Assembly (NCBI GenBank): GCA_017470145.1
Contig: JAFUFB010000015.1
Coordinates: forward strand, 1 to 64,000
Origin: Clostridia bacterium
Lineage (GTDB): Bacteria > Bacillota > Clostridia > Christensenellales > Aristaeellaceae
Length of the DNA: 64,000 nucleotides
Direction of reading: 5' to 3'
Position 1 is the stretch's first letter. The number at the start of each line of letters is the position of its first letter. Positions 1-64,000 of the stretch are shown here, piece by piece. A program made the translations under genes and the position numbers. Under the pieces are notes generated by a model. The model saw only the letters and a list, made by a program, of their open reading frames with translations. It did no database searches and was not told the origin of the DNA.

Positions 1-126
1 AACAGCTATAAGAAACAAAAACCGCATGATCCGACCGCTCCGTATGACGGCTATGACGAAAGCGATGATACGGAGGAGAAAGCACGGAGCGGAAGGCTGC
101 CGAAGGCAAGAGAAATAAAGACATGA
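1..126 (+). CDS. C-terminal end of an unidentified protein (partial)
   Basis: An open frame enters from the left edge and ends at a TGA at 124-126. The 41 visible residues are charged and low in hydrophobics, with an acidic stretch (DGYDESDDTEE) followed by a basic tail (ARSGRLPKAREIKT). No family is recognised. It overlaps the next small gene by an ATGA junction, which suggests translational coupling. A truncated tape-measure gene downstream makes a phage tail region a reasonable but unproven context. Confidence 0.4.
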   Translation, partial: NSYKKQKPHDPTAPYDGYDESDDTEEKARSGRLPKAREIKT

Positions 127-278
127 ACATAGATACCTTACAAAAACAGATGCGAACGGAGCGCGGCAGCGGAAGGTGTATCCGATGTACAGCAGAAGAA
201 CTTCGTGAGCTTGAAGATGCTGAAGGCAAGCATGCATATTTGAATTGGATGATGTCTCCTGGTGAAGTTTCGGTATAG
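123..278 (+). CDS. small hypothetical protein (51 aa), possible phage tail-region gene
   Basis: The ATG at 123 overlaps the stop of the preceding frame (ATGA) and the frame runs 51 codons to TAG at 276-278. The product contains CIRCTAEELRELEDAEGK, a small CxxC pair followed by an amphipathic stretch. I do not recognise a family. The overlap with the upstream frame and the tape-measure remnant at 1047 suggest it belongs to a decayed prophage tail module that was interrupted by the toxin-antitoxin genes next to it. Confidence 0.35.
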   Translation: MNIDTLQKQMRTERGSGRCIRCTAEELRELEDAEGKHAYLNWMMSPGEVSV

Positions 279-295
279 GCATGAAACCGTAACTA

Positions 296-592
296 TTATG
301 CCTCTGAAACAGGGACGATCTTTATCGTAAGACCTAACGGGCGAAGAACTTTCAAGAGCGTGCTTACTTGAGGACTTGTAGCTCCCTTTTCCATACGAGC
401 GATAACCGGTTGTGAAACACCACTTAATTCTTCGAGGCGCTTTTGAGAGATGCCCTTTTTATGGCGGGCTTCGATTAGTTCGCCCATTAATGCGGCGCTT
501 GCTTCGATCTCGAGTATTTCCTCATCAGAGAAGAGTTCTTTTTTTACATCTTCCCAACTATCACCGATAGCAGGATTGTTGATCTTTTTCAT
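296..592 (-). CDS. higA: HigA-type XRE-family antitoxin
   Basis: The 98-residue product has a helix-turn-helix XRE domain at about residues 38-90 (RHKKGISQKRLEELSGVSQP, then IARMEKG), preceded by the N-terminal extension usual for HigA/phage-type antitoxins. It is expected to neutralise the adjacent toxin and repress the shared promoter at 990-1018. Two consecutive ATGs exist at 595 and 592; 592 lies 8 nt from GGAGG and is preferred. The restored toxin frame would stop at 596-598, directly abutting this start, so the pair is tightly coupled, toxin first as in higBA loci. Confidence 0.85.
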   Translation of the reverse strand: MKKINNPAIGDSWEDVKKELFSDEEILEIEASAALMGELIEARHKKGISQKRLEELSGVSQPVIARMEKGATSPQVSTLLKVLRPLGLTIKIVPVSEA

Positions 593-650
593 CATTTATT
601 CCTCCCTTAATCCTTGTTCCCGAAGATCTTTCACTTCACGGATCGCCTGG

Positions 651-965
651 TCAATCTCTCTTTGAGGTGTCTTCTGCGTTTTTCTTTGGGAATGCATGAA
701 GCAAAACAAACATGCCATCAATCCATGCTACAAAGAATACTCGATTGCTCCCCGGACGGAGTTCCCAGATATTGTACTCCTCATTTATCTTGTCGATAAA
801 GTTCTTATTAAGGGAAAAACCGTGTTCTGCAAGAAGCTGAATGTAAGTAGCTATTTGCTTCGCTTGAATTCTGGCGTCTTTTCCTTTCTGATTCTGTAGC
901 TTTTGAATGTATTCCTTCGCCGGTTGGACACCGGAGGAATCTTTATAAAACCTGATGTCGTGCAA
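651..965 (-). CDS. higB: HigB/Gp49-like (RelE superfamily) toxin, C-terminus frameshifted
   Basis: This is a phage-derived Gp49-like HigB toxin, a family of ribosome-dependent mRNA interferases. It shows the typical QIATYIQLLAEHG helix and the IWELRPGSNRVFFVAW beta core. The start is TTG at 965, 7 nt after GGAGGG. The frame ends early at 651. Removing one base from the five-base homopolymer at 679-683 restores a family-like tail (KTQKTPQREIDQAIREVKDL) ending at TAA 596-598, directly in front of higA. I infer a one-base insertion that replaces the last residues; a slippage site or sequencing error is also possible. The truncated product may be inactive. Confidence 0.75.
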   Translation of the reverse strand: MHDIRFYKDSSGVQPAKEYIQKLQNQKGKDARIQAKQIATYIQLLAEHGFSLNKNFIDKINEEYNIWELRPGSNRVFFVAWIDGMFVLLHAFPKKNAEDTSKRD

Positions 966-989
966 TATGCATCCCTCCTCACCACGGAT

Positions 990-1018
990 ATAATAACTTA
1001 TAAGTTATTAAACGTCAA
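990..1018 (-). promoter_or_regulatory. higBA promoter with overlapping palindromic operator
   Basis: On the minus strand TTGACG (1013-1018) and TATTAT (990-995) are separated by 17 nt. The spacer and -10 are overlapped by a perfect 18-bp palindrome, AATAACTTATAAGTTATT (992-1009), the expected position for autorepression by the HTH antitoxin. Confidence 0.8.
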
Positions 1019-1046
1019 GTACTTTTTTGCATCGAGGTGAATACTC

Positions 1047-1205
1047 ATGGCTGAAACCCTACGCGAGCTGGTAGTTGCGCTGTCGCTGGACTCCAGCAAT
1101 TTCTCGCGCAATATGCGCACCATCAATGCGCAGATCAAGGAAGCCGAGTCCACCTTCCGCCTGGCCGGGACTGGCGTTCAGAACTTCGAGAAGACCAACA
1201 GATAG
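1047..1205 (+). pseudogene. phage tail tape-measure protein, N-terminal fragment
   Basis: The 52-residue frame reads like the conserved start of siphovirus tape-measure proteins (LRELVVALSLDSSNFSRNMR, then INAQIKEAESTFRLAG). Such proteins run many hundreds of residues and set tail length; here the frame ends at TAG 1203-1205 just after GVQNFEKTNR. No continuation is seen downstream, where a type I toxin locus begins. It is therefore a truncated prophage relic, lying divergent to the higBA promoter. Confidence 0.75.
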
Positions 1206-1262
1206 GACTGATGTGCAGAGCGCTGCATATTTTTATCGCTTCTGGCAAAATGAAAATGAAGC

Positions 1263-1291
1263 TTGATGGGAAAAGTCAGGCTTCATATAGT
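1263..1291 (+). promoter_or_regulatory. promoter of the holin-like toxin mRNA
   Basis: TTGATG (1263-1268) and TATAGT (1286-1291) are spaced by 17 nt, giving a start near 1298, about 80 nt upstream of the toxin start codon. Confidence 0.6.
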
Positions 1292-1377
1292 TTATGTGCA
1301 CTCCGCGAGGAGTGTAAGCAGGGAGAACAATACGCGATGGTTGAACCTGCCGGACGTAAGGAAGGCAGGTGATGCGT

Positions 1378-1467
1378 ATGAGTAGTTACGAGATCGTCAT
1401 GATCGTCATAGCTTCTGTAACGCTTGTGCTTGCGCTGATCGAAGCCACAAAAGGCAACAGGAAGTAA
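1378..1467 (+). CDS. putative holin-like type I toxin peptide (29 aa)
   Basis: The 29-residue peptide is a single hydrophobic helix (SSYEIVMIVIASVTLVLALI) with a short basic tail (EATKGNRK), the pattern of the putative holin-like toxin family of Firmicutes, whose members begin M-S-x-Y-E and act on the membrane. An in-frame ATG at 1372 is an alternative start. Its SD region (GGCAGGT, 1364-1370) can pair with ACCTGCC at 1345-1351, so translation is probably held off by mRNA structure. A convergent antisense promoter lies at 1561-1588 and a bidirectional terminator at 1477-1510, as expected of a type I toxin-antitoxin system. Confidence 0.75.
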   Translation: MSSYEIVMIVIASVTLVLALIEATKGNRK

Positions 1468-1475
1468 GGCATAGA

Positions 1476-1554
1476 TAAAACCGTCACGTATTGCGGTACG
1501 TGGCGGTTTTGAGGTAGTCCGGCAAGGGACTATCGCGGAGCAACTACTCTCCCT
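1476..1554 (-). ncRNA. predicted antisense RNA antitoxin of the holin-like toxin
   Basis: A strong minus-strand promoter at 1561-1588 would start a transcript near 1554 that ends at the bidirectional hairpin, giving an RNA of roughly 75-80 nt. It would overlap the toxin mRNA in the shared 3' terminator region. It contains a hairpin, TAGTCC/GGACTA, whose loop carries CCTTG; the loop of the toxin-mRNA hairpin that hides the SD carries complementary AAGG. Transcription and pairing are inferred, not shown. Confidence 0.55.
1477..1510. terminator. bidirectional terminator shared by toxin mRNA and antisense RNA
   Basis: AAAACCGTCACGTA (1477-1490) and TACGTGGCGGTTTT (1497-1510) form a long hairpin flanked by A-run and T-run, so it can end transcripts from both directions. 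Confidence 0.8.
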
Positions 1555-1560
1555 GCTTTT

Positions 1561-1588
1561 ATTATAGTCAGCTAGAAGATGTTGTCAA
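1561..1588 (-). promoter_or_regulatory. consensus promoter for the antisense RNA
   Basis: Reading the minus strand, TTGACA (1583-1588) and TATAAT (1561-1566) both match consensus exactly, with a 16-nt spacer. No protein-coding start follows within the short transcript, which supports an RNA product. Confidence 0.8.
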
Positions 1589-1675
1589 CTACGTTTTTCC
1601 TGATGCCAGGAGTGATCTGAAGCAAAGCCAAATCCTGGTACATGACCGGAATCGTTTTCCAGGAATATGAACGGG

Positions 1676-1873
1676 TCAATACCTTCGGTAATGGGACGCT
1701 TTACCGTGGGAATAAAAGTACTGGCGATATCCAGTTTCCTCCGCTATTCTTTCATCCTCCTGCACGCCGCAGAGCGAGTCCCATTCGGGCTGGATGCGCC
1801 TCAGGCCGTTTCCGGGCATGTCCTGTAAAACATTCGGCAGGAAGCCGATGCGCTCCCTGACTGTCCCTTTCAT
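1676..1873 (-). pseudogene. possible N-terminal remnant of a gene coupled to the AraC fragment
   Basis: The frame starts at an ATG that overlaps the stop of the AraC fragment (ATGA) and runs 65 codons. The product (starting MKGTVRERIGFLPNVLQDMP) matches no family I recognise. The overlapping junction is the only reason to think it was once translated. It may equally be a chance frame in decayed DNA; positions 1589-1675 show nothing recognisable. Confidence 0.2.
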
Positions 1874-2097
1874 TTTTCGTGATTGCTTCTATAATCCTTG
1901 GGCAGTACGCCTGTGGCTTTCGTGAAGGTTTGGGAAAAATAGCGAACGTCAGCATATCCCACCCGCTGGCTGATTTCATACACCTTCAAATCCGTTTGCC
2001 GCAGTAGCCGTTTCGCCTCGGTCATGCGCACCCGGGTCAAATAATCCTTGTATTTCACGCCGGTTTTCTGATGGAAGAAGGAGGCGGCGCTATGCAA
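1870..2097 (-). pseudogene. AraC-family regulator, C-terminal HTH fragment
   Basis: Residues such as FFHQKTGVKYKDYLTRVRM, AKRLLRQTDLKVYEISQRVG and YFSQTFTKATGVLPKDYR are the second half of an AraC/XylS DNA-binding domain, closest in style to response-regulator AraC proteins of Firmicutes. Only about 70 of the expected 300-500 residues remain. The upstream limit near 2075-2098 is a sharp junction where the homology stops, so it is a broken gene rather than a small regulator. Confidence 0.65.
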
Positions 2098-2339
2098 GCT
2101 GCAAACCTAACAAAAACCAAGGGAAAGCGTACATGGCAGCATGTGGCGCAGCTGGTACTTTCCATGTTCCTGGTGTTCTGTTTCCTGATGCCCATGTTCC
2201 AAATCGGCGCATGGAAAAACGTAGCGCTGAAGAACGGGCTGCAGGGGAACGGTGTCTCCATGCCCGGCGCTGCCGCACAGATGAACACACAGCTTCAATC
2301 CATCGTTCGGAAAGCAAAGTTGGCTGACGGTGTTACGAC
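2092..2339 (+). pseudogene. possible N-terminal fragment of a secreted or membrane protein
   Basis: ATG 2092 follows AAGAAGGAGG by 9 nt. The first 45 residues look like a signal sequence: a basic n-region (TKTKGKR) and a hydrophobic core (LVLSMFLVFCFLMPMF), then a polar stretch. The frame then runs into the antisense strand of the tartrate dehydrogenase gene, so any original gene is truncated. The start lies exactly at the junction with the AraC fragment on the opposite strand, so a rearrangement endpoint or a chance frame are both possible. Confidence 0.3.
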
Positions 2340-3410
2340 TCATTTGAGATTGTTCAATAGACGCACAACGGCGTCCCCGACTTCGTTCGTTGAGGCCTTG
2401 CCGCCCACGTCGGGGGTGAGCGTCCTGCCCTCAGAAAGCAGCGTCTCTATGGCGCCCAATACGCGCTTGCCCCAGTTCTCATGGCCAAAGAAGTCCAGGA
2501 TCTGGGCGGCTGACCAGATGGAGGCCAGCGGATTGGCAATGCCTTTTCCGGCGATGTCCGGTGCGGAGCCGTGGATGGGCTCAAACATCGAGGGATACCT
2601 GCGCTCCGGGTTGATGTTCGCTCCGGCTGCCAGGCCCAGTCCGCCCGTGATGGCCGCGCCGAGATCCGTGAGGATATCTCCGAAAAGATTGCTGGTGACC
2701 ACGACTTCAAACCGCTTCGGGTCCCGCACCATGAACATGCTGGCGGCATCCACCAGGTAGCTGCAGGTTTTGACATCAGGGTATTCCCGGCCCACTTCCT
2801 CAAAGATCTGATCCCAGAACACCATGGAATAATTCAACGCATTGCCCTTGCTGATGGAGGTCAGCGTCCTGCCTTCCCTCCGGGCCAGATCGTAGGCGTA
2901 GCGGATGATGCGCTCGCAGCCCACGCGGGAGAACACGCCGTTCTGAATGACCACTTCGTTGGGCTGGCCCTTGTAGAGCCATGCGCCGCTGCCCGCGTAT
3001 TCGCCTTCGCTGTTTTCCCGGACAAAGGTCATGTCGATCCCGCCCGGCTCAACGCCCTTCAGGGGACACGGCGCGCCGCGCAGCAGCTTCACGGGACGCA
3101 GGTTCACGTACTGGTCGAAGCCCTTGCGGATCGCCAGCAGCAGGCCCCACAGGGAGATGTGATCCGGCACGCCCGGCGCACCCACCGCGCCCAGGTAGAT
3201 GGCGTCGAAGTCCTTCAGGCGCTCCATGCCGTCCTCATCCATCATCTTTCCGGTCTTCAGATAATACTCACAGCCCCAGGGAAACTCTGTCCAGTCGAAT
3301 CGAAAGCCGCCGTCCAGCTCGGCCACAGTGTTCAGCACCTTGACGCCCTCGGCAATGACCTCCGGGCCGATGCCGTCCGCCGGGATGGACGCCATCCTAT
3401 ATACCTTCAT
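2340..3410 (-). CDS. tartrate dehydrogenase/decarboxylase or D-malate dehydrogenase
   Basis: This 356-residue decarboxylating dehydrogenase belongs to the isocitrate/isopropylmalate dehydrogenase superfamily. It carries the marker DHISLWGLLLAIRKGFDQYV and NLRPVKLL of the TtuC/DmlA branch, which acts on tartrate and D-malate with NAD, rather than the leucine-pathway LeuB. VRENSEGEY, the NLFGDILTDLGAAI metal/substrate motif and EPIHGSAPDIAGKGIANP for NAD binding are intact. It is the last gene of the tartrate operon, 72 nt after ttdB. Products would feed into glycerate or pyruvate. The exact preferred substrate cannot be read from sequence. Confidence 0.85.
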   Translation of the reverse strand: MKVYRMASIPADGIGPEVIAEGVKVLNTVAELDGGFRFDWTEFPWGCEYYLKTGKMMDEDGMERLKDFDAIYLGAVGAPGVPDHISLWGLLLAIRKGFDQYVNLRPVKLLRGAPCPLKGVEPGGIDMTFVRENSEGEYAGSGAWLYKGQPNEVVIQNGVFSRVGCERIIRYAYDLARREGRTLTSISKGNALNYSMVFWDQIFEEVGREYPDVKTCSYLVDAASMFMVRDPKRFEVVVTSNLFGDILTDLGAAITGGLGLAAGANINPERRYPSMFEPIHGSAPDIAGKGIANPLASIWSAAQILDFFGHENWGKRVLGAIETLLSEGRTLTPDVGGKASTNEVGDAVVRLLNNLK

Positions 3411-3482
3411 GATCCTCAGTCCTTTCCGAATGATAGAGAAAGCGCGGCAGACGGGTTTCCCCTGCCTGCCGCAATCGAAATA

Positions 3483-4109
3483 TCACTTGATGAACCCCAC
3501 CTGGGCGCTGATCCTGGCGACCTGCTCGTCCTTGCGCTGGTTGTACTCGATCTTCTTCTCTTCAAAGTAGTTTCTGCCCTCGGCGTCGATGGAGACGATC
3601 AAGGGCCCAAACTCCTTCACGCGGCAGTTCCACAGCGTCTCGGGCATGCCCAGGTCGCGCCACTCGGCGCGGACGATCTCCTCCACGCACACCGCGGCCA
3701 CCACGGCGTTGCCCGCGGGGATGACGCAATGGATGCAGCCGAAATCCTTGCAGGCGTTGGCAGTGTTCTCCTTCATGCCGCCCTTGCCCACGATCACGCG
3801 CACGCCGGTGGTCTTGACAAACTCATACTCAAACTTTTCCATGCGCATGGAAGTGGTGGGCCCCACGGAGACCATCTCGAACCGGTCGTTTTCCAGCGGG
3901 CGAATGATGGGACCGGCGTGGAGGATAGCGTTATTGCGCACATCCACGGGGATCTCCCGGCCCTCCTCCACCACGCGGCGATGGGCCACGTCGCGGCAGG
4001 TGGTCAGGCTTCCGTCCAGGTAGATGATGTCGCCGATGTGGATATCCTTCAGGTCCTCCGCGGAGATGGGCGTGATGAGAACCTTTTTGCCGTCTCTGAT
4101 TTCAACCAT
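3483..4109 (-). CDS. ttdB: L(+)-tartrate dehydratase, beta subunit
   Basis: The 208-residue product matches TtdB throughout: DIIYLDGSLTTCRDVAHRR, SVGPTTSMRMEKFE, VGKGGM and GMPETLWNCRVKEFGPLIV. With TtdA it forms the oxygen-sensitive [4Fe-4S] hydro-lyase that converts L-tartrate to oxaloacetate. The class I fumarase beta domain is homologous, so fumarate activity is an alternative, but the match to enterobacterial TtdB is closer. The start follows GGAGG by 9 nt, and only 22 nt separate it from ttdA. Confidence 0.9.
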   Translation of the reverse strand: MVEIRDGKKVLITPISAEDLKDIHIGDIIYLDGSLTTCRDVAHRRVVEEGREIPVDVRNNAILHAGPIIRPLENDRFEMVSVGPTTSMRMEKFEYEFVKTTGVRVIVGKGGMKENTANACKDFGCIHCVIPAGNAVVAAVCVEEIVRAEWRDLGMPETLWNCRVKEFGPLIVSIDAEGRNYFEEKKIEYNQRKDEQVARISAQVGFIK

Positions 4110-4131
4110 TTTTCATATCCTCCTTCCGCGA

Positions 4132-5031
4132 TCAAAGCACGCAGCCCGAATGGGTGGTGATGGTGTAATTGAGGTCCCTGTCAAAGATGATGTGGCCGCG
4201 CCGGTGGCTCCAGCAGCCCACGTTCACCGCCACGCCGATGGCGGAGGGATGGCGCGCGGTATTCTCGATGTGCACGCCCATGACGGAGTACTTGCCGCCC
4301 ATGCCCTGCGGGCCCAGGCCGATGGCGTTGATGCCGTCCTCCAGCAGCTTCTCCATCTTCGCCGCACGCTCATTCTCGTTGTGGGAACCGATGGGCCGCA
4401 TCAGCGCTTTCTTGGACAGCAGCGCAGCGGTCTCTACGCTGGTCGCGACACCCACGCCCACCAGCAGCGGCGGGCAGGCATTCAGGCCATAGGAGGTCAT
4501 GCGGTCGAGCACGAACTTGGTCACGCCCTCGTAGCCCTCGCCGGGCATCAGCACGGTGGCGTTGCCAGGCAGGGTGCAGCCGCCGCCGGCCATGTAGGTG
4601 TAGATCTCACAGCCGTCCCAGTTGGGCACGATATCCCACCATACGGTGGGGGTGCCCTTGCCAACGTTCTTACCGGTGTTGTATTCGTCGAAGGTCTCAA
4701 CGCTGTTGTGCCTGAGGGGCGTGGCGAAGGTGGCCTGCACGACCGCCTCCTTCAGCAGCCCCTCCAGCTCGTTGATCAGCGGGAAGCCGGTGCCGCATTT
4801 GACCCAGAACTGAAGTACGCCGGTGTCCTGGCAGGAGGGACGGTCCAGCTTGACGGCCAGCTCCTGATTGCGGAACATGGTGTCGTAGATCACCTTCGCC
4901 AGCGGACTGTCCTCCTTCTCGCGCAGCTCCTCCAGCTTGGCGATCACGTCGTCTGGGAGTTTCTTGCCGGTGTAGCCGACAAACTTGGCCATCATATCGG
5001 TCATCTTCTTAACCTGAGCTTCAGTTGCCAT
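4132..5031 (-). CDS. ttdA: L(+)-tartrate dehydratase, alpha (Fe-S) subunit
   Basis: The 299-residue product has the alpha-subunit signatures RPSCQDTGVLQFWV, PLRHNSVETFDEYNTGKN, MAGGGCTLPG, ACPPLLVGVGVATSVETAA and HPSAIGVAVNVGCWSHRRG. Three cysteines (CQDTG, GGGC, GCW) are placed to ligate the [4Fe-4S] cluster. The start MATEAQVKK at 5031 is chosen because GGAGG lies 8 nt upstream; the longer frame to 5067 has no such site. The gene lies between the transporter and ttdB and is presumably cotranscribed with them. Confidence 0.92.
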   Translation of the reverse strand: MATEAQVKKMTDMMAKFVGYTGKKLPDDVIAKLEELREKEDSPLAKVIYDTMFRNQELAVKLDRPSCQDTGVLQFWVKCGTGFPLINELEGLLKEAVVQATFATPLRHNSVETFDEYNTGKNVGKGTPTVWWDIVPNWDGCEIYTYMAGGGCTLPGNATVLMPGEGYEGVTKFVLDRMTSYGLNACPPLLVGVGVATSVETAALLSKKALMRPIGSHNENERAAKMEKLLEDGINAIGLGPQGMGGKYSVMGVHIENTARHPSAIGVAVNVGCWSHRRGHIIFDRDLNYTITTHSGCVL

Positions 5032-5067
5032 ATCAGTTTCCTCCTTGTCTATATTCGAACTGCTCAA

Positions 5068-6339
5068 TCACGGGAAGAACGGGAAGGCGATGGGCAGGAT
5101 GATCATGCTCACGACGGTGGCGATCACGATCAGCGGTAGGCCCGCCTTGACGTAGTCCATAAAGGTGTAGTCTCCGGCACCGACCACCATGGTGTTGGCG
5201 GGCATGCCGATGGGTGTGGCGTAGGCGCAGGAACCGCCGATGACGCAGGCCATCAGCACTGCGCGGGGATCAGCGCCCATGCCCTGGGCGATGGCGAGGC
5301 AGATCGGAGCCATCAGGGCGGTGGTCGCGGTGTTGGACATGAAGTTGGTCATCACACAGCAGAGAATGAACACCACGAAGGTCAGAATCAGCGGAGAGGG
5401 GTTTGCGCCCAGCAGGCCGATTACCGCATCTGCGATCATCTGGCCCGCGCCGGACTTGTCCAGTGCCGTGGCGAGGCTCAACGTGCCGCCGAACAGGAAG
5501 ATGGTCTTGAGGTCGATGGACTTGAGCGCTTCCTTCTCGGGAATGACGCGGAACAGGATCAGCAGGATCGCGCCGACGCAGCCGGAAACGGCCAGCTTGA
5601 TGCCTATGGCGTCCTCGAAGATCATGGCCAGCAGCGTGAGCACCAGGATCACCAGGGACATGACCTTCTTCCACTTGGGAACGTGGCTGAAGTCCACCTG
5701 CTCGTCAAAGACCGAGTTGTCGTCCGCCTTCGGGTCGTGGTTGGGCAGGAGCTTAAAGCCGATGGTAGCGTAGAAGATGATGCCGACGATCAGGATCGGC
5801 AGGCCCACGATGGCGTATTCAAAGAAGCCGAACTTCAGTCCCACGGGTTCCAGCGTGCTCTGGGCGATCATGTTGCCCGGCGCGCCGATCAGCGACATGT
5901 TGCCGCCCATAGCTGCCGCGAACACCAGCGGCATCAGCAGTCGGGAGCGCTTGAAGCCGGACTTGGCGGATATACCGATGACGACGGGGATCAACACCGC
6001 AGCGGTGCCGGTGTTGGACAGGAACCCGCTCATCACGCCGACGATGACCATGATGGCTACGATCAGCGCACGCTCGGACTTGGCGAACTTCGTGACGATG
6101 CCGCCGATCTCGTTGGCCATGCCCGTCTCGAACAGCGCGCCGCCCACAATGAACATGGCGACGAAGAGGATGACGTTGGAATCAATGAAGCCCTTGAAGG
6201 CATCGCTGATCCCCAGAACGCCGGTGACCACCAGGCCCACGCACACGATCATGCTGGTGAGCCCCAGGGGAATCTTCTCGGTCACGAACATGACGACCGC
6301 GAAGGCCAGAAACAACAGGGTAATAACTGCCGGACTCAT
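5068..6339 (-). CDS. DASS/SLC13-family dicarboxylate (tartrate) transporter
   Basis: The 423-residue protein is almost entirely hydrophobic, with about 11-12 predicted membrane segments. It has the repeated SNT motifs of the divalent anion:sodium symporter/ArsB-NhaD superfamily (FLSNTGTAAVLIPVVIG near residue 110 and FMSNTATTALMAPICLA near 330) and GGNMSLIGAPGNMI. It is first in the operon with ttdA, ttdB and the dehydrogenase, so import of tartrate, possibly in exchange for succinate or another dicarboxylate, is the likely role. GGGAGG precedes the ATG by 8 nt. Confidence 0.88.
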   Translation of the reverse strand: MSPAVITLLFLAFAVVMFVTEKIPLGLTSMIVCVGLVVTGVLGISDAFKGFIDSNVILFVAMFIVGGALFETGMANEIGGIVTKFAKSERALIVAIMVIVGVMSGFLSNTGTAAVLIPVVIGISAKSGFKRSRLLMPLVFAAAMGGNMSLIGAPGNMIAQSTLEPVGLKFGFFEYAIVGLPILIVGIIFYATIGFKLLPNHDPKADDNSVFDEQVDFSHVPKWKKVMSLVILVLTLLAMIFEDAIGIKLAVSGCVGAILLILFRVIPEKEALKSIDLKTIFLFGGTLSLATALDKSGAGQMIADAVIGLLGANPSPLILTFVVFILCCVMTNFMSNTATTALMAPICLAIAQGMGADPRAVLMACVIGGSCAYATPIGMPANTMVVGAGDYTFMDYVKAGLPLIVIATVVSMIILPIAFPFFP

Positions 6340-6504
6340 CTGTATTTCCTCCCTTGCTTTTTATTTGGCAAGTTCAGTCTACAGCTTCTTAGCTAAAAAT
6401 TCTTCCCGATTCTTCCTGTTTTTCTGTCCACGCAAACGCTTCTTTTGCAACGAAAACGGGTCGCTCGTGCGGGCATTTATCCGAAGAATCCCCCGGTTTT
6501 TGCC

Positions 6505-6553
6505 CTCCAAAAATCGAAAACGGCGCATTGATCGAAGCAATACACCGTTTTCG
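6505..6553 (-). terminator. terminator after the AraC regulator gene
   Basis: On the minus strand CGAAAACGG and CCGTTTTCGA pair across a short loop and are followed by a T5 run (6513-6509). A second small hairpin (CATCCG/CGGATG, 6556-6573) precedes it. The rest of the 242-nt gap 6340-6581 should contain the transporter promoter, but I see no convincing -35/-10 pair. Confidence 0.65.
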
Positions 6554-6581
6554 TCCATCCGAAAAATCGGATGGTGGATTT

Positions 6582-7751
6582 TTAGGATGAAGGTGAAATC
6601 CTGTCAGCGATTTCCCTCAGCTGAGCCGCCAGAGAAGCCAGCTCTTCACTTCGGGCGAGTTCTTCCTCCTTTGTGCTCTCACCATCCGGAATTGAGGGAG
6701 GCAAGAGGGACCATTCCGGCGCGGCGTAGGCCCGGAGCTTTTGCAGCGCCGCTTCATCGCCTACTGTGACAAAGACCTTCTTGAACGTTGCGTCGTAGCG
6801 GACGTGTTCCTCCGTCAGCGACTTTCGATAGTCAGAGGGCGAACGCCCAAATATCTCCCTGAACTTGGTGTTGAAGCTCTTCAAATCCTGGAAGCCGTTC
6901 TCCGCCGCGATGTCCAAAATCTTGCGATTGGTTTCGCTCAAATCCCGGGTGGCCTGCCGAAGGCGGATGCGGGTCAGGTAGTCGTAGAAGTTGATGCCTA
7001 CATACTCCTTGAACAGCTGGGATGCATAGGTGCTGGAATAGTTCCATCGCTTCGCCATGTCCTGAAGGGTGATCTTTTCCCTGTACTGCTCCTCCAGGTA
7101 ACGAATCATCTCATGGACGTTCTTCTCGTCCGCCTTGTCCGAATAGGCGGCTGCACTTTGGGGCTGCGGCGGGAAATTCCTGAGCAGCATCCAGGCAAAG
7201 GTATACAGCGCGCTGTCAAAGGCAAGCGCGCTGAGCGGGTCCCCGGAAAACTTCGACAGGAGCATCAGCGCCATGCATCGCCGGATCGTGACAAAGCGGA
7301 GCTCGCCGCGGTTGTCTTTATTGGAATACAGCTGGATTTGACTTCTCTCAAAGCCCGGACAGGCTGACTTGAAGAAGGATGGTTCGATCCGCAGCAGCAT
7401 GACGGTGCTGTCCACCGCCCGGGAGAGCGTCGCGTGGCCTACGTTCGCGTTGATCAGCAGAAGGTCGTCTTCCTCCAGCTCATAAACCCGCCCTTCCGCA
7501 CAGACCTCCACCCGTCCTGTCAACACACAGAGCAATTCTATCTCGCGGTGCCAATTGTAATGAAAAGAACCGATGTGGTAGACATATTCACGCAGGAAAG
7601 GCTTGCCGTCCTCCCGTTGAATGGTGTAATTCAGTTGATCCATGCTATAGTTCCCCCATTTGTTGACGATCGCGCCTTCCCCGACCTTCACCGTCCGCTT
7701 GGCCGGTCTTTTCAGGTGATTCTTGCTCTTGCGACGGGCAACCTTCGACAT
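6582..7751 (-). CDS. AraC-family transcriptional regulator (cupin sensor domain)
   Basis: The 389-residue protein has an N-terminal cupin-like sensing region (HREIELLCVLTGRVEV, then EEDDLLLINANVGHATL) and an AraC-type double helix-turn-helix at about residues 225-325 (ITLQDMAKRWNYSSTYASQL and ILDIAAENGFQDLKSFNTKF). A charged helical tail of about 70 residues follows. Start ATG 7751 has GGAG 6 nt upstream. It lies immediately upstream of and co-directional with the tartrate operon, so it is the likely local activator, responding to tartrate or a related acid; that ligand is inferred from context only. Confidence 0.85.
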   Translation of the reverse strand: MSKVARRKSKNHLKRPAKRTVKVGEGAIVNKWGNYSMDQLNYTIQREDGKPFLREYVYHIGSFHYNWHREIELLCVLTGRVEVCAEGRVYELEEDDLLLINANVGHATLSRAVDSTVMLLRIEPSFFKSACPGFERSQIQLYSNKDNRGELRFVTIRRCMALMLLSKFSGDPLSALAFDSALYTFAWMLLRNFPPQPQSAAAYSDKADEKNVHEMIRYLEEQYREKITLQDMAKRWNYSSTYASQLFKEYVGINFYDYLTRIRLRQATRDLSETNRKILDIAAENGFQDLKSFNTKFREIFGRSPSDYRKSLTEEHVRYDATFKKVFVTVGDEAALQKLRAYAAPEWSLLPPSIPDGESTKEEELARSEELASLAAQLREIADRISPSS

Positions 7752-7770
7752 GTGGCGCTCCATCAGGAGA

Positions 7771-7836
7771 CTAATCCGACACCGGAAGATTCGTCTTTGT
7801 CATGATGTCTTTGACTTTGATTTCATTGGTAACCAT
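7771..7836 (-). pseudogene. N-terminal stub resembling an SPL-type radical SAM protein, or a leader peptide
   Basis: A 21-codon frame starts at ATG 7836 after GGAG (8 nt) and ends 20 nt before the AraC start. Its sequence VKDIMTKTNLPVSD resembles the segment that precedes the cysteine motif in SPL-like radical SAM proteins (usually followed by YVINPYxGC), but the frame stops there. Either a deletion fused this 5' end to the AraC gene, or it serves as a short leader. A promoter-like TTCAAA-N17-TATACT lies upstream near 7880-7910. Confidence 0.3.
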
Positions 7837-7944
7837 ATTTGCATCTCCATAAATTCAAAGTAAGCGACCTAATGGCTAATACAAGTATAGCATGAAGCAG
7901 AACTTTTTTGAAGGGAGAATCCGTTATAAAACTTTAACCTATTA

Positions 7945-8673
7945 TTATTTGCAGTAAGCTTTGATCGCTTGATACGCAAATTCAGCAGTACCTTCCCCAG
8001 CATGTTTATCGATGCCTGTTGTGAAGTCCCCACCCCCAGCGTACATCATTCCAAGACTATACAGGATTTTATCCGAGCAGGTGTAAAGATGCTCCGTAAT
8101 AAAGTCCTGCAGCTTCTTCACCAAAGCCTGTGCCGCACTGCCGGATGGATCTTCACTTCGAATGGCTCCGAACTCAGCGAATATACTCATCATCTGTTCG
8201 CTGAGCATTGCGTTCTCTTCCGCTGTTCTGCCTTTGGATTTTTCCTCATACTCCTGGTATTCTGGTGTTTTTCCCCAGGATGCTTTGGCCTGAGCGGCGT
8301 ACTCATCGATCTTACTGGTGTCAAATGGTTCAAAGTCCATAAGATGATTCACTCCCATCGCTTTTAGTCCACGGGCGAGGTCAATCAGGTTCTCGATGTG
8401 TTCCTTCTTCAAGGTGAGCAATGCGATTTGCTGTTCGAGCGCTTTACCCTTATCGAAATCAGGACGATCGATGATCTCCTTTATGTCTTTCAAAGGAAAC
8501 TCCAATTCACGGAAAAGCAAAATCTGCTGCAGTTTCTCCAATGCTGTATCGTCATACAGTCGGTAACCGGACTCGGTGTATCCTGCCGGATGCAGAAGGC
8601 CGATTTTGTCATAATACTGCAGGGTGCGTATACTTACCCCTGTCAGCTTGCTCACCTCATGGACAGTCCTCAT
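7945..8673 (-). CDS. MerR-family regulator with TipAS antibiotic-recognition domain
   Basis: The 242-residue protein has the MerR helix-turn-helix at residues 1-70 (EVSKLTGVSIRTLQYYDKIG, then ESGYRLYDDTALEKLQQI), a dimerising coiled coil, and a C-terminal TipAS domain (about 120-240; GMMYAGGGDFTTGIDKHAGEG). TipAL-type proteins bind thiopeptides or other multidrugs and activate their own promoter by twisting an over-long spacer. ATG 8673 is preferred to GTG 8682 because GGAGG lies 8 nt upstream of the ATG. Its promoter and first 30 codons are duplicated at 10896-11092. Confidence 0.9.
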   Translation of the reverse strand: MRTVHEVSKLTGVSIRTLQYYDKIGLLHPAGYTESGYRLYDDTALEKLQQILLFRELEFPLKDIKEIIDRPDFDKGKALEQQIALLTLKKEHIENLIDLARGLKAMGVNHLMDFEPFDTSKIDEYAAQAKASWGKTPEYQEYEEKSKGRTAEENAMLSEQMMSIFAEFGAIRSEDPSGSAAQALVKKLQDFITEHLYTCSDKILYSLGMMYAGGGDFTTGIDKHAGEGTAEFAYQAIKAYCK

Positions 8674-8775
8674 GACGGACACCCTCCTCGTTCGTGATAA
8701 GACTATGATAAGGTATTACGTTGCGTAGGAGTCAATACCTTTTTTCAAAATAATCACAATAACCGCCAATTCGGC
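8579..8775. repeat. 197-bp direct repeat, copy 1 (merR 5' end plus promoter)
   Basis: This segment recurs at 10896-11092, offset 2317 bp, with no gaps and three visible substitutions. It covers the first 30 merR codons, the MerR promoter and the last codons of a phage-tail fragment. Copy 1 is in the intact gene. Confidence 0.95.
8705..8735 (-). promoter_or_regulatory. MerR-type promoter with 19-nt spacer and operator
   Basis: On the minus strand TTGACT (8730-8735) and TATCAT (8705-8710) are separated by 19 nt, the long spacing typical of MerR-activated promoters. An inverted repeat GGTATT...AATACC spans the spacer (8712-8739), fitting autoregulation by the gene it drives. Confidence 0.8.
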
Positions 8776-8855
8776 ATTACGACCACCTTCGTCACCGTAC
8801 CTGTCCAGCTGATCGCATTCACGCCGGGCTTCAGCACAGGAAACTCTCCACTCAT
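8754..8855 (-). pseudogene. C-terminal fragment of a phage tail protein
   Basis: The last 33 residues of this frame (SGEFPVLKPGVNAISWTGTV, then TKVVVMPNWRLL) are typical of the C-terminus of Gram-positive siphovirus distal-tail/tail-component proteins. Nothing upstream continues the homology. It is a relic that lies between the merR promoter and the Sel1 fragment; its last five codons are also present in the second copy of the 197-bp repeat. Confidence 0.55.
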
Positions 8856-8918
8856 AAAAAGAAAGCGCCGTATGATGCGACGCTGGGTTAGCTATCCATC
8901 TCGATAACCTGGAATATG

Positions 8919-9065
8919 TCAATCTGTGTATATTTTCAGTTCTTTGCACTTTCTGATTGCCAAATCATGATTCTGTTCAGCGGCCTTTATATACCATGCT
9001 TTTGCCGCTTCCATGTCAATTCCAGTCCCAATGCCTTCTTCATAAAAGCAGGCAAGATTAAACTG
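8919..9065 (-). pseudogene. Sel1-repeat protein fragment
   Basis: The frame reads FNLACFYEEGIGTGIDMEAA followed by KAWYIKAAEQNHDLAIRKC, one Sel1-like (SLR) alpha/alpha repeat of about 36 residues. The frame continues upstream without homology and lacks a convincing start. It is probably the end of a lost gene. Together with 8754-8855 it accounts for most of the 473-nt gap between merR and the ATPase gene; 9066-9146 shows nothing recognisable. Confidence 0.5.
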
Positions 9066-9146
9066 TCCATGGAACAGCGGGGTTTGGAAGATAAAATTCC
9101 AAAGGAAAACCACCTAAACAACTTCTCAACCGCTGGGTTACAGGGA

Positions 9147-10355
9147 TCAATATAACATGCCGAACATCCACAACGGTATTTTGTGCCCTGTTCCGATCTC
9201 CACATCATCTACCGCGAGATGGCTGTCTGGCAAATCCTTGATCTGTGTAAAGGTCTTCCGCTTTCCACCTACTTCAAAAAGATGCTTTCCATCAACCAGA
9301 AAGTCTCCTTGTGGCGGATAGAGTGCGGTATGTCCGGAGGATTGGATTTGATTTAGAAAAAAGGTTTCGCGCACACATCCTATCTCTGCTTCTGGGCACA
9401 ACGCATACATGATATTCGGGTTATCGCAGTATATTTTTTCTGGACGTGACATGTTTTTCAACGTCTCTGATTGGGCAGAAAGCAAATTGACCAAATCCGC
9501 TTCTGAGAGCGCTTTCAGCATTTTGAGGCCCTGGTTTCGATCCGTTTCAAGTTCCCTGTATAGCTGTGCCATATTCGGGGTTTGCGGCGCGTTTTCTGCA
9601 AGGATCATCAGCATCTTCTTTGTTTTTTGTACCGTCGCGGGGCTGATGTTTTCTACAGCCGGGTAGTCTCCTTCAATCACCTGGTTAATCACCTGTAATA
9701 TCCGCTCATCATACCCACTGTGAACTTCCTTGTAGAAAGGATAATAACCAACCTTCAGATAATCATGGAAGAGCTTCAGAATGCTTTTTCCCTCTGTGAT
9801 GTGCATCGCGAGCCGTACATGGTCCTGCAGCAGGTTTTCCAACGAGAATGGGTTAATTTGGCAGATTCCCTCCAACTCCAGATATTCTGCAAAGGAAAGC
9901 CCCGGGAGTGTGTATTCCGCCTGCCTCCGGGAAAGATCCGCTTGAGCCTTACGCAGTTTCAGGACAGAAGAACCAGTATAGATGATATGAAGCGAAGGAA
10001 AATCATCATAGAGATTTTTAATCAGCTGTTCCCAATTTTCCAGATAGTGCGCTTCGTCCAGAAAAACGTGCGTACCACCGTTCTGTACATGGCTCTCCAT
10101 CACATCATAGATGCTGTGTGTCTTGAACCATAGATGATCCAAAGAGAGGTACAGGGCTTGTTCTGGGTCTGGAAAGGATGATTTCATGCGCTGCAGCAAC
10201 AGGGTCGTTTTGCCGGTTCCTCTGGCTCCGCGCAGTGAAATCAAGCGATTCTCCCAATCGATCTGATGCATTAAATGACGGGTAAAGGCAACTGGAACAT
10301 CCCGCACTCGTCGAGCAGTCATAATGCGTAAAGTGGACAGATCTGCTATCGCCAT
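9147..10355 (-). CDS. AAA_14/DUF4143 family ATPase
   Basis: The 402-residue protein has an N-terminal P-loop domain with Walker A (LRGARGTGKTTLLLQRM, about residues 40-56), Walker B (THVFLDEAHYLENWEQLIK) and a sensor segment (IIYTGSSVLKL), followed by a C-terminal DUF4143 region (ALCPEAEIGCVRETFFLNQI, FLVDGKHLFEVGGKRKTF). Such proteins are common orphan genes of mobile or defence-like accessory regions in anaerobes, with no firm function. Start ATG 10355 is chosen for its upstream GGGAG. The gene is AT-richer than the surrounding core and lies between the two copies of the 197-bp repeat, consistent with transfer. Confidence 0.88.
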   Translation of the reverse strand: MAIADLSTLRIMTARRVRDVPVAFTRHLMHQIDWENRLISLRGARGTGKTTLLLQRMKSSFPDPEQALYLSLDHLWFKTHSIYDVMESHVQNGGTHVFLDEAHYLENWEQLIKNLYDDFPSLHIIYTGSSVLKLRKAQADLSRRQAEYTLPGLSFAEYLELEGICQINPFSLENLLQDHVRLAMHITEGKSILKLFHDYLKVGYYPFYKEVHSGYDERILQVINQVIEGDYPAVENISPATVQKTKKMLMILAENAPQTPNMAQLYRELETDRNQGLKMLKALSEADLVNLLSAQSETLKNMSRPEKIYCDNPNIMYALCPEAEIGCVRETFFLNQIQSSGHTALYPPQGDFLVDGKHLFEVGGKRKTFTQIKDLPDSHLAVDDVEIGTGHKIPLWMFGMLY

Positions 10356-10593
10356 AAATCTACTCCCTCCCAGAAGCAATCATCCGTATAGAGGATGATT
10401 TGAATCTTGTGATTTCATTCAATATTAGTGCTTCTATTCATTATAATCGATCAAAATTTAATGTCTGGAAACACTAATTGGATTGTATCAGAGGCGCCTA
10501 TCGATGTCAAGACCTTGCGCTTTTACTTTCATTGCGAAAGTGGATTTTCATTGTTACCGGTTTTGACCATTGCAACGGAGTATTGATATAGCT

Positions 10594-10875
10594 ATGAACA
10601 TCGCAGCCATGACCTTCCGGCTCCATGCCCCATGGGTACATAGTCTGAAGGAAAAGGGAATGATCGTTAAAAGCCAGATCGCCAAATTGCAAAACTAGTT
10701 TCATGTGTCGGCGTCAGAGATCGACGAGCAGGACACCCATCGGATCATCGTCATCGGTGTGGCGGCTGTTGTACTGCACAGCGTCATGGCAGATAGTCTG
10801 ATGGATGAGATTTCGCAGTTCGTAGAGGATAACACGGAAGCGGAGATTTTGGATGAAACACGGGAAATCAGATAG
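10594..10875 (+). pseudogene. DUF503 (YlxP-like) protein, interrupted by an in-frame amber codon
   Basis: The 94-codon frame reads MTFRLHAPWVHSLKEKGMIV at its start and SEIDEQDTHRIIVIGVAAVV, then ADSLMDEISQFVEDNTEAEI, after the stop. This is the whole DUF503/YlxP fold at its usual length. A TAG at 10696-10698 (codon 35) breaks it within the segment that is normally KLQNRF. Length and frame are otherwise intact, so a single nonsense mutation is the likely lesion. The 238-nt gap before it (10356-10593) holds small inverted repeats but no gene. Confidence 0.8.
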
Positions 10876-10894
10876 GAGGAGCAGGATACCGCTG

Positions 10895-10990
10895 CTATCC
10901 TGCCGAATGCAGAAGGCCGATTTTGTCATAATACTGCAGGGTGCGTATACTTACCCCTGTCAGCTTGCTCACCTCATGGACAGTCCTCAT
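10895..10990 (-). pseudogene. truncated merR copy encoding only the HTH (31 aa)
   Basis: This is copy 2 of the merR 5' end. It keeps the MerR promoter, the SD and the first 31 codons through GLLHSAG, where a TAG appears exactly at the edge of the duplication. The product would be the winged-HTH N-terminal half without dimerisation or ligand domain. It may be silent, or a competitor for the operator. Confidence 0.7.
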
Positions 10991-11092
10991 GACGGACACC
11001 CTCCTCGTTCGTGATAAGACTATGATAAGGTATTATGTTGCGTAGGAGTCAATACCTTTTTTTAAAATAATCACAATAACCGCCAATTCGGC
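10896..11092. repeat. 197-bp direct repeat, copy 2
   Basis: It is nearly identical to 8579-8775 (three substitutions, no indels) and in the same orientation. The two copies bracket 2.1 kb carrying the phage-tail and Sel1 relics, the ATPase and the DUF503 pseudogene. This is compatible with a duplication-insertion event and allows deletion by recombination. Confidence 0.95.
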
Positions 11093-11106
11093 TGGACAAA
11101 TAGAAC

Positions 11107-11136
11107 GGCGCCCTCCCCGAAATAGGGGAGGGCGCC
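11107..11136. terminator. hairpin terminator downstream of GH94
   Basis: GGCGCCCTCCCC (11107-11118) and GGGGAGGGCGCC (11125-11136) form a 12-bp perfect stem, 20 nt beyond the GH94 stop. The T-run lies on the plus-strand side (11140-11145), so on the minus strand it is a hairpin with only a weak U tract. It resembles the short GC palindromes elsewhere in the window. Confidence 0.6.
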
Positions 11137-11156
11137 ATATTTTTCGCTCTTGAAAT

Positions 11157-13598
11157 TTATCCCAGCACAACCTGTACCTTGTGAACGCCGTCCTTGGCGG
11201 CGGGAATCACGTTGCCCGCGATTTCCTGACCGTCCACGATCAGCTGCTTTACGCCGCGGCACACATGGTCGGGGTTCTTGATCTCGATTTCATACACCGC
11301 GCCCCGGAACCGGCGGCTGACGGAGTATCCATCCCAGCTGTGGGGGATGCAGGGATCCACCTTCAGGCCATCCCAGTCGGGCTTGATGCCCAGGATGTAA
11401 TTGCTGATGACATAGAAGTTCCAGGCGGCGGTGCCCGTCAGCCAGGAATTCTTCGCCTGGCCGAAGTGGGCCGCGTCCTTGCCGGCGATCATCTGGCTGT
11501 AGACATAGGGCTCCATCTTGTGCAGATCAGAAATCTCTTCCCGCCAGGCCGGCGCGATGCGGCTGTACAGGTCGAAGGCCCGATCGCCATGGCCCACCAC
11601 GGTCTCCGCCGCGATGATCCAGGGGTTGTTGTGGCAGAAGATACCGGCGTTCTCCTTGTAGCCGCCTGGATAGGAGCTGACCTCGCCCAGCTCCAGATGA
11701 TATTCCTTATAGGCCGGCTGCAGCAGCACGATGCCGTGCTCGGTCTCCAAATACTTATGAACGCTCTCCAGCGCCTGTTCCGCTTTGCCGTCCTTCAGGC
11801 CCACGCCGGCCATGACGCAGTAGCCCTGGCTCTCGATGTAGATCTTGCCGTCCTCGCATTCCTTGGAGCCCACCTTGTTCCCCATGGCGTCGTAGGCCCG
11901 GACGAACCATTCTCCATCCCAGCCGTCCTTCTCGATGGCGGCGGTCATGGCGTCGATCTGCTGCTGGTATTCCGCGGCCTTCTCCTCCCGGCCCAGCCGC
12001 TTTTCGATGGCCACCAGCTCCGGCCCGATGGAGACGAACATGCCTGCGATGAGTACGCTTTCCGCCACCCGGTCATCCGGCGCGTTGGGGTTCGAGAAGG
12101 TCTGGAAGCTCTCGTCCGGCGTGTCGCTGTAGCAGTTCAGGTTCAAGCAGTCGTTCCAGTCCGCCCGGCCGATGAGGGGCAGACCGTGGGGGCCCCGGTT
12201 GTTGACCACATGTTCCAGGCTCACTTCCAGATGCTCCAGCAGGGTGCCGCAATCCTCGGGGTTGCAGTCGTAGGGGGTGGGAGCGTTCAGGATGTCGAAA
12301 TCCCCGGTCTCCTTGATGTAGGCCGCGGTGCCGGCGATGAGCCACAGGGGATCGTCCCCGAAGCCGCCGCCGATATCGTTGTTGCCCTTCTTGGTCAAGG
12401 GCTGATACTGGTGGTAGCATCCGCCATCCCGGAACTGGGTCGCCGCGATGTCCAGAATGCGCTCCCGAGCCCGCTCCGGAATCTGGTGCACAAAGCCCAG
12501 CAGATCCTGGCTGGAATCCCGGAAGCCCATGCCCCGGCCGATGCCGCTTTCGAACATGGAAGTGCTGCGGCTCATATTGAAGGTGACCATGCACTGGTAG
12601 GGATTCCAGATGTTCACCATGCGGCCCAGCTTCTCGTTCTCCGTCTTCAGGGTGTAGGCGCTGAGCAGATGATCCCAGTGCTGCCGCAGCTGCTGGAATT
12701 TCTCCTCGATTTGTTCATCGGAGGACAGGTGGCTCAGCAGCTCCTTGGCTGGCTGCTTGTTGATGACGCCCGGAGCGGCCCACTTTTCCTCATTGGGCAA
12801 TTCCACATAGCCCAGGACGAAATTGAATTTTTTTTCCTCGCCGGCTTCCAGATGCACCTTGATCTGATGGGCCGCCATGGGCTGCCAGCCGGAGGCGATG
12901 GAGTTGCTCATCTTCCCGGTCAGCACGGCCTGGGGATTCTCGAAGCCATTGTACAGGCCCAGGAAGCTTTCCATGTCCGTGTCAAAGCCGTCGATGGGGG
13001 TATTCACCGCATAGAAAGAATAATGATTCCGGCGCTCGCGATACTCCGTCTTGTGATAAACCACGCCATCCTCGACCTCCACCTCGCCGGTGGAGAAATT
13101 GCGCTGGAAGTTCAGCATATCGTCCTGGGCGTTCCACAGGCAGAACTCCACAAAGCTGGTCAGGATTACGTCCTTGGCTCCGTCGGTATCGTTCTTCAAG
13201 GCCACCTGATGCACTTCCGCATCAAAGCCCAGGGGCACGAAGGAGCGCTGGCTGGCCTGGAGGCCGTTCTTCTTACCGGTAATGATGGTATAGCCCATGC
13301 CATGGCGGCAGGAATATTCATCCAGCTCCGTCTTGACGGGCTTCCAGCCGGGGTTCCACACCGTGTCCCCGTCCTTGATGTAGAAATAACGGCCCCCATT
13401 GTCCACCGGCATGTTATTGTACCGATAGCGGGTAATCCGGCGCAGGCGGGCGTCGCGGTAGAAGCAATAGCCGCCGGCGGTATTGCTGATGATGCCAAAG
13501 AATTTTTCACTGCCCAGATAGTTGATCCAGGGATAAGGCGTCCGGGGTGTATCAATCACATACTCCCGGGCTTTGTCGTCGAAATGTCCGAATTTCAT
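11157..13598 (-). CDS. cellobiose phosphorylase (GH94)
   Basis: The 813-residue protein has the GH94 layout: N-terminal beta-sandwich ([35 protein letters not shown]), helical linker and (alpha/alpha)6 barrel. The catalytic acid is the Asp of [31 protein letters not shown] and the phosphate-binding [20 protein letters not shown] segments are present. It phosphorolyses cellobiose to alpha-glucose-1-phosphate and glucose in the cytoplasm. ATG 13598 has GGAGG 8 nt upstream. A promoter at 13821-13849 would give it a leader of more than 200 nt that contains the reverse complement of repeat A1. Related beta-glucan phosphorylases are the main alternative. Confidence 0.92.
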
Positions 13599-13625
13599 GG
13601 AAAAAACCTCCATCAGAATAGATAC

Positions 13626-13793
13626 CTGTTTTGTCGTGCGAAGGGATGTTTCACTCGGGGGCCCTTGGAAGACGTCGGCACTTAGCGGGTGGCAAGCGCG
13701 CACGCGCGAAGGCAGCCGCTTTGTGCCGCTACGTCTGGAACGGAGCGAGAGCGTGCCCCGGAGGGGAACTCCCGCGCGCATACGACAAAACAG
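13626..13793 (+). repeat. family A structured repeat, copy A1
   Basis: Ends CTGTTTTGTCGT and ACGACAAAACAG are perfectly complementary. Inside are the family landmarks: GAAGGGATGTTTCACTC, an arm closed by AGACGT/ACGTCT and containing GGCAC/GTGCC and AGCGG/CCGCT, and GGAGGGGAACTCCCGCGCGC. It lies between divergent GH94 and recD2, antisense to the GH94 leader, unlike the other copies. Confidence 0.9.
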
Positions 13794-13820
13794 TCACAAG
13801 TTAGTTTGCAACTGGCGTGA

Positions 13821-13849
13821 AGTATACCATATTCCCATAACTGTCGCAA
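13821..13849 (-). promoter_or_regulatory. promoter of the GH94 gene
   Basis: Minus-strand TTGCGA (13844-13849), 17-nt spacer, TATACT (13821-13826). Predicted start near 13814 gives a leader of about 215 nt that spans repeat A1. Confidence 0.6.
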
Positions 13850-13939
13850 TGGGTATTTTGGTTTTTCGCCAGTGGACGGGCCCCCGCCGGGTATGATAAA
13901 ATAAGACCAGCATCATTTCGCGGAAAGGAGGCCCTCCCC

Positions 13940-16093
13940 ATGTCTGAAGCCAACCCCCTGGAGCGCCTCCGCTGCGTGGTAGAGCGCATTACTTATCAAT
14001 CCGATGGTTACAGCGTTTTGAAATGCGCCGCGAAGGGATACACGGATCTGGTGACGGTGGTGGGCACCATGCCCGACGCCCATGTGGGCTCCGTGTTGAC
14101 CCTGGGGGGCTTTTGGAAGATTGATAGCCGATACGGCCGCCAGTTCGAGGTCCGTACCTTTGAGGAAACCCTGCCAGCCACGGTATATGGCATGGAGAAA
14201 TACCTGGGCTCCGGCCTCATCCGGGGCATCGGGCCCAAGTTCGCCAAGCAGATCGTGAACCATTTCGGCGCTGACACCCTGAATATTATTGAATCTGATC
14301 CTGATCGACTGCTGAATGTGCCTGGCATCGGGCAAAAGCGGGTGGAGCAGATCAAGAAGAGCTGGGCGGAACAGAAGGAAATCAAGAACATCATGCTGTT
14401 CCTGCAGGGGCACGACGTCAGCACCGCCCACGCCACCAAGATCTATAAGCAATACGGCTCGGATTCCTTAACCGTGGTGCAGGAAAACCCTTACCGCCTG
14501 GCGGACGATATTTGGGGCATCGGCTTCAAAACCGCGGACACCATCGCCGCCAAGCTGGGCTTCGGCAAGGAGCAGTTCGTCCGCCTGCGGTCCGGGCTGC
14601 TATATACCCTGAACAAGCTTGCGGAGGAAGGGCATTGCTATGCCCGGCGGGATCAGTTGATGGAAACCGGCAGCCAGCTGCTGGAGGTGGAGGAAAATCT
14701 CCTTTCCATGACCCTGGACGAGATGATCCGCACGGAGGACGTGAAAACCGCTCCCCTGCCGGAGGGGGAGGGCGTAGCCATCTATCTGGCCCCCTTCTAT
14801 TTTTCGGAAATCGGTGTTCGGAATCGCCTCTGTCTGATTCGGGACACGGAGGTGACCTATCAGTTCTCCGCGGGGCTGGGGGAAAGCGGCATCGAGTATG
14901 ACCCGGCCCAGCTGCAGGCCATCCGCGTGGCGGTGGAGAGCAAAGTCATGATCCTGACCGGCGGGCCTGGCACGGGCAAGAGCACCACCACCCTGGGCAT
15001 CCTGCGGGCCTTTGCTGGACAGCGGATTCTGCTGGCTGCCCCCACGGGGCGGGCGGCGAAGCGGCTGGCGGAGGTGACGGGGATGGAGGCCAAGACCATC
15101 CATCGCCTGCTGGAATTCAAGCCTCCGGAGGGTTATAAGCGAAACGAGGAAAATCCCCTGGAAGGGGATCTGCTCATCGTGGATGAATGCTCCATGGTGG
15201 ATATCATCCTGATGAATTCCCTGCTAAAAGCCGTGCCGGTGGGCATGCGGGTCATCCTGGTAGGGGATGTGGATCAGCTGCCCAGCGTAGGGGCGGGCAA
15301 CGTGCTGCGGGATTTGATCGCCAGCGGGGCCTTCCCGGTGGTGCGCTTAACGAAAATCTTCCGCCAGGCCGCCTCCAGCCGCATCATTACCAATGCTCAC
15401 CGGATCAATCAGGGAGAATATCCGGACCTGTCCAATGGCAAGGATACGGACTTCTTTTTCATGCCCTCCGAGGAGCCGGAGCAGGCGGCACAGCTCATCG
15501 TCAGCCTGGTGAAGGATCGGCTGCCCCGGTTCTATCATGTGACGCCCCAGTCCATTCAAGTGCTGACCCCCATGCAGCGGGGCGCGGTAGGGGCCGCCAC
15601 CCTGAACCAGATGCTGCAGGCGGCGCTGAATCCCGCGGTCACTGATCGCTTCGGCAACGCCACGCCGGAGCTGCATCGGGGCGGATATGCCTTTCGGCCC
15701 CGGGATAAGGTGATGCAGATTCGAAATAATTATGACAAAGAGGTGTTCAATGGGGACATTGGCGTGGTGGAAAGCATCCAGGTGGAGGAAAGAACTTTGG
15801 CCATCCGCTTCGATGACCGGCTGATTTCCTACGACGTGACCGAGCTGGACGAGATCGTTCTGGCCTATGCCACCACGGTGCATAAGGCCCAGGGCGCGGA
15901 GTATCCCCTGGTGGTGATGCCTGTGATGATGACCCATTTCCCCATGCTGCAGCGGAATCTGCTGTATACCGGCATTACCCGGGCCAAGAAGGGCCTGGTG
16001 CTGGTAGGGCAGAAGAAGGCCATTGGCTACTGCGTCCGAAAGGTGACGGTGGACCAGCGCAACACCCTGTTGGCGGAAAGGCTCAAGGAGTGA
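13940..16093 (+). CDS. recD2: RecD2-family ATP-dependent DNA helicase
   Basis: The 717-residue protein is a stand-alone RecD-like SF1B helicase (5'-3'), involved in recombination and repair without RecBC. The N-terminal region has RecD2 OB and helix-hairpin-helix segments (GIGPKFAKQIVNHFG, LNVPGIGQKRVEQIKK, then WGIGFKTADTIAAKLG). The motor follows from about residue 325: Walker A ILTGGPGTGKSTTTLGI, APTGRAAKRLAE, Walker B LLIVDECSMVD, GDVDQLPSVGAGNVL and the C-terminal ATTVHKAQGAEYP and YTGITRAKKGLVLVG motifs. AAAGGAGG precedes the start. Confidence 0.95.
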   Translation: MSEANPLERLRCVVERITYQSDGYSVLKCAAKGYTDLVTVVGTMPDAHVGSVLTLGGFWKIDSRYGRQFEVRTFEETLPATVYGMEKYLGSGLIRGIGPKFAKQIVNHFGADTLNIIESDPDRLLNVPGIGQKRVEQIKKSWAEQKEIKNIMLFLQGHDVSTAHATKIYKQYGSDSLTVVQENPYRLADDIWGIGFKTADTIAAKLGFGKEQFVRLRSGLLYTLNKLAEEGHCYARRDQLMETGSQLLEVEENLLSMTLDEMIRTEDVKTAPLPEGEGVAIYLAPFYFSEIGVRNRLCLIRDTEVTYQFSAGLGESGIEYDPAQLQAIRVAVESKVMILTGGPGTGKSTTTLGILRAFAGQRILLAAPTGRAAKRLAEVTGMEAKTIHRLLEFKPPEGYKRNEENPLEGDLLIVDECSMVDIILMNSLLKAVPVGMRVILVGDVDQLPSVGAGNVLRDLIASGAFPVVRLTKIFRQAASSRIITNAHRINQGEYPDLSNGKDTDFFFMPSEEPEQAAQLIVSLVKDRLPRFYHVTPQSIQVLTPMQRGAVGAATLNQMLQAALNPAVTDRFGNATPELHRGGYAFRPRDKVMQIRNNYDKEVFNGDIGVVESIQVEERTLAIRFDDRLISYDVTELDEIVLAYATTVHKAQGAEYPLVVMPVMMTHFPMLQRNLLYTGITRAKKGLVLVGQKKAIGYCVRKVTVDQRNTLLAERLKE

Positions 16094-16162
16094 TTAAACG
16101 AACATAAACTGCGCCTTTCCTGGATGGGGGAGGACGCCTGTTCTTCGAAAGGCTTTCGAAAC

Positions 16163-16186
16163 GCCGGGATTCGGCATTTCTTTTTG
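16163..16186 (+). terminator. terminator after recD2
   Basis: GCCG-GGATT-CGGC hairpin followed by ATTTCTTTTT, 70 nt after the recD2 stop. Confidence 0.6.
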
Positions 16187-16249
16187 CCTGTAAAAGTGAT
16201 ACAATATGCCCCGTTCCGGCCAGGCTGGATCGAAGGAGAGAGAAAACAC

Positions 16250-17008
16250 ATGATCGCGAATTATCACAGCCACACCACCCGGTGCCATCATGCCACGGGG
16301 ACCCAGCGGGAATACATCGAGCGTGCCATCCAGGCGGGGTTCCAGATCTGGGGCTTTTCGGACCACACGCCCTATCCCTTCCCGGGGGAGTACGTGTCCA
16401 CCTTCCGGATGCTGCCGGCGGACCTGGAAAGCTATGTGGAGGAGACGCTGCGGCTGAAGGTGGAATATCAGGGCCAGATCGAGATTCACCTGGGGCTGGA
16501 GGCGGAATACTATCCGGACCTGTTCGAGGGGCTGCTACGGCTCTGCGAGGGGTATCCCATTGAATACATGATCCTGGGGCAGCACGCCCTGAAAAACGAG
16601 TATGATGGGCTGTTCTCCGGCCGGGAAACGGCGGAGGAGGCCACCCTGAAGCTTTACTGCGACCAGGTGAGCGAGGGGATTGCCACTGGGAAATTCCTCT
16701 ACGTGGCCCATCCAGACCTGATCAATTATGTGGGACCGGAAGCGATCTACGAGAAGCATATCCGCCGGCTGCTTCGGGCTATGAAGGAGCATCATGTGCC
16801 CGGGGAAATCAACTTCCTGGGGCTGATGGAAGGGCGGAATTATCCCAATCCCCGGTTCTGGAAGCTGGCGGGGGAGGAAGGGATCGACGTGATCTTCGGG
16901 GCGGACGCCCACCACACGGAGCATGTTTTTGTGCCGGGGGTGGAAGAAAGGGCGAAGCGGCTGGCGGAGGAAAATCATCTCCACGTGCTGGAAAAGCTTC
17001 CCTTGTGA
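16250..17008 (+). CDS. PHP-domain phosphatase, histidinol-phosphatase (HisJ/HisK) type
   Basis: The 252-residue protein starts with the PHP motif ANYHSHTTRCHHATG and continues with GFSDHTPYPF, GLEAEYYPD, GQHALKN, YVAHPDLINY and GADAHH, the metal-binding histidine and acidic residues of the PHP phosphatase family. Length and motif order fit histidinol-phosphatase HisJ, which removes phosphate from histidinol phosphate. No other his genes are nearby, so a related phosphoester substrate cannot be excluded. ATG 16250 follows AGGAG; the frame upstream has no ribosome site. A weak TACAAT -10 lies at 16200-16205. Confidence 0.8.
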   Translation: MIANYHSHTTRCHHATGTQREYIERAIQAGFQIWGFSDHTPYPFPGEYVSTFRMLPADLESYVEETLRLKVEYQGQIEIHLGLEAEYYPDLFEGLLRLCEGYPIEYMILGQHALKNEYDGLFSGRETAEEATLKLYCDQVSEGIATGKFLYVAHPDLINYVGPEAIYEKHIRRLLRAMKEHHVPGEINFLGLMEGRNYPNPRFWKLAGEEGIDVIFGADAHHTEHVFVPGVEERAKRLAEENHLHVLEKLPL

Positions 17009-17024
17009 AAAAAGTATCATGATG

Positions 17025-17186
17025 GTTTCGTCGTATGCGCGCGGGAGTTCCCCTCCGGGGCACGCTCTCGCTCCGTTCCAGACGTAGCGGCACAAAGCGG
17101 CTGCCTTCGGGCAAGCCCTTGACACCCGCTAAGTGCCGACGTCTTCCAAGGGCCCCTGAGTGAAACATCCCTTCGCACGACGAAAC
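17025..17186 (-). repeat. family A structured repeat, copy A2 (minus orientation)
   Basis: Ends GTTTCGTCGT and ACGACGAAAC are perfectly complementary but differ from other copies by paired changes. It lies between convergent genes and is sense-oriented with respect to the minus-strand galE operon, downstream of that operon's terminator. Confidence 0.9.
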
Positions 17187-17210
17187 AGCTTTGCGGTAAT
17201 CAAATAGGAA

Positions 17211-17236
17211 AGGGCCGGAGGCGACACTCCGGCCCT
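17211..17236 (-). terminator. terminator of the exopolysaccharide/galE operon
   Basis: AGGGCCGGAG-TGTCG-CCTCCGGCCCT hairpin, then TTTCCTATTTG on the minus strand, just after the small membrane-protein gene. Confidence 0.75.
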
Positions 17237-17241
17237 CAAGT

Positions 17242-17439
17242 TTATTCTTTTTCCTTGTCGCCCTTTCGGCGGCGAACCCACCAGACGCCCTCCAGCCCCA
17301 GCCCTACCAGGAAGGCGATGTTCCCAACGATGGAAATCCAGGAGCCGGTGGGTGTATGAATATTCAGCCCGACGATGCTCATCACCAGCCCGAGAATCCA
17401 TAGGCTGGCGCCCAGGGCGGGCAGCAGCTTGCCGCTCAT
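17242..17439 (-). CDS. small two-helix membrane protein (65 aa)
   Basis: Two hydrophobic segments, about residues 6-24 (ALGASLWILGLVMSIVGL) and 34-54 (ISIVGNIAFLVGLGLEGVWW), are followed by a strongly basic-charged tail (VRRRKGDKEKE), which predicts a cytoplasmic C-terminus. The ATG at 17439 overlaps the galE stop (ATGA), so it is translationally coupled to galE and is the last gene of that operon. I do not recognise a named family; a role in envelope or polysaccharide work is inferred only from position. Confidence 0.65.
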   Translation of the reverse strand: MSGKLLPALGASLWILGLVMSIVGLNIHTPTGSWISIVGNIAFLVGLGLEGVWWVRRRKGDKEKE

Positions 17440-18452
17440 CCGTGGTACCCCTTGGGATTCTGGGTCTGGAACCGATAGGTATCCCGACACATATCCTCCA
17501 GATTCTTCTCCGCGGTCCATCCCAGCAGCTCCTTCGCCTTGGTGGGATCCGCGTAGTTCTCCGCGATGTCGCCGGCCCGGCGGGGGGCGATAACATAGGG
17601 AATATCCACCCCGTTGACCCGGTTAAAGGTGTGCACCAGGTCCAGCACGGAATAGCCTACGCCGGTACCCAGGTTGATGATCTCGCTGCCGGTCCGCTTC
17701 GCTGCGAAATCACAGGCCAGCACATGGCCCCGGGCCAGGTCTACCACATGGATGTAATCCCGAACGCCGGTGCCGTCCTTGGTGGGATAATCATTGCCGA
17801 AGACGTTCAGATGATCCAGCTCGCCAACGGCCACCTTGGCGATGTAGGGCATGAGGTTGTTCGGAATGCCGGAGGGATCCTCGCCGATGAGGCCGGAGGC
17901 ATGGGCGCCGATGGGGTTAAAGTACCGCAGCAGCACGACGCTCCATTCCGGATCCGCCACCGCCTGGCCCTCCAGGATCTTTTCGATCATGAACTTGGTC
18001 CATCCGTAGGGATTCGTGCAGCCCAGGGAGGGCATATCCTCCCGATAGGGAACCTCCGTCTGATTGCCATAGACCGTGGCGGAGGAGGAGAACACGATGC
18101 GCTTGACACCATGGGCCTGCATGACCTCCATTAGCGTCAGGGTGGTATCCAGGTTGTTGCGATAATACCGCAGGGGCTGCTGCACGCTTTCGCCCACGGC
18201 TTTTAGGCCGGCGAAATGGATCACGGCGTCGAACTGATTCTCGTCAAAGATGCGGCTCAGGGCTTCCCGGTCGCTAACGTCCGCCTCGTAATGGGCCACG
18301 GGATGGCCCACGATCTGCTCCACCCGGCGGATGGCCTCCGGGCTGGAATTGATATAATTATCCACGATAACGGCCTCATGCCCAGCCTGGCAGAGCTCGA
18401 CGCAGGTATGGGAGCCGATAAAGCCGGCGCCGCCGGTAAGCAGAATTTTCAT
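17436..18452 (-). CDS. galE: UDP-glucose 4-epimerase
   Basis: The 338-residue short-chain dehydrogenase-type epimerase has the NAD-binding GGAGFIGSHTCVEL at its start, HFAGLKAVGESV, SSSATVYG, the catalytic YGWTKFMIE (YxxxK) and YFNPIGAHASG. It interconverts UDP-glucose and UDP-galactose using bound NAD. It lies downstream of a nucleotidyltransferase and a sugar-phosphate transferase, so precursor supply for an exopolysaccharide is likely. AAAGGAA precedes the start. Confidence 0.95.
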   Translation of the reverse strand: MKILLTGGAGFIGSHTCVELCQAGHEAVIVDNYINSSPEAIRRVEQIVGHPVAHYEADVSDREALSRIFDENQFDAVIHFAGLKAVGESVQQPLRYYRNNLDTTLTLMEVMQAHGVKRIVFSSSATVYGNQTEVPYREDMPSLGCTNPYGWTKFMIEKILEGQAVADPEWSVVLLRYFNPIGAHASGLIGEDPSGIPNNLMPYIAKVAVGELDHLNVFGNDYPTKDGTGVRDYIHVVDLARGHVLACDFAAKRTGSEIINLGTGVGYSVLDLVHTFNRVNGVDIPYVIAPRRAGDIAENYADPTKAKELLGWTAEKNLEDMCRDTYRFQTQNPKGYHG

Positions 18453-18546
18453 CTGTGCGTTCCTTTCATCTACGGTGGTTTATGCAGGGGAGCCGTGGAC
18501 TCCCGCGCATGCAATACTATGGAGAAGCATTTCTCCGGGTTTGCGC

Positions 18547-19452
18547 TTACAGCTTCTCCGGATAATCGCCCTTGTCGTGGAGCTTTTTCAGCTCGCCCGC
18601 CACATAGGCCTTATCCTCCTTATAGGTGACGCCGAACCAGACCGCGTCGGTGGAAAGCACTTCCACCTTCAGGCCTTCCTCATGCATGAGGGTATCCACC
18701 AGGGCGGGTAGGACGTATTCCTTCTTCAGGGGGTCTCCCTCCGGAGAGGCCAGGAAGGAAGCGAGATGCTTTTCCCCTTCCTCGAAGAAGGAGGGGGCGA
18801 AGCCCCAGAAATTCATGGAGACCAGGGCGTTGGGATCCAGGATGACGCCTTCCGGATCGTCATTGATGTCCCGAATGGTGCCATCCGGGAAGGGGAGGAT
18901 CTTGTAGGTCTCGGTGACCTTGACCAGATTCCCTTCCTCATCCTTCGAGCAGACGCCGCGAGTTACATGGCCATTTTCGGAAACGGTGTTCTTCAGATAA
19001 TAGGCCACCATGGAGGCCTTGTTCTGGGTATTCTGCAGGCGATGGAGGCTGCCCGCCATGGCGACGAAGGCGTCCTTGCCATAATAGTCGTCCGCGTTGA
19101 TGACGGCGAAGGGCTCGTTGATCACGTTCTTCGCGCAGGTAACGGCGTGGACGGTGCCATAGGGCTTGGTCCGATCCGCCGGGGCCTGGAAGCCGCCGGG
19201 CAGAGAGCTATACTCTTGATAGGCGTACTCCACATGGACCTTCTCCGCGATTTTGTTTCCGATCATCTCTTTAAACTGATCCGCCATGCTCTCGCGAATC
19301 ACGAAGACCACCTTGTCGAAGCCGGCCTGAATCGCATCATGGATGGAATATTCCATCAGGATTTCCCCGTTCGGGCCAATGCGGTCGATCTGCTTGTTGC
19401 CGCCGTAACGGGAACCCAGGCCAGCGGCCATGATCAGTAAAGTAGTATTCAT
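18547..19452 (-). CDS. sugar-phosphate nucleotidyltransferase-like protein
   Basis: The 301-residue protein has the nucleotidyltransferase signature LLIMAAGLGSRYGGNKQIDRIGP near the N-terminus, FAVINADDYYG for metal binding and GTVHAVTCAKN. This branch is distinct from GalU and GlmU, lacks the GlmU hexapeptide repeats, and is often annotated only as nucleotidyltransferase. It probably makes an NDP-sugar. Its start overlaps the stop of the sugar transferase gene by one base (TGATG), so the genes are coupled. It is followed by galE. The sugar specificity is not readable. Confidence 0.8.
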   Translation of the reverse strand: MNTTLLIMAAGLGSRYGGNKQIDRIGPNGEILMEYSIHDAIQAGFDKVVFVIRESMADQFKEMIGNKIAEKVHVEYAYQEYSSLPGGFQAPADRTKPYGTVHAVTCAKNVINEPFAVINADDYYGKDAFVAMAGSLHRLQNTQNKASMVAYYLKNTVSENGHVTRGVCSKDEEGNLVKVTETYKILPFPDGTIRDINDDPEGVILDPNALVSMNFWGFAPSFFEEGEKHLASFLASPEGDPLKKEYVLPALVDTLMHEEGLKVEVLSTDAVWFGVTYKEDKAYVAGELKKLHDKGDYPEKL

Positions 19453-20882
19453 CAGACTTGACTCCTCCTTCTTCTTTTAGGGGTTTGTATCTCCTTAGGG
19501 GCGGACTGCAGCGGGGGCAGCTCAAACCCCTGAGTGGAATCGCGTTTAAACAGCACGGTGGCCGTTCGCATCAGCAGTTTGATATCCAGCCAGACGGAAA
19601 AGCTTTCGATGTACATCAGATCCAGCATCAGCTTATCCTCCGGCGTGGTGTTATATCGGCCCTCGATCTGGGCGTAGCCGGTGATGCCGGCCTTCATCTT
19701 TTCCCGATAGGCAAAATCGGGGTAGGTCTCCTTATACCGGTCGATATTGGCCAGCATTTCCGGCCGGGGGCCCACCAGGCTCATTTCCCCCTTCAGCACG
19801 TTGATGAACTGGGGAATCTCGTCCATGCGGAAGCGGCGAAGCACCTTGCCCACCCGGGTAATCCGGGGATCATTGATGGCGGTGGACACCTGATTGTCGT
19901 GCAGGGAGGCCTCCACCTTCATGGTGCGGAACTTCCAGATGGTAAACTCCCAGCCCCGGATGGTCAGCCGCTTCTGGCGGAAAAACACGGGGCCGTGATC
20001 CTCCAGATGGATGGCGGCGGCGATGACGCCCATCAGGGGGGAAAGAATGATCAGGCACAGCAGGGAGATCAAAATATCGCCCCCGCGCTTTACCGCCCGC
20101 TGATAGAAGGACATTTTGAAAAATTCCATCTCCAGGAAGGGGGCGTCGTCCACGATGGCGGGGCGAGAATTGCAGAGGATGGTCTCCTGCAGCTGGGCTT
20201 TGCACATAATGTCCTTCCGCAGGTCATAGCACATCTTCAGCACGATGGCTTTATCCGTCTGCGGAATTTGGCCCAGGAAAACCACTTCGGCGTTGGCGAT
20301 GCGCTCCCGCAGGTCGGGGGCGTTGTACATGGCGCAATCATCCACAGACCATTGCAGCCGATAGCGGGAGATTTTGGACCGGAGGGGAATTTCCTGATCC
20401 TCGTCCCCAACGATCAGCAGCACGGAGCGGGGAGGGTGGAAACGGAAATAGAGATCATTGCCCACCCGAACGAAGCAGATAATGATACCCACCTGCAGCA
20501 CCAGGGCCAGCAGGAGATAGAGCAGATCCGCTCCGAAGAGAATCAGATGATCATTATAATTCTCGTTTACGTTCATGATTTCCATCTGCAGATAAGCCAC
20601 CAGATCGGTAATCACCGTGCCCGTCACCAGGGCGGAAATCACCGGCTTGGACTTTTTCCGCCCCACATCGAAGCCGCCGTACACCGCGTGCATGGCGATG
20701 ATGAGGACGCAAAAGGTCAGCAGCGTGGTAGCGAAGGTACGGTTCAGATGGCGCAGATAGATATTCGGAATAGAGAGACAGGCAAAAAAAACGGCGGCCA
20801 GCATCCCATAGAGCACAACGGTCATCGCCCCGATCGCCAGATCGGACTTGACCTGGTGAAAGGAACGCGTTTGAGTCGCCAC
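19452..20882 (-). CDS. polyprenyl-phosphate sugar-phosphate transferase (WbaP/WcaJ-like), exopolysaccharide priming
   Basis: The 476-residue protein has four or five N-terminal membrane helices (residues about 15-140), a soluble middle region, and the C-terminal bacterial sugar transferase domain (about 255-450) with KRGGDILISLLCLIILSPLM, FRQKRLTIRGWEFTIWKFRTM, RRFRMDEIPQFINVLKGEMS and GPRPEM. Such proteins transfer a sugar-1-phosphate from a UDP-sugar to undecaprenyl phosphate, the first step of capsule or exopolysaccharide synthesis. The start is GTG 20882, 9 nt after AGGAGG. It is first in an operon of four genes. Confidence 0.92.
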   Translation of the reverse strand: MATQTRSFHQVKSDLAIGAMTVVLYGMLAAVFFACLSIPNIYLRHLNRTFATTLLTFCVLIIAMHAVYGGFDVGRKKSKPVISALVTGTVITDLVAYLQMEIMNVNENYNDHLILFGADLLYLLLALVLQVGIIICFVRVGNDLYFRFHPPRSVLLIVGDEDQEIPLRSKISRYRLQWSVDDCAMYNAPDLRERIANAEVVFLGQIPQTDKAIVLKMCYDLRKDIMCKAQLQETILCNSRPAIVDDAPFLEMEFFKMSFYQRAVKRGGDILISLLCLIILSPLMGVIAAAIHLEDHGPVFFRQKRLTIRGWEFTIWKFRTMKVEASLHDNQVSTAINDPRITRVGKVLRRFRMDEIPQFINVLKGEMSLVGPRPEMLANIDRYKETYPDFAYREKMKAGITGYAQIEGRYNTTPEDKLMLDLMYIESFSVWLDIKLLMRTATVLFKRDSTQGFELPPLQSAPKEIQTPKRRRRSQV

Positions 20883-20917
20883 AGGAACCCGCCTCCTTCA
20901 ATCCATATCCGTGTGAT

Positions 20918-20946
20918 ATGATACCATAGAAGGTAAGCGCTGTCAA
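20918..20946 (-). promoter_or_regulatory. promoter of the exopolysaccharide operon
   Basis: Minus-strand TTGACA (20941-20946), 17-nt spacer, TATCAT (20918-20923), 36 nt before the GTG start. Confidence 0.8.
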
Positions 20947-21002
20947 TTTAAATGGAGACGATCAAAGAAGGTCGAAAAGTGGGTTTTGGACAAAGATGAC
21001 AC

Positions 21003-21031
21003 TTGACAGAAAAGCCAAAAGACAGTAAAAC
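21003..21031 (+). promoter_or_regulatory. promoter of the phosphoglucomutase-like gene
   Basis: TTGACA (21003-21008), 17-nt spacer, TAAAAC (21026-21031); divergent from the exopolysaccharide promoter. Confidence 0.6.
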
Positions 21032-21110
21032 AAAAGCGTGTTAGAAAGAGAGCGCCTGGGAAAGAAACTTTTAATATCGACTCACGCAGGAAAAAAGGAG
21101 GACAAGGACG

Positions 21111-21746
21111 ATGAGTTACAAGGGGATCATTTTTGACCTGGATGGGGTAATCTGTTCCACGGATGAATATCATTATCAGGCCTGGAAAGCCCTGGCGGAT
21201 CGGTTGGGGATACCCTTTGATCGGGAGCGGAACAACCTGCTGCGGGGCGTCAGCCGGATGCAGAGTCTGGAGATCATCCTGGAGAAGAGCGATAAGGCCT
21301 ATTCCGAGGAGGAGAAAGCGGCCTTCGCTGAGGAGAAGAACACCCTGTATCGCCAGCTGCTGGGGCAGATGTCTACCAAAGACTTATCGGACGACGTGAA
21401 GGATACGCTGCAGGCCCTGCGGGCTCAGGGGCTGAAGCTGGCTATTGGCTCCTCCAGCAAGAACACACCCTTCATTCTGGAACGGATCGGCTTGGGAGAT
21501 TTCTTCGATGCGGTGGCGGATGGCAACTGTATCACCCGCTCCAAGCCGGATCCGGAGGTATTCCTGAAGGCGGCGGAGTTCATTGGGGAGAATCCCGGGG
21601 ACTGTCTCGTGGTAGAGGATGCCCACGCGGGGGTGGAAGCTGCCCGAGGCGGCGGGTTCGACTGCGCCGCCATGGGGGATGCCAAGGAGGATCCCCGGGC
21701 GACCTATCATCTGGAGAAGTTCTCAGATCTGCTGAAGTATGTGTAA
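21111..21746 (+). CDS. pgmB: beta-phosphoglucomutase family HAD hydrolase
   Basis: The 211-residue protein has HAD motif I with the nucleophile (GIIFDLDGVICSTDEYHYQAW), the cap-domain RGVSRMQSLEIILE typical of beta-phosphoglucomutase, motif II (LAIGSSSKN), the KPDPEVF lysine motif III and VVEDAHAGVEAA motif IV. It would interconvert beta-glucose-1-phosphate and glucose-6-phosphate. No inverting maltose- or trehalose-type phosphorylase (GH65) is in the window, so its partner is elsewhere; the GH94 enzyme yields the alpha anomer. AAAGGAGG precedes the ATG. Confidence 0.88.
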   Translation: MSYKGIIFDLDGVICSTDEYHYQAWKALADRLGIPFDRERNNLLRGVSRMQSLEIILEKSDKAYSEEEKAAFAEEKNTLYRQLLGQMSTKDLSDDVKDTLQALRAQGLKLAIGSSSKNTPFILERIGLGDFFDAVADGNCITRSKPDPEVFLKAAEFIGENPGDCLVVEDAHAGVEAARGGGFDCAAMGDAKEDPRATYHLEKFSDLLKYV

Positions 21747-21848
21747 TTCGGAGCTGGATTTCAATTTTTCCCCTATCAATCAATGATGGGGAAGGTTTCG
21801 TTGATGCGTCTGAATGTGCCGTCATCACAGCGTTTTGTCATGCGAATC

Positions 21849-21876
21849 AAAAAACGGGGCGGATGCCCCGTTTTTT
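21849..21876. terminator. bidirectional terminator between pgmB and pyrB
   Basis: AAAAAACGGGGC-GGAT-GCCCCGTTTTTT is a perfect hairpin with A and T runs, between convergent genes; it serves both pgmB and the pyrimidine operon. Confidence 0.85.
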
Positions 21877-21921
21877 GGTGAATGAATTGGTTAGAGAGCC
21901 TGAGAGAATTCCTCCCGAGGC

Positions 21922-22989
21922 TTACTTGGCTTTGGCTTCGCAGTAGACGCAGCGGTAGATGTCGCTGTCGCCTACCTGGTAGAAGGCGTGGCGCAGCTCC
22001 TGCTCCGTCTGGGAGATGCAGCGATGATTCTTGCAGACGAAACGATCATAGATCAGGGGCCGCGGGGCGGGAAACTCCGTGTCGCCCAGCAGCATCAGGA
22101 TTAGCGCCATCCGCATATAGCGGCCATAGAGCATCTGTTTGAAATAGCAGGCCCGGGGATCCTCATCCACCTGGACGCTGATTTCATTGACCCGGGGCAG
22201 GGGATGCATGACGCGCATATCGGACTTGGCAGTGCGCAGCTTCTCCGGGGTCAGGATGTAGCTGTCCTTCACCCGCTCGTAAAGCTCCGGATCGCTGAAG
22301 CGCTCCCGCTGGACGCGGGTCATATACAGGATATCCAGCTCCGGCATGGCCTCCTCCAGGGAGGTGGTTTCCCGATAAGGAATCTGCTTGCGATTGAGCG
22401 CGTCCCGAACAAAGGTGGGGGCCCGGAGGGTTTCCGGGGAGATCATGACAAACCGGACGCCGGGATAGCGGCTCATGGCCTCAATCAGGGAATGAACGGT
22501 GCGGCCATATTTCAGATCGCCGCAGACGCCGATGGTCAGATGATCAAAATGACCCATCTCCCGATGAATGGTCAGGAGATCCGCCAGGGTCTGGGTGGGA
22601 TGACAATGCCCCCCATCCCCGGCATTGATGATGGGAATGGAGGCAGCGTTGGCCAGCACCAGGGCGGCGCCCTCCTGGGGATGACGCATTGCGATGATGT
22701 CCGCATAGCAGCTGACGGTATGGGCGGTGTCCGCCACGCTTTCTCCCTTAACGACGGAGGAATTGGAGGAGCCGGGCACGGAGATGACGTGCCCTCCCAG
22801 GCTATACATGGCGGATTCAAAGCTGAGGCGGGTCCGAGTAGAAGGCTCAAAGAACAGGGTGGCCAGGATCTTGCCATCGCAGGCATGGGCGTATTTAGCC
22901 GGATGATCCATGATGTCGGTGGCGGTCTGAATCAGGGAATCGATCTCCGCCACGGAGAGATCCAGAATATCGATGACTGAACGTTTCAT
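21922..22989 (-). CDS. pyrB: aspartate carbamoyltransferase with C-terminal PyrI-like zinc module
   Basis: The 355-residue protein condenses carbamoyl phosphate and aspartate. Residues 1-305 are the ATCase fold: FFEPSTRTRLSFESAM (carbamoyl phosphate), HPTQTLADLLTI and MHPLPRVNEI. The tail of about 45 residues contains CKNHRCISQTE and YRCVYCEAK, the C-x4-C/C-x2-C ligand pattern and surrounding residues of the zinc domain of regulatory subunit PyrI, but without PyrI's nucleotide-binding domain. No separate pyrI is present. ATG 22989 has AAAGG 8 nt upstream. It is last in the pyr operon. Confidence 0.92.
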   Translation of the reverse strand: MKRSVIDILDLSVAEIDSLIQTATDIMDHPAKYAHACDGKILATLFFEPSTRTRLSFESAMYSLGGHVISVPGSSNSSVVKGESVADTAHTVSCYADIIAMRHPQEGAALVLANAASIPIINAGDGGHCHPTQTLADLLTIHREMGHFDHLTIGVCGDLKYGRTVHSLIEAMSRYPGVRFVMISPETLRAPTFVRDALNRKQIPYRETTSLEEAMPELDILYMTRVQRERFSDPELYERVKDSYILTPEKLRTAKSDMRVMHPLPRVNEISVQVDEDPRACYFKQMLYGRYMRMALILMLLGDTEFPAPRPLIYDRFVCKNHRCISQTEQELRHAFYQVGDSDIYRCVYCEAKAK

Positions 22990-23016
22990 GTTAAATACCT
23001 TTCGAGTTACATTGAT

Positions 23017-23116
23017 CCGCAACCTCAATGGTCGCGACTCCCCACTGGGGAGCTCGCTTCCTTTCGGTTGACCTCAGAACTGACGAAATTTTCGCCACTG
23101 GCGATCGTCAGTTCTT
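23017..23116 (-). repeat. family C structured element, copy C1 (100 bp)
   Basis: Read on the minus strand, the 5' stem AGAACTGACGA/TCGTCAGTTCT encloses the conserved core CGCCAGTGGCG; a second arm CTCCCC-AGT-GGGGAG is flanked by GCGA/TCGC, and CAACC/GGTTG closes it. The stem's first strand includes the pyrE stop codon (23108-23110). Stems differ from C2 and C3 with pairing kept. Confidence 0.92.
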
Positions 23117-23746
23117 CGCCCAGGATTCATCCGACGGATTGTTGCGGAAGGCGATGAGCCGGGCAATGTCGGCAGGCTGGATGTAGCCCTCCTCGGCGGC
23201 CACCTGGGCGATGACGTCGAAATTGGTCAGGGAGATGTTTTTCACATTCGCTGCGGCCAGCCGGTCCAGACCCTTCTGCATGCCGTAGGTGAAGATGGAA
23301 ACGATGCCCAGCACCTCGGCGCCGGCTTCCCGCAGGACATTGACCACTTCGATGACGCTGCCGCCGGTGGAGATCAGGTCCTCCACCACCACGACCTTCT
23401 GGCCGGGCTCCAGCTTGCCTTCGATTTGGTTCTGACGGCCATGATCCTTGGCGCCGCTGCGGACGTAACCCATGGGCAGGCCCAGCAGATGGGCGGTGAT
23501 GGCGGCATGGGCGATGCCGGCGGTGGAGGTGCCCATGAGGACTTGGGCTTCGGGATAGTTTTCCTGGATCAGCTTGGCCAGGCCCTGCTCCACGTCCAGC
23601 CGGACTTCGGGGGCGGTGAGGGTCAGGCGGTTGTCGCAGTATACGGGGCTTTTGATGCCGCTGGCCCAGGTGAAGGGTTCATCGGGGCGGAAGAAGACGG
23701 CGTGGATTTTGAGCAGGTCTTTGGCGATGGTTCTTTGCATATTCAT
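23108..23746 (-). CDS. pyrE: orotate phosphoribosyltransferase
   Basis: The 212-residue enzyme joins orotate to PRPP to give OMP. It has FTWASGIKSPVYCDNR near the N-terminus, GTSTAGIAHAAITA, and the PRPP motif VVVVEDLISTGGSVIEVV. It sits between pyrF and pyrB in the pyrimidine operon. Its last codons and TGA stop lie inside element C1, so C1 is transcribed as part of the pyrE 3' end. A second in-frame ATG at codon 3 is possible as the start. Confidence 0.95.
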   Translation of the reverse strand: MNMQRTIAKDLLKIHAVFFRPDEPFTWASGIKSPVYCDNRLTLTAPEVRLDVEQGLAKLIQENYPEAQVLMGTSTAGIAHAAITAHLLGLPMGYVRSGAKDHGRQNQIEGKLEPGQKVVVVEDLISTGGSVIEVVNVLREAGAEVLGIVSIFTYGMQKGLDRLAAANVKNISLTNFDVIAQVAAEEGYIQPADIARLIAFRNNPSDESWAKN

Positions 23747-23800
23747 TATCTCCTAATTCATGATGATTGGCTGGTTTTGTTATGGGCGGGACCCCTTTTT

Positions 23801-23900
23801 CCGCAACCTCAATGGTCGTGACTCCACACTGTGGAGCTCACTCCCTTTCGGTTGATCTCACAACCGATGAAATTTCCGCCACTGGCGGTCATCGGTTGTT
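23801..23900 (-). repeat. family C structured element, copy C2 (100 bp)
   Basis: Minus strand: stem ACAACCGATGA/TCATCGGTTGT around the core CCGCCAGTGGCGG, second arm GTGAGCTCCACA/TGTGGAGTCAC, closing CAACC/GGTTG. It lies in the 321-nt pyrF-pyrE gap, next to element B1; together they fill most of that gap, and 23979-24067 holds nothing recognisable. Confidence 0.92.
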
Positions 23901-23902
23901 CG

Positions 23903-23978
23903 TCCCCCTGCCCCCTTTTCCCCCGTGCGCGGGGGAAAGGGGATTATTTTGGGGTGGGGCTGCGCCCCACGGCCCCCT
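23903..23978 (-). repeat. family B GC-rich element, copy B1
   Basis: Minus strand: GTGGGGCGCAGCCCCAC hairpin, then CCCCCGCGCACGGGGG hairpin and a G/C-rich tail. Sense orientation relative to the pyr operon. Confidence 0.85.
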
Positions 23979-24067
23979 AATGAGAAGCAAGCGTTTGAAG
24001 CGATCCCATGTCCGTTTAGTAATTTGATAGCATTTAGTGTGGGGTGTAATCCCATGTCTATTTTGTA

Positions 24068-24766
24068 TTAGCCGACGAATTCGTCAATGCACCTTTGATA
24101 AGCCTTGACGGGGTCGGGGGCGGCGGTGATGGGGCGGCCCACGACGATGTAATCCGAGCCGATGGCCTTGGCCTGGGCGGGGGTCATGACTCTTTTCTGA
24201 TCGCCTACATCGCCATCCGCGAAGCGGACGCCGGGGGTGACGGTCAGGAAATCGGCGCCGCAGGCTTCATGGACCTTGGCGGCCTCCAGAGGGGAGCACA
24301 CCACGCCATCCAGCCCGGCCTGACGGGCGTTGCGGGCGTAGTGCATGACCACCTGGTCGATGGGCTCATGGATCAGCAGATCCCGCTCCATGCTCTCCTG
24401 ATCGGTGGAGGTCAGTTGGGTCACGGCGATCAGCAGGGGCCGGGTGCCATCCGGGCGGGTCAGCCCCTCCAGGGCGGCCTGCATCATGGGGATGGTACCG
24501 GCGGCGTGGAGGTTGCAGATATCCACCTCCAGCCCGGACAGGACGGCCATGGCTTTCTTTACCGTGTTGGGAATATCATGAAGCTTAAGATCCAGAAAGA
24601 TGGGATGGCCCCGGCGCTTGATCTCCCGGACGATCTGGGGCCCTTCAGCATAGAACAGCTCCATGCCGATTTTCACAAAAGGTTTACGGCCGGTGAAATG
24701 GTCCAGAAAATCATAGGTTTGCTGGGCGCTGGCAAAATCGCAGGCAATGATGACGTCTTTTCCCAT
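24068..24766 (-). CDS. pyrF: orotidine 5'-phosphate decarboxylase
   Basis: The 232-residue enzyme converts OMP to UMP. It has [17 protein letters not shown] at the N-terminus, [13 protein letters not shown], the catalytic [16 protein letters not shown] (Asp-Lys-Asp array), [13 protein letters not shown] and [19 protein letters not shown] for phosphate binding. It is the short bacterial type. Its ATG overlaps the pyrD stop by one base (TGATG), so the two are coupled. Confidence 0.96.
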
Positions 24767-25677
24767 CAGTGGGCACCTCCAATGATTTCTTTCAGGGTTG
24801 AAATATGATAGCGATCCATGACCTCGGGCAAGGCCTGGATGATATCCCGACAGGCATAGGGGTTCACCAGGTTTTCCGCGCCGATTTCCACCGCCGTGGC
24901 GCCGGCCAGCATCATCTCAATGACATCCTCCGCGCTGGCGACGCCCCCCATGCCGACCACGGGAATCTTCACAGCCCGGGACACCTGATACACCATGCGC
25001 AGGGCTACGGGGAAGATGGCGGGGCCGGAAAATCCCCCCATGGTGTTAGCGATGACGGGGCGCTTCGTCTTCAGATCGATCCGCATGCCCAGCAGCGTAT
25101 TGATGAGGCTGATGCCGTCCGCCCCGGCCTCCTCGCAGGCCTGAGCGATGGCGACGATGTCCGTCACGTTGGGGGAGAGCTTCAGGATCACCGGCTTGGT
25201 GGTCACGGCCTTCACCGCCCGGGTCACCTCTGCTGCGGCCTTCGGATCCGTGCCGAAGGACATGCCGCCCCCATGAACATTGGGGCAGCTGACATTCACC
25301 TCCAGCCAGCCCACCTGGGGCTCCCGATCCAGGGCGGCGCAGGTGTAGGCGTACTCCTCCACGGAGAAGCCGCTGACATTGGCCATGACGGGCTTATGAA
25401 AGCAGGCCTTCAGCCGGGGAAGCTCCTGGGAAATCACCTTTTCCACCCCGGGATTCTGCAGGCCCACGGCGTTGATCATGCCGGAGGTGCATTCCGCGAT
25501 GCGGGGCGTGGGGTTGCCGAAGCGGGGCTCCCGGGTGGTTCCCTTGAAGGAGAAGGTGCCCAGCAGGTTGATGTCATACAGCTCGGCGAACTCATAGCCA
25601 TAGCCGAAGGTGCCGGAGGCGGGGATGACCGGGTTATCCAGGGAAAGACCGCAAAGATCCACACTTAAGCGTCCCAC
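24766..25677 (-). CDS. pyrD: dihydroorotate dehydrogenase, class 1B catalytic subunit
   Basis: The 303-residue FMN enzyme has the class 1 catalytic cysteine in [37 protein letters not shown] and [19 protein letters not shown] for FMN phosphate. Class 1B enzymes pair with PyrK and use NAD. Its coding region overlaps pyrK by 13 nt and pyrF by 1 nt, so pyrK-pyrD-pyrF form a tightly coupled unit, as in lactic acid bacteria and Bacilli. Confidence 0.96.
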
Positions 25678-26399
25678 AGGATCTCCTCCTTTCGCAGCAC
25701 CGGGCCATCCTTGCAGATGCGCTTATATCCGGCGGCGGTTTTGCAGCTGCAGCCCATGCAGGCGCCGAAGCCGCAGCCCATGCGCTCCTCGAAGCTGAAT
25801 TCGCCATCCGTGGCTGTGGCGCGATCCACCGCCCGCAGCATGGGCAGGGGGCCGCAGGTATAGAAATAGGAATATTCCGGGGGCAGATGATCCGTGACGA
25901 AGCCCTTTTCCCCATAGCTGCCGTCCACGGTAGTGACGGTAACCCGGGCGCCCAACTGCCGGAAGGATTCCTCCAGGAAAACCTCCTCCCGGGTGTTGAA
26001 GCCCAGGATCACGGAAACCTGCTTCCCCTGGGCCAGGAGCTGCCTGGCCAGATAGAACAGGGGCGGGATGCCCACGCCGCCTCCCAGCAGCAGGGGATGA
26101 TCCCCGGAGCGGGAGAGGTCGTAGCCATTGCCCAGGCCGGTCAGCAGATTCAGGGGCTGACCGGGATGCAGGGCGGCCATGTCCGCCGTGCCGCCGCCCA
26201 CCACCTTATAGATCAGGGTCAGGGTGCTGCCGGACACATCGCAAACGGAGATGGGGCGGCGAAGGTAGCGGTGGGGGAGCTGAAGGTTGACGAATTGGCC
26301 GGGGGCAGTGATGGCGGAGGTGTCCCCCTGAAGGCGCATCCGGTAGATGGCCGGGGCCAGGGGGAGGTTATCGATGAGGGTGAAAATACTTTCTTTCAT
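25665..26399 (-). CDS. pyrK: dihydroorotate dehydrogenase electron transfer subunit
   Basis: The 244-residue flavoprotein of the ferredoxin-NADP reductase superfamily passes electrons from PyrD's FMN to NAD. FAD-binding RRPISVCDVSGSTLTLIYKV, NAD-binding LLGGGVGIPPLFYLARQL and a C-terminal 2Fe-2S cluster motif (CGFGACMGCSCKT followed by KRICKDGPV) are present. It directly precedes pyrD with a 13-nt overlap, the usual arrangement for class 1B. Confidence 0.95.
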   Translation of the reverse strand: MKESIFTLIDNLPLAPAIYRMRLQGDTSAITAPGQFVNLQLPHRYLRRPISVCDVSGSTLTLIYKVVGGGTADMAALHPGQPLNLLTGLGNGYDLSRSGDHPLLLGGGVGIPPLFYLARQLLAQGKQVSVILGFNTREEVFLEESFRQLGARVTVTTVDGSYGEKGFVTDHLPPEYSYFYTCGPLPMLRAVDRATATDGEFSFEERMGCGFGACMGCSCKTAAGYKRICKDGPVLRKEEILWDA

Positions 26400-26422
26400 G
26401 GGAATAGTCCTTTGTGTTTATT

Positions 26423-26637
26423 GGGGGAGCCCCCCTTACCCCTGCCCCTTTCCCCCCGTGCGCGGGGGGAAGGGATTATTTAGGGGTGGGGCTGCGCCCC
26501 ACCGGCCCCTTTGTTGGCTTTTGTTGGAAGGGGTATTTCTGTAGCAGGGTCGCCTTTAAACGCTCTGGTTAAGGGATTATTTAGGGGTGGGGCTGCGCCC
26601 TACCTGCCCCTCTGTTGGCTTTTGTTGGAAGGGGTAA
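26423..26637 (-). repeat. family B element B2 plus a partial tandem copy
   Basis: A full B element (26423-26510) is followed by a second copy of its GTGGGGCGCAGCCCCAC half plus adjoining sequence: 26472-26539 and 26571-26637 are about 65-bp near-identical units. The partial copy carries GTAGGGCGCAGCCCCAC, a single change that weakens the stem. It fills the pyrK-carB gap. Confidence 0.85.
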
Positions 26638-26641
26638 GGTA

Positions 26642-29600
26642 TTATGCGTCTATGGTGGAGATCGTCAAGGTTGTTTCCTCCAGCACGTCCAGCAGCACCC
26701 GGACGGTATCCAGGGAGGTGAAGATGGACACGTTGTTATCCGTGGCCAGGCGGCGAATCTCCATGCCGTCGGTGGCCTGGTCTGCGGCGTCGATGCGGCG
26801 GGTGTTGATCACATAGGCGATATGCCCCTGGCGAATGGCATTGGGGATTTCATCGCTGCCATCGCTGATCTTCTTCAGCACATGGGTGCGGATGCCGTGC
26901 TGCCGCAGGAAATTGGCGGTGCCCTCGGTGGCCTGAATATTGAAGCCCAGGTTGTAGAACCGGCGAATCAGGGGCAGGGCCTCCTCCTTGTCCTGGTCCG
27001 CCAGAGTGGCGAAGACGGTGCCGTAATTCTGCAGCCGCATGCCGCCGGCCTGCAGGGCCTTATACAGAGCGCGGTTCAGCTTGTTGTCGTATCCGATGGC
27101 TTCGCCGGTGGACTTCATCTCCGGGGACAGATACACATCCAGGCCCTTGATCTTGTTGAAGGAGAACACAGGCACCTTGACGTAGAAGCGCTTCTTTTCC
27201 TCCGGATAGAGGCAGAAGATGCCCTGCTCCTTCAGGGTCTTGCCCAGGATGACCTCCGTGGCGATGTCTGCCAGGCTGTATCCGGTGGCCTTGCTCAGGA
27301 AGGGCACCGTGCGGGAGGAGCGGGGGTTCACCTCGATGATGTACACATTCTCCTGCTTGTCCACGATGAACTGAATGTTATAGAGGCCCCGAATGCCGAT
27401 GCCCAGGCCCAGCTTCTTCGCGTACTGCAGGATGACGCCCTTCACCTTGTCGGAGATGCTGAAGGTGGGATAGACGGAGATGGAATCGCCGCTGTGGATG
27501 CCGGTCCGCTCTACTAATTCCATAATGCCGGGCACGAACACATCCAGCCCATCGCAGATGGCGTCCACTTCCACTTCCTTGCCCTGGATGTATTTATCCA
27601 CCAGCACGGGCTTATCCGCGTCGATCTCCACCGCGGTTTTCAGATATTTCCGCAGCTGGGCCTCGTTGCCCACGATCTGCATGGCCCGGCCCCCCAGCAC
27701 GAAGCTGGGGCGAACCAGCACAGGATAGCCGATCTCCTGGGCGGCGGCTACCCCATCCTCGATGTGAGTCACGGCTTGGCCCTTGGGCTGGGGGATACCC
27801 AGCTCCAGGAGGATCTTCTCGAAGCTGTCCCGATTCTCCGCCCGCTCGATGGCCTCGCAGTCGGTGCCGATGATCTTCACCCCCCGCTCCATCAGGGGCT
27901 GGGCCAGGTTGATGGCGGTCTGGCCGCCCAGGGAGGCGATGACGCCCTCGGGCTGCTCGAAATCCAGAATGGCCATCACGTCTTCGGGGGTCAGGGGCTC
28001 GAAGTAGAGCTTATCGGCGGTGGTATAATCGGTAGAAACGGTTTCCGGATTGTTATTGATGATAATGGCCTCATAGCCGGCCCGCTTGATGGTCTGCACG
28101 GCATGAACCGTGGAATAATCGAACTCCACGCCCTGGCCGATGCGGATGGGGCCGGCGCCCAGCACGACGATTTTCTTCTTTTCCGTCAGGCGGGAATCGT
28201 TCTGATTCTGATAGGAAGAATAGAGATAGGCGATGTACTTCCCGGTGTGCAGGGTGTCCACCATGCGGAACACGGGGGTGATGCCCTCCTGCTTTCGCAG
28301 CTGGTAGACCGCCACCTCCTCCATCTTCCACAGCCGGGCGATATATTGATCTGAGAAGCCCAGCTGCTTCGCCTCCTTCAGCACGGGGAGGGAGCCGATG
28401 TTCTGCCGCAGAGTATCCTCCATGGCCACGATGCGCTGATAGCTTTCCAGGAACAGCTCCGTGATCATGGTCTTTTCATGCAGGGTCTGAATGGATACGC
28501 CCCGGCGCAGCAGCTCGAAGAGGGCGTACACCTGGTCGTCCCGGAAGGTTTCGATATATTCCAGCAGCTGATCCTCCGTCCAGGCGTCGAACTTTGCCAG
28601 ATGGAAATGGCATACGCCGGTTTCCAGGCTGCGGACGGACTTCAGCAGGCATTCCTCCAGGGTGGAGCCGATGCCCATGACCTCGCCGGTGGCCTTCATC
28701 TGGGTGCCCAGGGTGTTGGGCGCGGAGGCGAACTTATCAAAGGGGAAGCGGGGGAATTTGGCCACGATGTAATCCAGGCTGGGCTCGATGGCCGCGGTGC
28801 CGCCGGCCACGGCGATCTCCTCCAGGGCCATGCCCAGGGCGATTTTCGCCGTCACCCGGGCGATGGGATATCCGCTGGCCTTGCTGGCCAGGGCGGAGGA
28901 GCGGCTGACCCGGGGGTTTACTTCGATGAGGTAATATTCGCTGCTGGTGGGATTCAGGGCGAACTGCACATTGCAGCCGCCTTCGATCTTCAGCTCCCGA
29001 ATGATGCGGATGGCGCTGTCGTTCAGCATCTTCAGGTCGTGATCGTTCAGGGAGAGAATGGGGGCCACGACGATGCTGTCGCCGGTATGGACGCCCACGG
29101 GGTCGATGTTCTCCATGCCGCAGATGGTAATGGCGTGGTCATTGCTGTCCCGCATGACCTCGAATTCGATTTCCTTATAGCCCTTGACGCTCTTTTCCAC
29201 CAGCACCTGATGCACCGGGGAGAGGGCGAAGCCGTTCATGGCGATCTCCACCAGCTCGGCCTCATCGTTGGCGAAGCCGCCGCCGGTGCCTCCCAGGGTG
29301 AAGGCAGGGCGCAGCACTACGGGGTAGCCGATGCGCTGGGCCGCGGCCTTCGCTTCGTCGATGCTGTAGGTGATCTCGGAGGGGATTACCGGCTCGCCGA
29401 TCTTCAGGCACATTTCCTTAAACAGCTCCCGATCCTCCGCCCGCTCGATGCTCTCGCTGCTGGTGCCCAGCAGCTGGGTGCCGCATTCCCGGAGGACGCC
29501 CTTCTTTTCCAGCTGCATGGCCAGATTCAGGCCGGTTTGGCCGCCGATGCCGGGAACGATGGCGTCGGGACGCTCGTAGCGGAGGATTTTGGCGATGTAT

Positions 29601-29815
29601 TCCAGGGTCAGGGGCTCCATGTAGACCTTGTCGGCGATGGTGGTGTCGGTCATGATGGTGGCGGGGTTCGAGTTACAGAGGATGACCTCGTATCCCTCCT
29701 CCTTCAGGGCCAGGCAGGCCTGGGTGCCGGCGTAGTCGAATTCGGCCGCCTGGCCGATGACGATGGGGCCGGAGCCAATGATCAGGACTTTTTTGATGTC
29801 GGTGCGCTTTGCCAT
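26642..29815 (-). CDS. carB: carbamoyl-phosphate synthase large subunit
   Basis: The 1057-residue protein has the duplicated ATP-grasp synthetase halves (KVLIIGSGPIVIGQAAEFDY and VVLGAGPIRIGQGVEFDY at the two pre-ATP-grasp starts; VRPAFTLGGTGGG and VRPSFVLGGRAMQ) and a C-terminal MGS-like allosteric domain (IQATEGTANFLRQHGI). It makes carbamoyl phosphate from bicarbonate, ATP and ammonia delivered by the small subunit CarA. carA is not in this operon or window. The start at 29815 follows AGGAGG by 9 nt. Confidence 0.96.
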   Translation of the reverse strand: MAKRTDIKKVLIIGSGPIVIGQAAEFDYAGTQACLALKEEGYEVILCNSNPATIMTDTTIADKVYMEPLTLEYIAKILRYERPDAIVPGIGGQTGLNLAMQLEKKGVLRECGTQLLGTSSESIERAEDRELFKEMCLKIGEPVIPSEITYSIDEAKAAAQRIGYPVVLRPAFTLGGTGGGFANDEAELVEIAMNGFALSPVHQVLVEKSVKGYKEIEFEVMRDSNDHAITICGMENIDPVGVHTGDSIVVAPILSLNDHDLKMLNDSAIRIIRELKIEGGCNVQFALNPTSSEYYLIEVNPRVSRSSALASKASGYPIARVTAKIALGMALEEIAVAGGTAAIEPSLDYIVAKFPRFPFDKFASAPNTLGTQMKATGEVMGIGSTLEECLLKSVRSLETGVCHFHLAKFDAWTEDQLLEYIETFRDDQVYALFELLRRGVSIQTLHEKTMITELFLESYQRIVAMEDTLRQNIGSLPVLKEAKQLGFSDQYIARLWKMEEVAVYQLRKQEGITPVFRMVDTLHTGKYIAYLYSSYQNQNDSRLTEKKKIVVLGAGPIRIGQGVEFDYSTVHAVQTIKRAGYEAIIINNNPETVSTDYTTADKLYFEPLTPEDVMAILDFEQPEGVIASLGGQTAINLAQPLMERGVKIIGTDCEAIERAENRDSFEKILLELGIPQPKGQAVTHIEDGVAAAQEIGYPVLVRPSFVLGGRAMQIVGNEAQLRKYLKTAVEIDADKPVLVDKYIQGKEVEVDAICDGLDVFVPGIMELVERTGIHSGDSISVYPTFSISDKVKGVILQYAKKLGLGIGIRGLYNIQFIVDKQENVYIIEVNPRSSRTVPFLSKATGYSLADIATEVILGKTLKEQGIFCLYPEEKKRFYVKVPVFSFNKIKGLDVYLSPEMKSTGEAIGYDNKLNRALYKALQAGGMRLQNYGTVFATLADQDKEEALPLIRRFYNLGFNIQATEGTANFLRQHGIRTHVLKKISDGSDEIPNAIRQGHIAYVINTRRIDAADQATDGMEIRRLATDNNVSIFTSLDTVRVLLDVLEETTLTISTIDA

Positions 29816-29880
29816 GGGTGAGATCCTCCTTGTGCTAATCTGGTGGAATAAATGTTGGTTGGCCTTTATCGTTTCGGGCG

Positions 29881-29966
29881 GGTGCCCCTCTCCCCTGCAC
29901 CCCTCCCCCCACTGCGGTGGGGGACGGGGATAAATTAGTGGGTGGGGCTGCGCCCCACCGGCCCCG
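29881..29966 (-). repeat. family B GC-rich element, copy B3
   Basis: Minus strand: GTGGGGCGCAGCCCCAC hairpin, then CCCCCACCGCAGTGGGGG hairpin. Sense orientation, in the pyrC-carB gap. Confidence 0.88.
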
Positions 29967-30007
29967 TTCATTCTTAGCTGAAGTTGGGGAAAAGAATGCT
30001 GCAATTT

Positions 30008-31198
30008 CTACAGCGAGGTATACACGGGAGAGTTATCCAGTACTGTCATCACGCATTTCCCGAACACATTTCTACCTTCAAAGGGAGTAGCCTTTCCTTG
30101 GGAGAGGAAGTCCTTGGGATCGATAGGATAAGATGCGTTCAGGTCCCAGACGGTGAAGTCTGCTCCCAGGGGAATATGGAAGCGCTGGCGGGGGTTGGTG
30201 GAGAGTAGATCTACCAACCTTTCCAGGGAGAGGACGCCGGGCTTAACCAGGCCGGTGTACAGCAGCGGGAAGGCGGTTTCGATGCCTACGATGCCGAAGG
30301 CGCTGCCCGCCAGACCCTTGCTCTTTTCCTCAGCGGAGTGGGGGGCGTGGTCCGTAGCAATCATATCTATGGTGCCATCCAGCAGACCCTCCAGCAACGC
30401 CTCCTGATCCTCCCGGGAGCGCAGGGGCGGGTTCATCTTGAAGCGGCCCTCCTCCTGCAGATCGTTCTCGTTCAGCAGCAGGTAATGGGGGGCGGTTTCG
30501 CAGGTTACGTCCACCCCCTGCCGCTTGGCCTGGCGAATGATTTCCACGCTCTCCTTGCAGGAGATGTGGCACACATGGTAGGCGCAGCCCGTTTCCGCCG
30601 CCAGGCGCACATCCCGGGCGATGGGGCCCCATTCGCTCTCGCTGCAGATGCCCTTGTGGCCATGAGCCCGGGCATAGGCGCCGTCGTGGATGTAGCCCCC
30701 GCGGAGCAGGCTGTTGTCCTCGCAGTGGGCGGCGATAACCTTGCCCAGCCGCTTCGCCGTCCGCATGGCAGCCTTCATCATCTCCGGATCCTGCACGCCC
30801 TTGCCATCGTCGGAAAAGGCGATGACCTCCGGCGCCAGACCCTCCAGATCCGCCAGCTCCTGGCCGGCCTCGCCTATGGAGATGGCGCCGTAAGGATAAA
30901 CATGGATGGCGGCGGTGTTCCGAATCAATTCCTGCTGGGGCGCCAGATGGTCGGGGCTGTCCGGCACCGGGTTCAGGTTCGGCATGGCGCAGACGGCGGT
31001 ATACCCGCCCCGGGCCGCCGCCCGGCTGCCGGAAGCGATGGTCTCCTTATAAGAAAAACCCGGCTCGCGAAAATGCACATGCACATCGCAAAAGCCGGGA
31101 AAAATAGTGAAATCATGATCCGAATCCAAAAGGGAAGAATACCAGCCCTCCTGTCTGGGGTCGAAGGGCGTCTGGGGTACGACGGAAATCAAACCCAT
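30008..31198 (-). CDS. pyrC: dihydroorotase (type I)
   Basis: The 396-residue zinc amidohydrolase cyclises carbamoyl aspartate to dihydroorotate. It has PGFCDVHVHFREPGFSYKE (the HxH metal site), CAMPNLNPVPDSP, AFSDDGKGV, VIAAHCEDN, YHVCHISCKES and IATDHAPHSAEEK. It is the first gene of the pyrimidine operon; AGGAG precedes the ATG by 8 nt. A consensus promoter is 70-100 nt upstream and the short leader carries no PyrR-type attenuator that I can see. Confidence 0.95.
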   Translation of the reverse strand: MGLISVVPQTPFDPRQEGWYSSLLDSDHDFTIFPGFCDVHVHFREPGFSYKETIASGSRAAARGGYTAVCAMPNLNPVPDSPDHLAPQQELIRNTAAIHVYPYGAISIGEAGQELADLEGLAPEVIAFSDDGKGVQDPEMMKAAMRTAKRLGKVIAAHCEDNSLLRGGYIHDGAYARAHGHKGICSESEWGPIARDVRLAAETGCAYHVCHISCKESVEIIRQAKRQGVDVTCETAPHYLLLNENDLQEEGRFKMNPPLRSREDQEALLEGLLDGTIDMIATDHAPHSAEEKSKGLAGSAFGIVGIETAFPLLYTGLVKPGVLSLERLVDLLSTNPRQRFHIPLGADFTVWDLNASYPIDPKDFLSQGKATPFEGRNVFGKCVMTVLDNSPVYTSL

Positions 31199-31265
31199 GT
31201 TCCTTGCTCCTTTACGCGTCTTGCCGACTTCACGGAATCGGCTTAAAGATCAGCGACCGGGGTGG

Positions 31266-31294
31266 ATTATAGCGTATCCCTCCAGGACTGTCAA
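31266..31294 (-). promoter_or_regulatory. pyrimidine operon promoter
   Basis: Minus-strand TTGACA (31289-31294), exact 17-nt spacer, TATAAT (31266-31271): full consensus. The roughly 60-nt leader contains GCCGA-TTCCGTGAAG-TCGGC but no long attenuator. Confidence 0.9.
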
Positions 31295-31392
31295 GGCTTT
31301 TCTTTGTTCGGATTTTGGCCGAGATAAACTGGTTTTAACTCGCCCAAAGACGACAAAAGAGGACAAAAACACGAACTTTCAAAAATTTATGC

Positions 31393-31422
31393 TTGACAAG
31401 ATTCGGAATGGGATGCTACACT
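31393..31422 (+). promoter_or_regulatory. purine operon promoter
   Basis: TTGACA (31393-31398), 18-nt spacer, TACACT (31417-31422). Predicted start near 31429, just upstream of the riboswitch. Confidence 0.85.
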
Positions 31423-31443
31423 TGCGACGCGCTTGAGGCGCCG

Positions 31444-31566
31444 AATCCCGTGACTGACGGAGCAGTGGAAGAAGACCACAGGGGAGCGGGAGATGCGAGA
31501 AATGCCGACCGTCTGGGCGCACTGAGTTCCTTGCGAAGGAGGGGCTCGCGTGCGTCCTTTTCATTT
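31444..31566 (+). ncRNA. ZTP (pfl) riboswitch controlling the purine operon
   Basis: The aptamer (31444-31521) shows ATCCCGTGACTG...GTGG/CCAC...AGGGGAGCGGGA, with TCCCG (31446-31450) pairing CGGGA (31487-31491), and the second domain GCCGACCGTCTGGGC, the conserved pieces of the ZTP/ZMP aptamer. Known ZTP riboswitches turn on de novo purine and folate genes when 10-formyl-THF is short. Downstream, CGCAC...GTGCG with an inner GAG/CTC and TCCTTTTC can form a terminator overlapping the aptamer's 3' edge, suggesting transcriptional control. Structure is by eye. Confidence 0.85.
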
Positions 31567-31586
31567 CCGGAAGGGGGAGAACACTG

Positions 31587-32075
31587 ATGCGCAAGGTAGG
31601 CATCATCATGGGCAGCGACAGCGATCTGCCCATCGTCGCCAAGGCGACGGACGTGCTGAAGAGTTTGGAAATTCCCTTTGAGGTGCATGTTTATTCCGCC
31701 CATCGGACTCCGGAGGAGGCTCGGGATTTCGCGCTTCAGGCCCGGGAGAATGGCTTCGGCGTCATCATCGCCGCGGCGGGCATGGCTGCCCATCTGGCCG
31801 GGGCCCTGGCGGCGAACACGATTCTGCCCGTCATTGGCATCCCCTGCAAGGGCGGCGCCCTGGACGGGTTGGACGCCCTGCTTTCCACCGTGCAGATGCC
31901 CAGCGGCATCCCCGTGGCCACGGTGGCGCTGAACGGCGGAGCCAACGCGGCCCTGCTGGCGGCCCAGATGCTGGCCCTGGAGGATGAGGCCCTGGCGGAG
32001 AAGCTGTTATCCCGCCGGGCGGCGGAGAAGGCCGCGGTGCTGGAGAAGGACGCGGGGATTATGGAGAGACTGTAA
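31587..32075 (+). CDS. purE: N5-carboxyaminoimidazole ribonucleotide mutase (PurE)
   Basis: The 162-residue protein has the PurE signatures [33 protein letters not shown] and [23 protein letters not shown]. It rearranges the carboxyl group to give CAIR. purK, which makes its usual substrate, is not in the window. It is the first gene behind the ZTP riboswitch; AAGGGGGAG precedes the ATG. Confidence 0.95.
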
Positions 32076-32086
32076 CGGAGTTACCT

Positions 32087-32250
32087 GTTTAGTCGTGCGA
32101 AGGGATGTTTCACTCCGGGACCCTTGGAGGACGTCGGTACTTAGGCGGTGGCGAGCGCGCACGCGTGAAGGCAGCGCCTTTGTACCGCTACGTCCGGAAC
32201 GGAGCGAGAGCGTGTCCAGGAGGGAAATTCCCGCGCGCTTACGACTAAAC
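32087..32250 (+). repeat. family A structured repeat, copy A3
   Basis: Terminal stem GTTTAGTCGT/ACGACTAAAC, conserved GAAGGGATGTTTCACTC and GGAGGGAAATTCCCGCGCGC. Sense orientation in the purE-purC gap. Confidence 0.92.
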
Positions 32251-32318
32251 TCAACCTTTGTTGGAACAGGCGAAAGCCTTCCAAATATATTTTTCATAAT
32301 CATAAGGAGTGGATCACC

Positions 32319-33005
32319 ATGGAACAGAAGCTTGTTTACACCGGCAAGACCAAGAATGTCTACGCACTGGACAACGGAAACTACCTGCTCAAGTTCAAGG
32401 ATGACTGCACGGGTAAGGATGGCGTGTTCGATCCCGGTGAAAACTCTGTGGGATTGACCATCGAGGGCGTGGGCGATGTAAACCTGCGGATGTCCATTTA
32501 CTTCTTCGAAAAGGTGAACGCGGCGGGCATCAAAACCCATTATGTCAACGCGGATCTGGAGAACACCACCATGGAAGTGCTGCCGGCCAAGGTTTTCGGC
32601 CATGGGCTGGAAGTCATCTGCCGCCACAAGGCCGTGGGCAGCTTCATCCGCCGCTATGGGGATTACATCGAGCCCGGCACCGATCTGCCGGCCTATGTGG
32701 AAATGACCTTTAAGGACGACGCCAAGGGCGATCCGCTGGTGACCAAGGATGGGCTGATCGTGCTGGGCGTCATGACCGCCGAGCAGTATGACAAGATCAA
32801 GGAAATGACCCAGCAGATCACCCAGATCGTGGCCGACGATATGAAGGAAAAGGGCCTGGTGCTGTATGACATCAAGTTCGAGTTCGGATACGACGCGGAT
32901 GGTAACGTGATGCTGATCGACGAGATCGCCTCCGGCAATATGCGGGTGTACAAGGATGGGGAGTATATCGATCCCATGACGCTGAGCAAGCTGTTCTTCG
33001 CTTAA
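32319..33005 (+). CDS. purC: SAICAR synthetase
   Basis: The 228-residue ATP-dependent ligase joins CAIR and aspartate. It begins [20 protein letters not shown], with GKTKNVY the SAICAR synthetase nucleotide loop, and has [17 protein letters not shown] and [22 protein letters not shown]. Length is typical for the short bacterial enzyme. The start follows AAGGAG. It lies between repeats A3 and A4. Confidence 0.95.
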
Positions 33006-33017
33006 TCTGAATCGCAA

Positions 33018-33052
33018 GGGTATTCCAGCCGGGTTCCCCGGCTGGAATACCC
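33018..33052 (+). other. strong 15-bp hairpin after purC, followed by TATAAT
   Basis: GGGTATTCCAGCCGG (33018-33032) pairs perfectly with CCGGCTGGAATACCC (33038-33052). It lacks a T-run, so it may be a processing or stability hairpin rather than a terminator. TATAAT follows at 33053-33058 without a clear -35. Confidence 0.6.
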
Positions 33053-33077
33053 TATAATCGTTTTAATGAAGATAAAG

Positions 33078-33278
33078 ACTACCCAGCCGTGCGAAGGGAT
33101 GTTTCACTCAGGGGCCCTTGGAAGACGTCGGCACTTAGCGGGTGGCGAGCGCGCTGCTGCGCGCGGTGCGCGTGCGATTCCTTGCGCGCGAAGGCAGCCG
33201 CTTTGTGCCGCTACGTCTGGAACGGAGGCGCGAGCCGTGCCCCGGAGGGGAACTCCCGCGCGCTTACGGCTGAGTAGT
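33078..33278 (+). repeat. family A structured repeat, copy A4 (expanded arm)
   Basis: Terminal stem ACTACCCAGCCGT/ACGGCTGAGTAGT (one wobble) differs from other copies with pairing kept. The internal GC arm is expanded by about 30 bp. Sense orientation, purC-purF gap. Confidence 0.9.
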
Positions 33279-33305
33279 TACAGTAAACAAAGGAGCATAC
33301 ATCCA

Positions 33306-34730
33306 GTGGGTGGATTTTTTGGCATCACCTCCAGGCGGGATTGCCTGGCGGACGTGTTTTTCGGCGTGGATTACCACAGCCATCTGGGAACCCGCCGGGG
33401 CGGGCTGGCGGCCTGGGATCCGAAGATCGGGCTGCAGCGGAAGATTCATAACATTGAAAACGCCCCCTTCCGCACCAAGTTTGAGCACATCTTTGAGGAA
33501 ATGAAGGGCACCAGCGCCATCGGCTGCATCAGCGATTCCGATCCCCAGCCCCTGCTGGTCCGGGCCCGGTGGGGGGCCTATGCCATCTGCATGGTAGGGG
33601 TCATCAACAACAGCCAGGAGCTGATCGACCAGTGCCTCAGCCGCAGCGGCAGCTATTTCGACGCCATGACCGGCGGCCGGGTGAACAGCACGGTGCTCCT
33701 GGCGGCCATCATCAACCAGAAGGAGGACTTCGTCTCCGGCATTCGCTATGCCAACGAGATCATCGAGGGGACGGCTTCCATCCTCATCATGAAGGACGAT
33801 GGCCGGCTCATCGCCGCCCGGGATCGATACGGGCGATTGCCGGTGCATATTGGTCAGGCGGAGGACGGCTACGCCGTGTCCTTCGAGACCTTCGCCTATG
33901 AGAAGATGGGATACGAGGATGTGCGGGACCTGGGGCCCGGCGAGATCGTGGAGATGGGGACAGAGGGCGTGACCCAGCTGAGTCCGCCGGGGGATACGAA
34001 GCGAATCTGCTCCTTCCTCTGGACCTATTATGGCTATCCTACCTCCAATTATGAGGGGGTCAACGTGGAGGCCATGCGATATCGCAACGGCGCCATCATG
34101 GCGGAGCACGATATGGCCCAGCATTCCGTCTGGGATATTGATTATGTGGGCGGGGTGCCGGATTCCGGCACACCCCACGCCATCGGCTACGCCAACCGCA
34201 GCGGCAAGCATTTCGCCCGGGCCTTCATCAAATATACCCCAACCTGGTCCCGCAGCTTTATGCCCAGCAGCCAGAGCGACCGGAACAAGATCGCGAAGAT
34301 GAAGCAGATTCCCGTCAGCGAGCTGATCAAGGGCAAGAACCTGCTGTTTGTGGACGACAGCATCGTCCGGGGAACCCAGCTGAAGGAGACGGTGGATTTC
34401 CTGTACGAAAACGGCGCCAAGACGGTGCATATGCGCTCCGCCTGCCCGCCCATTATGTACGCCTGCAAATATCTGAACTTCTCCCGCTCCAACAGCGATA
34501 TGGATCTCATCGCCCGGCGGGTTATCGTCGAGCTGGAGGGGGAGGAAGGTCTGAACCATATCGACGAGTACAGCGATGGCACAACAACTCGCGGCAAAGC
34601 CCTGCGGGACGCCATCTGCCAGAAGTTCAATTTCACCTCCCTGGAGTTCCAGAGCCTGGAAGGCGTTATCGCGGCGATAGGGCTGCCGAAGTGTGAGTTA
34701 TGCACTTACTGCTGGGACGGCAAAGAATAG
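33306..34730 (+). CDS. purF: amidophosphoribosyltransferase homolog lacking the N-terminal catalytic cysteine
   Basis: The 474-residue protein has the PurF layout: N-terminal Ntn glutaminase-like domain (GVDYHSHLGTRRGGLAAW) and C-terminal PRTase with NLLFVDDSIVRGTQLKETVD. Standard PurF starts MCGI with Cys after processing as the glutaminase nucleophile; here the chain starts (V/M)GGFFGITSRRDC, with glycine instead. The GTG at 33306 follows AGGAG by 10 nt and no upstream start restores a cysteine. PRPP amination from ammonia, or help from another glutaminase, is inferred. A CELCTYC cluster ends the protein. Same operon as purC and purM. Confidence 0.85.
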   Translation: MGGFFGITSRRDCLADVFFGVDYHSHLGTRRGGLAAWDPKIGLQRKIHNIENAPFRTKFEHIFEEMKGTSAIGCISDSDPQPLLVRARWGAYAICMVGVINNSQELIDQCLSRSGSYFDAMTGGRVNSTVLLAAIINQKEDFVSGIRYANEIIEGTASILIMKDDGRLIAARDRYGRLPVHIGQAEDGYAVSFETFAYEKMGYEDVRDLGPGEIVEMGTEGVTQLSPPGDTKRICSFLWTYYGYPTSNYEGVNVEAMRYRNGAIMAEHDMAQHSVWDIDYVGGVPDSGTPHAIGYANRSGKHFARAFIKYTPTWSRSFMPSSQSDRNKIAKMKQIPVSELIKGKNLLFVDDSIVRGTQLKETVDFLYENGAKTVHMRSACPPIMYACKYLNFSRSNSDMDLIARRVIVELEGEEGLNHIDEYSDGTTTRGKALRDAICQKFNFTSLEFQSLEGVIAAIGLPKCELCTYCWDGKE

Positions 34731-34814
34731 GGCCAGTGGGGCGCAGCCCCACCACTAAAATCTCCCCGTCCCCCACCGAGGTGGGGGGAGGGGTGCAGGG
34801 GAGAGGGGTCCCCT
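34731..34814 (+). repeat. family B GC-rich element, copy B4
   Basis: GTGGGGCGCAGCCCCAC hairpin, then CCCCCACCGAGGTGGGGG hairpin; sense orientation, starting right at the purF stop. Confidence 0.88.
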
Positions 34815-34856
34815 CAATCAACGACGAAATGACGGTCAAGGAGAATTAATACCAAA

Positions 34857-35894
34857 ATGAACCAATCTCACTCTGCGTCCTACGCCGCGGCCGGCGTGGA
34901 CATCGAAGCCGGATACAAGGGCGTCCAAATGATGAAAAAGGACGTCCAGCGCACATACATTCCCGGGGTCGTAGGCGACCTGGGAGGCTTCGGCGGCCTC
35001 TTCGCCCCGAACCTGACGGGCCTCAAGGAGCCGGTGCTGGTGTCCGGCACCGACGGCGTGGGCACCAAGCAGCGCATCGCCCAGCTGATGGACAAGCACA
35101 ACACCGTCGGCATCGACTGCGTCGCCATGTGCGTTAATGACATCATCTGCTGCGGCGCTCAGCCCCTGTTCTTCCTGGACTACATCGCCATCGGCAAGAA
35201 CATCCCGGAGAAGGTGGCGGCCCTGGTGTCCGGCGTGGCGGAGGGCTGCGTCCAGGCGGGCTGCGCCCTCATCGGCGGGGAGACAGCGGAGCATCCCGGC
35301 ACCATGCAGCCGGAGGATTACGACCTGGCGGGCTTCTCCGTCGGCGTGGTGGATAAGGAAAAGATCCTGGACCGCAGCGCCATGCGGGTGGGGGATATCG
35401 TCATCGCCCTGCCTTCCAGCGGCGTCCACAGCAATGGATTCTCCCTGGTTCGGAAGGTGTTCGACATCGAGCACGCGGACCTGGGGGCTCAGGTCAGCGA
35501 CCTGGGGTGCTCCCTGGGGGAGGCCCTGCTGGAGCCCACCCGCATCTATGTCAAGCCCGTGCTGGCGGCCCTGGCCGAAGCGGAAATTCATGGCATCAGC
35601 CACATCACCGGTGGCGGGTTCTATGAGAACATCCCCCGGTCCATTCCCGATGGGCTTTGCGCCGTGATCGACAAGGCGGCTATTCGTACCCCGGCCATCT
35701 TCTCCCTCATCGCCCGGCAGGGGAACATTCCGGAGCGGGATATGTTCAACACCTTTAACATGGGCGTGGGCATGAGCGTGGTGGTCTCCAAGGAGACCAC
35801 GGATCGGGCCCTGGCCGTTTTCCAGGCCCAGGGTGTGGAAGCCTATGTCATCGGCGAAATCGCGGAAGGCGAAAACAAGATTGAGTTGAAATAA
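34857..35894 (+). CDS. purM: phosphoribosylaminoimidazole (AIR) synthetase
   Basis: The 345-residue enzyme closes the imidazole ring. It has YAAAGVDIEAGYKGVQ, LVSGTDGVGTKQRIAQ, DIICCGAQPLFFLDYIA, IGGETAEHPG and LPSSGVHSNGFSLVRKV, all PurM motifs for ATP and FGAM binding. AAGGAG lies upstream at 34841-34846, a long spacing of about 12 nt. It is followed by the nested A5/C3 repeat. Confidence 0.95.
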   Translation: MNQSHSASYAAAGVDIEAGYKGVQMMKKDVQRTYIPGVVGDLGGFGGLFAPNLTGLKEPVLVSGTDGVGTKQRIAQLMDKHNTVGIDCVAMCVNDIICCGAQPLFFLDYIAIGKNIPEKVAALVSGVAEGCVQAGCALIGGETAEHPGTMQPEDYDLAGFSVGVVDKEKILDRSAMRVGDIVIALPSSGVHSNGFSLVRKVFDIEHADLGAQVSDLGCSLGEALLEPTRIYVKPVLAALAEAEIHGISHITGGGFYENIPRSIPDGLCAVIDKAAIRTPAIFSLIARQGNIPERDMFNTFNMGVGMSVVVSKETTDRALAVFQAQGVEAYVIGEIAEGENKIELK

Positions 35895-35900
35895 ACTCTT

Positions 35901-36105
35901 AATGAGGCGAAGGGATGTTTCACTCAGAGGCCCTTGGAAGACGTCTGGAACGGGCGAACCTCTGGCGACCGCCAGTGGCGGAAATCTCGCCAGAGGTGAG
36001 GTCAACCGAAAGGAAGCGATCTCCCCTGTGGGGAGTCGCGACCATTGAGGTTGCGGAAAGAGAGCGTGCCTCGGAGGGGAACTCCCGCGCGCCTATGACG
36101 GAGAA
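35901..36105 (+). repeat. family A copy A5, internally deleted and interrupted by element C3
   Basis: A's left part (GCGAAGGGATGTTTCACTC...GGAAGACGTC) jumps straight to TGGAACGG, as if deleted between the two ACGTC copies that close A's main arm. Element C3 then sits between TGGAACGG and GAGAGCGTGCC. The terminal stem is no longer well paired. purM-purN gap, sense orientation. Confidence 0.9.
35957..36056 (+). repeat. family C structured element, copy C3 (100 bp), nested in A5
   Basis: Stem ACCTCTGGCGA/TCGCCAGAGGT around CCGCCAGTGGCGG, second arm GCGATCTCCCC-TGT-GGGGAGTCGC, closing CAACC/GGTTG. Same 100-nt length and same sense orientation as C1 and C2. Confidence 0.92.
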
Positions 36106-36115
36106 GGAGAGTACA

Positions 36116-36730
36116 ATGAACGAAAGCAAGGCGCGGGTGGCGGTGCTGGTTTCCGGCGGGGGCACCAACCTGCAGGCCATCCTGGACGCCCAGGCAAAGG
36201 GCATTCTCCAGCATGGTCGGGTGGAGCTGGTCATCGCCAATAACCCGGGGGCCTATGCCCTGGAGCGGGCGAAGCAGGCGGGGGTTTCGGCCCTGGTCAT
36301 TACCCGCAAGGAGCGGGGCAGCCAGGAGGCCTTCGAGCAGGGCATCGTGGAGGCCCTGGAGGCAAACCACATCGACCTCATCGTGCTGGCAGGATTTATG
36401 TCCATCCTCAGCGAAAGCTTTACCCGCCGATATGACCATCGCATCCTGAACGTCCACCCCTCCTTGATTCCCTCCTTCTGCGGCCAGGGCTTCTATGGCT
36501 TGAAGGTCCATGAGGCGGCGCTGGCCAAGGGGGTCAAGGTGACGGGGGCTACGGTGCATTTCGTCAATGAGATTCCCGACGGGGGCGAGATCATCGCCCA
36601 GAAGGCCGTGCGGGTTTACCCCGGGGATACCCCGGAGCGGCTGCAGCAGCGGGTGATGCGCCAGGCGGAATGGAAGATTCTGCCCGCCGCGGTGGAACAG
36701 ATTTCAGCACAGATTGTGAAGGAGAAATAA
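36116..36730 (+). CDS. purN: phosphoribosylglycinamide formyltransferase
   Basis: The 204-residue enzyme transfers formyl from 10-formyl-THF to GAR. It has VLVSGGGTNLQAILDAQ, the catalytic ILNVHPSLIPSF (Asn-His), GATVHFVNEIPDGGEIIAQ (Asp) and LAGFMSILSESF. ATG 36116 follows GGAG by 6 nt; the frame upstream is repeat sequence. Its cofactor is regenerated by the fhs product at the end of the operon. purO follows after only 7 nt. Confidence 0.94.
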   Translation: MNESKARVAVLVSGGGTNLQAILDAQAKGILQHGRVELVIANNPGAYALERAKQAGVSALVITRKERGSQEAFEQGIVEALEANHIDLIVLAGFMSILSESFTRRYDHRILNVHPSLIPSFCGQGFYGLKVHEAALAKGVKVTGATVHFVNEIPDGGEIIAQKAVRVYPGDTPERLQQRVMRQAEWKILPAAVEQISAQIVKEK

Positions 36731-36737
36731 AAATACC

Positions 36738-37457
36738 ATGGAGATTTACAAGATCAATGCCATTTCCGCCCTGCTGCAGGGCAATCGCTACCCCGGCCGG
36801 GGTATTATCATCGGCAAGACGCCGGATGGCAAAAAGGCGGTCGCAGCCTATTTTATCATGGGGCGCAGCGCCAACAGCCGGAACCGCATCTTCACGGAAA
36901 AGGGAAACGAGGTCTTCACCGAGCCCTTCGATGAAAGCCTGGTGGAGGATCCCAGCCTCATCATCTATGCCGCCATCCGGGCTTATGAGAACAACCTCAT
37001 CGTCACCAACGGGGATCAGACAGACACTATCTATGAAGGCCTGCAGCAGGGGCTCAGCTTCAACAAAGCCCTGGAGAGCCGCTGCTTTGAGCCGGACGCC
37101 CCCAACTTCACCCCCCGCATCAGCGGCATGCTCACCTTCGGGGAAGGGGACTTCTCCTACCAGATGAGCATCCTGAAGAGCATCGACCCCGAGGGCAGCG
37201 ACTGCGCCCGATACGGCTTTACCTATCCGGCGAAGGCGGGCCTGGGACACTTTATTCACACCTATGTCACGGACGGCAACCCCATCCCCACCTTTCAGGG
37301 GGAACCGGAGCGAGTAGCTATCCTGGATGATATAGACGCCTTTACCAGCGAGGTGTGGAACGCCCTGGACGATGAAAACAGGATCTCCCTCTATGTTCGG
37401 TATATCGACCTGGCCACCGGTACGGCGGAAAATCGCCTGGTGAACAAGAATCAGTAA
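36738..37457 (+). CDS. PurO-type IMP cyclohydrolase
   Basis: The 239-residue protein belongs to the IMP cyclohydrolase-like family named after archaeal PurO: NRYPGRGIIIGKTPDGKKAV at the N-terminus, AYFIMGRSANSRNRIF and YAAIRAYENNLIVTNGDQTD. It is unrelated to the MGS-type cyclohydrolase half of bifunctional PurH and is placed directly before a stand-alone transformylase, so it would convert FAICAR to IMP. Spacing is 7 nt after purN and 13 nt before the transformylase. Activity is inferred from family and context. Confidence 0.85.
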   Translation: MEIYKINAISALLQGNRYPGRGIIIGKTPDGKKAVAAYFIMGRSANSRNRIFTEKGNEVFTEPFDESLVEDPSLIIYAAIRAYENNLIVTNGDQTDTIYEGLQQGLSFNKALESRCFEPDAPNFTPRISGMLTFGEGDFSYQMSILKSIDPEGSDCARYGFTYPAKAGLGHFIHTYVTDGNPIPTFQGEPERVAILDDIDAFTSEVWNALDDENRISLYVRYIDLATGTAENRLVNKNQ

Positions 37458-37470
37458 GGAGTGGGAAGAG

Positions 37471-38655
37471 ATGAAAGAATTTGAACTGAAATACGGCTGC
37501 AATCCAAATCAGAAGCCGGCGAAGATTTACATGGAGAATGGGGAAGAGCTGCCCATCCAGATTCTCAGCGGCCGCCCGGGCTACATCAACTTCCTGGACG
37601 CCTTTAACAGCTGGCAGCTGGTGAAGGAGTTGAAGGAAGCCCTGGGCCTGCCGGCGGTCACCTCCTTCAAGCATGTGAGCCCCACCAGCGCCGCTGTGGG
37701 CATCCCCCTGAGCGAAAAGCTGAAGAAGGCCTGCTTTGTGGACGATATTGAGGGCCTGGATGATTCCCCCCTGGCCTGCGCCTATGCCCGGGCCCGGGGC
37801 ACGGACCGGATGTGCTCCTTCGGCGACTGGGTGGCCCTGAGCGACGTCTGCGACGTCACCACCGCGAAGATGCTGAAGCGGGAGGTTTCCGACGGCATCA
37901 TCGCCCCGGGATATGAGCCGGAAGCCCTGGAGATTCTGAAAACCAAGCGGAAGGGCAATTACAACATCGTGCAGATCGATCCGGATTACGTGCCGGCGGT
38001 GCAGGAAAAGAAGCAGGTTTTCGGCATCACCTTCGAGCAGGGCCGGAACAATTTCCAAATCAATCGGGAGCTGTTGGGCAACCTGGTGACGAAGAACAAG
38101 GATCTGCCGGAGGCTGCCATTCGGGACCTGATCATCAGCCTGATTACGCTGAAGTACACTCAGTCCAACTCTGTCTGCTACGCGGTGGACGGCCAGGCCA
38201 TCGGCGTGGGCGCGGGGCAGCAGAGCCGCATCCATTGCACGCGCCTGGCGGGCACCAAGGCGGACACCTGGTTCCTGCGGCAGGCGGATAAGGTGCTGGC
38301 CCTGCCCTTCCGGGCGGATCTGGGCCGTCCGGACCGGGACAACGTCATCGATGGATACATCAACCAGAACGAGGAGGACGTCTGCGCGGAGGGAAACTGG
38401 CAGAAGTATTTTACCGCTCAGCCTGCCCCCTTCACCAAGGAGGAGCAGCGGGCCTATCTGGACACCATCTCCGGCGTCTCCCTGGGCAGCGACGCCTTCT
38501 TCCCCTTCAGCGATAACATCGAGCGGGCCCACCGCAGCGGCGTGCAGTATATCGCGGAGCCCGGCGGATCCATCCGGGATGATGCGGTCATCGAGTGCTG
38601 CGATCAGTACGGCATCGCCATGGCCTTTACCGGCATGCGGTTGTTCCACCATTAA
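37471..38655 (+). CDS. purH: AICAR transformylase (stand-alone PurH C-terminal domain)
   Basis: The 394-residue protein corresponds only to the AICAR formyltransferase part of PurH: ELKYGCNPNQKPAKIYM, SFKHVSPTSAAVG, YARARGTDRMCSFGDWVALS, GAGQQSRIHCTRLAGTKAD and SDAFFPFSDNIERAHRSGV. The Lys-His pair of SFKHVSP is the known catalytic element. The N-terminal cyclohydrolase half is missing and its function is presumably supplied by the preceding PurO-like gene. The start follows AAGGAG. Confidence 0.93.
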   Translation: MKEFELKYGCNPNQKPAKIYMENGEELPIQILSGRPGYINFLDAFNSWQLVKELKEALGLPAVTSFKHVSPTSAAVGIPLSEKLKKACFVDDIEGLDDSPLACAYARARGTDRMCSFGDWVALSDVCDVTTAKMLKREVSDGIIAPGYEPEALEILKTKRKGNYNIVQIDPDYVPAVQEKKQVFGITFEQGRNNFQINRELLGNLVTKNKDLPEAAIRDLIISLITLKYTQSNSVCYAVDGQAIGVGAGQQSRIHCTRLAGTKADTWFLRQADKVLALPFRADLGRPDRDNVIDGYINQNEEDVCAEGNWQKYFTAQPAPFTKEEQRAYLDTISGVSLGSDAFFPFSDNIERAHRSGVQYIAEPGGSIRDDAVIECCDQYGIAMAFTGMRLFHH

Positions 38656-38668
38656 GTATATGCGCGCG

Positions 38669-38836
38669 TGTTTAGTCGTGCGAAGGGATGTTTCACTCAG
38701 GGGCCCTTGGAAGACGTCGGCACTTAGCGGGTGGCGAGCGCGCACGCGCGAAGGTAGCCGCTTTGTGCCGCTACGTCTGGAACGGAGGCGCGAGCCGTGC
38801 CCCGGAGGGGAACTCCCGCGCGCTTACGACTAAACA
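38669..38836 (+). repeat. family A structured repeat, copy A6
   Basis: Terminal stem TGTTTAGTCGT/ACGACTAAACA and all family landmarks. Sense orientation, purH-purD gap, ending 23 nt before purD. Confidence 0.92.
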
Positions 38837-38859
38837 TCTTACGAAAAGGAGCAAAATCC

Positions 38860-40128
38860 ATGAAAATCATCGTCGTTGGCAGCGGCGGCCGCGAGCACGC
38901 CATCATCAAGAAATTAAAGGAAAGCCCCAAGGTTTCGGAAATCTTTGCCCTGCCGGGTAACGGTGGCATCGCGGCGGACGCCACCTGCGTGGATATCTCC
39001 GCCATGGACATCCCCGCCATTGTCCGCTTCGCGAAGGACAACGCCATTGATTACGCCGTGGTGGCGCCGGACGATCCCCTTGTGGCGGGCTGCGTGGACG
39101 CGCTGGAGGCGGAGGGCATCCCCTGCTTTGGCCCCCGGGCCAATGCCGCCATCATCGAGGGCAGCAAGGTCTTTGCCAAGAACCTGATGAAGCAATATGG
39201 CATCCCCACCGCCCGATACGAAACCTTCGACGACGCGGAGGCGGCCCTGAAGTACCTGGAAACTGCCCCCATTCCCACCGTCATCAAGGCGGATGGCCTG
39301 GCCCTGGGCAAAGGGGTCATCATCGCCGCCACCCGGGAGGAAGCGAAGCAGGCCGTCATCAGCATGATGCGGGAAGGCCAGTTCGGCAAGAGCGGGGAGC
39401 GGGTCGTGATTGAGGAATTCCTCACCGGGCCGGAGGTTTCCGTGCTCAGCTTTACCGACGGCCAGACCGTGGTCCCCATGGTCAGCTCCATGGACCATAA
39501 GCGGGCCGGGGATGGAGATACGGGCCTGAACACCGGCGGCATGGGCACCATCGCCCCCAATCCCTATTACACGGAGAAGGTGGCTGCCCGGTGCATGGAG
39601 GAAATCTTCCTCCCCACCATTCGGGCCATGGCCAAGGAGGGCCGCCCCTTCAAGGGCTGCCTGTATTTCGGCCTCATGATTACCCCCGATGGCCCGAAGG
39701 TCATTGAGTATAATTGCCGCTTTGGCGACCCGGAAACCCAGGTGGTGCTGCCCCTGCTGGAGGGCGACCTGCTGGAGATTATGCAGGCCGTGACGGAGGA
39801 GCGGCTGGCGGAGACCACTGTCCGATTCTCGGAGGGCGCCGCTGCCTGCGTCATCATGGCCTCGGAAGGTTACCCCGTGGCCTATGAAAAGGGCTATGAA
39901 ATCACCATCCCCAACGAAGCCCTGCCCCATGTGTACGTGGCAGGGGCGAAGCGCCAGGGGGACAAGCTGGTCACCAGCGGCGGCCGGGTGCTGGGCGTCA
40001 CGGCCGTGGCGGAGAATCTGCCCCAGGCCCTGAAGCAGGCCTATGTCCTGGTGGATACCATTCATTTTGATCATGCCTTCTATCGCCGGGATATCGGCGC
40101 GAGAGCTTTGAAAGCGGTGGAGAAATAA
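38860..40128 (+). CDS. purD: phosphoribosylamine-glycine ligase (GAR synthetase)
   Basis: The 422-residue ATP-grasp enzyme joins phosphoribosylamine and glycine. It has KIIVVGSGGREHAIIKKLK, YAVVAPDDPLVAGCVDAL, VIKADGLALGKGVIIAATRE, GGMGTIAPNPYY and EYNCRFGDPETQVVLPLL. ATG 38860 has AAGGAG about 8-9 nt upstream. purL starts only 2 nt after its stop, so the two are probably coupled. Confidence 0.95.
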   Translation: MKIIVVGSGGREHAIIKKLKESPKVSEIFALPGNGGIAADATCVDISAMDIPAIVRFAKDNAIDYAVVAPDDPLVAGCVDALEAEGIPCFGPRANAAIIEGSKVFAKNLMKQYGIPTARYETFDDAEAALKYLETAPIPTVIKADGLALGKGVIIAATREEAKQAVISMMREGQFGKSGERVVIEEFLTGPEVSVLSFTDGQTVVPMVSSMDHKRAGDGDTGLNTGGMGTIAPNPYYTEKVAARCMEEIFLPTIRAMAKEGRPFKGCLYFGLMITPDGPKVIEYNCRFGDPETQVVLPLLEGDLLEIMQAVTEERLAETTVRFSEGAAACVIMASEGYPVAYEKGYEITIPNEALPHVYVAGAKRQGDKLVTSGGRVLGVTAVAENLPQALKQAYVLVDTIHFDHAFYRRDIGARALKAVEK

Positions 40129-40130
40129 AG

Positions 40131-43100
40131 ATGGTTTATAGAATTTTTGTGGAAAAGAAGCCGGGCCTGGACCAGGAGGCCCGGGGTCTGTATAACGATG
40201 CCCGAACCTTCCTGGGCATTCAGCATCTGGAGAAGGTGCGGGAATTGAACCGCTACGACGCGGAAAACATCGCGCCGGAGGTCTTCGAAACCGCTCGGCG
40301 GGAGGTGTTCTCCGAGCCCCAGTTGGATTTGACCTTCCCGGAGATCGACAGGGAAGGGGCCGCGGCCATCTTTGCCGTGGAATATCTGCCGGGGCAGTTC
40401 GACCAGCGGGCGGATTCCGCCGCCCAGTGCATCCAGATGCTGAGCCAGGGGCAGCGCCCCCTGATCCGCAGCGCCAAGGTCTATTTGCTGTATGGCGCCT
40501 TGACTCCGGAGGAGATCGACGCCATCAAGAAATACGTCATCAACCCTGTGGAGGCCCGGGAGGCCAGCCTGGAAAAGCCGGAAACCCTGGAAACCGTCTA
40601 TGATCTACCCAGCACCGTGGCCACCCTGGAGGGCTTTATGGCCCTGGACCGCCCGGCCCTGGAAAAGTTCGTGGCGGATTATGGCCTGGCCATGGATGCG
40701 GACGACATCGCCTTCTGCCAAGAGTATTTCCGGGCCGAGCGGCGGGATCCCACCATTACGGAGATCCGTATGCTGGACACCTATTGGAGCGACCACTGCC
40801 GGCATACCACCTTTTTGACGGAGATCGACGGCGTCCGCTTCCAGGATGAAACCCTGGAAAAAGCCTGGCGCAGATATCTGGAAACCCGGAAGGAGTTGGG
40901 CCGGGAAGGGAAGCCCATTTGCCTCATGGATCTGGCCACCATCGCCGCCAAGGCTCTGAAGCGCCAGGGCAAGCTGGAAAAGCTGGATGAATCTGAGGAA
41001 ATCAACGCCTGCACGGTGAAGATGGAAATCGAGCGGGACGGGGTCAAGGAGCCTTGGCTGCTCTTGTTCAAGAACGAAACTCATAACCACCCGACGGAGA
41101 TCGAGCCTTTCGGCGGCGCGGCCACTTGCATTGGCGGCGCCATTCGGGACCCCCTGTCCGGCCGGGCCTATGTTTATGGGGCCATGCGCGTCACCGGCGC
41201 GGCGGATCCTACCAAGCCTGTGGCGGAGACCATCCCTGGCAAGCTGCCCCAGCGGAAGCTGGTCACTACCGCCGCGGCGGGCTATTCCTCCTATGGCAAT
41301 CAGATTGGCCTGGCCACGGGCATCGTGGATGAAATCTATCATCCGGGCTACGCGGCCAAGCGAATGGAAATTGGCGCGGTCATTGCCGCCGCGCCCCAGG
41401 AAAACGTCCGTCGGGAGCGGCCTGCCCCGGGGGATGTGGTCATTCTGCTGGGCGGCGCCACCGGCCGGGACGGTATCGGCGGGGCCACGGGTTCCTCCAA
41501 GGCCCATAATGCCCACAGCGTCGAAACCTGTGGCGCCGAGGTCCAGAAGGGCAACGCTCCGGAGGAGCGGAAGCTACAGCGCTTGTTCCGCAATCGGGAA
41601 GCCACCCGGCTCATCAAGCGGTGCAACGATTTCGGCGCAGGCGGCGTCTCCGTGGCCATCGGCGAATTGGCGGATGGGCTGGAGATCGATCTGAACCGGG
41701 TGCCGAAGAAATACGACGGCCTGGATGGCACGGAGCTGGCTATCTCCGAGAGCCAGGAGCGGATGGCCGTCGTGGTGGCCCCGGAGGACGCGGAAACCTT
41801 CCTGGCCCTGGCGGAGCGGGAAAACCTGCAGGCCACCCCTGTGGCGGAGGTCAAAGCGGAACCCCGGCTGCGGATGAACTGGAATGGAAAGACCATTGTG
41901 GATATCAGCCGGGATTTCCTGAACAGCAACGGCGCCCCGAAGCATATCGAGATTACCCCCGTAGCCTCTCAGCCCGCGGGAACGCAAACCGCCGAGGAAG
42001 GCGCTTTCGCGGACAGGATGCGCCGCCTGGCGGGCAGCCTGGATTTCTGCTCCCGGCAGGGGCTGTCGGAGCGGTTCGATTCCACCATCGGGGCCGGCAC
42101 TGTGCTGATGCCCTTCGGTGGAGAATATCAGCTGACGCCCATTCAGGCCATGGTGCAAAAGGTAAGCCTGGAAAAGGGTACTACCGACGATTGCACGCTC
42201 ATGGCCTGGGGCTACGACCCGCTGCTGACCAGCCGCAGCCCTTACCATGGGGCCTATCTGGCGGTGGTGGACAGCGTTTCCAAGCTCATCGCCGCTGGCG
42301 CGTCCTTCGAGGATGTGTATCTAACCTTCCAGGAATATTTTGAGAAGCCCGGCACCGATGGCAAGCGCTGGGGCAAGCCCCTGGCAGCCCTGCTGGGCGC
42401 CTTCGAGGCCCAGATGAATCTGGGCATCGCTGCCATCGGCGGCAAGGACTCCATGTCCGGCTCCTTTGAGGATTTGGATGTGCCCCCGACCCTGGTTTCC
42501 TTCGCCGTGACGACGGGGAAAACCGGCGAGATCATTTCTCCCGAGCTGAAGCAGCCCGGCCATCCCCTGGTGGTGATGGAGCCGGAAAGGGACGCCCAGG
42601 GCCTGCCGAAGACGGAAAGCCTGCTGACCCTCTATGCTCAGATTACGGCCCTGATTCGGGCGGGCAAGATCGTCTCCTGCCGGGCCATGGAAATCGGCGG
42701 CCCTGCCGGCAGCGCCCTGAAGATGGCCTTTGGCAATGGGCTGGGGCTGTCCTTTGAGGAGGGCTGGACCCTGGCGGAGCTGCTGGATTGCCAGTATGGC
42801 TCCTTCGTGGCGGAGCTGAGTGAAGAATTGGATATCGGCCGCTTGTTGGGCCGGGTTCATGGCGGCAGCCATCCCAGCCTGACGTGGAGGGGAAAATCCG
42901 TCGCTCTGGCGGAGGTCTATCGGGAATATCACCAGACCCTGGAGCGGGTGTATCCAACCCTGAACCCGGAATGGGACGAGGAAGCCCGTCGGCAGGCGGA
43001 CCCCTGCGGCGCCCAGACTCGGGAAGCGGATCGGGCGGAAGCCTTCTGCCATCAGGCGAAGGAATGGAAGGCTCCGGCGGTGCGGGTAGCGAAGCCCAGG

Positions 43101-43889
43101 GTGCTGATTCCCGCCTTCCCCGGCACCAACTGTGAATACGATAGCGCCCGGGCCGTGGAAGCGGCGGGAGCCGAGGCGGAGATCTTCGTGGTTCGGAATC
43201 GGACTGCGGAGGAAATCGTCCGCAGTGCGGAGCAATTCGCCAGCAAGGTGGGCGACAGCCAGATCATCTTCATCCCCGGCGGCTTCTCCGGCGGCGACGA
43301 GCCGGACGGCAGCGCCAAGCTGATCACCGCCTTCTTCCGGAACCCGGCGGTGAAGGAAAGCGTCACGGACCTGCTGGAGCGGCGGGATGGCCTCATGTGC
43401 GGCATCTGCAATGGCTTCCAGGCCCTGATCAAGCTGGGCCTGGTGCCCTATGGCAAGATTTTGGAGACGGATGAGCATTGCCCGACCCTGACCTATAACA
43501 CCATCGGCCGGCATCAGAGCCGCATCGTCCGGACCCGGGTGGCCAGCAATCTGAGCCCCTGGCTGCGGGAGGCGGAGCTGGGCGGCATCTACAGCGTGCC
43601 CATCAGCCATGGTGAGGGCCGATTCCTGGCGGAGAAGAGCCTGATTCAGCAGCTGAAGGAAAATGGCCAGATCGCCACTCAGTATGTGGACCTGGCGGGA
43701 AACCCCACCATGGATATCCGCTATAATCCCAATGGCTCCATCGCCGCCATCGAGGGCATTACCAGCCCGGATGGCCGGGTCTTCGGCAAGATGGGCCATA
43801 GCGAGCGGGTCGGGAAGGATCTGTATAAGAACGTGCCCGGAAATTATGACATCCGCATGTTTGCTTCCGCGGTGAAGTATTTTAAGTAA
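40131..43889 (+). CDS. purL: phosphoribosylformylglycinamidine synthase, single-chain
   Basis: The 1252-residue protein fuses synthetase and glutaminase, like enterobacterial PurL, rather than the separate PurS-PurQ-PurL of Bacillus. It has YWSDHCRHTTF, FKNETHNHPTEIEPFGGAAT, GGKDSMSGSF and, at the C-terminus, the class I amidotransferase LIPAFPGTNCEYDSARAVE, GLMCGICNGFQALIKLGL with the nucleophile, and ISHGEGRF. It converts FGAR to FGAM with glutamine. This domain order also occurs in several Clostridia lineages. Confidence 0.95.
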   Translation: MVYRIFVEKKPGLDQEARGLYNDARTFLGIQHLEKVRELNRYDAENIAPEVFETARREVFSEPQLDLTFPEIDREGAAAIFAVEYLPGQFDQRADSAAQCIQMLSQGQRPLIRSAKVYLLYGALTPEEIDAIKKYVINPVEAREASLEKPETLETVYDLPSTVATLEGFMALDRPALEKFVADYGLAMDADDIAFCQEYFRAERRDPTITEIRMLDTYWSDHCRHTTFLTEIDGVRFQDETLEKAWRRYLETRKELGREGKPICLMDLATIAAKALKRQGKLEKLDESEEINACTVKMEIERDGVKEPWLLLFKNETHNHPTEIEPFGGAATCIGGAIRDPLSGRAYVYGAMRVTGAADPTKPVAETIPGKLPQRKLVTTAAAGYSSYGNQIGLATGIVDEIYHPGYAAKRMEIGAVIAAAPQENVRRERPAPGDVVILLGGATGRDGIGGATGSSKAHNAHSVETCGAEVQKGNAPEERKLQRLFRNREATRLIKRCNDFGAGGVSVAIGELADGLEIDLNRVPKKYDGLDGTELAISESQERMAVVVAPEDAETFLALAERENLQATPVAEVKAEPRLRMNWNGKTIVDISRDFLNSNGAPKHIEITPVASQPAGTQTAEEGAFADRMRRLAGSLDFCSRQGLSERFDSTIGAGTVLMPFGGEYQLTPIQAMVQKVSLEKGTTDDCTLMAWGYDPLLTSRSPYHGAYLAVVDSVSKLIAAGASFEDVYLTFQEYFEKPGTDGKRWGKPLAALLGAFEAQMNLGIAAIGGKDSMSGSFEDLDVPPTLVSFAVTTGKTGEIISPELKQPGHPLVVMEPERDAQGLPKTESLLTLYAQITALIRAGKIVSCRAMEIGGPAGSALKMAFGNGLGLSFEEGWTLAELLDCQYGSFVAELSEELDIGRLLGRVHGGSHPSLTWRGKSVALAEVYREYHQTLERVYPTLNPEWDEEARRQADPCGAQTREADRAEAFCHQAKEWKAPAVRVAKPRVLIPAFPGTNCEYDSARAVEAAGAEAEIFVVRNRTAEEIVRSAEQFASKVGDSQIIFIPGGFSGGDEPDGSAKLITAFFRNPAVKESVTDLLERRDGLMCGICNGFQALIKLGLVPYGKILETDEHCPTLTYNTIGRHQSRIVRTRVASNLSPWLREAELGGIYSVPISHGEGRFLAEKSLIQQLKENGQIATQYVDLAGNPTMDIRYNPNGSIAAIEGITSPDGRVFGKMGHSERVGKDLYKNVPGNYDIRMFASAVKYFK

Positions 43890-43900
43890 GAGAAAAAGAA

Positions 43901-44074
43901 GCCCCGTAGCTAAAAAACGCTCCCCCGCGGAGCGGGGAAGCAGATAATTCCTCCCAGAGAAAACATGCAAGAACAAAAGGAGTCCCGCAGAGCTAAAAAT
44001 GCCCCCCCGCGGAGCGGGGGAGCATAAACCTCAAGGACTTCTCATGAAAAATAAGCAAGAAAAAAGGAGCCCCC
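43901..44074 (+). repeat. family D tandem hairpin-RBS cassettes before fhs (2 units)
   Basis: Two units (43901-43983 and 43984-44074) each contain a CCCCCGCGGAGCGGGG-type hairpin and end in AAAAGGAG. The second AAGGAG is the fhs ribosome binding site; the first has no start codon next to it. Confidence 0.8.
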
Positions 44075-45751
44075 ATGACATATAAATCCGATATCGAAAT
44101 CGCCCAGGCGTGCCAGATGCAACCCATCCAGGAGATTGCCCGCCGGGCCCATATCGACGAAAAATACCTCGAGCAATACGGCCGCTATAAGGCCAAGGTG
44201 GATCCCGCCCTGTTGAAGGAAACGGACCGCCCGGATGGCAAGCTGGTGCTGGTCACAGCCATTACTCCCACCCCGGCGGGAGAGGGCAAAACCACCACCA
44301 CCATCGGCCTGGCGGATGGCCTGCGCCGCATCGGCAAGGATGTCACCGTGGCCCTGCGGGAGCCCTCCCTGGGGCCGGTGTTCGGCGTCAAGGGTGGCGC
44401 TGCCGGCGGCGGATACGCCCAGGTGGTGCCCATGGAAGATATCAACCTGCATTTCACCGGGGATTTCCATGCCATCGGCGCGGCCAACAACCTGCTGGCA
44501 GCCATGCTGGATAACCATATTCAGCAGGGGAACAGCCTGGGCATCGATCCCCGGCGGATCACCTGGAAGCGCTGCGTGGATATGAACGATCGGCAGCTGC
44601 GGTTCATCACGGATGGCCTGGGTGGGCGCATCAACGGCACCCCCCGGGAGGATGGCTTTGACATCACTGTGGCCAGTGAAATCATGGCCGTGTTCTGCCT
44701 CGCCACCTCTATTATGGACCTGAAGGAGCGCCTGAGCCGCATCATCGTCGGCTATACCTATGATGAAAAGCCCGTCACCGCCGGGGACCTGAAGGCTGTC
44801 GGCGCCATGACGGCCCTGCTGAAGGACGCCCTGAAGCCCAACCTGGTCCAGACCCTGGAGGGCACCCCGGCCTTCGTCCATGGCGGACCCTTCGCCAACA
44901 TTGCCCATGGTTGCAACAGCGTCATGGCTACCCGCCTGGCCCTGAAGATGGGGGATTACACCGTGACGGAAGCTGGCTTCGGCGCGGATCTGGGGGCGGA
45001 GAAGTTCCTGGATATCAAATGCCGCATGGCGGGGCTGACGCCGGACGCCGTGGTGGTGGTGGCCACCGTCCGCGCCCTGAAGATGCATGGCGGTCTGGAT
45101 AAAAAGGAATTGGCCTCGGAGGATCTGGCCGCCCTGGAGCGGGGCGTGCCGAACCTGCTGCGCCATGTGAGCAACATCAAGAATGTATATCATCTGCCCT
45201 GCGTGGTGGCGGTGAACCGTTTCCCCACGGATACGGACGCGGAGATCGATTTCATCATCGCCAGGTGTCGGGAGCTGGGGGTCAATACCGTGCTAAGCAC
45301 CGTGTGGGCGGAGGGCGGCAAGGGCGGCGAAGCCCTGGCCCGGGAAGTGGTCCGCCTCTGCGAGGAAGAGCAGGGGAACTTCACCTTCTCTTACGGCCTG
45401 GAGGGAACCATCGAGGAGAAGATCGAGGCCGTGGTCCGGAAGATCTATGGCGGCCAGGGCATCAACATTCTGCCCGGGGCGAAGAAGCAGATCGACCAAT
45501 TGACGAAGCTGGGCTTCGACCATATGCCGGTGTGCATCGCCAAAACCCAGTATAGCTTCAGCGACGATCCCACCCTGCTGGGCGCGCCGGAGGATTTCGT
45601 GGTCACGATCAAGAACGTGAAGGTCTCCGCCGGGGCGGGCTTTATCGTCGTCCTGACCGGGGACATCATGACTATGCCCGGCCTGCCGAAGGTCCCCGCC
45701 GCGGAGAAGATCGACGTGGACGAGAATGGCAAGATTACTGGATTGTTCTAA
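44075..45751 (+). CDS. fhs: formate-tetrahydrofolate ligase
   Basis: The 558-residue enzyme makes 10-formyl-THF from formate, ATP and THF. It has ATP loop [59 protein letters not shown] and [17 protein letters not shown], with the family's full length. In the purine operon it supplies the formyl donor for PurN and AICAR transformylase, and fits the ZTP riboswitch, whose ligand signals shortage of exactly this cofactor. In acetogens it also serves the Wood-Ljungdahl pathway; no other such gene is visible. Confidence 0.96.
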
Positions 45752-45757
45752 TATCAA

Positions 45758-45786
45758 GGGGTGCCCCGCAGGGGGCACCCCATTTT
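45758..45786 (+). terminator. terminator of the purine operon
   Basis: GGGGTGCCCC-GCAGG-GGGCACCCC hairpin followed by ATTTTA, 6 nt after the fhs stop. Confidence 0.75.
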
Positions 45787-45799
45787 AGACTCCGCAACA

Positions 45800-45983
45800 G
45801 AGAGAAGCGTCCTCCCCGAAGGGGAGGACGAAAACAATTTCAGGTTCCGGAATAAATATCTTCAAAATACATCTCCCTCGGAGGGAAAGATGCGAAAAAT
45901 CAGGTTCCGGAATAAAATCATCAAAACTCATCTCCCCCGAAGGGGGAGATGAAAAATCTTAGGCTCCGGAGGAACTCCGGAGC
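45800..45983. repeat. family D tandem palindrome array between fhs and mocR
   Basis: Hairpins GTCCTCCCC-GAA-GGGGAGGAC, CATCTCCCTCGGAGGGAAAGATG and CATCTCCCCCGAAGGGGGAGATG occur in units of about 60 bp starting AGGTTCCGGAATAAA (45842, 45902). The array's last piece, AGGCTCCGGAGG...CTCCGGAGC (45961-45983), lies inside the 3' end of mocR and provides its stop codon. Confidence 0.8.
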
Positions 45984-47029
45984 TTTCTTCTTACCCGCCG
46001 TATATGCCGCTCAAAATCTCCACTGTCAATCAACTCTGCCAAAACCGATTGCTCAAAGGCTGGTACGGTGCAGGAATAAAACCCCACCCGCTGGTGATAT
46101 AGCGGCAGCAGCGCTCGGGGCAGCACCAGGTATCCTACCCGCATGGCGGAAGAAATGGTACGGGAGAAGGTGTTCAGATAGATCACATTCTCCCGCTCAG
46201 CCTGGGAAAATAAAGTATCCATGGGCTTCCGCTGCACCGAAAACTCGCTCTCAAAATCATCCTCGATGATGATTCGCCCCGGCCCGTCGCTCCATCGCAG
46301 GTATTCTGCCCGCTTGGAGGCGGAGGCTGTCACATCGCTGGGGTAGGATCGATAAGGGGAAATATGCAAAATGGAGGCCTCCGTGCGCCAGAGCGCCTCG
46401 GACTGCACGCCATCCCTGGCCAGGGGCAGGGGATCCAGCATGATGCCCCGGGCGGAATATACCTGCTCAATCTTTTCGTAGGAGGGGAACTCAATCGCCC
46501 ATCCCTTCTCCCATCCCAGCATCTCCGTCAGCAAGCCATACAGATATTCCGTCCCCGCGCCAATGATGATCTGCTCCGGGTCTGCCTGAATGCCCCGACT
46601 GCGGGCCAGGTATCGGGAAAGGCTCTGCCGAAAGGAGAGAAGCCCCTGGTTTGGGGATTTTTGCAGCAGGGCTTCCCCCTGATCCGCCAATACCTTGCGC
46701 ATGGACTTGGCCAGCACGGAGAAGGGAAACCCATCCACGTCCGCGGAGGAACGAAGCTCCGGCAGCTCCGCATAGGAAGGCTCCGGCTCCTGTCCCCGCT
46801 GGAAGTCCTCCGCGGCCCGATAGGCCACGTAGCATCCGCTGCGCTCCCGAATGGCGAGATATCCCTCGTCCGCCAGCATCTCCAGGGCGTGGGCCACGGT
46901 AATGACGCTGACCCCATTTTGCTCCGCCAGGGCCCGTTTCCCGGGCAATTTAGAGCCATAAGGGAATCCCCCGGAAACAATCTCCTGGCGGAGCTTTTCA
47001 TAGAGAGCCAGATAAGCAGGCTGGGACAT
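45959..47029 (-). CDS. MocR-like GntR/aminotransferase regulator, truncated and lacking the PLP lysine
   Basis: The 356-residue protein has an N-terminal GntR winged helix (SKLPGKRALAEQNGVSVITV) and a fold-type I aminotransferase domain (IIIGAGTEYLYGLLTEMLGW, IIIEDDFESEFSV). MocR proteins bind PLP through a Lys in TFSK; here the motif is NTFSRTISSAMRVGYLVLP, with Arg. The usual length is about 450-480; this one ends at RRVRRKLRSSSGA, lacking the final small subdomain, with its stop formed inside palindromic repeat DNA. Start ATG 47029 has AGGAG 8 nt upstream. Probably degenerate. Confidence 0.8.
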   Translation of the reverse strand: MSQPAYLALYEKLRQEIVSGGFPYGSKLPGKRALAEQNGVSVITVAHALEMLADEGYLAIRERSGCYVAYRAAEDFQRGQEPEPSYAELPELRSSADVDGFPFSVLAKSMRKVLADQGEALLQKSPNQGLLSFRQSLSRYLARSRGIQADPEQIIIGAGTEYLYGLLTEMLGWEKGWAIEFPSYEKIEQVYSARGIMLDPLPLARDGVQSEALWRTEASILHISPYRSYPSDVTASASKRAEYLRWSDGPGRIIIEDDFESEFSVQRKPMDTLFSQAERENVIYLNTFSRTISSAMRVGYLVLPRALLPLYHQRVGFYSCTVPAFEQSVLAELIDSGDFERHIRRVRRKLRSSSGA

Positions 47030-47061
47030 AAAAACTGCTCCTTTCAAGGCTGAAACTGATC

Positions 47062-47089
47062 ATCATAAAATTAGAATAATCAGAATCAA
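47062..47089 (-). promoter_or_regulatory. putative mocR promoter
   Basis: Minus-strand TTGATT (47084-47089), 16-nt spacer, TATGAT (47062-47067). Confidence 0.5.
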
Positions 47090-47365
47090 AAATATAACCA
47101 GAAAAGAGTATAATACGAAGAACTGAATATTTCAAACGTAGACTGCTGAAAGAAGCATGTGTTCGCCATTGCGCGAAGGCTTCGATTATGGTACGATACG
47201 GGCTGAAGGAGGGATCATTCCGGTGAGATAAATAGAAATGTTGTGCAGGATGGAATCAGATATAGAGGGAATGAAAAAGACAGCAGAAGAGAGTATAGAG
47301 TGATTCATTGATTCTGAGCTATTGTTTTGTGAGATCAAAAACGAAAGAGAAAGAGGGATTGCGAT
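47090..47365 (+). other. AT-rich intergenic region upstream of the Xaa-Pro peptidase gene
   Basis: With the mocR promoter this makes a 336-nt gene-free stretch. A possible plus-strand promoter is TTGCGC-N17-TACGAT around 47174-47204. A GAAGGAGGGATCATTCCGGTG near 47210 looks like a ribosome site with GTG, but the frame stops after one codon. I see no gene or structured RNA. Confidence 0.4.
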
Positions 47366-48610
47366 ATGTCTTTACAGGAGCATAGAAATCGGCTTTACGC
47401 CACGCTGCCGGAGGGGAGCATTGTGGTTTCCTATGCCGGCGTGCCGGTGCACACCAACGAGGATGACTATTATAATTTCGAGGCCAACAGCCAGTTTTTC
47501 TATTTGACGGGGCTGGAGCGGGAGAACATGGTTTTCCTGGCGGCGAAGATCAAGGGGAAGCCGGAGATCAATGAAACGCTGTTCATTGAGGAGGCGGACC
47601 CGAAGCAGGAGCGCTGGACAGGGAAGATGCCCACCAAGGAGGAGGCAGCGCAGGCCAGCGGCATCAAGGAAATCAAATATACCAGCGAACTTTCCGCGGC
47701 CATCAGCCGGTACCTTGCCCGGGAGGATATCGACTATGCCTATTTCGACCTGTATCGCTGCGGCGCGGAGGATCCGGAGGACTATAACGCCCTGAAGGCT
47801 CGGGAGTTCGCCCGGCTGTATCCGGGGGTGACCCTGCGGGACCTGCACAAAGCCTGCGTACCCCTGCGGGAGCGGAAGGACGCCGAGGAGATCGATCTGG
47901 TGCGGAAGGCGATCGACATCACCCGGCAGGGGCTGGACCACGTGATGAAGACCTTGAAGCCGGGCATGAAGGAATACCAGGCCCAGGCGAATTTTGAATA
48001 TACCTGCAAATCCCTGGGGGCGGTTCGCTTCGCTTTCAATACGATTTCCGCCGCGGGGAAAAACGGCTGCATGATGCATTACAACACCAACCGGGAGGAG
48101 ATTCAGCCGGGATCCCTGCTGCTGATGGACCTGGGGGCGAAATACGGCAACTATTGCAGCGACATCAGCCGCACCTTCCCGGCGGACGGGGTTTATACGC
48201 CCCGTCAGAAGGAGGTCTATCAGCTGGTGCTGAAGGCGAACCTGGCGGTGGCGGAGGCGGCCCGGCCGGGGATTACGCTGAAGGACCTGAATGAGGTGGC
48301 CAAGAGCGTACTGGGGGAAGGGCTGGTGAAGATGGGCCTGATCCAGGACGCGAAGGACGTAGGGAAGTATTATATGCATTCCGTCAGCCACTCCATTGGC
48401 ATCGATTGCCACGACGCCACCTTCACTGGGGACGTGCTGCAGCCGGGGTGGATCATCAGCGATGAGCCGGGGTTGTACATCGACGAGGAGGCCATCGGCA
48501 TCCGGATTGAGGACGATCTGCTGATTACGGAGGATGGATGCGAGGTGCTGAGCAAGGACATTATCAAGGATCCGGACGAGATCGAGAAGTTCATGCGCAG
48601 GGAAGACTGA
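47366..48610 (+). CDS. Xaa-Pro aminopeptidase (M24B)
   Basis: The 414-residue protein has an N-terminal aminopeptidase P domain (NSQFFYLTGLERENMV) and the pita-bread catalytic domain with the dinuclear metal ligands: LLMDLGAKYGNYCSDISRTF (two Asp), HSVSHSIGIDCHD (His), ISDEPGLYI and IRIEDDLLI (two Glu). It removes N-terminal residues before proline, probably in the cytoplasm, since no signal peptide is present. GAGGG lies upstream of the ATG. Confidence 0.93.
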   Translation: MSLQEHRNRLYATLPEGSIVVSYAGVPVHTNEDDYYNFEANSQFFYLTGLERENMVFLAAKIKGKPEINETLFIEEADPKQERWTGKMPTKEEAAQASGIKEIKYTSELSAAISRYLAREDIDYAYFDLYRCGAEDPEDYNALKAREFARLYPGVTLRDLHKACVPLRERKDAEEIDLVRKAIDITRQGLDHVMKTLKPGMKEYQAQANFEYTCKSLGAVRFAFNTISAAGKNGCMMHYNTNREEIQPGSLLLMDLGAKYGNYCSDISRTFPADGVYTPRQKEVYQLVLKANLAVAEAARPGITLKDLNEVAKSVLGEGLVKMGLIQDAKDVGKYYMHSVSHSIGIDCHDATFTGDVLQPGWIISDEPGLYIDEEAIGIRIEDDLLITEDGCEVLSKDIIKDPDEIEKFMRRED

Positions 48611-48726
48611 GAAATATTGGCAGACAAAAAGGGTGCTCAGCGCTTTCGGGTTCAAAACGAAGTGTGTAGATCGGTGTAACGATAATGGATTGATCAATAG
48701 AACAAGAAAGAAAGGGGGCGGGCGAA

Positions 48727-49374
48727 GTGGACGCGCGATTGACGGAGATCTCTCTCTCGGAGGCGCTGCGATACGTCGGCGTGAGAGGCCCGGCGGACGA
48801 GACGCTGATGGCGGACATGCAGCGATGCGCGGAGAAGCTGCGGGAAATGGCCCGGCCCCGGGCCTGCTGGCGGCTGTTTCCGCTACGGGAGGATGGGCTG
48901 CTGGAGGGCACGGCCCTGCGGCTGGAGGGGGCGGACATCCGGGAATTCCTCTCCGGCGCGGATCAGGTGATCCTCATGGCCGCCACCCTGGGGGCGGAGG
49001 CGGAAACCCTGCTGCAGCGCAGCCAGCGGCAGAACATGGCGGACGCGATATTGCTGGACGCCCTGGCCAGCGCGGCCATCGAAAACGTATGCGATAACCT
49101 TTGCGAGGATCTGGCCCGGGAATTTTTCCCCCGACAGCTGACCTCCCGTTTCAGCCCGGGATACGGCGATTTTCCCCTGGAGCAGCAGGGGATGCTCTGC
49201 GCGGTGCTGAACGTGAACCGGGCCTTGGGCATCACCCTGACGCCCGGCGGGCTGATGATCCCCCAGAAGTCGGTGACGGCGGTTATCGGTGTTTCGGAGG
49301 AGCCGGGGAAGCGCCTGGCGGGCTGCGCAACCTGCCAACAGGCGGACCAGTGCCAGTATTGCAGGCTGAAATAG
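48727..49374 (+). CDS. stand-alone cobalamin-dependent methionine synthase activation-domain protein
   Basis: The 215-residue protein resembles the SAM-binding reactivation domain of MetH, found as a separate protein in many Clostridia: ISLSEALRYVGVRGPADETL at the N-terminus, LMAATLGAEAETLLQR, RFSPGYGDFPLEQQ (the RFSPGYGDW-like SAM motif) and LTPGGLMIPQKSVTAVIG. It ends in a cysteine cluster (CATCQQADQCQYC) typical of this subfamily. It would help reduce inactive cob(II)alamin in methionine synthase. The start is GTG with AAAGGGGG 8 nt upstream. No metH is in the window. Confidence 0.88.
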   Translation: MDARLTEISLSEALRYVGVRGPADETLMADMQRCAEKLREMARPRACWRLFPLREDGLLEGTALRLEGADIREFLSGADQVILMAATLGAEAETLLQRSQRQNMADAILLDALASAAIENVCDNLCEDLAREFFPRQLTSRFSPGYGDFPLEQQGMLCAVLNVNRALGITLTPGGLMIPQKSVTAVIGVSEEPGKRLAGCATCQQADQCQYCRLK

Positions 49375-49402
49375 TGGGCAGTTACGCTGCCCGCTCTTTT
49401 TT
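49375..49402 (+). terminator. terminator after the MetH-activation gene
   Basis: GGGCAG-TTACG-CTGCCC stem followed by GCTCTTTTTT. Confidence 0.85.
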
Positions 49403-49408
49403 CTGTTC

Positions 49409-49438
49409 TTGCCATTCAAGGGGCTGGGGGTGTATAAT
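49409..49438 (+). promoter_or_regulatory. promoter of the priA cluster
   Basis: TTGCCA (49409-49414), 18-nt spacer, TATAAT (49433-49438). Transcription from here makes the ATG at 49469 the first usable priA start. Confidence 0.7.
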
Positions 49439-49468
49439 AAAGTGTTAATTTGTGCCCGGGGAGGAGGG

Positions 49469-51730
49469 ATGGGGACCTTGTATTGCCAGGTGATCGTAGA
49501 CATCGCCCACGAGAACGTGGCCCGGCCCTTTACCTACCGAATCCCCGCGGGCCTGGCGCTGCAGAAGGGGCAGCGGGTAGCCGTTCCCTTCGGATACCGG
49601 GAGAAGGAGGGCGTCGTGCTTTCCTTTACCGAGGATACGGACTACGATCCTGAAAAGATCAAAGAGGTTCTCCGTCCCCTGGAGGATTACCCCGCCATCC
49701 TGCCAGCGCTGATTGAGCTGGCCCAGGAGATGGCCGTTCAGGCCCACTGCCCCCTGGCGGAGACCCTGCGGCTGATGATGCCGGCAGAGATGCGAGGCGG
49801 CCGCGTCAAGGTCCGGACGGTGGAGGTGGCGGAGCTGGCGGCTTCGCCGGAGGAGGCGGAGATCATGATTTCCAGCGACCGCCGCAGTCGCAAGCGCCGG
49901 GAGATTCTGGAGCTGCTGGTGGCCCAAAGCCCCCGGCTGGTCTCGGAAATCGCGGAGCAGGTGCCGGATCCCCGGGCCATGCTGAAGGATCTGGCCCAGC
50001 GGGGGATGATCCGCCTGCAGCAGCGGGAGAGCCTTCGAACCCCTGGGGCGGGAATCCAGATCGACAATGCCCAATGGCATTCCCTGACCCCGGCCCAGCA
50101 GGAGGTGCTGGAGGAAATTTTGCCAACCCTTTCTGCCGGCGGCGGACGGTTCCTGCTGCACGGAGTCACCGGCAGCGGTAAGACGGAGGTCTTCCTGACG
50201 GCGGTGCGCCGGGCATTGGAGCAGGGCAAGAGCGCCATCATCCTGGTGCCGGAAATCGCGCTGACCCCCCAGATGGTCAGCTGGTTTCGGGGCCGCTTCG
50301 GCCCGGTGGCGGCGGTGCTGCACAGCCGGCTCAGCGCCGGGGAGCGATTCGATGAATGGCGGCGCATCCGGCGGGGTGAGGCGAGGGTTGTCATCGGGGC
50401 CCGCAGCGCGGTGTTCGCCCCGACGGAGAACCTGGGGCTCATCGTCGTGGACGAGGAGCACGAGAGCACCTATTTCAGCGACCATCACCCCCGATACGAC
50501 GCCCGGCAGGTGGCGGAGAGCCGATGCGCACGGGAGGGGGCCAGCCTGATCCTGGCCAGCGCCACCCCCAGCATCCTCTCCTTCGCCAAAGCTCGGCGGG
50601 GGGATTACATGCTGCTGGAGATGCCTCGGCGGGTGGCGGATCGGCCCCTGCCGGAGGTGGCGGTGGTAGACATGCGGCAGGAGCTGGAAAACGGCAATCG
50701 ATCTGTCCTGAGCCGGGAGCTGGTCCGCCAGCTGGCGGACTGCCTGGCCCGAGGGGAGCAGGCCATGCTGCTGATCAACCGGCGGGGGTACCATTCCTTC
50801 GTCAGCTGCCGCAGCTGCGGATACGTGGTCAAATGCCCCCAGTGTGACGTCAGCATGACCTACCACGTGGAGGAGAATGGTCGCCAGGAGCAGCGGCCAA
50901 AGCTGCGGTGCCATTACTGCGGGAACGCCACGGACCTGCCCCAGAAGTGCCCCTCCTGCGGCAGCCCCTACATCCGATATTTCGGCGCGGGGACGCAAAA
51001 GGTGGAGGCGGAGGTGCAGCGGCTGTTCCCCGGCACGGCCACCGCCCGCATGGATATCGACACCACCGGGGGCAAGGACGGCCACGCCCGCATTCTGGAG
51101 GAATTCCGCAGCGGCCGGGCCCGGGTGCTGGTGGGGACCCAGATGATCGCCAAGGGGCTGGATTTTCCCCAGGTGACGCTGGTGGGCGTAGTGGCGGCGG
51201 ATCTGACGCTGAACCTGCCGGATTATCGCAGCCGGGAGCGGACCTTTCAGCTGCTGACCCAGGTGGCGGGCCGAGCAGGCCGGGGGACCCGGCCGGGCCG
51301 GGTGGTGATTCAAACCTATCGGCCGGAGGATCAGGTGATTGCCCTGGCGGCCCGACAGGATTACCGCGCCTTCTTCGAGGAGGAATTCCAGCGGCGGAAG
51401 ATCTCCCTCTATCCCCCCTTCACGGTGATGGCCCGGGTGCTGATCGAAAGCGCCGCGGAGGCGGAGGCGGAAGAAGTGGCGAAGGCCATGGAGGAGGAGA
51501 TTCTGACCGCCCTGCAGGCCCATCCGGAATGGAAAAAGCGGACGTTGATGATGAGCCTGGAGCCGCCGGGCATCAAATATCTGCGGGGGCTGAGCCGGAG
51601 GCAGATCCTCTTCAAGCTGCTCACGGGGGAGGAGACGGAGCGCTTCTGCGGATTCCTGACGGAAATGGCGGATCGGCCCCGGGAGAGGGTGCAAGCCTGC
51701 TTCGAATATAATCCCACGAACATGATATAG
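49469..51730 (+). CDS. priA: primosomal protein N' (PriA helicase)
   Basis: The 753-residue replication restart helicase has an N-terminal DNA-binding domain (VARPFTYRIPAGLALQKGQR), Walker A HGVTGSGKTEVFLTAV, DEEH box LIVVDEEHESTYFSD, a zinc region with eight cysteines (CRSCGYVVKCPQCDVS and LRCHYCGNATDLPQKCPSC) and C-terminal helicase motifs (GTQMIAKGLDFPQVTLVG, QVAGRAGRG). The start is set at 49469 because the cluster promoter lies at 49409-49438, although GGAGG is only 4 nt upstream. It opens a gene cluster conserved with Bacillus subtilis. Confidence 0.94.
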   Translation: MGTLYCQVIVDIAHENVARPFTYRIPAGLALQKGQRVAVPFGYREKEGVVLSFTEDTDYDPEKIKEVLRPLEDYPAILPALIELAQEMAVQAHCPLAETLRLMMPAEMRGGRVKVRTVEVAELAASPEEAEIMISSDRRSRKRREILELLVAQSPRLVSEIAEQVPDPRAMLKDLAQRGMIRLQQRESLRTPGAGIQIDNAQWHSLTPAQQEVLEEILPTLSAGGGRFLLHGVTGSGKTEVFLTAVRRALEQGKSAIILVPEIALTPQMVSWFRGRFGPVAAVLHSRLSAGERFDEWRRIRRGEARVVIGARSAVFAPTENLGLIVVDEEHESTYFSDHHPRYDARQVAESRCAREGASLILASATPSILSFAKARRGDYMLLEMPRRVADRPLPEVAVVDMRQELENGNRSVLSRELVRQLADCLARGEQAMLLINRRGYHSFVSCRSCGYVVKCPQCDVSMTYHVEENGRQEQRPKLRCHYCGNATDLPQKCPSCGSPYIRYFGAGTQKVEAEVQRLFPGTATARMDIDTTGGKDGHARILEEFRSGRARVLVGTQMIAKGLDFPQVTLVGVVAADLTLNLPDYRSRERTFQLLTQVAGRAGRGTRPGRVVIQTYRPEDQVIALAARQDYRAFFEEEFQRRKISLYPPFTVMARVLIESAAEAEAEEVAKAMEEEILTALQAHPEWKKRTLMMSLEPPGIKYLRGLSRRQILFKLLTGEETERFCGFLTEMADRPRERVQACFEYNPTNMI

Positions 51731-51786
51731 AGATTTAAATCAATCAGCGTTTTCCTAAAAAGGGTTAGATAAGGAGAGAGAACACA

Positions 51787-52290
51787 GTGGCTACGAGAAA
51801 GATCGTCAAAATCGGGGATGAAACCCTGCGGAAGGTTTGCCGGCCCCAGGAGAAATTCGACCTGCGGCTGCATGTATTGCTGAAGGACATGGCGGACACC
51901 ATGTACAAGGCGGAGGGCGTGGGCCTGGCGGCGCCTCAGGTGGGTATCCTGCGGCGCATCGCCGTGGTGGACGTAACGGAGGACCACAGCGGGCTGAAGG
52001 AGCTGATCAATCCGGAGATTCTGGAAAGCAGCGGCACCCAGACCGGGCGGGAGGGTTGTCTCTCTGTGCCGGAAAGGCAGGGTGTCGTGACCCGGCCCAT
52101 GAAGGTCAAGGTTCGCTTCCAGGATCGTCACGGCAACTGGATGCGGCTGGAGACGGAGGGCTTTGAGGCTCGGGCCATCTGCCATGAGCTGGACCATCTG
52201 GACGGCGTGCTGTATGTGGACAAGATGGATCGGGAATTGACGGAAGAGGAGATCGAGGGAGAGATTCCCGAGGATAAGCAACAGAATTGA
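51787..52290 (+). CDS. def: peptide deformylase
   Basis: The 167-residue metalloenzyme removes the formyl group from nascent chains. The three motifs are intact: GVGLAAPQVG, REGCLSVPERQG (metal Cys) and ICHELDHLDG (HExxH-type metal and catalytic residues). The start is GTG with AAGGAGAG upstream. It is followed by fmt, its functional counterpart. Confidence 0.95.
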   Translation: MATRKIVKIGDETLRKVCRPQEKFDLRLHVLLKDMADTMYKAEGVGLAAPQVGILRRIAVVDVTEDHSGLKELINPEILESSGTQTGREGCLSVPERQGVVTRPMKVKVRFQDRHGNWMRLETEGFEARAICHELDHLDGVLYVDKMDRELTEEEIEGEIPEDKQQN

Positions 52291-52389
52291 GGAAGTCCCC
52301 TGGCGGGAGTCCAAGTCGCGCGCGGTGTAAGAGAGACTCCACGCGACGATGAAGATTGCGAACGAAAGAAACTGAAAGGACGGCCTTTC

Positions 52390-53310
52390 ATGAGAATAGT
52401 ATTTATGGGAACTCCGGAATTCGCCGTGCCCAGCCTGGAGGCGCTGATCTCCGGGGAGGATGAGGTGGTCGGGGTCTTTACCCAGCCGGACCGGCCCAAG
52501 GGGCGGGGCAACAAGATGACCCCTTCCCCCGTCAAGGCCTGCGCGGCGGCCCATGGCATCCCCGTTTTCCAGCCGGAGCGCATCCGGCGGGATGGGGTGG
52601 AGGATTTGAAGACCCTGGCGCCGGATCTTTGCGTCACGGCGGCCTTCGGCCAGATTCTGAGCCAGGAGGTGCTGGACATCCCCACCTATGGGAACATCAA
52701 CGTCCATGCCTCCCTGCTGCCCCGGCATCGGGGCTCCGCCCCCATCGCCTATGCCATTTTGCAGGGGGAGGAAAAGGCAGGCGTCACCACCATGATGATG
52801 GACAAGGGCATCGACACGGGGGATATGCTGCTGAAGGCGGAAACGGAGATCGGGGAGACGGAGACCTGCGGGGAGTTGACGGAGCGGCTGAGCCGCTTGG
52901 GGGCGGAGCTGCTGATGGAAACCATCCGGCAGCTGAAGGCCGGAACCCTGCAGCGGATTCCGCAAAATGAGGCGGAGATGACCTATGACCCCATGATGAA
53001 CAAGGAAATGGGGCAGGTGGATTTCGACCGGCCCGCCCGGCTGGTGAAGGGGCAGATCAATGGATTGAATCCCTGGCCCTGCGCCAGCGTGATGGTGGGG
53101 GATGAAAGGATCAAGCTGATGCGGGCGGCCCGGACGGAAGGCGCCGGGCGGCCCGGGGAGGTTTTGGTGTCGGACCCCAAGGGCGGATTGGTGATAGCCT
53201 GCGGGGAAGGGGCCGTGAAGGTTTTGGAGCTGCAGGCCCCCGGCGGCAAGAAGATGCGAGCGGAAGACTATCTTAGGGGTCATGAGATAAAGGCAGGAAC
53301 AGTTTTATGA
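52390..53310 (+). CDS. fmt: methionyl-tRNA formyltransferase
   Basis: The 306-residue enzyme formylates initiator Met-tRNA using 10-formyl-THF. It starts RIVFMGTPEFAVPSLEAL, has QPDRPKGRGNKMTPSPVK and the catalytic NINVHASLLPRHRGSAPI (Asn-His) with GVTTMMMDKGIDTGDML (Asp), and ends in the OB-like tRNA-binding domain. Its stop overlaps the start of rsmB (ATGA). Confidence 0.95.
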   Translation: MRIVFMGTPEFAVPSLEALISGEDEVVGVFTQPDRPKGRGNKMTPSPVKACAAAHGIPVFQPERIRRDGVEDLKTLAPDLCVTAAFGQILSQEVLDIPTYGNINVHASLLPRHRGSAPIAYAILQGEEKAGVTTMMMDKGIDTGDMLLKAETEIGETETCGELTERLSRLGAELLMETIRQLKAGTLQRIPQNEAEMTYDPMMNKEMGQVDFDRPARLVKGQINGLNPWPCASVMVGDERIKLMRAARTEGAGRPGEVLVSDPKGGLVIACGEGAVKVLELQAPGGKKMRAEDYLRGHEIKAGTVL

Positions 53311-54836
53311 GCGAAGAAAAGAAGAACTTTGGGAAGAAAACTTACAATAAACCCACGGGTAACCGAAAAGGCCCCTACGGCAAACCGGCCACAACAAATC
53401 GCAAAGGCCCCTATGGTAAGCCGGCCACTGCGCGACCTGCTACTGGTCGTCCGGCCACTGCGCGCCCCGCTCGTCCTGCCAAGCCGGCGGAGATGGAGGG
53501 CTTGGCGGCCCGGCGGTTGGCTCTCAGAGTTTTGCGGGAAGTGACGGAGCAGGGGGCCTATGCCTCCCTGAGCCTGGACAAGGCCCTGCAGGGCAGCGGC
53601 ATCAGCGGCGTGGATCGGCGGCTGGTTTCCCGACTGGTCTATGACACGCTGGACCATCTGGGCTATCTGGACCACATGCTGAGCCAGGTCATGGCCCGGG
53701 AGGACACGGACATCAAGCTGCGGAACATCCTGCGGCTGGGGGCCTGCCAGATCCTGCTGATGGACCGGATTCCGGAGAGCGCCGCCACCAACACCTGCGT
53801 CCAGCTGTGCGTGGAAAACGGCATGGAGGGGTTGAAGGGCGTCTGCAACGGCATCCTGCGGAACCTGGTGCGGAAAAAGGACGAATTGACCCTGCCGGAC
53901 CCGGAGACGGAGCCGGAGAAATATTTCGCCATCAAGTACAGCCTGCCGGAATGGCTGGGCACTCGGCTGCGGCAGGACTGGGGGGAGGAAACGGCGAAGG
54001 AGATCGCCTCCTGGCGGAACACGGACAGCGCCATCTCCATCCGCCGGAACCTGCTGAAGACCGATGAGGCCGGCTTCCAGCAGATTCTGGAGAAGAAGAT
54101 CTGGGGCAAGGATAAATCCGACCTGCCCGGGGCCTGGCGCGTCTCCGGAGCCATGGACATCGCCCGGGACGCGGACTTCCTGGCGGGGAATTTCTCCATT
54201 CAGAGCGAGAGCAGCATGATGGTCTGTCTGGCGGTGGGCGCCCGGCGGGGCATGCAGGTGCTGGATTGCTGCGCCGCCCCGGGGGGGAAGACCTGCTATC
54301 TTTCCGAAATCATGGGGGACACGGGCCGGGTCCAGGCCTGGGACATCCATGACCATCGGGTACAGCTGATTGCCGCCCAGCAGAAGCGCCTGGGTCTGGA
54401 GAACATCCGGCCCATCCAGCGGGACGCCACGAAGCATCGGGAGGATCTGGACGCTCGGATGGATGCGGTGCTGCTGGACGCCCCCTGCAGTGGCCTGGGA
54501 GTGCTGGCGGAAAAGCCGGATATCAAGCTGCGGATCAGTGAGGAGAGCGTCGAGGAGCTCATCGCCCTGCAAAGCCAGCTGCTGGAAACCGTGTGCCAAT
54601 ATGTGAAGCCCGGCGGCGTGCTGGTGTATTCCACCTGCAGCCTGCTGAAGGCGGAAAATGAGAAACAGGTTCGGGCCTTCCTGGCGGCCCATCCGGAATT
54701 CACGGCGGAGCCTCTGCCGGAGACCATTCCGGAGAAATATCGCCAGCATCAGGCCCTGGGGCTGCAGCTGCTGCCCCATCGGGATGGGGTGGAAGGATTC
54801 TATCTCTGCCGGATGCGGCGGAAAGAAAGCATATGA
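53307..54836 (+). CDS. rsmB: 16S rRNA m5C967 methyltransferase with repetitive N-terminal extension
   Basis: The 509-residue protein has an NusB-like RNA-binding domain (about 65-200), then a SAM-dependent m5C methyltransferase: VLDCCAAPGGKTCYLSEIMGD, DAPCSGLGVLAEKPDI with the release cysteine, and VYSTCSLLKAENEKQV with the nucleophile. The first 60 residues are a basic low-complexity extension built of repeats (NRKGPYGKPAT twice, then RPATGRPATARPARPAKP), beyond the usual family length of about 440. It overlaps fmt upstream and rlmN downstream by 4 nt each. Confidence 0.94.
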   Translation: MSEEKKNFGKKTYNKPTGNRKGPYGKPATTNRKGPYGKPATARPATGRPATARPARPAKPAEMEGLAARRLALRVLREVTEQGAYASLSLDKALQGSGISGVDRRLVSRLVYDTLDHLGYLDHMLSQVMAREDTDIKLRNILRLGACQILLMDRIPESAATNTCVQLCVENGMEGLKGVCNGILRNLVRKKDELTLPDPETEPEKYFAIKYSLPEWLGTRLRQDWGEETAKEIASWRNTDSAISIRRNLLKTDEAGFQQILEKKIWGKDKSDLPGAWRVSGAMDIARDADFLAGNFSIQSESSMMVCLAVGARRGMQVLDCCAAPGGKTCYLSEIMGDTGRVQAWDIHDHRVQLIAAQQKRLGLENIRPIQRDATKHREDLDARMDAVLLDAPCSGLGVLAEKPDIKLRISEESVEELIALQSQLLETVCQYVKPGGVLVYSTCSLLKAENEKQVRAFLAAHPEFTAEPLPETIPEKYRQHQALGLQLLPHRDGVEGFYLCRMRRKESI

Positions 54837-55900
54837 AAACAGAGTTAACGGGAATGACCCCGGCGGAGCTGACGGAATGGGTGAAGACCCAGGGGCTGCC
54901 GGCCTTCCGGGGAAAGCAGATTTTCCAATGGATCCATCGGGGGGCGGATTGGCCGGAGATGACGAACCTTTCCGCCGCCCTGCGGGCCCAGATGAGCGAT
55001 ATCGCCATCGCCCAGCCCGTCCGGATTCAATTGGAACGGGTCAGCCAGCTGGATGGCACGGTGAAGTTTCTTTTCTCCCTGCCGGATGGCAACTGCGTCG
55101 AGGGGGTGCTGATGCACTACCATTATGGCTACAGCCTGTGCATTTCGACCCAGGTGGGATGCCGCATGGGGTGCAAATTCTGCGCCTCCACCCTGGAGGG
55201 CTGCGTTCGGAACCTGACGGCGGGAGAGATGCTGGGGGAGATTCTGGCGGCCAATCGATACCTGCGGGAAAAGGCCCCCGCGGGGGAAGGGGAAGCTGCC
55301 GCCCCCCGGGTCAGCCATGTGGTGCTGATGGGCAGCGGCGAACCCCTGGATAATTATGACCAGGTGATGAAATTCCTGCGGCTGCTGCGGGAGCCGGAGG
55401 GGATTCAGATCAGCCTGCGGAACGTGAGCCTCAGCACCTGCGGCCTGGTGCCGGAGATGCGGCGGCTGGCGGAGGAGGATCTGCCGGTGACCCTGTGCGT
55501 CTCCCTCCACGCGCCCAATGACGAGATTCGCCGCCGCACCATGCCCATCGCCAACAGGTATAGCATGGCGGAGATTCTGGAGGCCTGCCGATATTACATC
55601 GCGAAGACCGGCCGGCGGGTCATCTTCGAATATGCCCTGTCCGACGGGGTCAACAGCGGGGAGGATCAGGCCCGGGAACTGGCGGGGAAGCTGCGGGGCA
55701 TGCAGTGCCATGTGAACCTGATTCCCCTGAACGTGGTGAAGGAGCGGGACATGAAGGGCGTTTCGGAGAAGACGGTGACCCGTTTCCTCCGTGCCCTGGA
55801 GGCGGAGCATATCTCCGCCACCCGGCGCCGGGAGATGGGGGACGACATCGAAGGGGCCTGCGGCCAGCTGCGGAGGACCACCCTGGCGAAAAACACATAA
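54833..55900 (+). CDS. rlmN: 23S rRNA/tRNA adenine-C2 methyltransferase RlmN
   Basis: The 355-residue radical SAM enzyme methylates A2503 of 23S rRNA and A37 of some tRNAs. It has the CRMGCKFCAS cluster motif (CxxxCxxC), VLMGSGEPLDNYDQV, SLSTCGLVP and the C-terminal GACGQLRR cysteine that carries the methyl. Its start overlaps rsmB (ATGA). Three tandem hairpin cassettes separate it from prpC. Confidence 0.95.
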   Translation: MKTELTGMTPAELTEWVKTQGLPAFRGKQIFQWIHRGADWPEMTNLSAALRAQMSDIAIAQPVRIQLERVSQLDGTVKFLFSLPDGNCVEGVLMHYHYGYSLCISTQVGCRMGCKFCASTLEGCVRNLTAGEMLGEILAANRYLREKAPAGEGEAAAPRVSHVVLMGSGEPLDNYDQVMKFLRLLREPEGIQISLRNVSLSTCGLVPEMRRLAEEDLPVTLCVSLHAPNDEIRRRTMPIANRYSMAEILEACRYYIAKTGRRVIFEYALSDGVNSGEDQARELAGKLRGMQCHVNLIPLNVVKERDMKGVSEKTVTRFLRALEAEHISATRRREMGDDIEGACGQLRRTTLAKNT

Positions 55901-56117
55901 AAAATGCTCCCCCGCGGAGCGGGGGAGTCAAAAGAAACTAGCGCTGCGATAAAGATGTTTGAGGAAATGGAAAAAATGCTCCCCCGCGGAGCGGGGGAGC
56001 GCAAAGGAATAAACGCTGCGATAAAGATGCTTGAGGAAACGTAAAAGAATGCTCCCCCGCGGAGCGGGGGAGCCCAAAGAAAAAATGCTTTGAAAAAGAT
56101 TTTTGAGGAAAAACAGT
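55899..56117 (+). repeat. family D tandem hairpin-RBS cassettes before prpC (3 units)
   Basis: Three units of 72-75 bp each begin AAAAxATGCTCCCCCGCGGA, carry the CTCCCCCGCGGAGCGGGGGAG hairpin, and end GATAAAGATGxTTGAGGAAA or a close variant. The GAGGAAA of unit 3 is the prpC ribosome binding site. Confidence 0.85.
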
Positions 56118-56966
56118 ATGCGGAAGTTTAAGATCAGCACCAAGGCAGCCCGGCGGATGCTGGGGCTGGAGGCCCAGGAGGCCCCCCAGGAGCCCCCGGC
56201 GGCCTCCGAGGCGGCGGAAAAACCGAAGGAAGCCCCGGCCTCTGTTCGCGTGACCACCCGGACGGACGTGGGCCTGGTTCGCCAGAGCAATCAGGACGTG
56301 GTGATCCTGGGCCAGGGGCTGATCGGCGTGGCGGACGGCATGGGCGGCCATAAGGGAGGCGAAACGGCCTCTGCTGGCGCCCGGGAGGGCCTGCTGCGCA
56401 GTCTGGAGGGCAAGGAGCCGGCCAAGGCCACCCTGGAGGACGCCGTCAAGGAAGTGAACCTGGCCCTGTGGAACCAGCAGAAGGAGGAGGAATCCCTCTC
56501 CGGCATGGGCACCACCCTCAGCGTCATCTGGCCCGCGAAGGACCGGATGATCATCGCCCACGTAGGCGACAGCCGGGTGTACCTCTGGCGGGAAGGAAAG
56601 CTGCGCCAGGTAACCCGGGATCACTCCATGGTGGCGGATATGGTGCGCAAGGGCTTGCTGACGGAGGAGCAGGCCGCGGTGCACCCCATGCGGAATTACA
56701 TTACTCGCGCCGTGGGCACGGAGCCCACCATCCAGGTGGATACCCTGGAGCTGGAGCGCCAGCAGGGGGATCGGTGGCTGGTGTGCTCCGATGGCCTCCA
56801 TGGCCTGGTGGAGAAGGCGAAGCTGGAAAGCCTCATGGCGGAGGAGGACATGGAGGAGGCGGCGGACCAGATGGTCCGCGAAGCCCTGGAGAAGGGGGGC
56901 CGGGATAACATCTCCCTGGCCCTGGCCTGGGATGAGGCCCCCGCCGAAGGGGAGGTGGCCGAATGA
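56118..56966 (+). CDS. prpC: PP2C-type protein phosphatase (Stp/PrpC)
   Basis: The 282-residue protein has PP2C motifs after a 45-residue charged N-terminal stretch: TDVGLVRQSNQD, IGVADGMGGHKGGETAS (metal Asp), HVGDSRVYLWREGKL, TRDHSMVADMV, WLVCSDGLHGLV and GGRDNISLALAW. It reverses phosphorylation by the kinase encoded next. ATG 56118 follows GAGG by 9 nt. The stop overlaps the prkC start (ATGA). Confidence 0.94.
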   Translation: MRKFKISTKAARRMLGLEAQEAPQEPPAASEAAEKPKEAPASVRVTTRTDVGLVRQSNQDVVILGQGLIGVADGMGGHKGGETASAGAREGLLRSLEGKEPAKATLEDAVKEVNLALWNQQKEEESLSGMGTTLSVIWPAKDRMIIAHVGDSRVYLWREGKLRQVTRDHSMVADMVRKGLLTEEQAAVHPMRNYITRAVGTEPTIQVDTLELERQQGDRWLVCSDGLHGLVEKAKLESLMAEEDMEEAADQMVREALEKGGRDNISLALAWDEAPAEGEVAE

Positions 56967-58855
56967 GCGATAAGATCCTGGCGGAGCGCTATCGGCTGAC
57001 GGAGAAGATCGGCATGGGCGGCATGGCCATCGTCTACAAGGCGGTGGATCTGCGCACGGGGCATAACGTGGCGGTAAAGGTGCTGCGGCCGGAATTCAAC
57101 GAGGACGCGGAATTTGTTTCCCGTTTCCAGCGGGAGGCGGAGGCCGCCAGCAAGATGACCCACCATAACATCGTCAACCTGCTGGACGTGGGCATGGATG
57201 GCGAAAACCGCTATCTGGTCATGGAATATGTCCAGGGCAAGACCTTGAAGGAAGTGATTCAGGAGCGGGGGAAGCTCAGCGCTCCCCTGGCCAGCCAGAT
57301 CGCCATTCGCATTCTCAGCGCCCTGGAGCATGCCCATCGAAACGGCATTGTGCACCGGGACATCAAGCCCCAGAACATCCTGGTCCACGCGGACGGCCAC
57401 ATCAAGGTGGCGGATTTTGGCATCGCCCGCATCGCGGATTCCGCCACCCTGACCCGGGGGGACATGGTCATGGGCTCCGTGCATTATTTTTCGCCGGAGC
57501 AGGCCCGAGGCGAGGGGGCCAGCGCCACCAGCGATATCTATTCCACCGGCGTGGTGCTGTATGAGATGCTGACCGGGCGGGTGCCCTTCGACGGGGAAAG
57601 CCCCGTGGCCGTGGCCATGCAGCATCTGCACGCCCAGCCTGCGCCGATTCAGAGCCTGGCGCCGGATGTGCCCCCGGCCATCGTGGCGGTGTGCATGAAG
57701 GCCATGGAGAAGAACCCGGCCTATCGCTATCAGAGCGCCCGGGAGATGGCCTCGGACCTGCGGCTGGCCCTGGAAGAGCGGGGAGAGCGCCCCGCCCCTG
57801 TGGAGCCGGAGCAGGAGATTCGCCAGCCCAAGCCCCACCTGCGGGAGGAGCGCCTGGCCCAGGAATCCGGGCGCGTCCAGCGGGCTCAGCGGGCTCGGAA
57901 ATGGAAAATCATGTGGGCCGTGGCCAGCGTGGTGGCCGCCATTGCTGTGGGTTTCGGCCTGTTCTATGGCATTCGCGCCCTGGTGGCCCATTATACGACG
58001 ACAGCCGTGGTGCCTCCCGTGGTGGGCAGCGACCAGGCTTCCGCCGTGGAGCGGATGGAAAACGCGGGGCTGGAGGTCCAGGTAAAGGAGGTCTCCAGCG
58101 ACGATTATGCGGCCGGGCTGGTGATCATGCAGGTGCCGGAGGCCGGGGAGACCGTGCAGAAGGGTCGGGATGTGGTCCAGCTGCTGGTTTCCACCGGGGC
58201 CCGGAAGCAGGAGATGCCAGCCGTCATCGGCTCCTCCTATACGGACGCCAATACCCTGCTGAAGAGCATGGGCGTCTCCGCCATCCTGGTGGAGCGGGCC
58301 ATCTCCAGCGAGTATGGAGCGGATATCGTCATGGCCAGCAGCCCTGCGGCCGGGGAGATGGTGGATAAGGACACGGAGGTAACCCTCACCGTTAGCGGCG
58401 GCGAGGCCATCGTGCCGGATCTGTACCAGATGACCCTGGCGGAGGCAGAGAACTATGTTACGGACAGCCAGCTGACCTTTGCCAGCCAGCTGAACTATGT
58501 GGACACGGAAAGCGAGAGCCTCCATGGCCTGGTGGCCGCCCAAAGCCCGGAATCCGACGCCCACGTGGTGCTGCAAACGCCCATCTCTCTCAGCCTGTAT
58601 CGGAATGCCGGCCTGGTGCGAAAGCAGGAGATCGAGGTCAATGTGCCGGAGAGCGAAAGCGACGTCAATGTCCGCGTGACCATGCAGGCCGTGGGCTCCA
58701 GCATGGAATGGAACTATGTCAGCTATGTCTGCGCCAGCGATATGGGGCGCACGCAGCTGGTGACCCTGGAGGTGCCGGACGATCGCAGCTATGTGTGCAT
58801 CGCGTATCTGGATGGCGTCATGAGCCAGCGGGTAGAAATAGGAGCGAGGGAATGA
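56963..58855 (+). CDS. prkC: Stk/PrkC serine/threonine kinase with three PASTA domains
   Basis: The 630-residue protein has a Hanks-type kinase domain (1-275; GMGGMAIVYKAVD, VAVKVLRPEF, IVHRDIKPQNILV, VADFGIAR), a transmembrane helix (about 316-336; IMWAVASVVAAIAVGFGLFY) and an extracellular region of three PASTA repeats (about 345-555) that bind muropeptides or lipid II, plus a beta-rich C-terminal piece. It senses cell-wall state and controls growth and spore germination in relatives. Partner phosphatase prpC and rsgA overlap it on both sides by 4 nt. Confidence 0.95.
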   Translation: MSDKILAERYRLTEKIGMGGMAIVYKAVDLRTGHNVAVKVLRPEFNEDAEFVSRFQREAEAASKMTHHNIVNLLDVGMDGENRYLVMEYVQGKTLKEVIQERGKLSAPLASQIAIRILSALEHAHRNGIVHRDIKPQNILVHADGHIKVADFGIARIADSATLTRGDMVMGSVHYFSPEQARGEGASATSDIYSTGVVLYEMLTGRVPFDGESPVAVAMQHLHAQPAPIQSLAPDVPPAIVAVCMKAMEKNPAYRYQSAREMASDLRLALEERGERPAPVEPEQEIRQPKPHLREERLAQESGRVQRAQRARKWKIMWAVASVVAAIAVGFGLFYGIRALVAHYTTTAVVPPVVGSDQASAVERMENAGLEVQVKEVSSDDYAAGLVIMQVPEAGETVQKGRDVVQLLVSTGARKQEMPAVIGSSYTDANTLLKSMGVSAILVERAISSEYGADIVMASSPAAGEMVDKDTEVTLTVSGGEAIVPDLYQMTLAEAENYVTDSQLTFASQLNYVDTESESLHGLVAAQSPESDAHVVLQTPISLSLYRNAGLVRKQEIEVNVPESESDVNVRVTMQAVGSSMEWNYVSYVCASDMGRTQLVTLEVPDDRSYVCIAYLDGVMSQRVEIGARE

Positions 58856-59742
58856 CGGCGCTGAAAACGGGAACCATCCTGCGGGGCATCGGCAGCTTTT
58901 ACACCGCCCGGGAGGATGAAACGGGCCAGGATTGGACCCTGCGGGCGAAGAAAAAATTCCGCCGGGAGCGGATCTCCCCTCTGCCGGGGGATCGGATTCA
59001 GTTCACCCCCGGGGAGGGGGAGGAGCATGGGTGGATCGAGGAGATTCTGCCCCGGAAAACCCTGTGCCTGCGGCCTCCGGTGGCTAATGTGGAAACCCTG
59101 GTCATCGTGGTGGCCCCCGTGCCGGAGGCGGATCTGCTCTTGGCGGATCGGCAGATGGCCCGGGCCGTGAAGCAGGGGATGAAGATCCTGATGGCAGTCA
59201 ACAAATGCGACCTGGACCCGGAGATGGCGGAGCATTTGCGGCAGGAATACGCCGGGGCCGGGGTGCCTGTGTTCCAGGTCTCCGCCCAGGAAGGCATCGG
59301 CCTGGAAGCGTTGCGCGGGGCCATGGCGGGCTCCCTCTGCTGCCTGACGGGGCAGAGCGGCGCCGGCAAGAGCACCCTGCTGAATGCCCTCATGGGCCTG
59401 GACCTGGAAACGGGGGAGATCTCCCGGAAGATTGCCCGGGGGAAGAACACCACCCGGCATGCGGAGCTCATCGAGCGGGAGGGCCTCCGGGTCATGGACA
59501 CGGCGGGATTCTCCCTCTTGGAGCCGGAGAAGGATCTGCCCCCAGAGGAGTTGAAGGAAAGGTATCCGGAATTCGCCCCCTATGAGGGAAAATGCCGTTT
59601 CCGGGAATGCCTGCACGATCGGGAGCCGGGCTGCGCCGTGGCCCAGGCGGCGGGGGATGGGCAAATCAACCCCGCCAGATGGGAAAGGTATCGCCAGCTG
59701 CTGGCAGAAACCCGGGAGGTATGGAGGAATCGTTATGATTAG
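58852..59742 (+). CDS. rsgA: ribosome small subunit-dependent GTPase A
   Basis: The 296-residue GTPase matures the 30S subunit. It is circularly permuted: NKCD (G4) precedes LTGQSGAGKSTLLNALMG (G1) and VMDTAGFSLLE (G3). An N-terminal OB domain and the C-terminal zinc motif CRFRECLHDREPGCAV are present. ATG 58852 overlaps the prkC stop (ATGA). Its own 3' end contains GGAGGAATCGTTATGATTA, a near copy of the rpe ribosome site and start. Confidence 0.95.
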   Translation: MTALKTGTILRGIGSFYTAREDETGQDWTLRAKKKFRRERISPLPGDRIQFTPGEGEEHGWIEEILPRKTLCLRPPVANVETLVIVVAPVPEADLLLADRQMARAVKQGMKILMAVNKCDLDPEMAEHLRQEYAGAGVPVFQVSAQEGIGLEALRGAMAGSLCCLTGQSGAGKSTLLNALMGLDLETGEISRKIARGKNTTRHAELIEREGLRVMDTAGFSLLEPEKDLPPEELKERYPEFAPYEGKCRFRECLHDREPGCAVAQAAGDGQINPARWERYRQLLAETREVWRNRYD

Positions 59743-59898
59743 GAAAAAGCTGATCGAAGCCCTCCCCGAAGGGGAGGGCGAGAACCCTTTCGGAAAGCAT
59801 GACGATGGCAGGGGAGAAAACCGCTGATCGAAGCCCTCCCCGAAGGGGAGGGCGAGAAACCTCTTGGAAAAGCATGACGATGGCAGGGAGGAATCGAT
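59743..59898 (+). repeat. family D tandem hairpin-RBS cassettes before rpe (2 units)
   Basis: Two units with a 74-bp period (start GCTGATCG at 59749 and 59823) carry GCCCTCCCC-GAA-GGGGAGGGC hairpins. The array is bracketed by GGAGGAATCGTTATGATTA (59723-59741) and GGAGGAATCGATATGATTA (59887-59905). A 30-codon frame starts at the first of these (ATG 59735). Confidence 0.85.
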
Positions 59899-60537
59899 AT
59901 GATTAAAATCGCACCCAGTATTCTGGCAGCGGATGTGCTGAATCTGGAGCGGGACGCCCGCCGAATGATGGACGCCGGGGCGGACTGGCTGCATGTGGAC
60001 GTGATGGACGCCCATTTCGTCCATAACCTGGCCTATTCCCCAGAGGTGGTGCGGCGGTTGAAGCAGATCGCCACCGTGCCCCTGGATGTGCACCTGATGA
60101 TGGATCAGCCCGGGAGATATCTGGATGCCTTCCTGGACGCCGGAGCGGATGTGCTGACCATCCATACGGAAATCGGCGGGGACATCTCCGCCATGCTGGA
60201 TCGCATCCGCCGAAGGGGCGCTAAGGCAGGCCTGGCCCTGAAGCCCGGCACAGGCATCAGCGCGGCTCTGCCCTTCATGGACCAGGCGGATCTGATCCTG
60301 ACCATGACTGTGGAGCCCGGCTTCGGTGGCCAGAAGCTGAACGAAACCGTGCTGGATAAAATAGCGGACCTCCGAAATCGAGGCTACGAAGGTGAAATCG
60401 AAGCAGACGGCGGAATCAAGGAAACCAACCTCTCCCGCCTCATAGAAAAGGGCCTCAGCGTAGCCGTCATGGGCACAGCGCTCTATCGGGCGGAGGAGCC
60501 AGGGGAAATGATCGGAAGATTACATCAAATGGGATAA
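59899..60537 (+). CDS. rpe: ribulose-phosphate 3-epimerase
   Basis: The 212-residue TIM-barrel enzyme of the pentose phosphate pathway has KIAPSILAADVLNLERDARR, DWLHVDVMDAHFVHN, LDVHLMMDQPGRYL, LILTMTVEPGFGGQKL and IEADGGIKETNL, with the metal-binding His and Asp residues. GGGAGG precedes the ATG by 8 nt. It closes the priA-rpe cluster. Confidence 0.95.
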   Translation: MIKIAPSILAADVLNLERDARRMMDAGADWLHVDVMDAHFVHNLAYSPEVVRRLKQIATVPLDVHLMMDQPGRYLDAFLDAGADVLTIHTEIGGDISAMLDRIRRRGAKAGLALKPGTGISAALPFMDQADLILTMTVEPGFGGQKLNETVLDKIADLRNRGYEGEIEADGGIKETNLSRLIEKGLSVAVMGTALYRAEEPGEMIGRLHQMG

Positions 60538-60620
60538 GAGGGGCTGTGGGGTGAAGACTCCTACCCTCATTGAAGCTCCCCAAAGTGACGATCGGCAGAG
60601 TTACTCCAAACGGGAAAAGA

Positions 60621-60708
60621 GGGGCCGTGGGGCGCAGCCCCACTCTAACTTATTCCCCGTCCCCCACTGAGGTGGGGGGAGGGGTGTAGGGGAGAGGGGC
60701 CCCTCCCG
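60621..60708 (+). repeat. family B GC-rich element, copy B5
   Basis: GTGGGGCGCAGCCCCAC hairpin, then CCCCCACTGAGGTGGGGG hairpin; sense orientation, rpe-mnmE gap. Confidence 0.88.
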
Positions 60709-60729
60709 CTGGGAAAAGGACGAACAAAC

Positions 60730-62124
60730 ATGAATGAAAATGATACAATAATAGCTATAGCCACACCCCCCGGCGAAGGAGGCATCGGCATCCTTCGCCT
60801 CAGCGGCCCGCGCTCCGAAGCCATCCTCACCAAGGTATTCCGCCGGGCGGGAACCCCCACCACCCCGTGGGAAAGCCACCGCCTGACCTATGGCTTCCTG
60901 CAGGAGGGCGACCTCATCCTGGACGAGGGCATGGCCGTGCTGATGCGAGCGCCCCGCAGCTACACCCGGGAAGACGTGGCGGAAATCCAGCTCCATGGCG
61001 GCAGCTATGTCCTGCAGAAAGGCCTGGAGTTGTGCCTGAACCAGGGAGCCCGCATGGCGGCCCCTGGCGAATTCACTCGCCGGGCTTTTCTAAATGGCCG
61101 CATCGATCTCAGCCGGGCGGAGGCCGTCATGAGTCTCATCGCCGCCCGGGGCGAACAGGAGCATCGGGCGGCCATCCGGGAGATGGAGGGCGGGGTGACC
61201 GCCTTCGTCCGGGGGGCGGCGGACAAACTGTATGAGATTCAGGCCGGGCTGGCCGCCTGCGTGGATTATCCAGAGGAAATCTCCGAGGAGGAAGGCGCGG
61301 CGGAGATGATCCCCCGGCTGGAAAGCCTCATCGCCCTCCTGGAGGAAAGCATCCAGGAGCGGGGCTCCCGCCTGCTGCATCAGGGGCTGCGAGTGGCGCT
61401 GATCGGCCGACCCAATGTGGGCAAGAGCAGCCTGCTGAATGCCCTCCTGGGGGAGGAAAAGGCCATCGTGACCCCCATCCCCGGCACAACCCGAGATCTG
61501 GTTCAGGGGGAGATGACCCTGGGGGGCGTCCGGGTCCAGATTACAGATACTGCCGGCGTCCGGGAAACCCAGGATGAAGTGGAAAAAATCGGCGTCGAGC
61601 GCTCCCGTCGGGCCATGGCGGAGGCGGACGTCACCCTGTTGGCTCTGGACGGCTCCCAGCCCCTGCAAAAGGAGGATCAGGATCTAATAGTCGCTCTCCC
61701 AGAGCAAGCCGCCATCCTGATCAACAAACAGGATCTGCCCCAGCAAATCGCCCTGCCGGAGCAAGCTGATATCCTGCCCAACAAGCAGGATCAACCCCAA
61801 CAAAATACTCTGCTGGAGACGGGCCATCGCCTGATCCCCTGCAGCGCGAAAAACCCGGAAACCCTTCGGCCCGTGAAGGACTACCTGAGGGAATTCACCG
61901 CCCTCTCCGACCAAATGGCCGTGACCCAACCCCGCCATCTGGACGCCCTGAAAAGAGCCGTAGGTTTCCTGCGCGAAGCGCTGGAAACCGTCCAAACCCT
62001 CCCCCCCGACTTAGCCGCCACCGACCTCCAAGCCGCGCAGCAAGCGCTGGGGGAAATTACAGGGGATCAGGTGGATGAAAAATTGTTAGATAAGGTATTC
62101 TCCTCTTTCTGTGTAGGAAAGTAG
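60730..62124 (+). CDS. mnmE: tRNA uridine-5-carboxymethylaminomethyl modification GTPase MnmE, duplicated G4 region
   Basis: The 464-residue protein modifies wobble uridines with MnmG. The N-terminal folate-binding domain ([20 protein letters not shown]), helical domain and Ras-like GTPase domain ([29 protein letters not shown]) and the C-terminal CVGK are intact. A tandem repeat of 19 residues, [19 protein letters not shown] then [19 protein letters not shown], doubles the NKxD (G4) segment. In most bacteria mnmE lies by mnmG near the origin; here it follows rpe. Confidence 0.93.
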
Positions 62125-62140
62125 GAAAGAATGGAAAAAA

Positions 62141-62228
62141 GGGGGCCGTGGGGCGCAGCCCCACTCTATATTATTCCCCTTCCCCCGCGCACGGGGGAAA
62201 GGGGGCAGGGGGTAAAGGGGTCCCGCCC
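62141..62228 (+). repeat. family B GC-rich element, copy B6
   Basis: GTGGGGCGCAGCCCCAC hairpin, then CCCCCGCGCACGGGGG hairpin; sense orientation, gap between mnmE and the alcohol dehydrogenase. Confidence 0.88.
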
Positions 62229-62270
62229 GCAACATAAAAGACCAACAACCGCAAAAAAAGGAACATAAAA

Positions 62271-63395
62271 ATGCCAATACAAAAAGTCATTCGCGGACGC
62301 GACAGCGTCCGCAAAATCCCCTCCCTGATGGAAAAACTCTCCATCACCCATCCCCTCATCGTGGGCTCCGCCCACCTGACTCCCAAACTCACCCGCCAGG
62401 ATGTTCTGTCTGAAGCCCCCGTCTTCTCCGGCTACCACCCGAACCCGGACCTAAAGGACGCGGAGGCGGCCGTCCGCCTGTACACCGAACAAAACTGCGA
62501 TGGCCTCATCTCCATCGGAGGCGGCTCCGCCATGGACACCGCCAAGGCCATCAAAGCCTGGCTCTGTGCCGGAGACATTGTGGGCGTAAAATCCAACGCC
62601 TGGGCCGCCAAGCCCATCCCCCATATCGCCATCCCCGCCACGGCGGGCAGCGGCGCGGAGGCCACAGCCAATGGCGTCCTGTATGAAAATGATCAAAAGC
62701 TGAGCATCGGTCACCCCAGCCTGCTGCCGGAGGGAGTCATCCTGGATGCAGCCCTGCTGGAAACCCTGCCCATGTATCACAAGAAGTCCTGCGCCCTGGA
62801 CGCCCTCAGCCAGGGCATCGAGAGCTATTGGTCCGCCGCCGCCACGGAGGATAGCCGGGTCAATGCCTTCCTGGCCATCCTGGGGGTGCTGGATAACCTG
62901 AAGGCTTATCTGGCTGGGGATCCCCATGCGGCGGAGGAGATGATGGACGCGGCCTATCAAAGCGGCAAGGCCATCTTCCAAACCCGCACCACCGCCGCCC
63001 ATGCCATGAGCTATCAGATCACGAAGCAGATGGGGCTGGCCCATGGCCAGGCCTGCCTGCTAACCCTGCCGGCGCTTTGGGATTTGATGTGCGCCCAGGA
63101 GGAGCATCAGCCCCTGATGCAGGAGCTGTCCTCTCGCATGCGCCTGGGGGACCCCATGATGGGCTCCCGGCTGCTGAGGGGCATCCTCATCGATCTGGAG
63201 ATGGAAGCCCCGGAGACCCCCGGGGAGGAGAAGCTGCAGCAGCTGACGGATTCCGTCAATCTGGAGCGGCTCAGCAATCACCCCATGGCCCTCTCCCGAC
63301 AGCAGATCCTCTGGGTCTATCGCCAGGCCTTCCGCCCCGTGCAGGAGCCGGAGCGCCAGGCCTGTCTGGATATCTGGCGGTATTACGGCGCGTAA
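62271..63395 (+). CDS. iron-type alcohol dehydrogenase, phosphonoacetaldehyde reductase-like
   Basis: The 374-residue protein has the group III ADH fold: NAD site GLISIGGGSAMDTAKAIKAW, IPATAGSGAEATANGVLYE, and metal region CALDALSQGIESYWS with AAHAMSYQITKQMGLAHGQA. In typical members the first segment is DALTHA, giving Asp and His ligands; here the His is Gln, while the later two His are kept. The wording IESYWS recalls phosphonoacetaldehyde reductases, but no phosphonate genes are near. AAAGGAAC precedes the ATG. Confidence 0.85.
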   Translation: MPIQKVIRGRDSVRKIPSLMEKLSITHPLIVGSAHLTPKLTRQDVLSEAPVFSGYHPNPDLKDAEAAVRLYTEQNCDGLISIGGGSAMDTAKAIKAWLCAGDIVGVKSNAWAAKPIPHIAIPATAGSGAEATANGVLYENDQKLSIGHPSLLPEGVILDAALLETLPMYHKKSCALDALSQGIESYWSAAATEDSRVNAFLAILGVLDNLKAYLAGDPHAAEEMMDAAYQSGKAIFQTRTTAAHAMSYQITKQMGLAHGQACLLTLPALWDLMCAQEEHQPLMQELSSRMRLGDPMMGSRLLRGILIDLEMEAPETPGEEKLQQLTDSVNLERLSNHPMALSRQQILWVYRQAFRPVQEPERQACLDIWRYYGA

Positions 63396-63404
63396 ATGGT
63401 AATC

Positions 63405-63554
63405 GTTTACTCAGGCGAAGGGATGTTTCACTCAGGGATCCTTGGAAGACGTCGGCACTTAGCGGGTGGCGAAGACAGCCGCTTTGTGCCGTTACGTCTG
63501 GAACGGAGCGAGAGCGTGTCCCGGAGGGGAACTCCCGCGCGCCTATGACTGAAC
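63405..63554 (+). repeat. family A structured repeat, copy A7 (short arm)
   Basis: Terminal GTTTACTCA/TGACTGAAC pairs with one wobble and one mismatch. The internal GC arm (GCGCGCACGCGC) is missing, leaving GGTGGCGAAGACAGCC. Sense orientation before radC. Confidence 0.88.
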
Positions 63555-63597
63555 AATCTGAGAAAATGTGAAAAACTCCGTAAAAGGAGGAAGCAGA

Positions 63598-64000
63598 ATG
63601 GCAAAGAAGGAAAAGAAGCAGCAGACCAATTCGGAGGACCTGTGGTATATGCGCCCGGAGAAGGTCGATGAGGACTGGGTCGCCGAGGGCTGGTATGTGG
63701 ATCCGGCAGAGCTGAAGGGTCGGGATCTGGACCCGAAGACTGGCACCTTCGTCCGGGAAACTGCCCAGGCCTATGGCTCTCAGGAAGAAAGCCTCTCTCT
63801 GGAGCCCCAGAAAAACCCCAACGCCGGCCATCGGGAAAGGCTGCGGGAGCGCTTCCGGGAAAACCAGAATTTTGATGGCTTCCAGGATCATGAGATTCTG
63901 GAGCTGCTGTTGACCTATGGCAGCCCCCGGAGGGACACCAAGTTGATGGCGAAGGAGCTGCTGGGCACCTATGGCAATCTGAAGGGCGTCTTCGAGGCCC
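63598..64000 (+). CDS. radC: RadC/JAB-domain DNA repair protein homolog (partial, runs off the window)
   Basis: The visible 134 residues start at ATG 63598 after AAAAGGAGG. About 75 charged residues ([16 protein letters not shown] and on) precede the UPF0758 helix-hairpin-helix-like N-terminal domain typical of Rad[33 protein letters not shown] and [17 protein letters not shown]. The JAB metalloprotease-like domain lies beyond the edge. The long N-terminal extension is unusual for RadC. Function in repair is not established for this family. Confidence 0.85.

Follow-up and report, generated by a model that had tools for sequence, protein, structure and literature searches.

C1, C2 and C3, three elements lying between pyr and pur genes in the window (the whole stretch of 64,000 nucleotides analysed), are copies of one 102-nt unit made of two hairpins, and they belong to a family of interspersed, lineage-specific mobile insertions. 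The unit is probably a non-autonomous, REP-like mobile DNA element, a bulged double hairpin that is likely to have moved as single-stranded DNA.

Three copies of one unit

All three copies were located at the places given in the preliminary description, with the gene order pyrF-C2-pyrE-C1-pyrB on the - strand and purM-C3-purN on the + strand (Table 1; pyr and pur gene names were taken from NCBIfam). They had been described as exactly 100 nt long, but the conserved letters reach one base further on each side, which sets the unit at 102 nt. The quoted outer arms are present and pair perfectly, and the covariation reported for the second arm (GCGA/TCGC with CTCCCC/GGGGAG versus GTGA/TCAC with CTCCAC/GTGGAG) is real. 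Hairpin 1 of C1 contained a variable outer stem of 11 bp, an inner stem of 5 bp, a 3'-side bulge of 5 nt, and an AGT loop; hairpin 2 contained a CAACC/GGTTG helix, a GAAA/ATTGA tandem-G.A zone, a stem of GCGA/TCGC plus CTCCCC/GGGGAG, and another AGT loop. The 5' arm of C1 carries the stop codon of pyrE (TGG GCG AAG AAC TGA), and the GGGC tag at its foot falls within the Trp-Ala codons of that gene. C3 is probably part of a longer composite repeat because its flanks are similar to those of copies L026 and L043.

The folds of C1-C3 are very stable on the sense strand (z = -6.2 to -7.6 against dinucleotide shuffles, none of 200 being as good). Such stability would suit a cis-acting structured RNA, either an operon-internal regulator or an mRNA 3'-end stabiliser, that was selected on the transcript and spread secondarily by duplication. 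This explanation is unlikely, and one point against it is that both strands fold about equally well.

Table 1. Features of the double-hairpin element in the window.
Feature	Position	Strand	Support
C1, full two-hairpin element, pyrE-pyrB interval	23016..23117	-	116.2 bits, model R1
C1 hairpin 1	23076..23115	-	fold and covariation
C1 hairpin 2	23020..23070	-	fold and covariation
GGGC tag (motif GG[GA]N), 5' foot of C1	23118..23121	-	
C2, full element, pyrF-pyrE interval	23800..23901	-	115.8 bits, model R1
GGAC tag, 5' foot of C2	23902..23905	-	
C3, full element, purM-purN interval	35956..36057	+	116.1 bits, model R1
C3 hairpin 1	35958..35997	+	fold
C3 hairpin 2	36003..36053	+	fold
GGGC tag, 5' foot of C3	35952..35955	+	

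Distribution and orientation

The genome that contains the window harbored 29 copies at E<1e-7. All 25 genomes of the genus were positive, with 2-42 copies each, and of 150 genomes from the family, 18 contained the element. In 248 genomes drawn from the order, no match lay outside the genus, and none was obtained among the plasmids that were searched with C3. Three pattern matches to the element were noted in viral contigs. No Rfam 15 family matched C1-C3 at the gathering score, nor did any match around C1 and C2 at E<=10, and the best sub-threshold match overlapping C1 was HgcC (19.6 of 50 bits). This lack of a match agrees with the earlier remark that the element was not recognized as a known RNA class, and it counts against a structured RNA. 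The literature searched (titles and abstract openings) contained no account of the element.

In the same genome, 26 of the 29 copies are sense to both adjoining genes, as an RNA function would predict. Many also lie directly 3' of stop codons, which would likewise suit an RNA, and the preceding genes include some of the ABC-permease type (one confirmed by Pfam, the others named by eye). On the other hand, orientation relative to genes, which was taken from home-made codon-score gene calling, is mixed in genomes G023, G041, and G001. The statement that the copies are sense to the surrounding genes is thus true for C1, C2, and C3 but fails family-wide. The 3' halves of tRNAs, in sense as well as antisense copies, flank some of the elements.

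Empty sites, insertion, and nesting

Nearly all relatives lacked the element at the sites occupied in the window, which argues against a structured RNA. Of 36 pyrE genomes, 2 carried it at the 3' end of pyrE and 1 just upstream of the gene (the C2 side), and a full element lay upstream of purN (the C3 site) in 1 of the 34 loci read, of 36; an 18.9-bit match at the purM-purN junction of G006 is a lone hairpin-1-like hairpin after GGGGG. None of these three sites displayed a conserved association with orthologous genes. Furthermore, ten copies in G041 correspond to empty sites in G023, G001, or both, and model R1 gave a single weak match (E 0.2) in 20 counterpart loci. The cleanest site reads GATTTGGGTAACAACTG when empty and GATTTGGG-element-ACAACTG when filled. 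At locus L166, the GG may have been brought by the element, since both empty relatives read GTGAG/GTGTG and not GTGGG, and the comparison at L161 may be one between paralogous operons (flanks 81-88%).

The element is positioned 3' of a GG(G/A)N tag. Among 94 copies, position -3 was always G (100%) and position -4 was G in 97%, GGG occurred at most 5 nt away in 83 (background 4.8%), no exact adjacent repeat indicative of target duplication was found in 91, and no tail was seen. Insertion 3' of a short motif without target duplication is therefore supported by the flanks of the 94 copies, by G049, and by L165, the motif being ambiguous at L166. The lack of both a target duplication and a tail speaks against a retroelement-like RNA that was reverse-transcribed back into DNA and used its structure for recognition, as does the equality of G.U and A.C pairs described below. 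Although the compact two-domain fold, the location of copies near gene ends in the genome of the window, and the sense and antisense tRNA 3' halves would fit such an origin, it is very improbable.

In G049, the identical TGGGC of pyrE is followed by two units in tandem and a further, partial unit of 18 nt, and what seems to be the former end of the gene (AGACTGA, the sequence found in G015) is shifted downstream; the same pyrE position is occupied by the element in two species. Whole hairpin modules differ at one locus between related species. The element also forms tandem arrays and is nested inside other hairpin repeats, a location that does not favor a structured RNA. Because the arms overlap the ends of pyrE, kinase, and permease genes, copying of the 5' arm from the host target was considered. 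This idea was rejected because the empty L165 and L166 (and L161, if orthologous) lacked the arm and because the apparent old gene end lies downstream in G049; judging from these sites, the 5' arm arrives together with the element.

Covariation of the stems

A larger alignment, in which the covariation claimed from three copies might have disappeared, was built from 94 copies and contained massive covariation. In this alignment, 98.1% of cells were paired compared to 80.7% in shuffles, 26 of 31 pairs were altered on both sides, and none of 500 shuffles reached the observed covariation values. The loops and core, which the preliminary description called constant, are constant among C1-C3, but in the wider family covariation also affects the CAACC/GGTTG helix, the inner stem (CCGCC/GGCGG), and one more pair within the core. 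The shape of the element is thus kept while its stem letters vary. GAAA/TTGA acts like a helix that contains a tandem G.A mismatch. It was found in 87 of 94 rows, and the zone was fully Watson-Crick in four (GATA/TATC in three, AATA/TATT in one), with 6 of the 13 rows classed as "other" restored for the alignment behind this count. In 16 of 88 rows, a common G.G mismatch is retained, and perfect pairing is therefore not essential to the element.

With 29 G.U pairs and 31 A.C pairs among 88 rows, both kinds were rare to the same degree (binomial p 0.90). This counts against selection on RNA because selection on the RNA strand should favor G.U. In 18 tRNAs that served as a yardstick, a small sample found with ARAGORN, which itself favors G.U, the corresponding numbers were 16 and 4. 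The 88 rows were obtained from 124 distinct rows of 99-103 nt by dropping 13 "other" and 17 P-type rows, which left 94 C-type rows, and then cutting the 6 of these that formed fewer than 22 Watson-Crick pairs out of 32. This cut removes poorly paired rows, and detection of the copies by a pairing-rewarding model also leads to fewer imperfect pairs being counted. Between nearest-neighbor rows, there were 129 simultaneous Watson-Crick-to-Watson-Crick replacements (54 of transversion type) versus 38 one-sided changes, after exclusion of 7 of 70 pairs of rows with more than 6 differing pairs; 10 more changes are outside these counts, of which 8 were both-sided but of another kind and 2 were one-sided, from one non-standard pair to another.

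The strong stem covariation itself would be expected of a structured RNA. However, the parity of G.U and A.C, the predominance of paired over one-sided changes, and the lineage-specific insertions speak against the earlier inference that covariation here means selection on RNA folding. The proposed functional RNA class is only partly supported: the pairing is constrained, whereas mobile-element behavior, G.U parity, and mixed orientation do not agree with such a class. Single copies may have an RNA role. The preliminary description had named a match to a known mobile element whose ends explain the pairing as evidence that would overturn the RNA reading. In substance this applies, as the element is mobile, but it corresponds to no known one, and the pairing does not follow simply from its ends.

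The ratio of both-sided to one-sided changes and the share of transversions would also suit covariation that is mainly mutational, in which template switching between palindrome arms and conversion between copies re-pair the stems without structural selection. A template-switch mechanism of re-pairing has been proposed for RNA stems (in part of PMC8794818), and the whole tip stem was swapped at one tRNA-Pro locus (CTCCAC/GTGGAG in G023 and G001, CTGTCC/GGACAG in G041). This explanation is nonetheless quite unlikely: the 5-nt bulge, the tandem G.A zone, and the G.G mismatch have persisted instead of being perfected, and the inverted AGT loop (ACT) occurs in neither loop of the 94 rows. The new tip stem is present in other copies, which also speaks against it and favors conversion over switching.

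Partner enzyme and proposed mechanism

Y1 transposases were present in 28 of 45 genomes of the genus, and no match to one was found in the assembly that contains the window (83.7% complete). Twenty longer, RAYT-like Y1 loci were flanked by other palindromes, as judged by eye. RAYT/Y1 was not adopted as the partner enzyme, given that model R1 found no copy in 28 Y1 loci read from the genus (L348-L375), and no enzyme was tied to the element in its own assembly or in these loci. A bias of the element towards the lagging-strand template, as in IS200/IS605-type single-strand transposition, was not consistent across 60 loci: the element-strand skew was negative at 23 of 30 loci in G041 and 12 of 30 in G023, local skew being confounded by gene direction.

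The unit comprises a GG[GA]N tag and, 3' of it, two imperfect hairpins, both with stem irregularities. As a mobile DNA element folded in single-stranded form, it would be recognized by its shape (tag, bulge, tri-loop, and helix length) instead of its stem sequence, and a single-strand transferase, either HUH-type (IS200/IS605 or TnpA-REP-like) or comparable, would join it to targets. Under such recognition, the stem sequence could drift freely provided both arms match. Matching would be renewed since only well-paired copies spread, and arm-templated (template-switch) repair and inter-copy conversion may assist this renewal. Transcripts of the element are also predicted to form very stable RNA hairpins, and a secondary effect on pyr and pur operon mRNA is therefore likely. 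It is possible, although doubtful, that the family represents a shape-recognized hairpin transposon with almost free stem letters, both arms renewed at once, and a single-strand transferase of its own, which mimics RNA covariation.

Covariation is commonly treated as near-proof of functional RNA, yet this family combines extreme covariation with the behavior of mobile DNA and lacks the strand asymmetry of RNA (G.U over A.C). The G.U:A.C ratio together with the both-sided:one-sided ratio provides a cheap filter for RNA discovery pipelines. The family also offers a natural setting in which to study how template switching repairs palindromes, and a starting point in the search for a putative hairpin transferase in Clostridia that are represented here mostly by metagenome-assembled genomes.

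Comparison with known systems

Structured RNAs in Rfam share stem covariation and conserved loops with the element, but the latter has no family match and no G.U excess, and its copies are lineage-specific insertions. Miniature elements derived from IS200/IS605 (PATE-like) have irregular hairpin ends and insert 3' of a short motif without target duplication. The present element resembles them in all of these features but differs in being a single short unit, with no autonomous parent found.

REP, BIME, and REPIN sequences associated with TnpA-REP (RAYT) are short, interspersed, mostly intergenic, non-autonomous palindromes. They carry a tag at the 5' foot and are often arranged in tandem, and one group of them has bulged stems, as described in parts of PMC8266576 and PMC3733652. 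In E. coli, a REP combines a tag with a bulged palindrome, and TnpA-REP requires the bulge (same part of PMC8266576). The element is likewise an interspersed, multi-copy, intergenic palindrome. In contrast to REPs, it is a 102-nt pair of unlike hairpins in a single orientation with almost free stem sequence, its tag is GG[GA]N instead of GTAG or CGTC, and none of the 28 Y1 loci read contained a Y1 or RAYT gene flanked by it. Potentially mobile hairpins, some of them double through tandem insertion, also occur in fungal and sponge mitochondria (as covered in part of PMC2800124). These are elements of organelle DNA, and the two sponge types described there have conserved stems and slightly different loops, which is the opposite of the present element.

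Structure and Covariation of the Repeat Unit

C1, C2, and C3 adjoin pyrF, pyrE, and pyrB (C1 and C2) or purM and purN (C3; names by NCBIfam). As the preliminary description had suggested, they represent one strongly structured feature, with fold z-scores far beyond those of shuffled sequences on the sense strand (-6.2 to -7.6) and likewise on the opposite strand (-6.2 to -7.7). Hairpin 1 has a variable outer stem of 11 bp and an inner stem of 5 bp; its 3' side carries a 5-nt bulge, and its loop is usually AGT. Hairpin 2 contains CAACC/GGTTG, a GAAA/ATTGA zone, GCGA/TCGC plus CTCCCC/GGGGAG, and a three-base loop, mostly AGT. No Rfam match to C1–C3 was found at the gathering score; the sole match in the window was a ZMP/ZTP riboswitch at 31440-31525, and an open reading frame lies shortly after it, at 31587.

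Copies of the C element in the window
Copy	Position	Strand	Description
C1	23016-23117	-	Copy of one 102-nt unit
C2	23800-23901	-	Copy of one 102-nt unit
C3	35956-36057	+	Copy of one 102-nt unit

The covariation first noticed in three copies held in an alignment of 94 distinct copies compared with 500 shuffles. Standard pairs occupied 98.1% of cells (80.7% in shuffles), 26 of 31 pairs had changed on both sides (18.6 in shuffles), and both-sided changes filled 505 cells (129.4 in shuffles); none of the 500 shuffles equaled the observed pairing or both-sided values. When the partner column was slid by 1–3 positions, at most 74 both-sided cells remained, vs. 505 in register. The core, previously considered constant, also covaried: three of the five CAACC/GGTTG pairs showed both-sided changes, and an extra pair adjoining GAAA was C-G in 38, G-C in 36, A-T in 12, and other in 2 of 88 rows. 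GAAA/TTGA behaves as a helix that includes a tandem G.A mismatch, which is present in 87 of 94 rows; fully Watson-Crick variants were GATA/TATC (three rows) and AATA/TATT (one row).

Distribution and Orientation

The source genome (GCA_017470145.1) contained eight near-full-length copies of the C1–C3 type by blastn, together with more distant relatives. A covariance model built on 11 copies (R1) gave 32 matches at E<=1, 29 of them at E<1e-7. These included a second kind (P type), which often begins at a gene's stop codon and forms tandem arrays of about 102–105 nt; one such gene, the one tested, encodes an ABC-type permease (PF00528), and the others were identified by eye. All 25 genomes searched within the genus harbored 2 to 42 copies each, and none of 16 genomes from other families of the order did. 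Under strict filters, matches family-wide (E<=1e-5) came from 18 of 150 genomes, covering 8 of 50 genera, and order-wide from 4 of 248 genomes drawn, all of the source genome's genus. At least 118 genome-contig stretches carry the DNA pattern of the hairpin-2 core; the 80 titles among the matches listed were Clostridia or Clostridiales assemblies, many of herbivore-gut origin, and Candidatus Limiplasma. There may be a link to Aristaeella. The pattern was also present in three viral-collection contigs (L420, L421, L422).

Placement sense to the surrounding genes, as originally described, applied to the source genome, where 26 of 29 listed copies were sense to both flanking genes, two were antisense to both, and one was undecided on one side. 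Besides undecided rows, all four neighbour-direction combinations occurred in the congeneric genomes G023 (32 rows) and G041 (30 rows), and three of them in G001 (10 rows); therefore, sense placement is not a family-wide rule. The GC-skew placement of copies disagreed between G041 and G023.

Insertion Sites and Junctions

Directly 5' of the unit, G occupied position -4 in 97% and -3 in 100% of 94 copies, and in 83 of 94 a GGG was no more than 5 nt away (4.8% in the background). Exact direct repeats at the junctions were absent in 91 of 94 copies and 2 nt long in three. At the upstream gene's end, a direct repeat of 16 nt, GAGTGAAAGAAGCGTC, flanks a D-type element (L020, G000:C27:164245); it may be a duplicated target or a partial second copy.

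For 11 G041 copies, the corresponding places in G023 and/or G001 served as comparison. Ten counterparts looked empty (L116, L119, L126, L160, L161, L165, L166, L168, L172, L173), with flank identities of 81–99%, the lowest at L161, where a paralogous operon may be involved. For L177, the alignment was too rearranged for a call. R1 gave a single match on the 20 fetched counterparts (14.5 bits, E 0.2), in L345, the counterpart of L177. At L165, the cleanest site, insertion followed GATTTGGG within another hairpin repeat, and a TA was lost or changed. At L166, the element sits inside the hairpin of another repeat, and empty relatives read GTGAG and GTGTG, not GTGGG.

A larger repeat, GAGCAGTTGTCCAAATCTTTGATTTGGG..ACAACTGCCATGC, carries C elements at one fixed point (L123, L126, L130, L132, L134, L138, L163, L165). 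Other hairpins are nested at the hairpin-2 tip or between both hairpins (L039, L040, L050, L052, L153, L157). By eye, loci 3' of tRNA-Met, -Ala, and -Pro genes (L146 460-960, L174, L133, L171, L131, L121, L167) apparently contain, in this order, an antisense copy of the tRNA 3' half, a C element, and a sense copy of the T-arm, so that the element may be enclosed there by a third, outer stem derived from tRNA.

PyrE was detected in 36 of 45 genus genomes. The element was present at the pyrE 3' end in two of the 36 (the source genome and G049), and in the 1–1.5 kb or so read upstream of pyrE in one, as C2. In G049, TGGGC in pyrE is followed by two identical 104-nt units and an 18-nt partial unit that stops at the hairpin apex; C1 begins after the same TGGGC. 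AGACTGA lies downstream of this array, and the corresponding G015 sequence reads TGGGCAGACTGA. Among the 34 of 36 purN genomes read at the C3 site, a full element directly upstream of purN occurred in the source genome only; G006 had a solitary hairpin-1-like hairpin there, and G015 a copy ~1.1 kb upstream.

DNA or RNA

The stems had been attributed to an unrecognised structured RNA class. In 2,816 cells (88 rows x 32 pairs), 2,693 pairs were Watson-Crick, 29 G.U, 33 A.C (31 once the added pair was left out), and 61 other, so that G.U and A.C stood at 29:31 (binomial p 0.90). Infernal priors should, if anything, favour G.U-bearing copies. Eighteen distinct tRNAs from the same loci, a small sample biased to G.U, gave 16 G.U and 4 A.C. 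In 63 of 70 nearest-neighbour comparisons, 129 both-sided Watson-Crick replacements (75 of transition and 54 of transversion type) were counted, together with one-sided changes to G.U (15), A.C (12), and other mismatches (11), and 10 changes of other kinds.

The tip stem at one tRNA-Pro locus is entirely different between species (CTCCAC/GTGGAG in G023 and G001, CTGTCC/GGACAG in G041). Published work describes template switching as a way in which multi-pair stem changes of such a kind arise (PMC8794818); conversion with another copy is equally likely here because the new tip is present elsewhere. Inverted loops (ACT) were found in neither loop in any of 94 rows. At a locus with a 99.75% identical downstream flank (L129 in G041, L154 in G023), hairpin 2 was kept and the 5' hairpin module was wholly different.

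The G.U:A.C ratio, the 129 replacements, and the empty sites point to DNA rather than an RNA class across the family, while individual copies might still act as RNA. Our preferred reading is that C1–C3 belong to a new family of mobile, REP-like double hairpins of DNA, for which we infer an enzyme, an excision step, and a manner of arm renewal.

Comparison with Known Mobile Elements

Y1 (HUH) transposases matched in 28 of 45 genus genomes, with no match in the incomplete source assembly. No partner enzyme was assigned because no R1 copy was found in the 28 fetched Y1 loci and, by eye, the flanks of 20 RAYT-like genes hold other palindromes, e.g., CAAGACAA-GGGGACGGTTCTT-TTGTCTTG. Around the RAYT-like genes (L356-L375), again by eye, the flanking palindromes have variable arms on either side of a similar core, such as GGGGACGGTTC, and may be another instance of re-paired arms. 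In mostly lacking exact repeats at its junctions, the C element resembles IS200/IS605 elements, which insert without target duplication. TnpA-REP substrates share with the C element a tag plus a bulged palindrome (PMC8266576).
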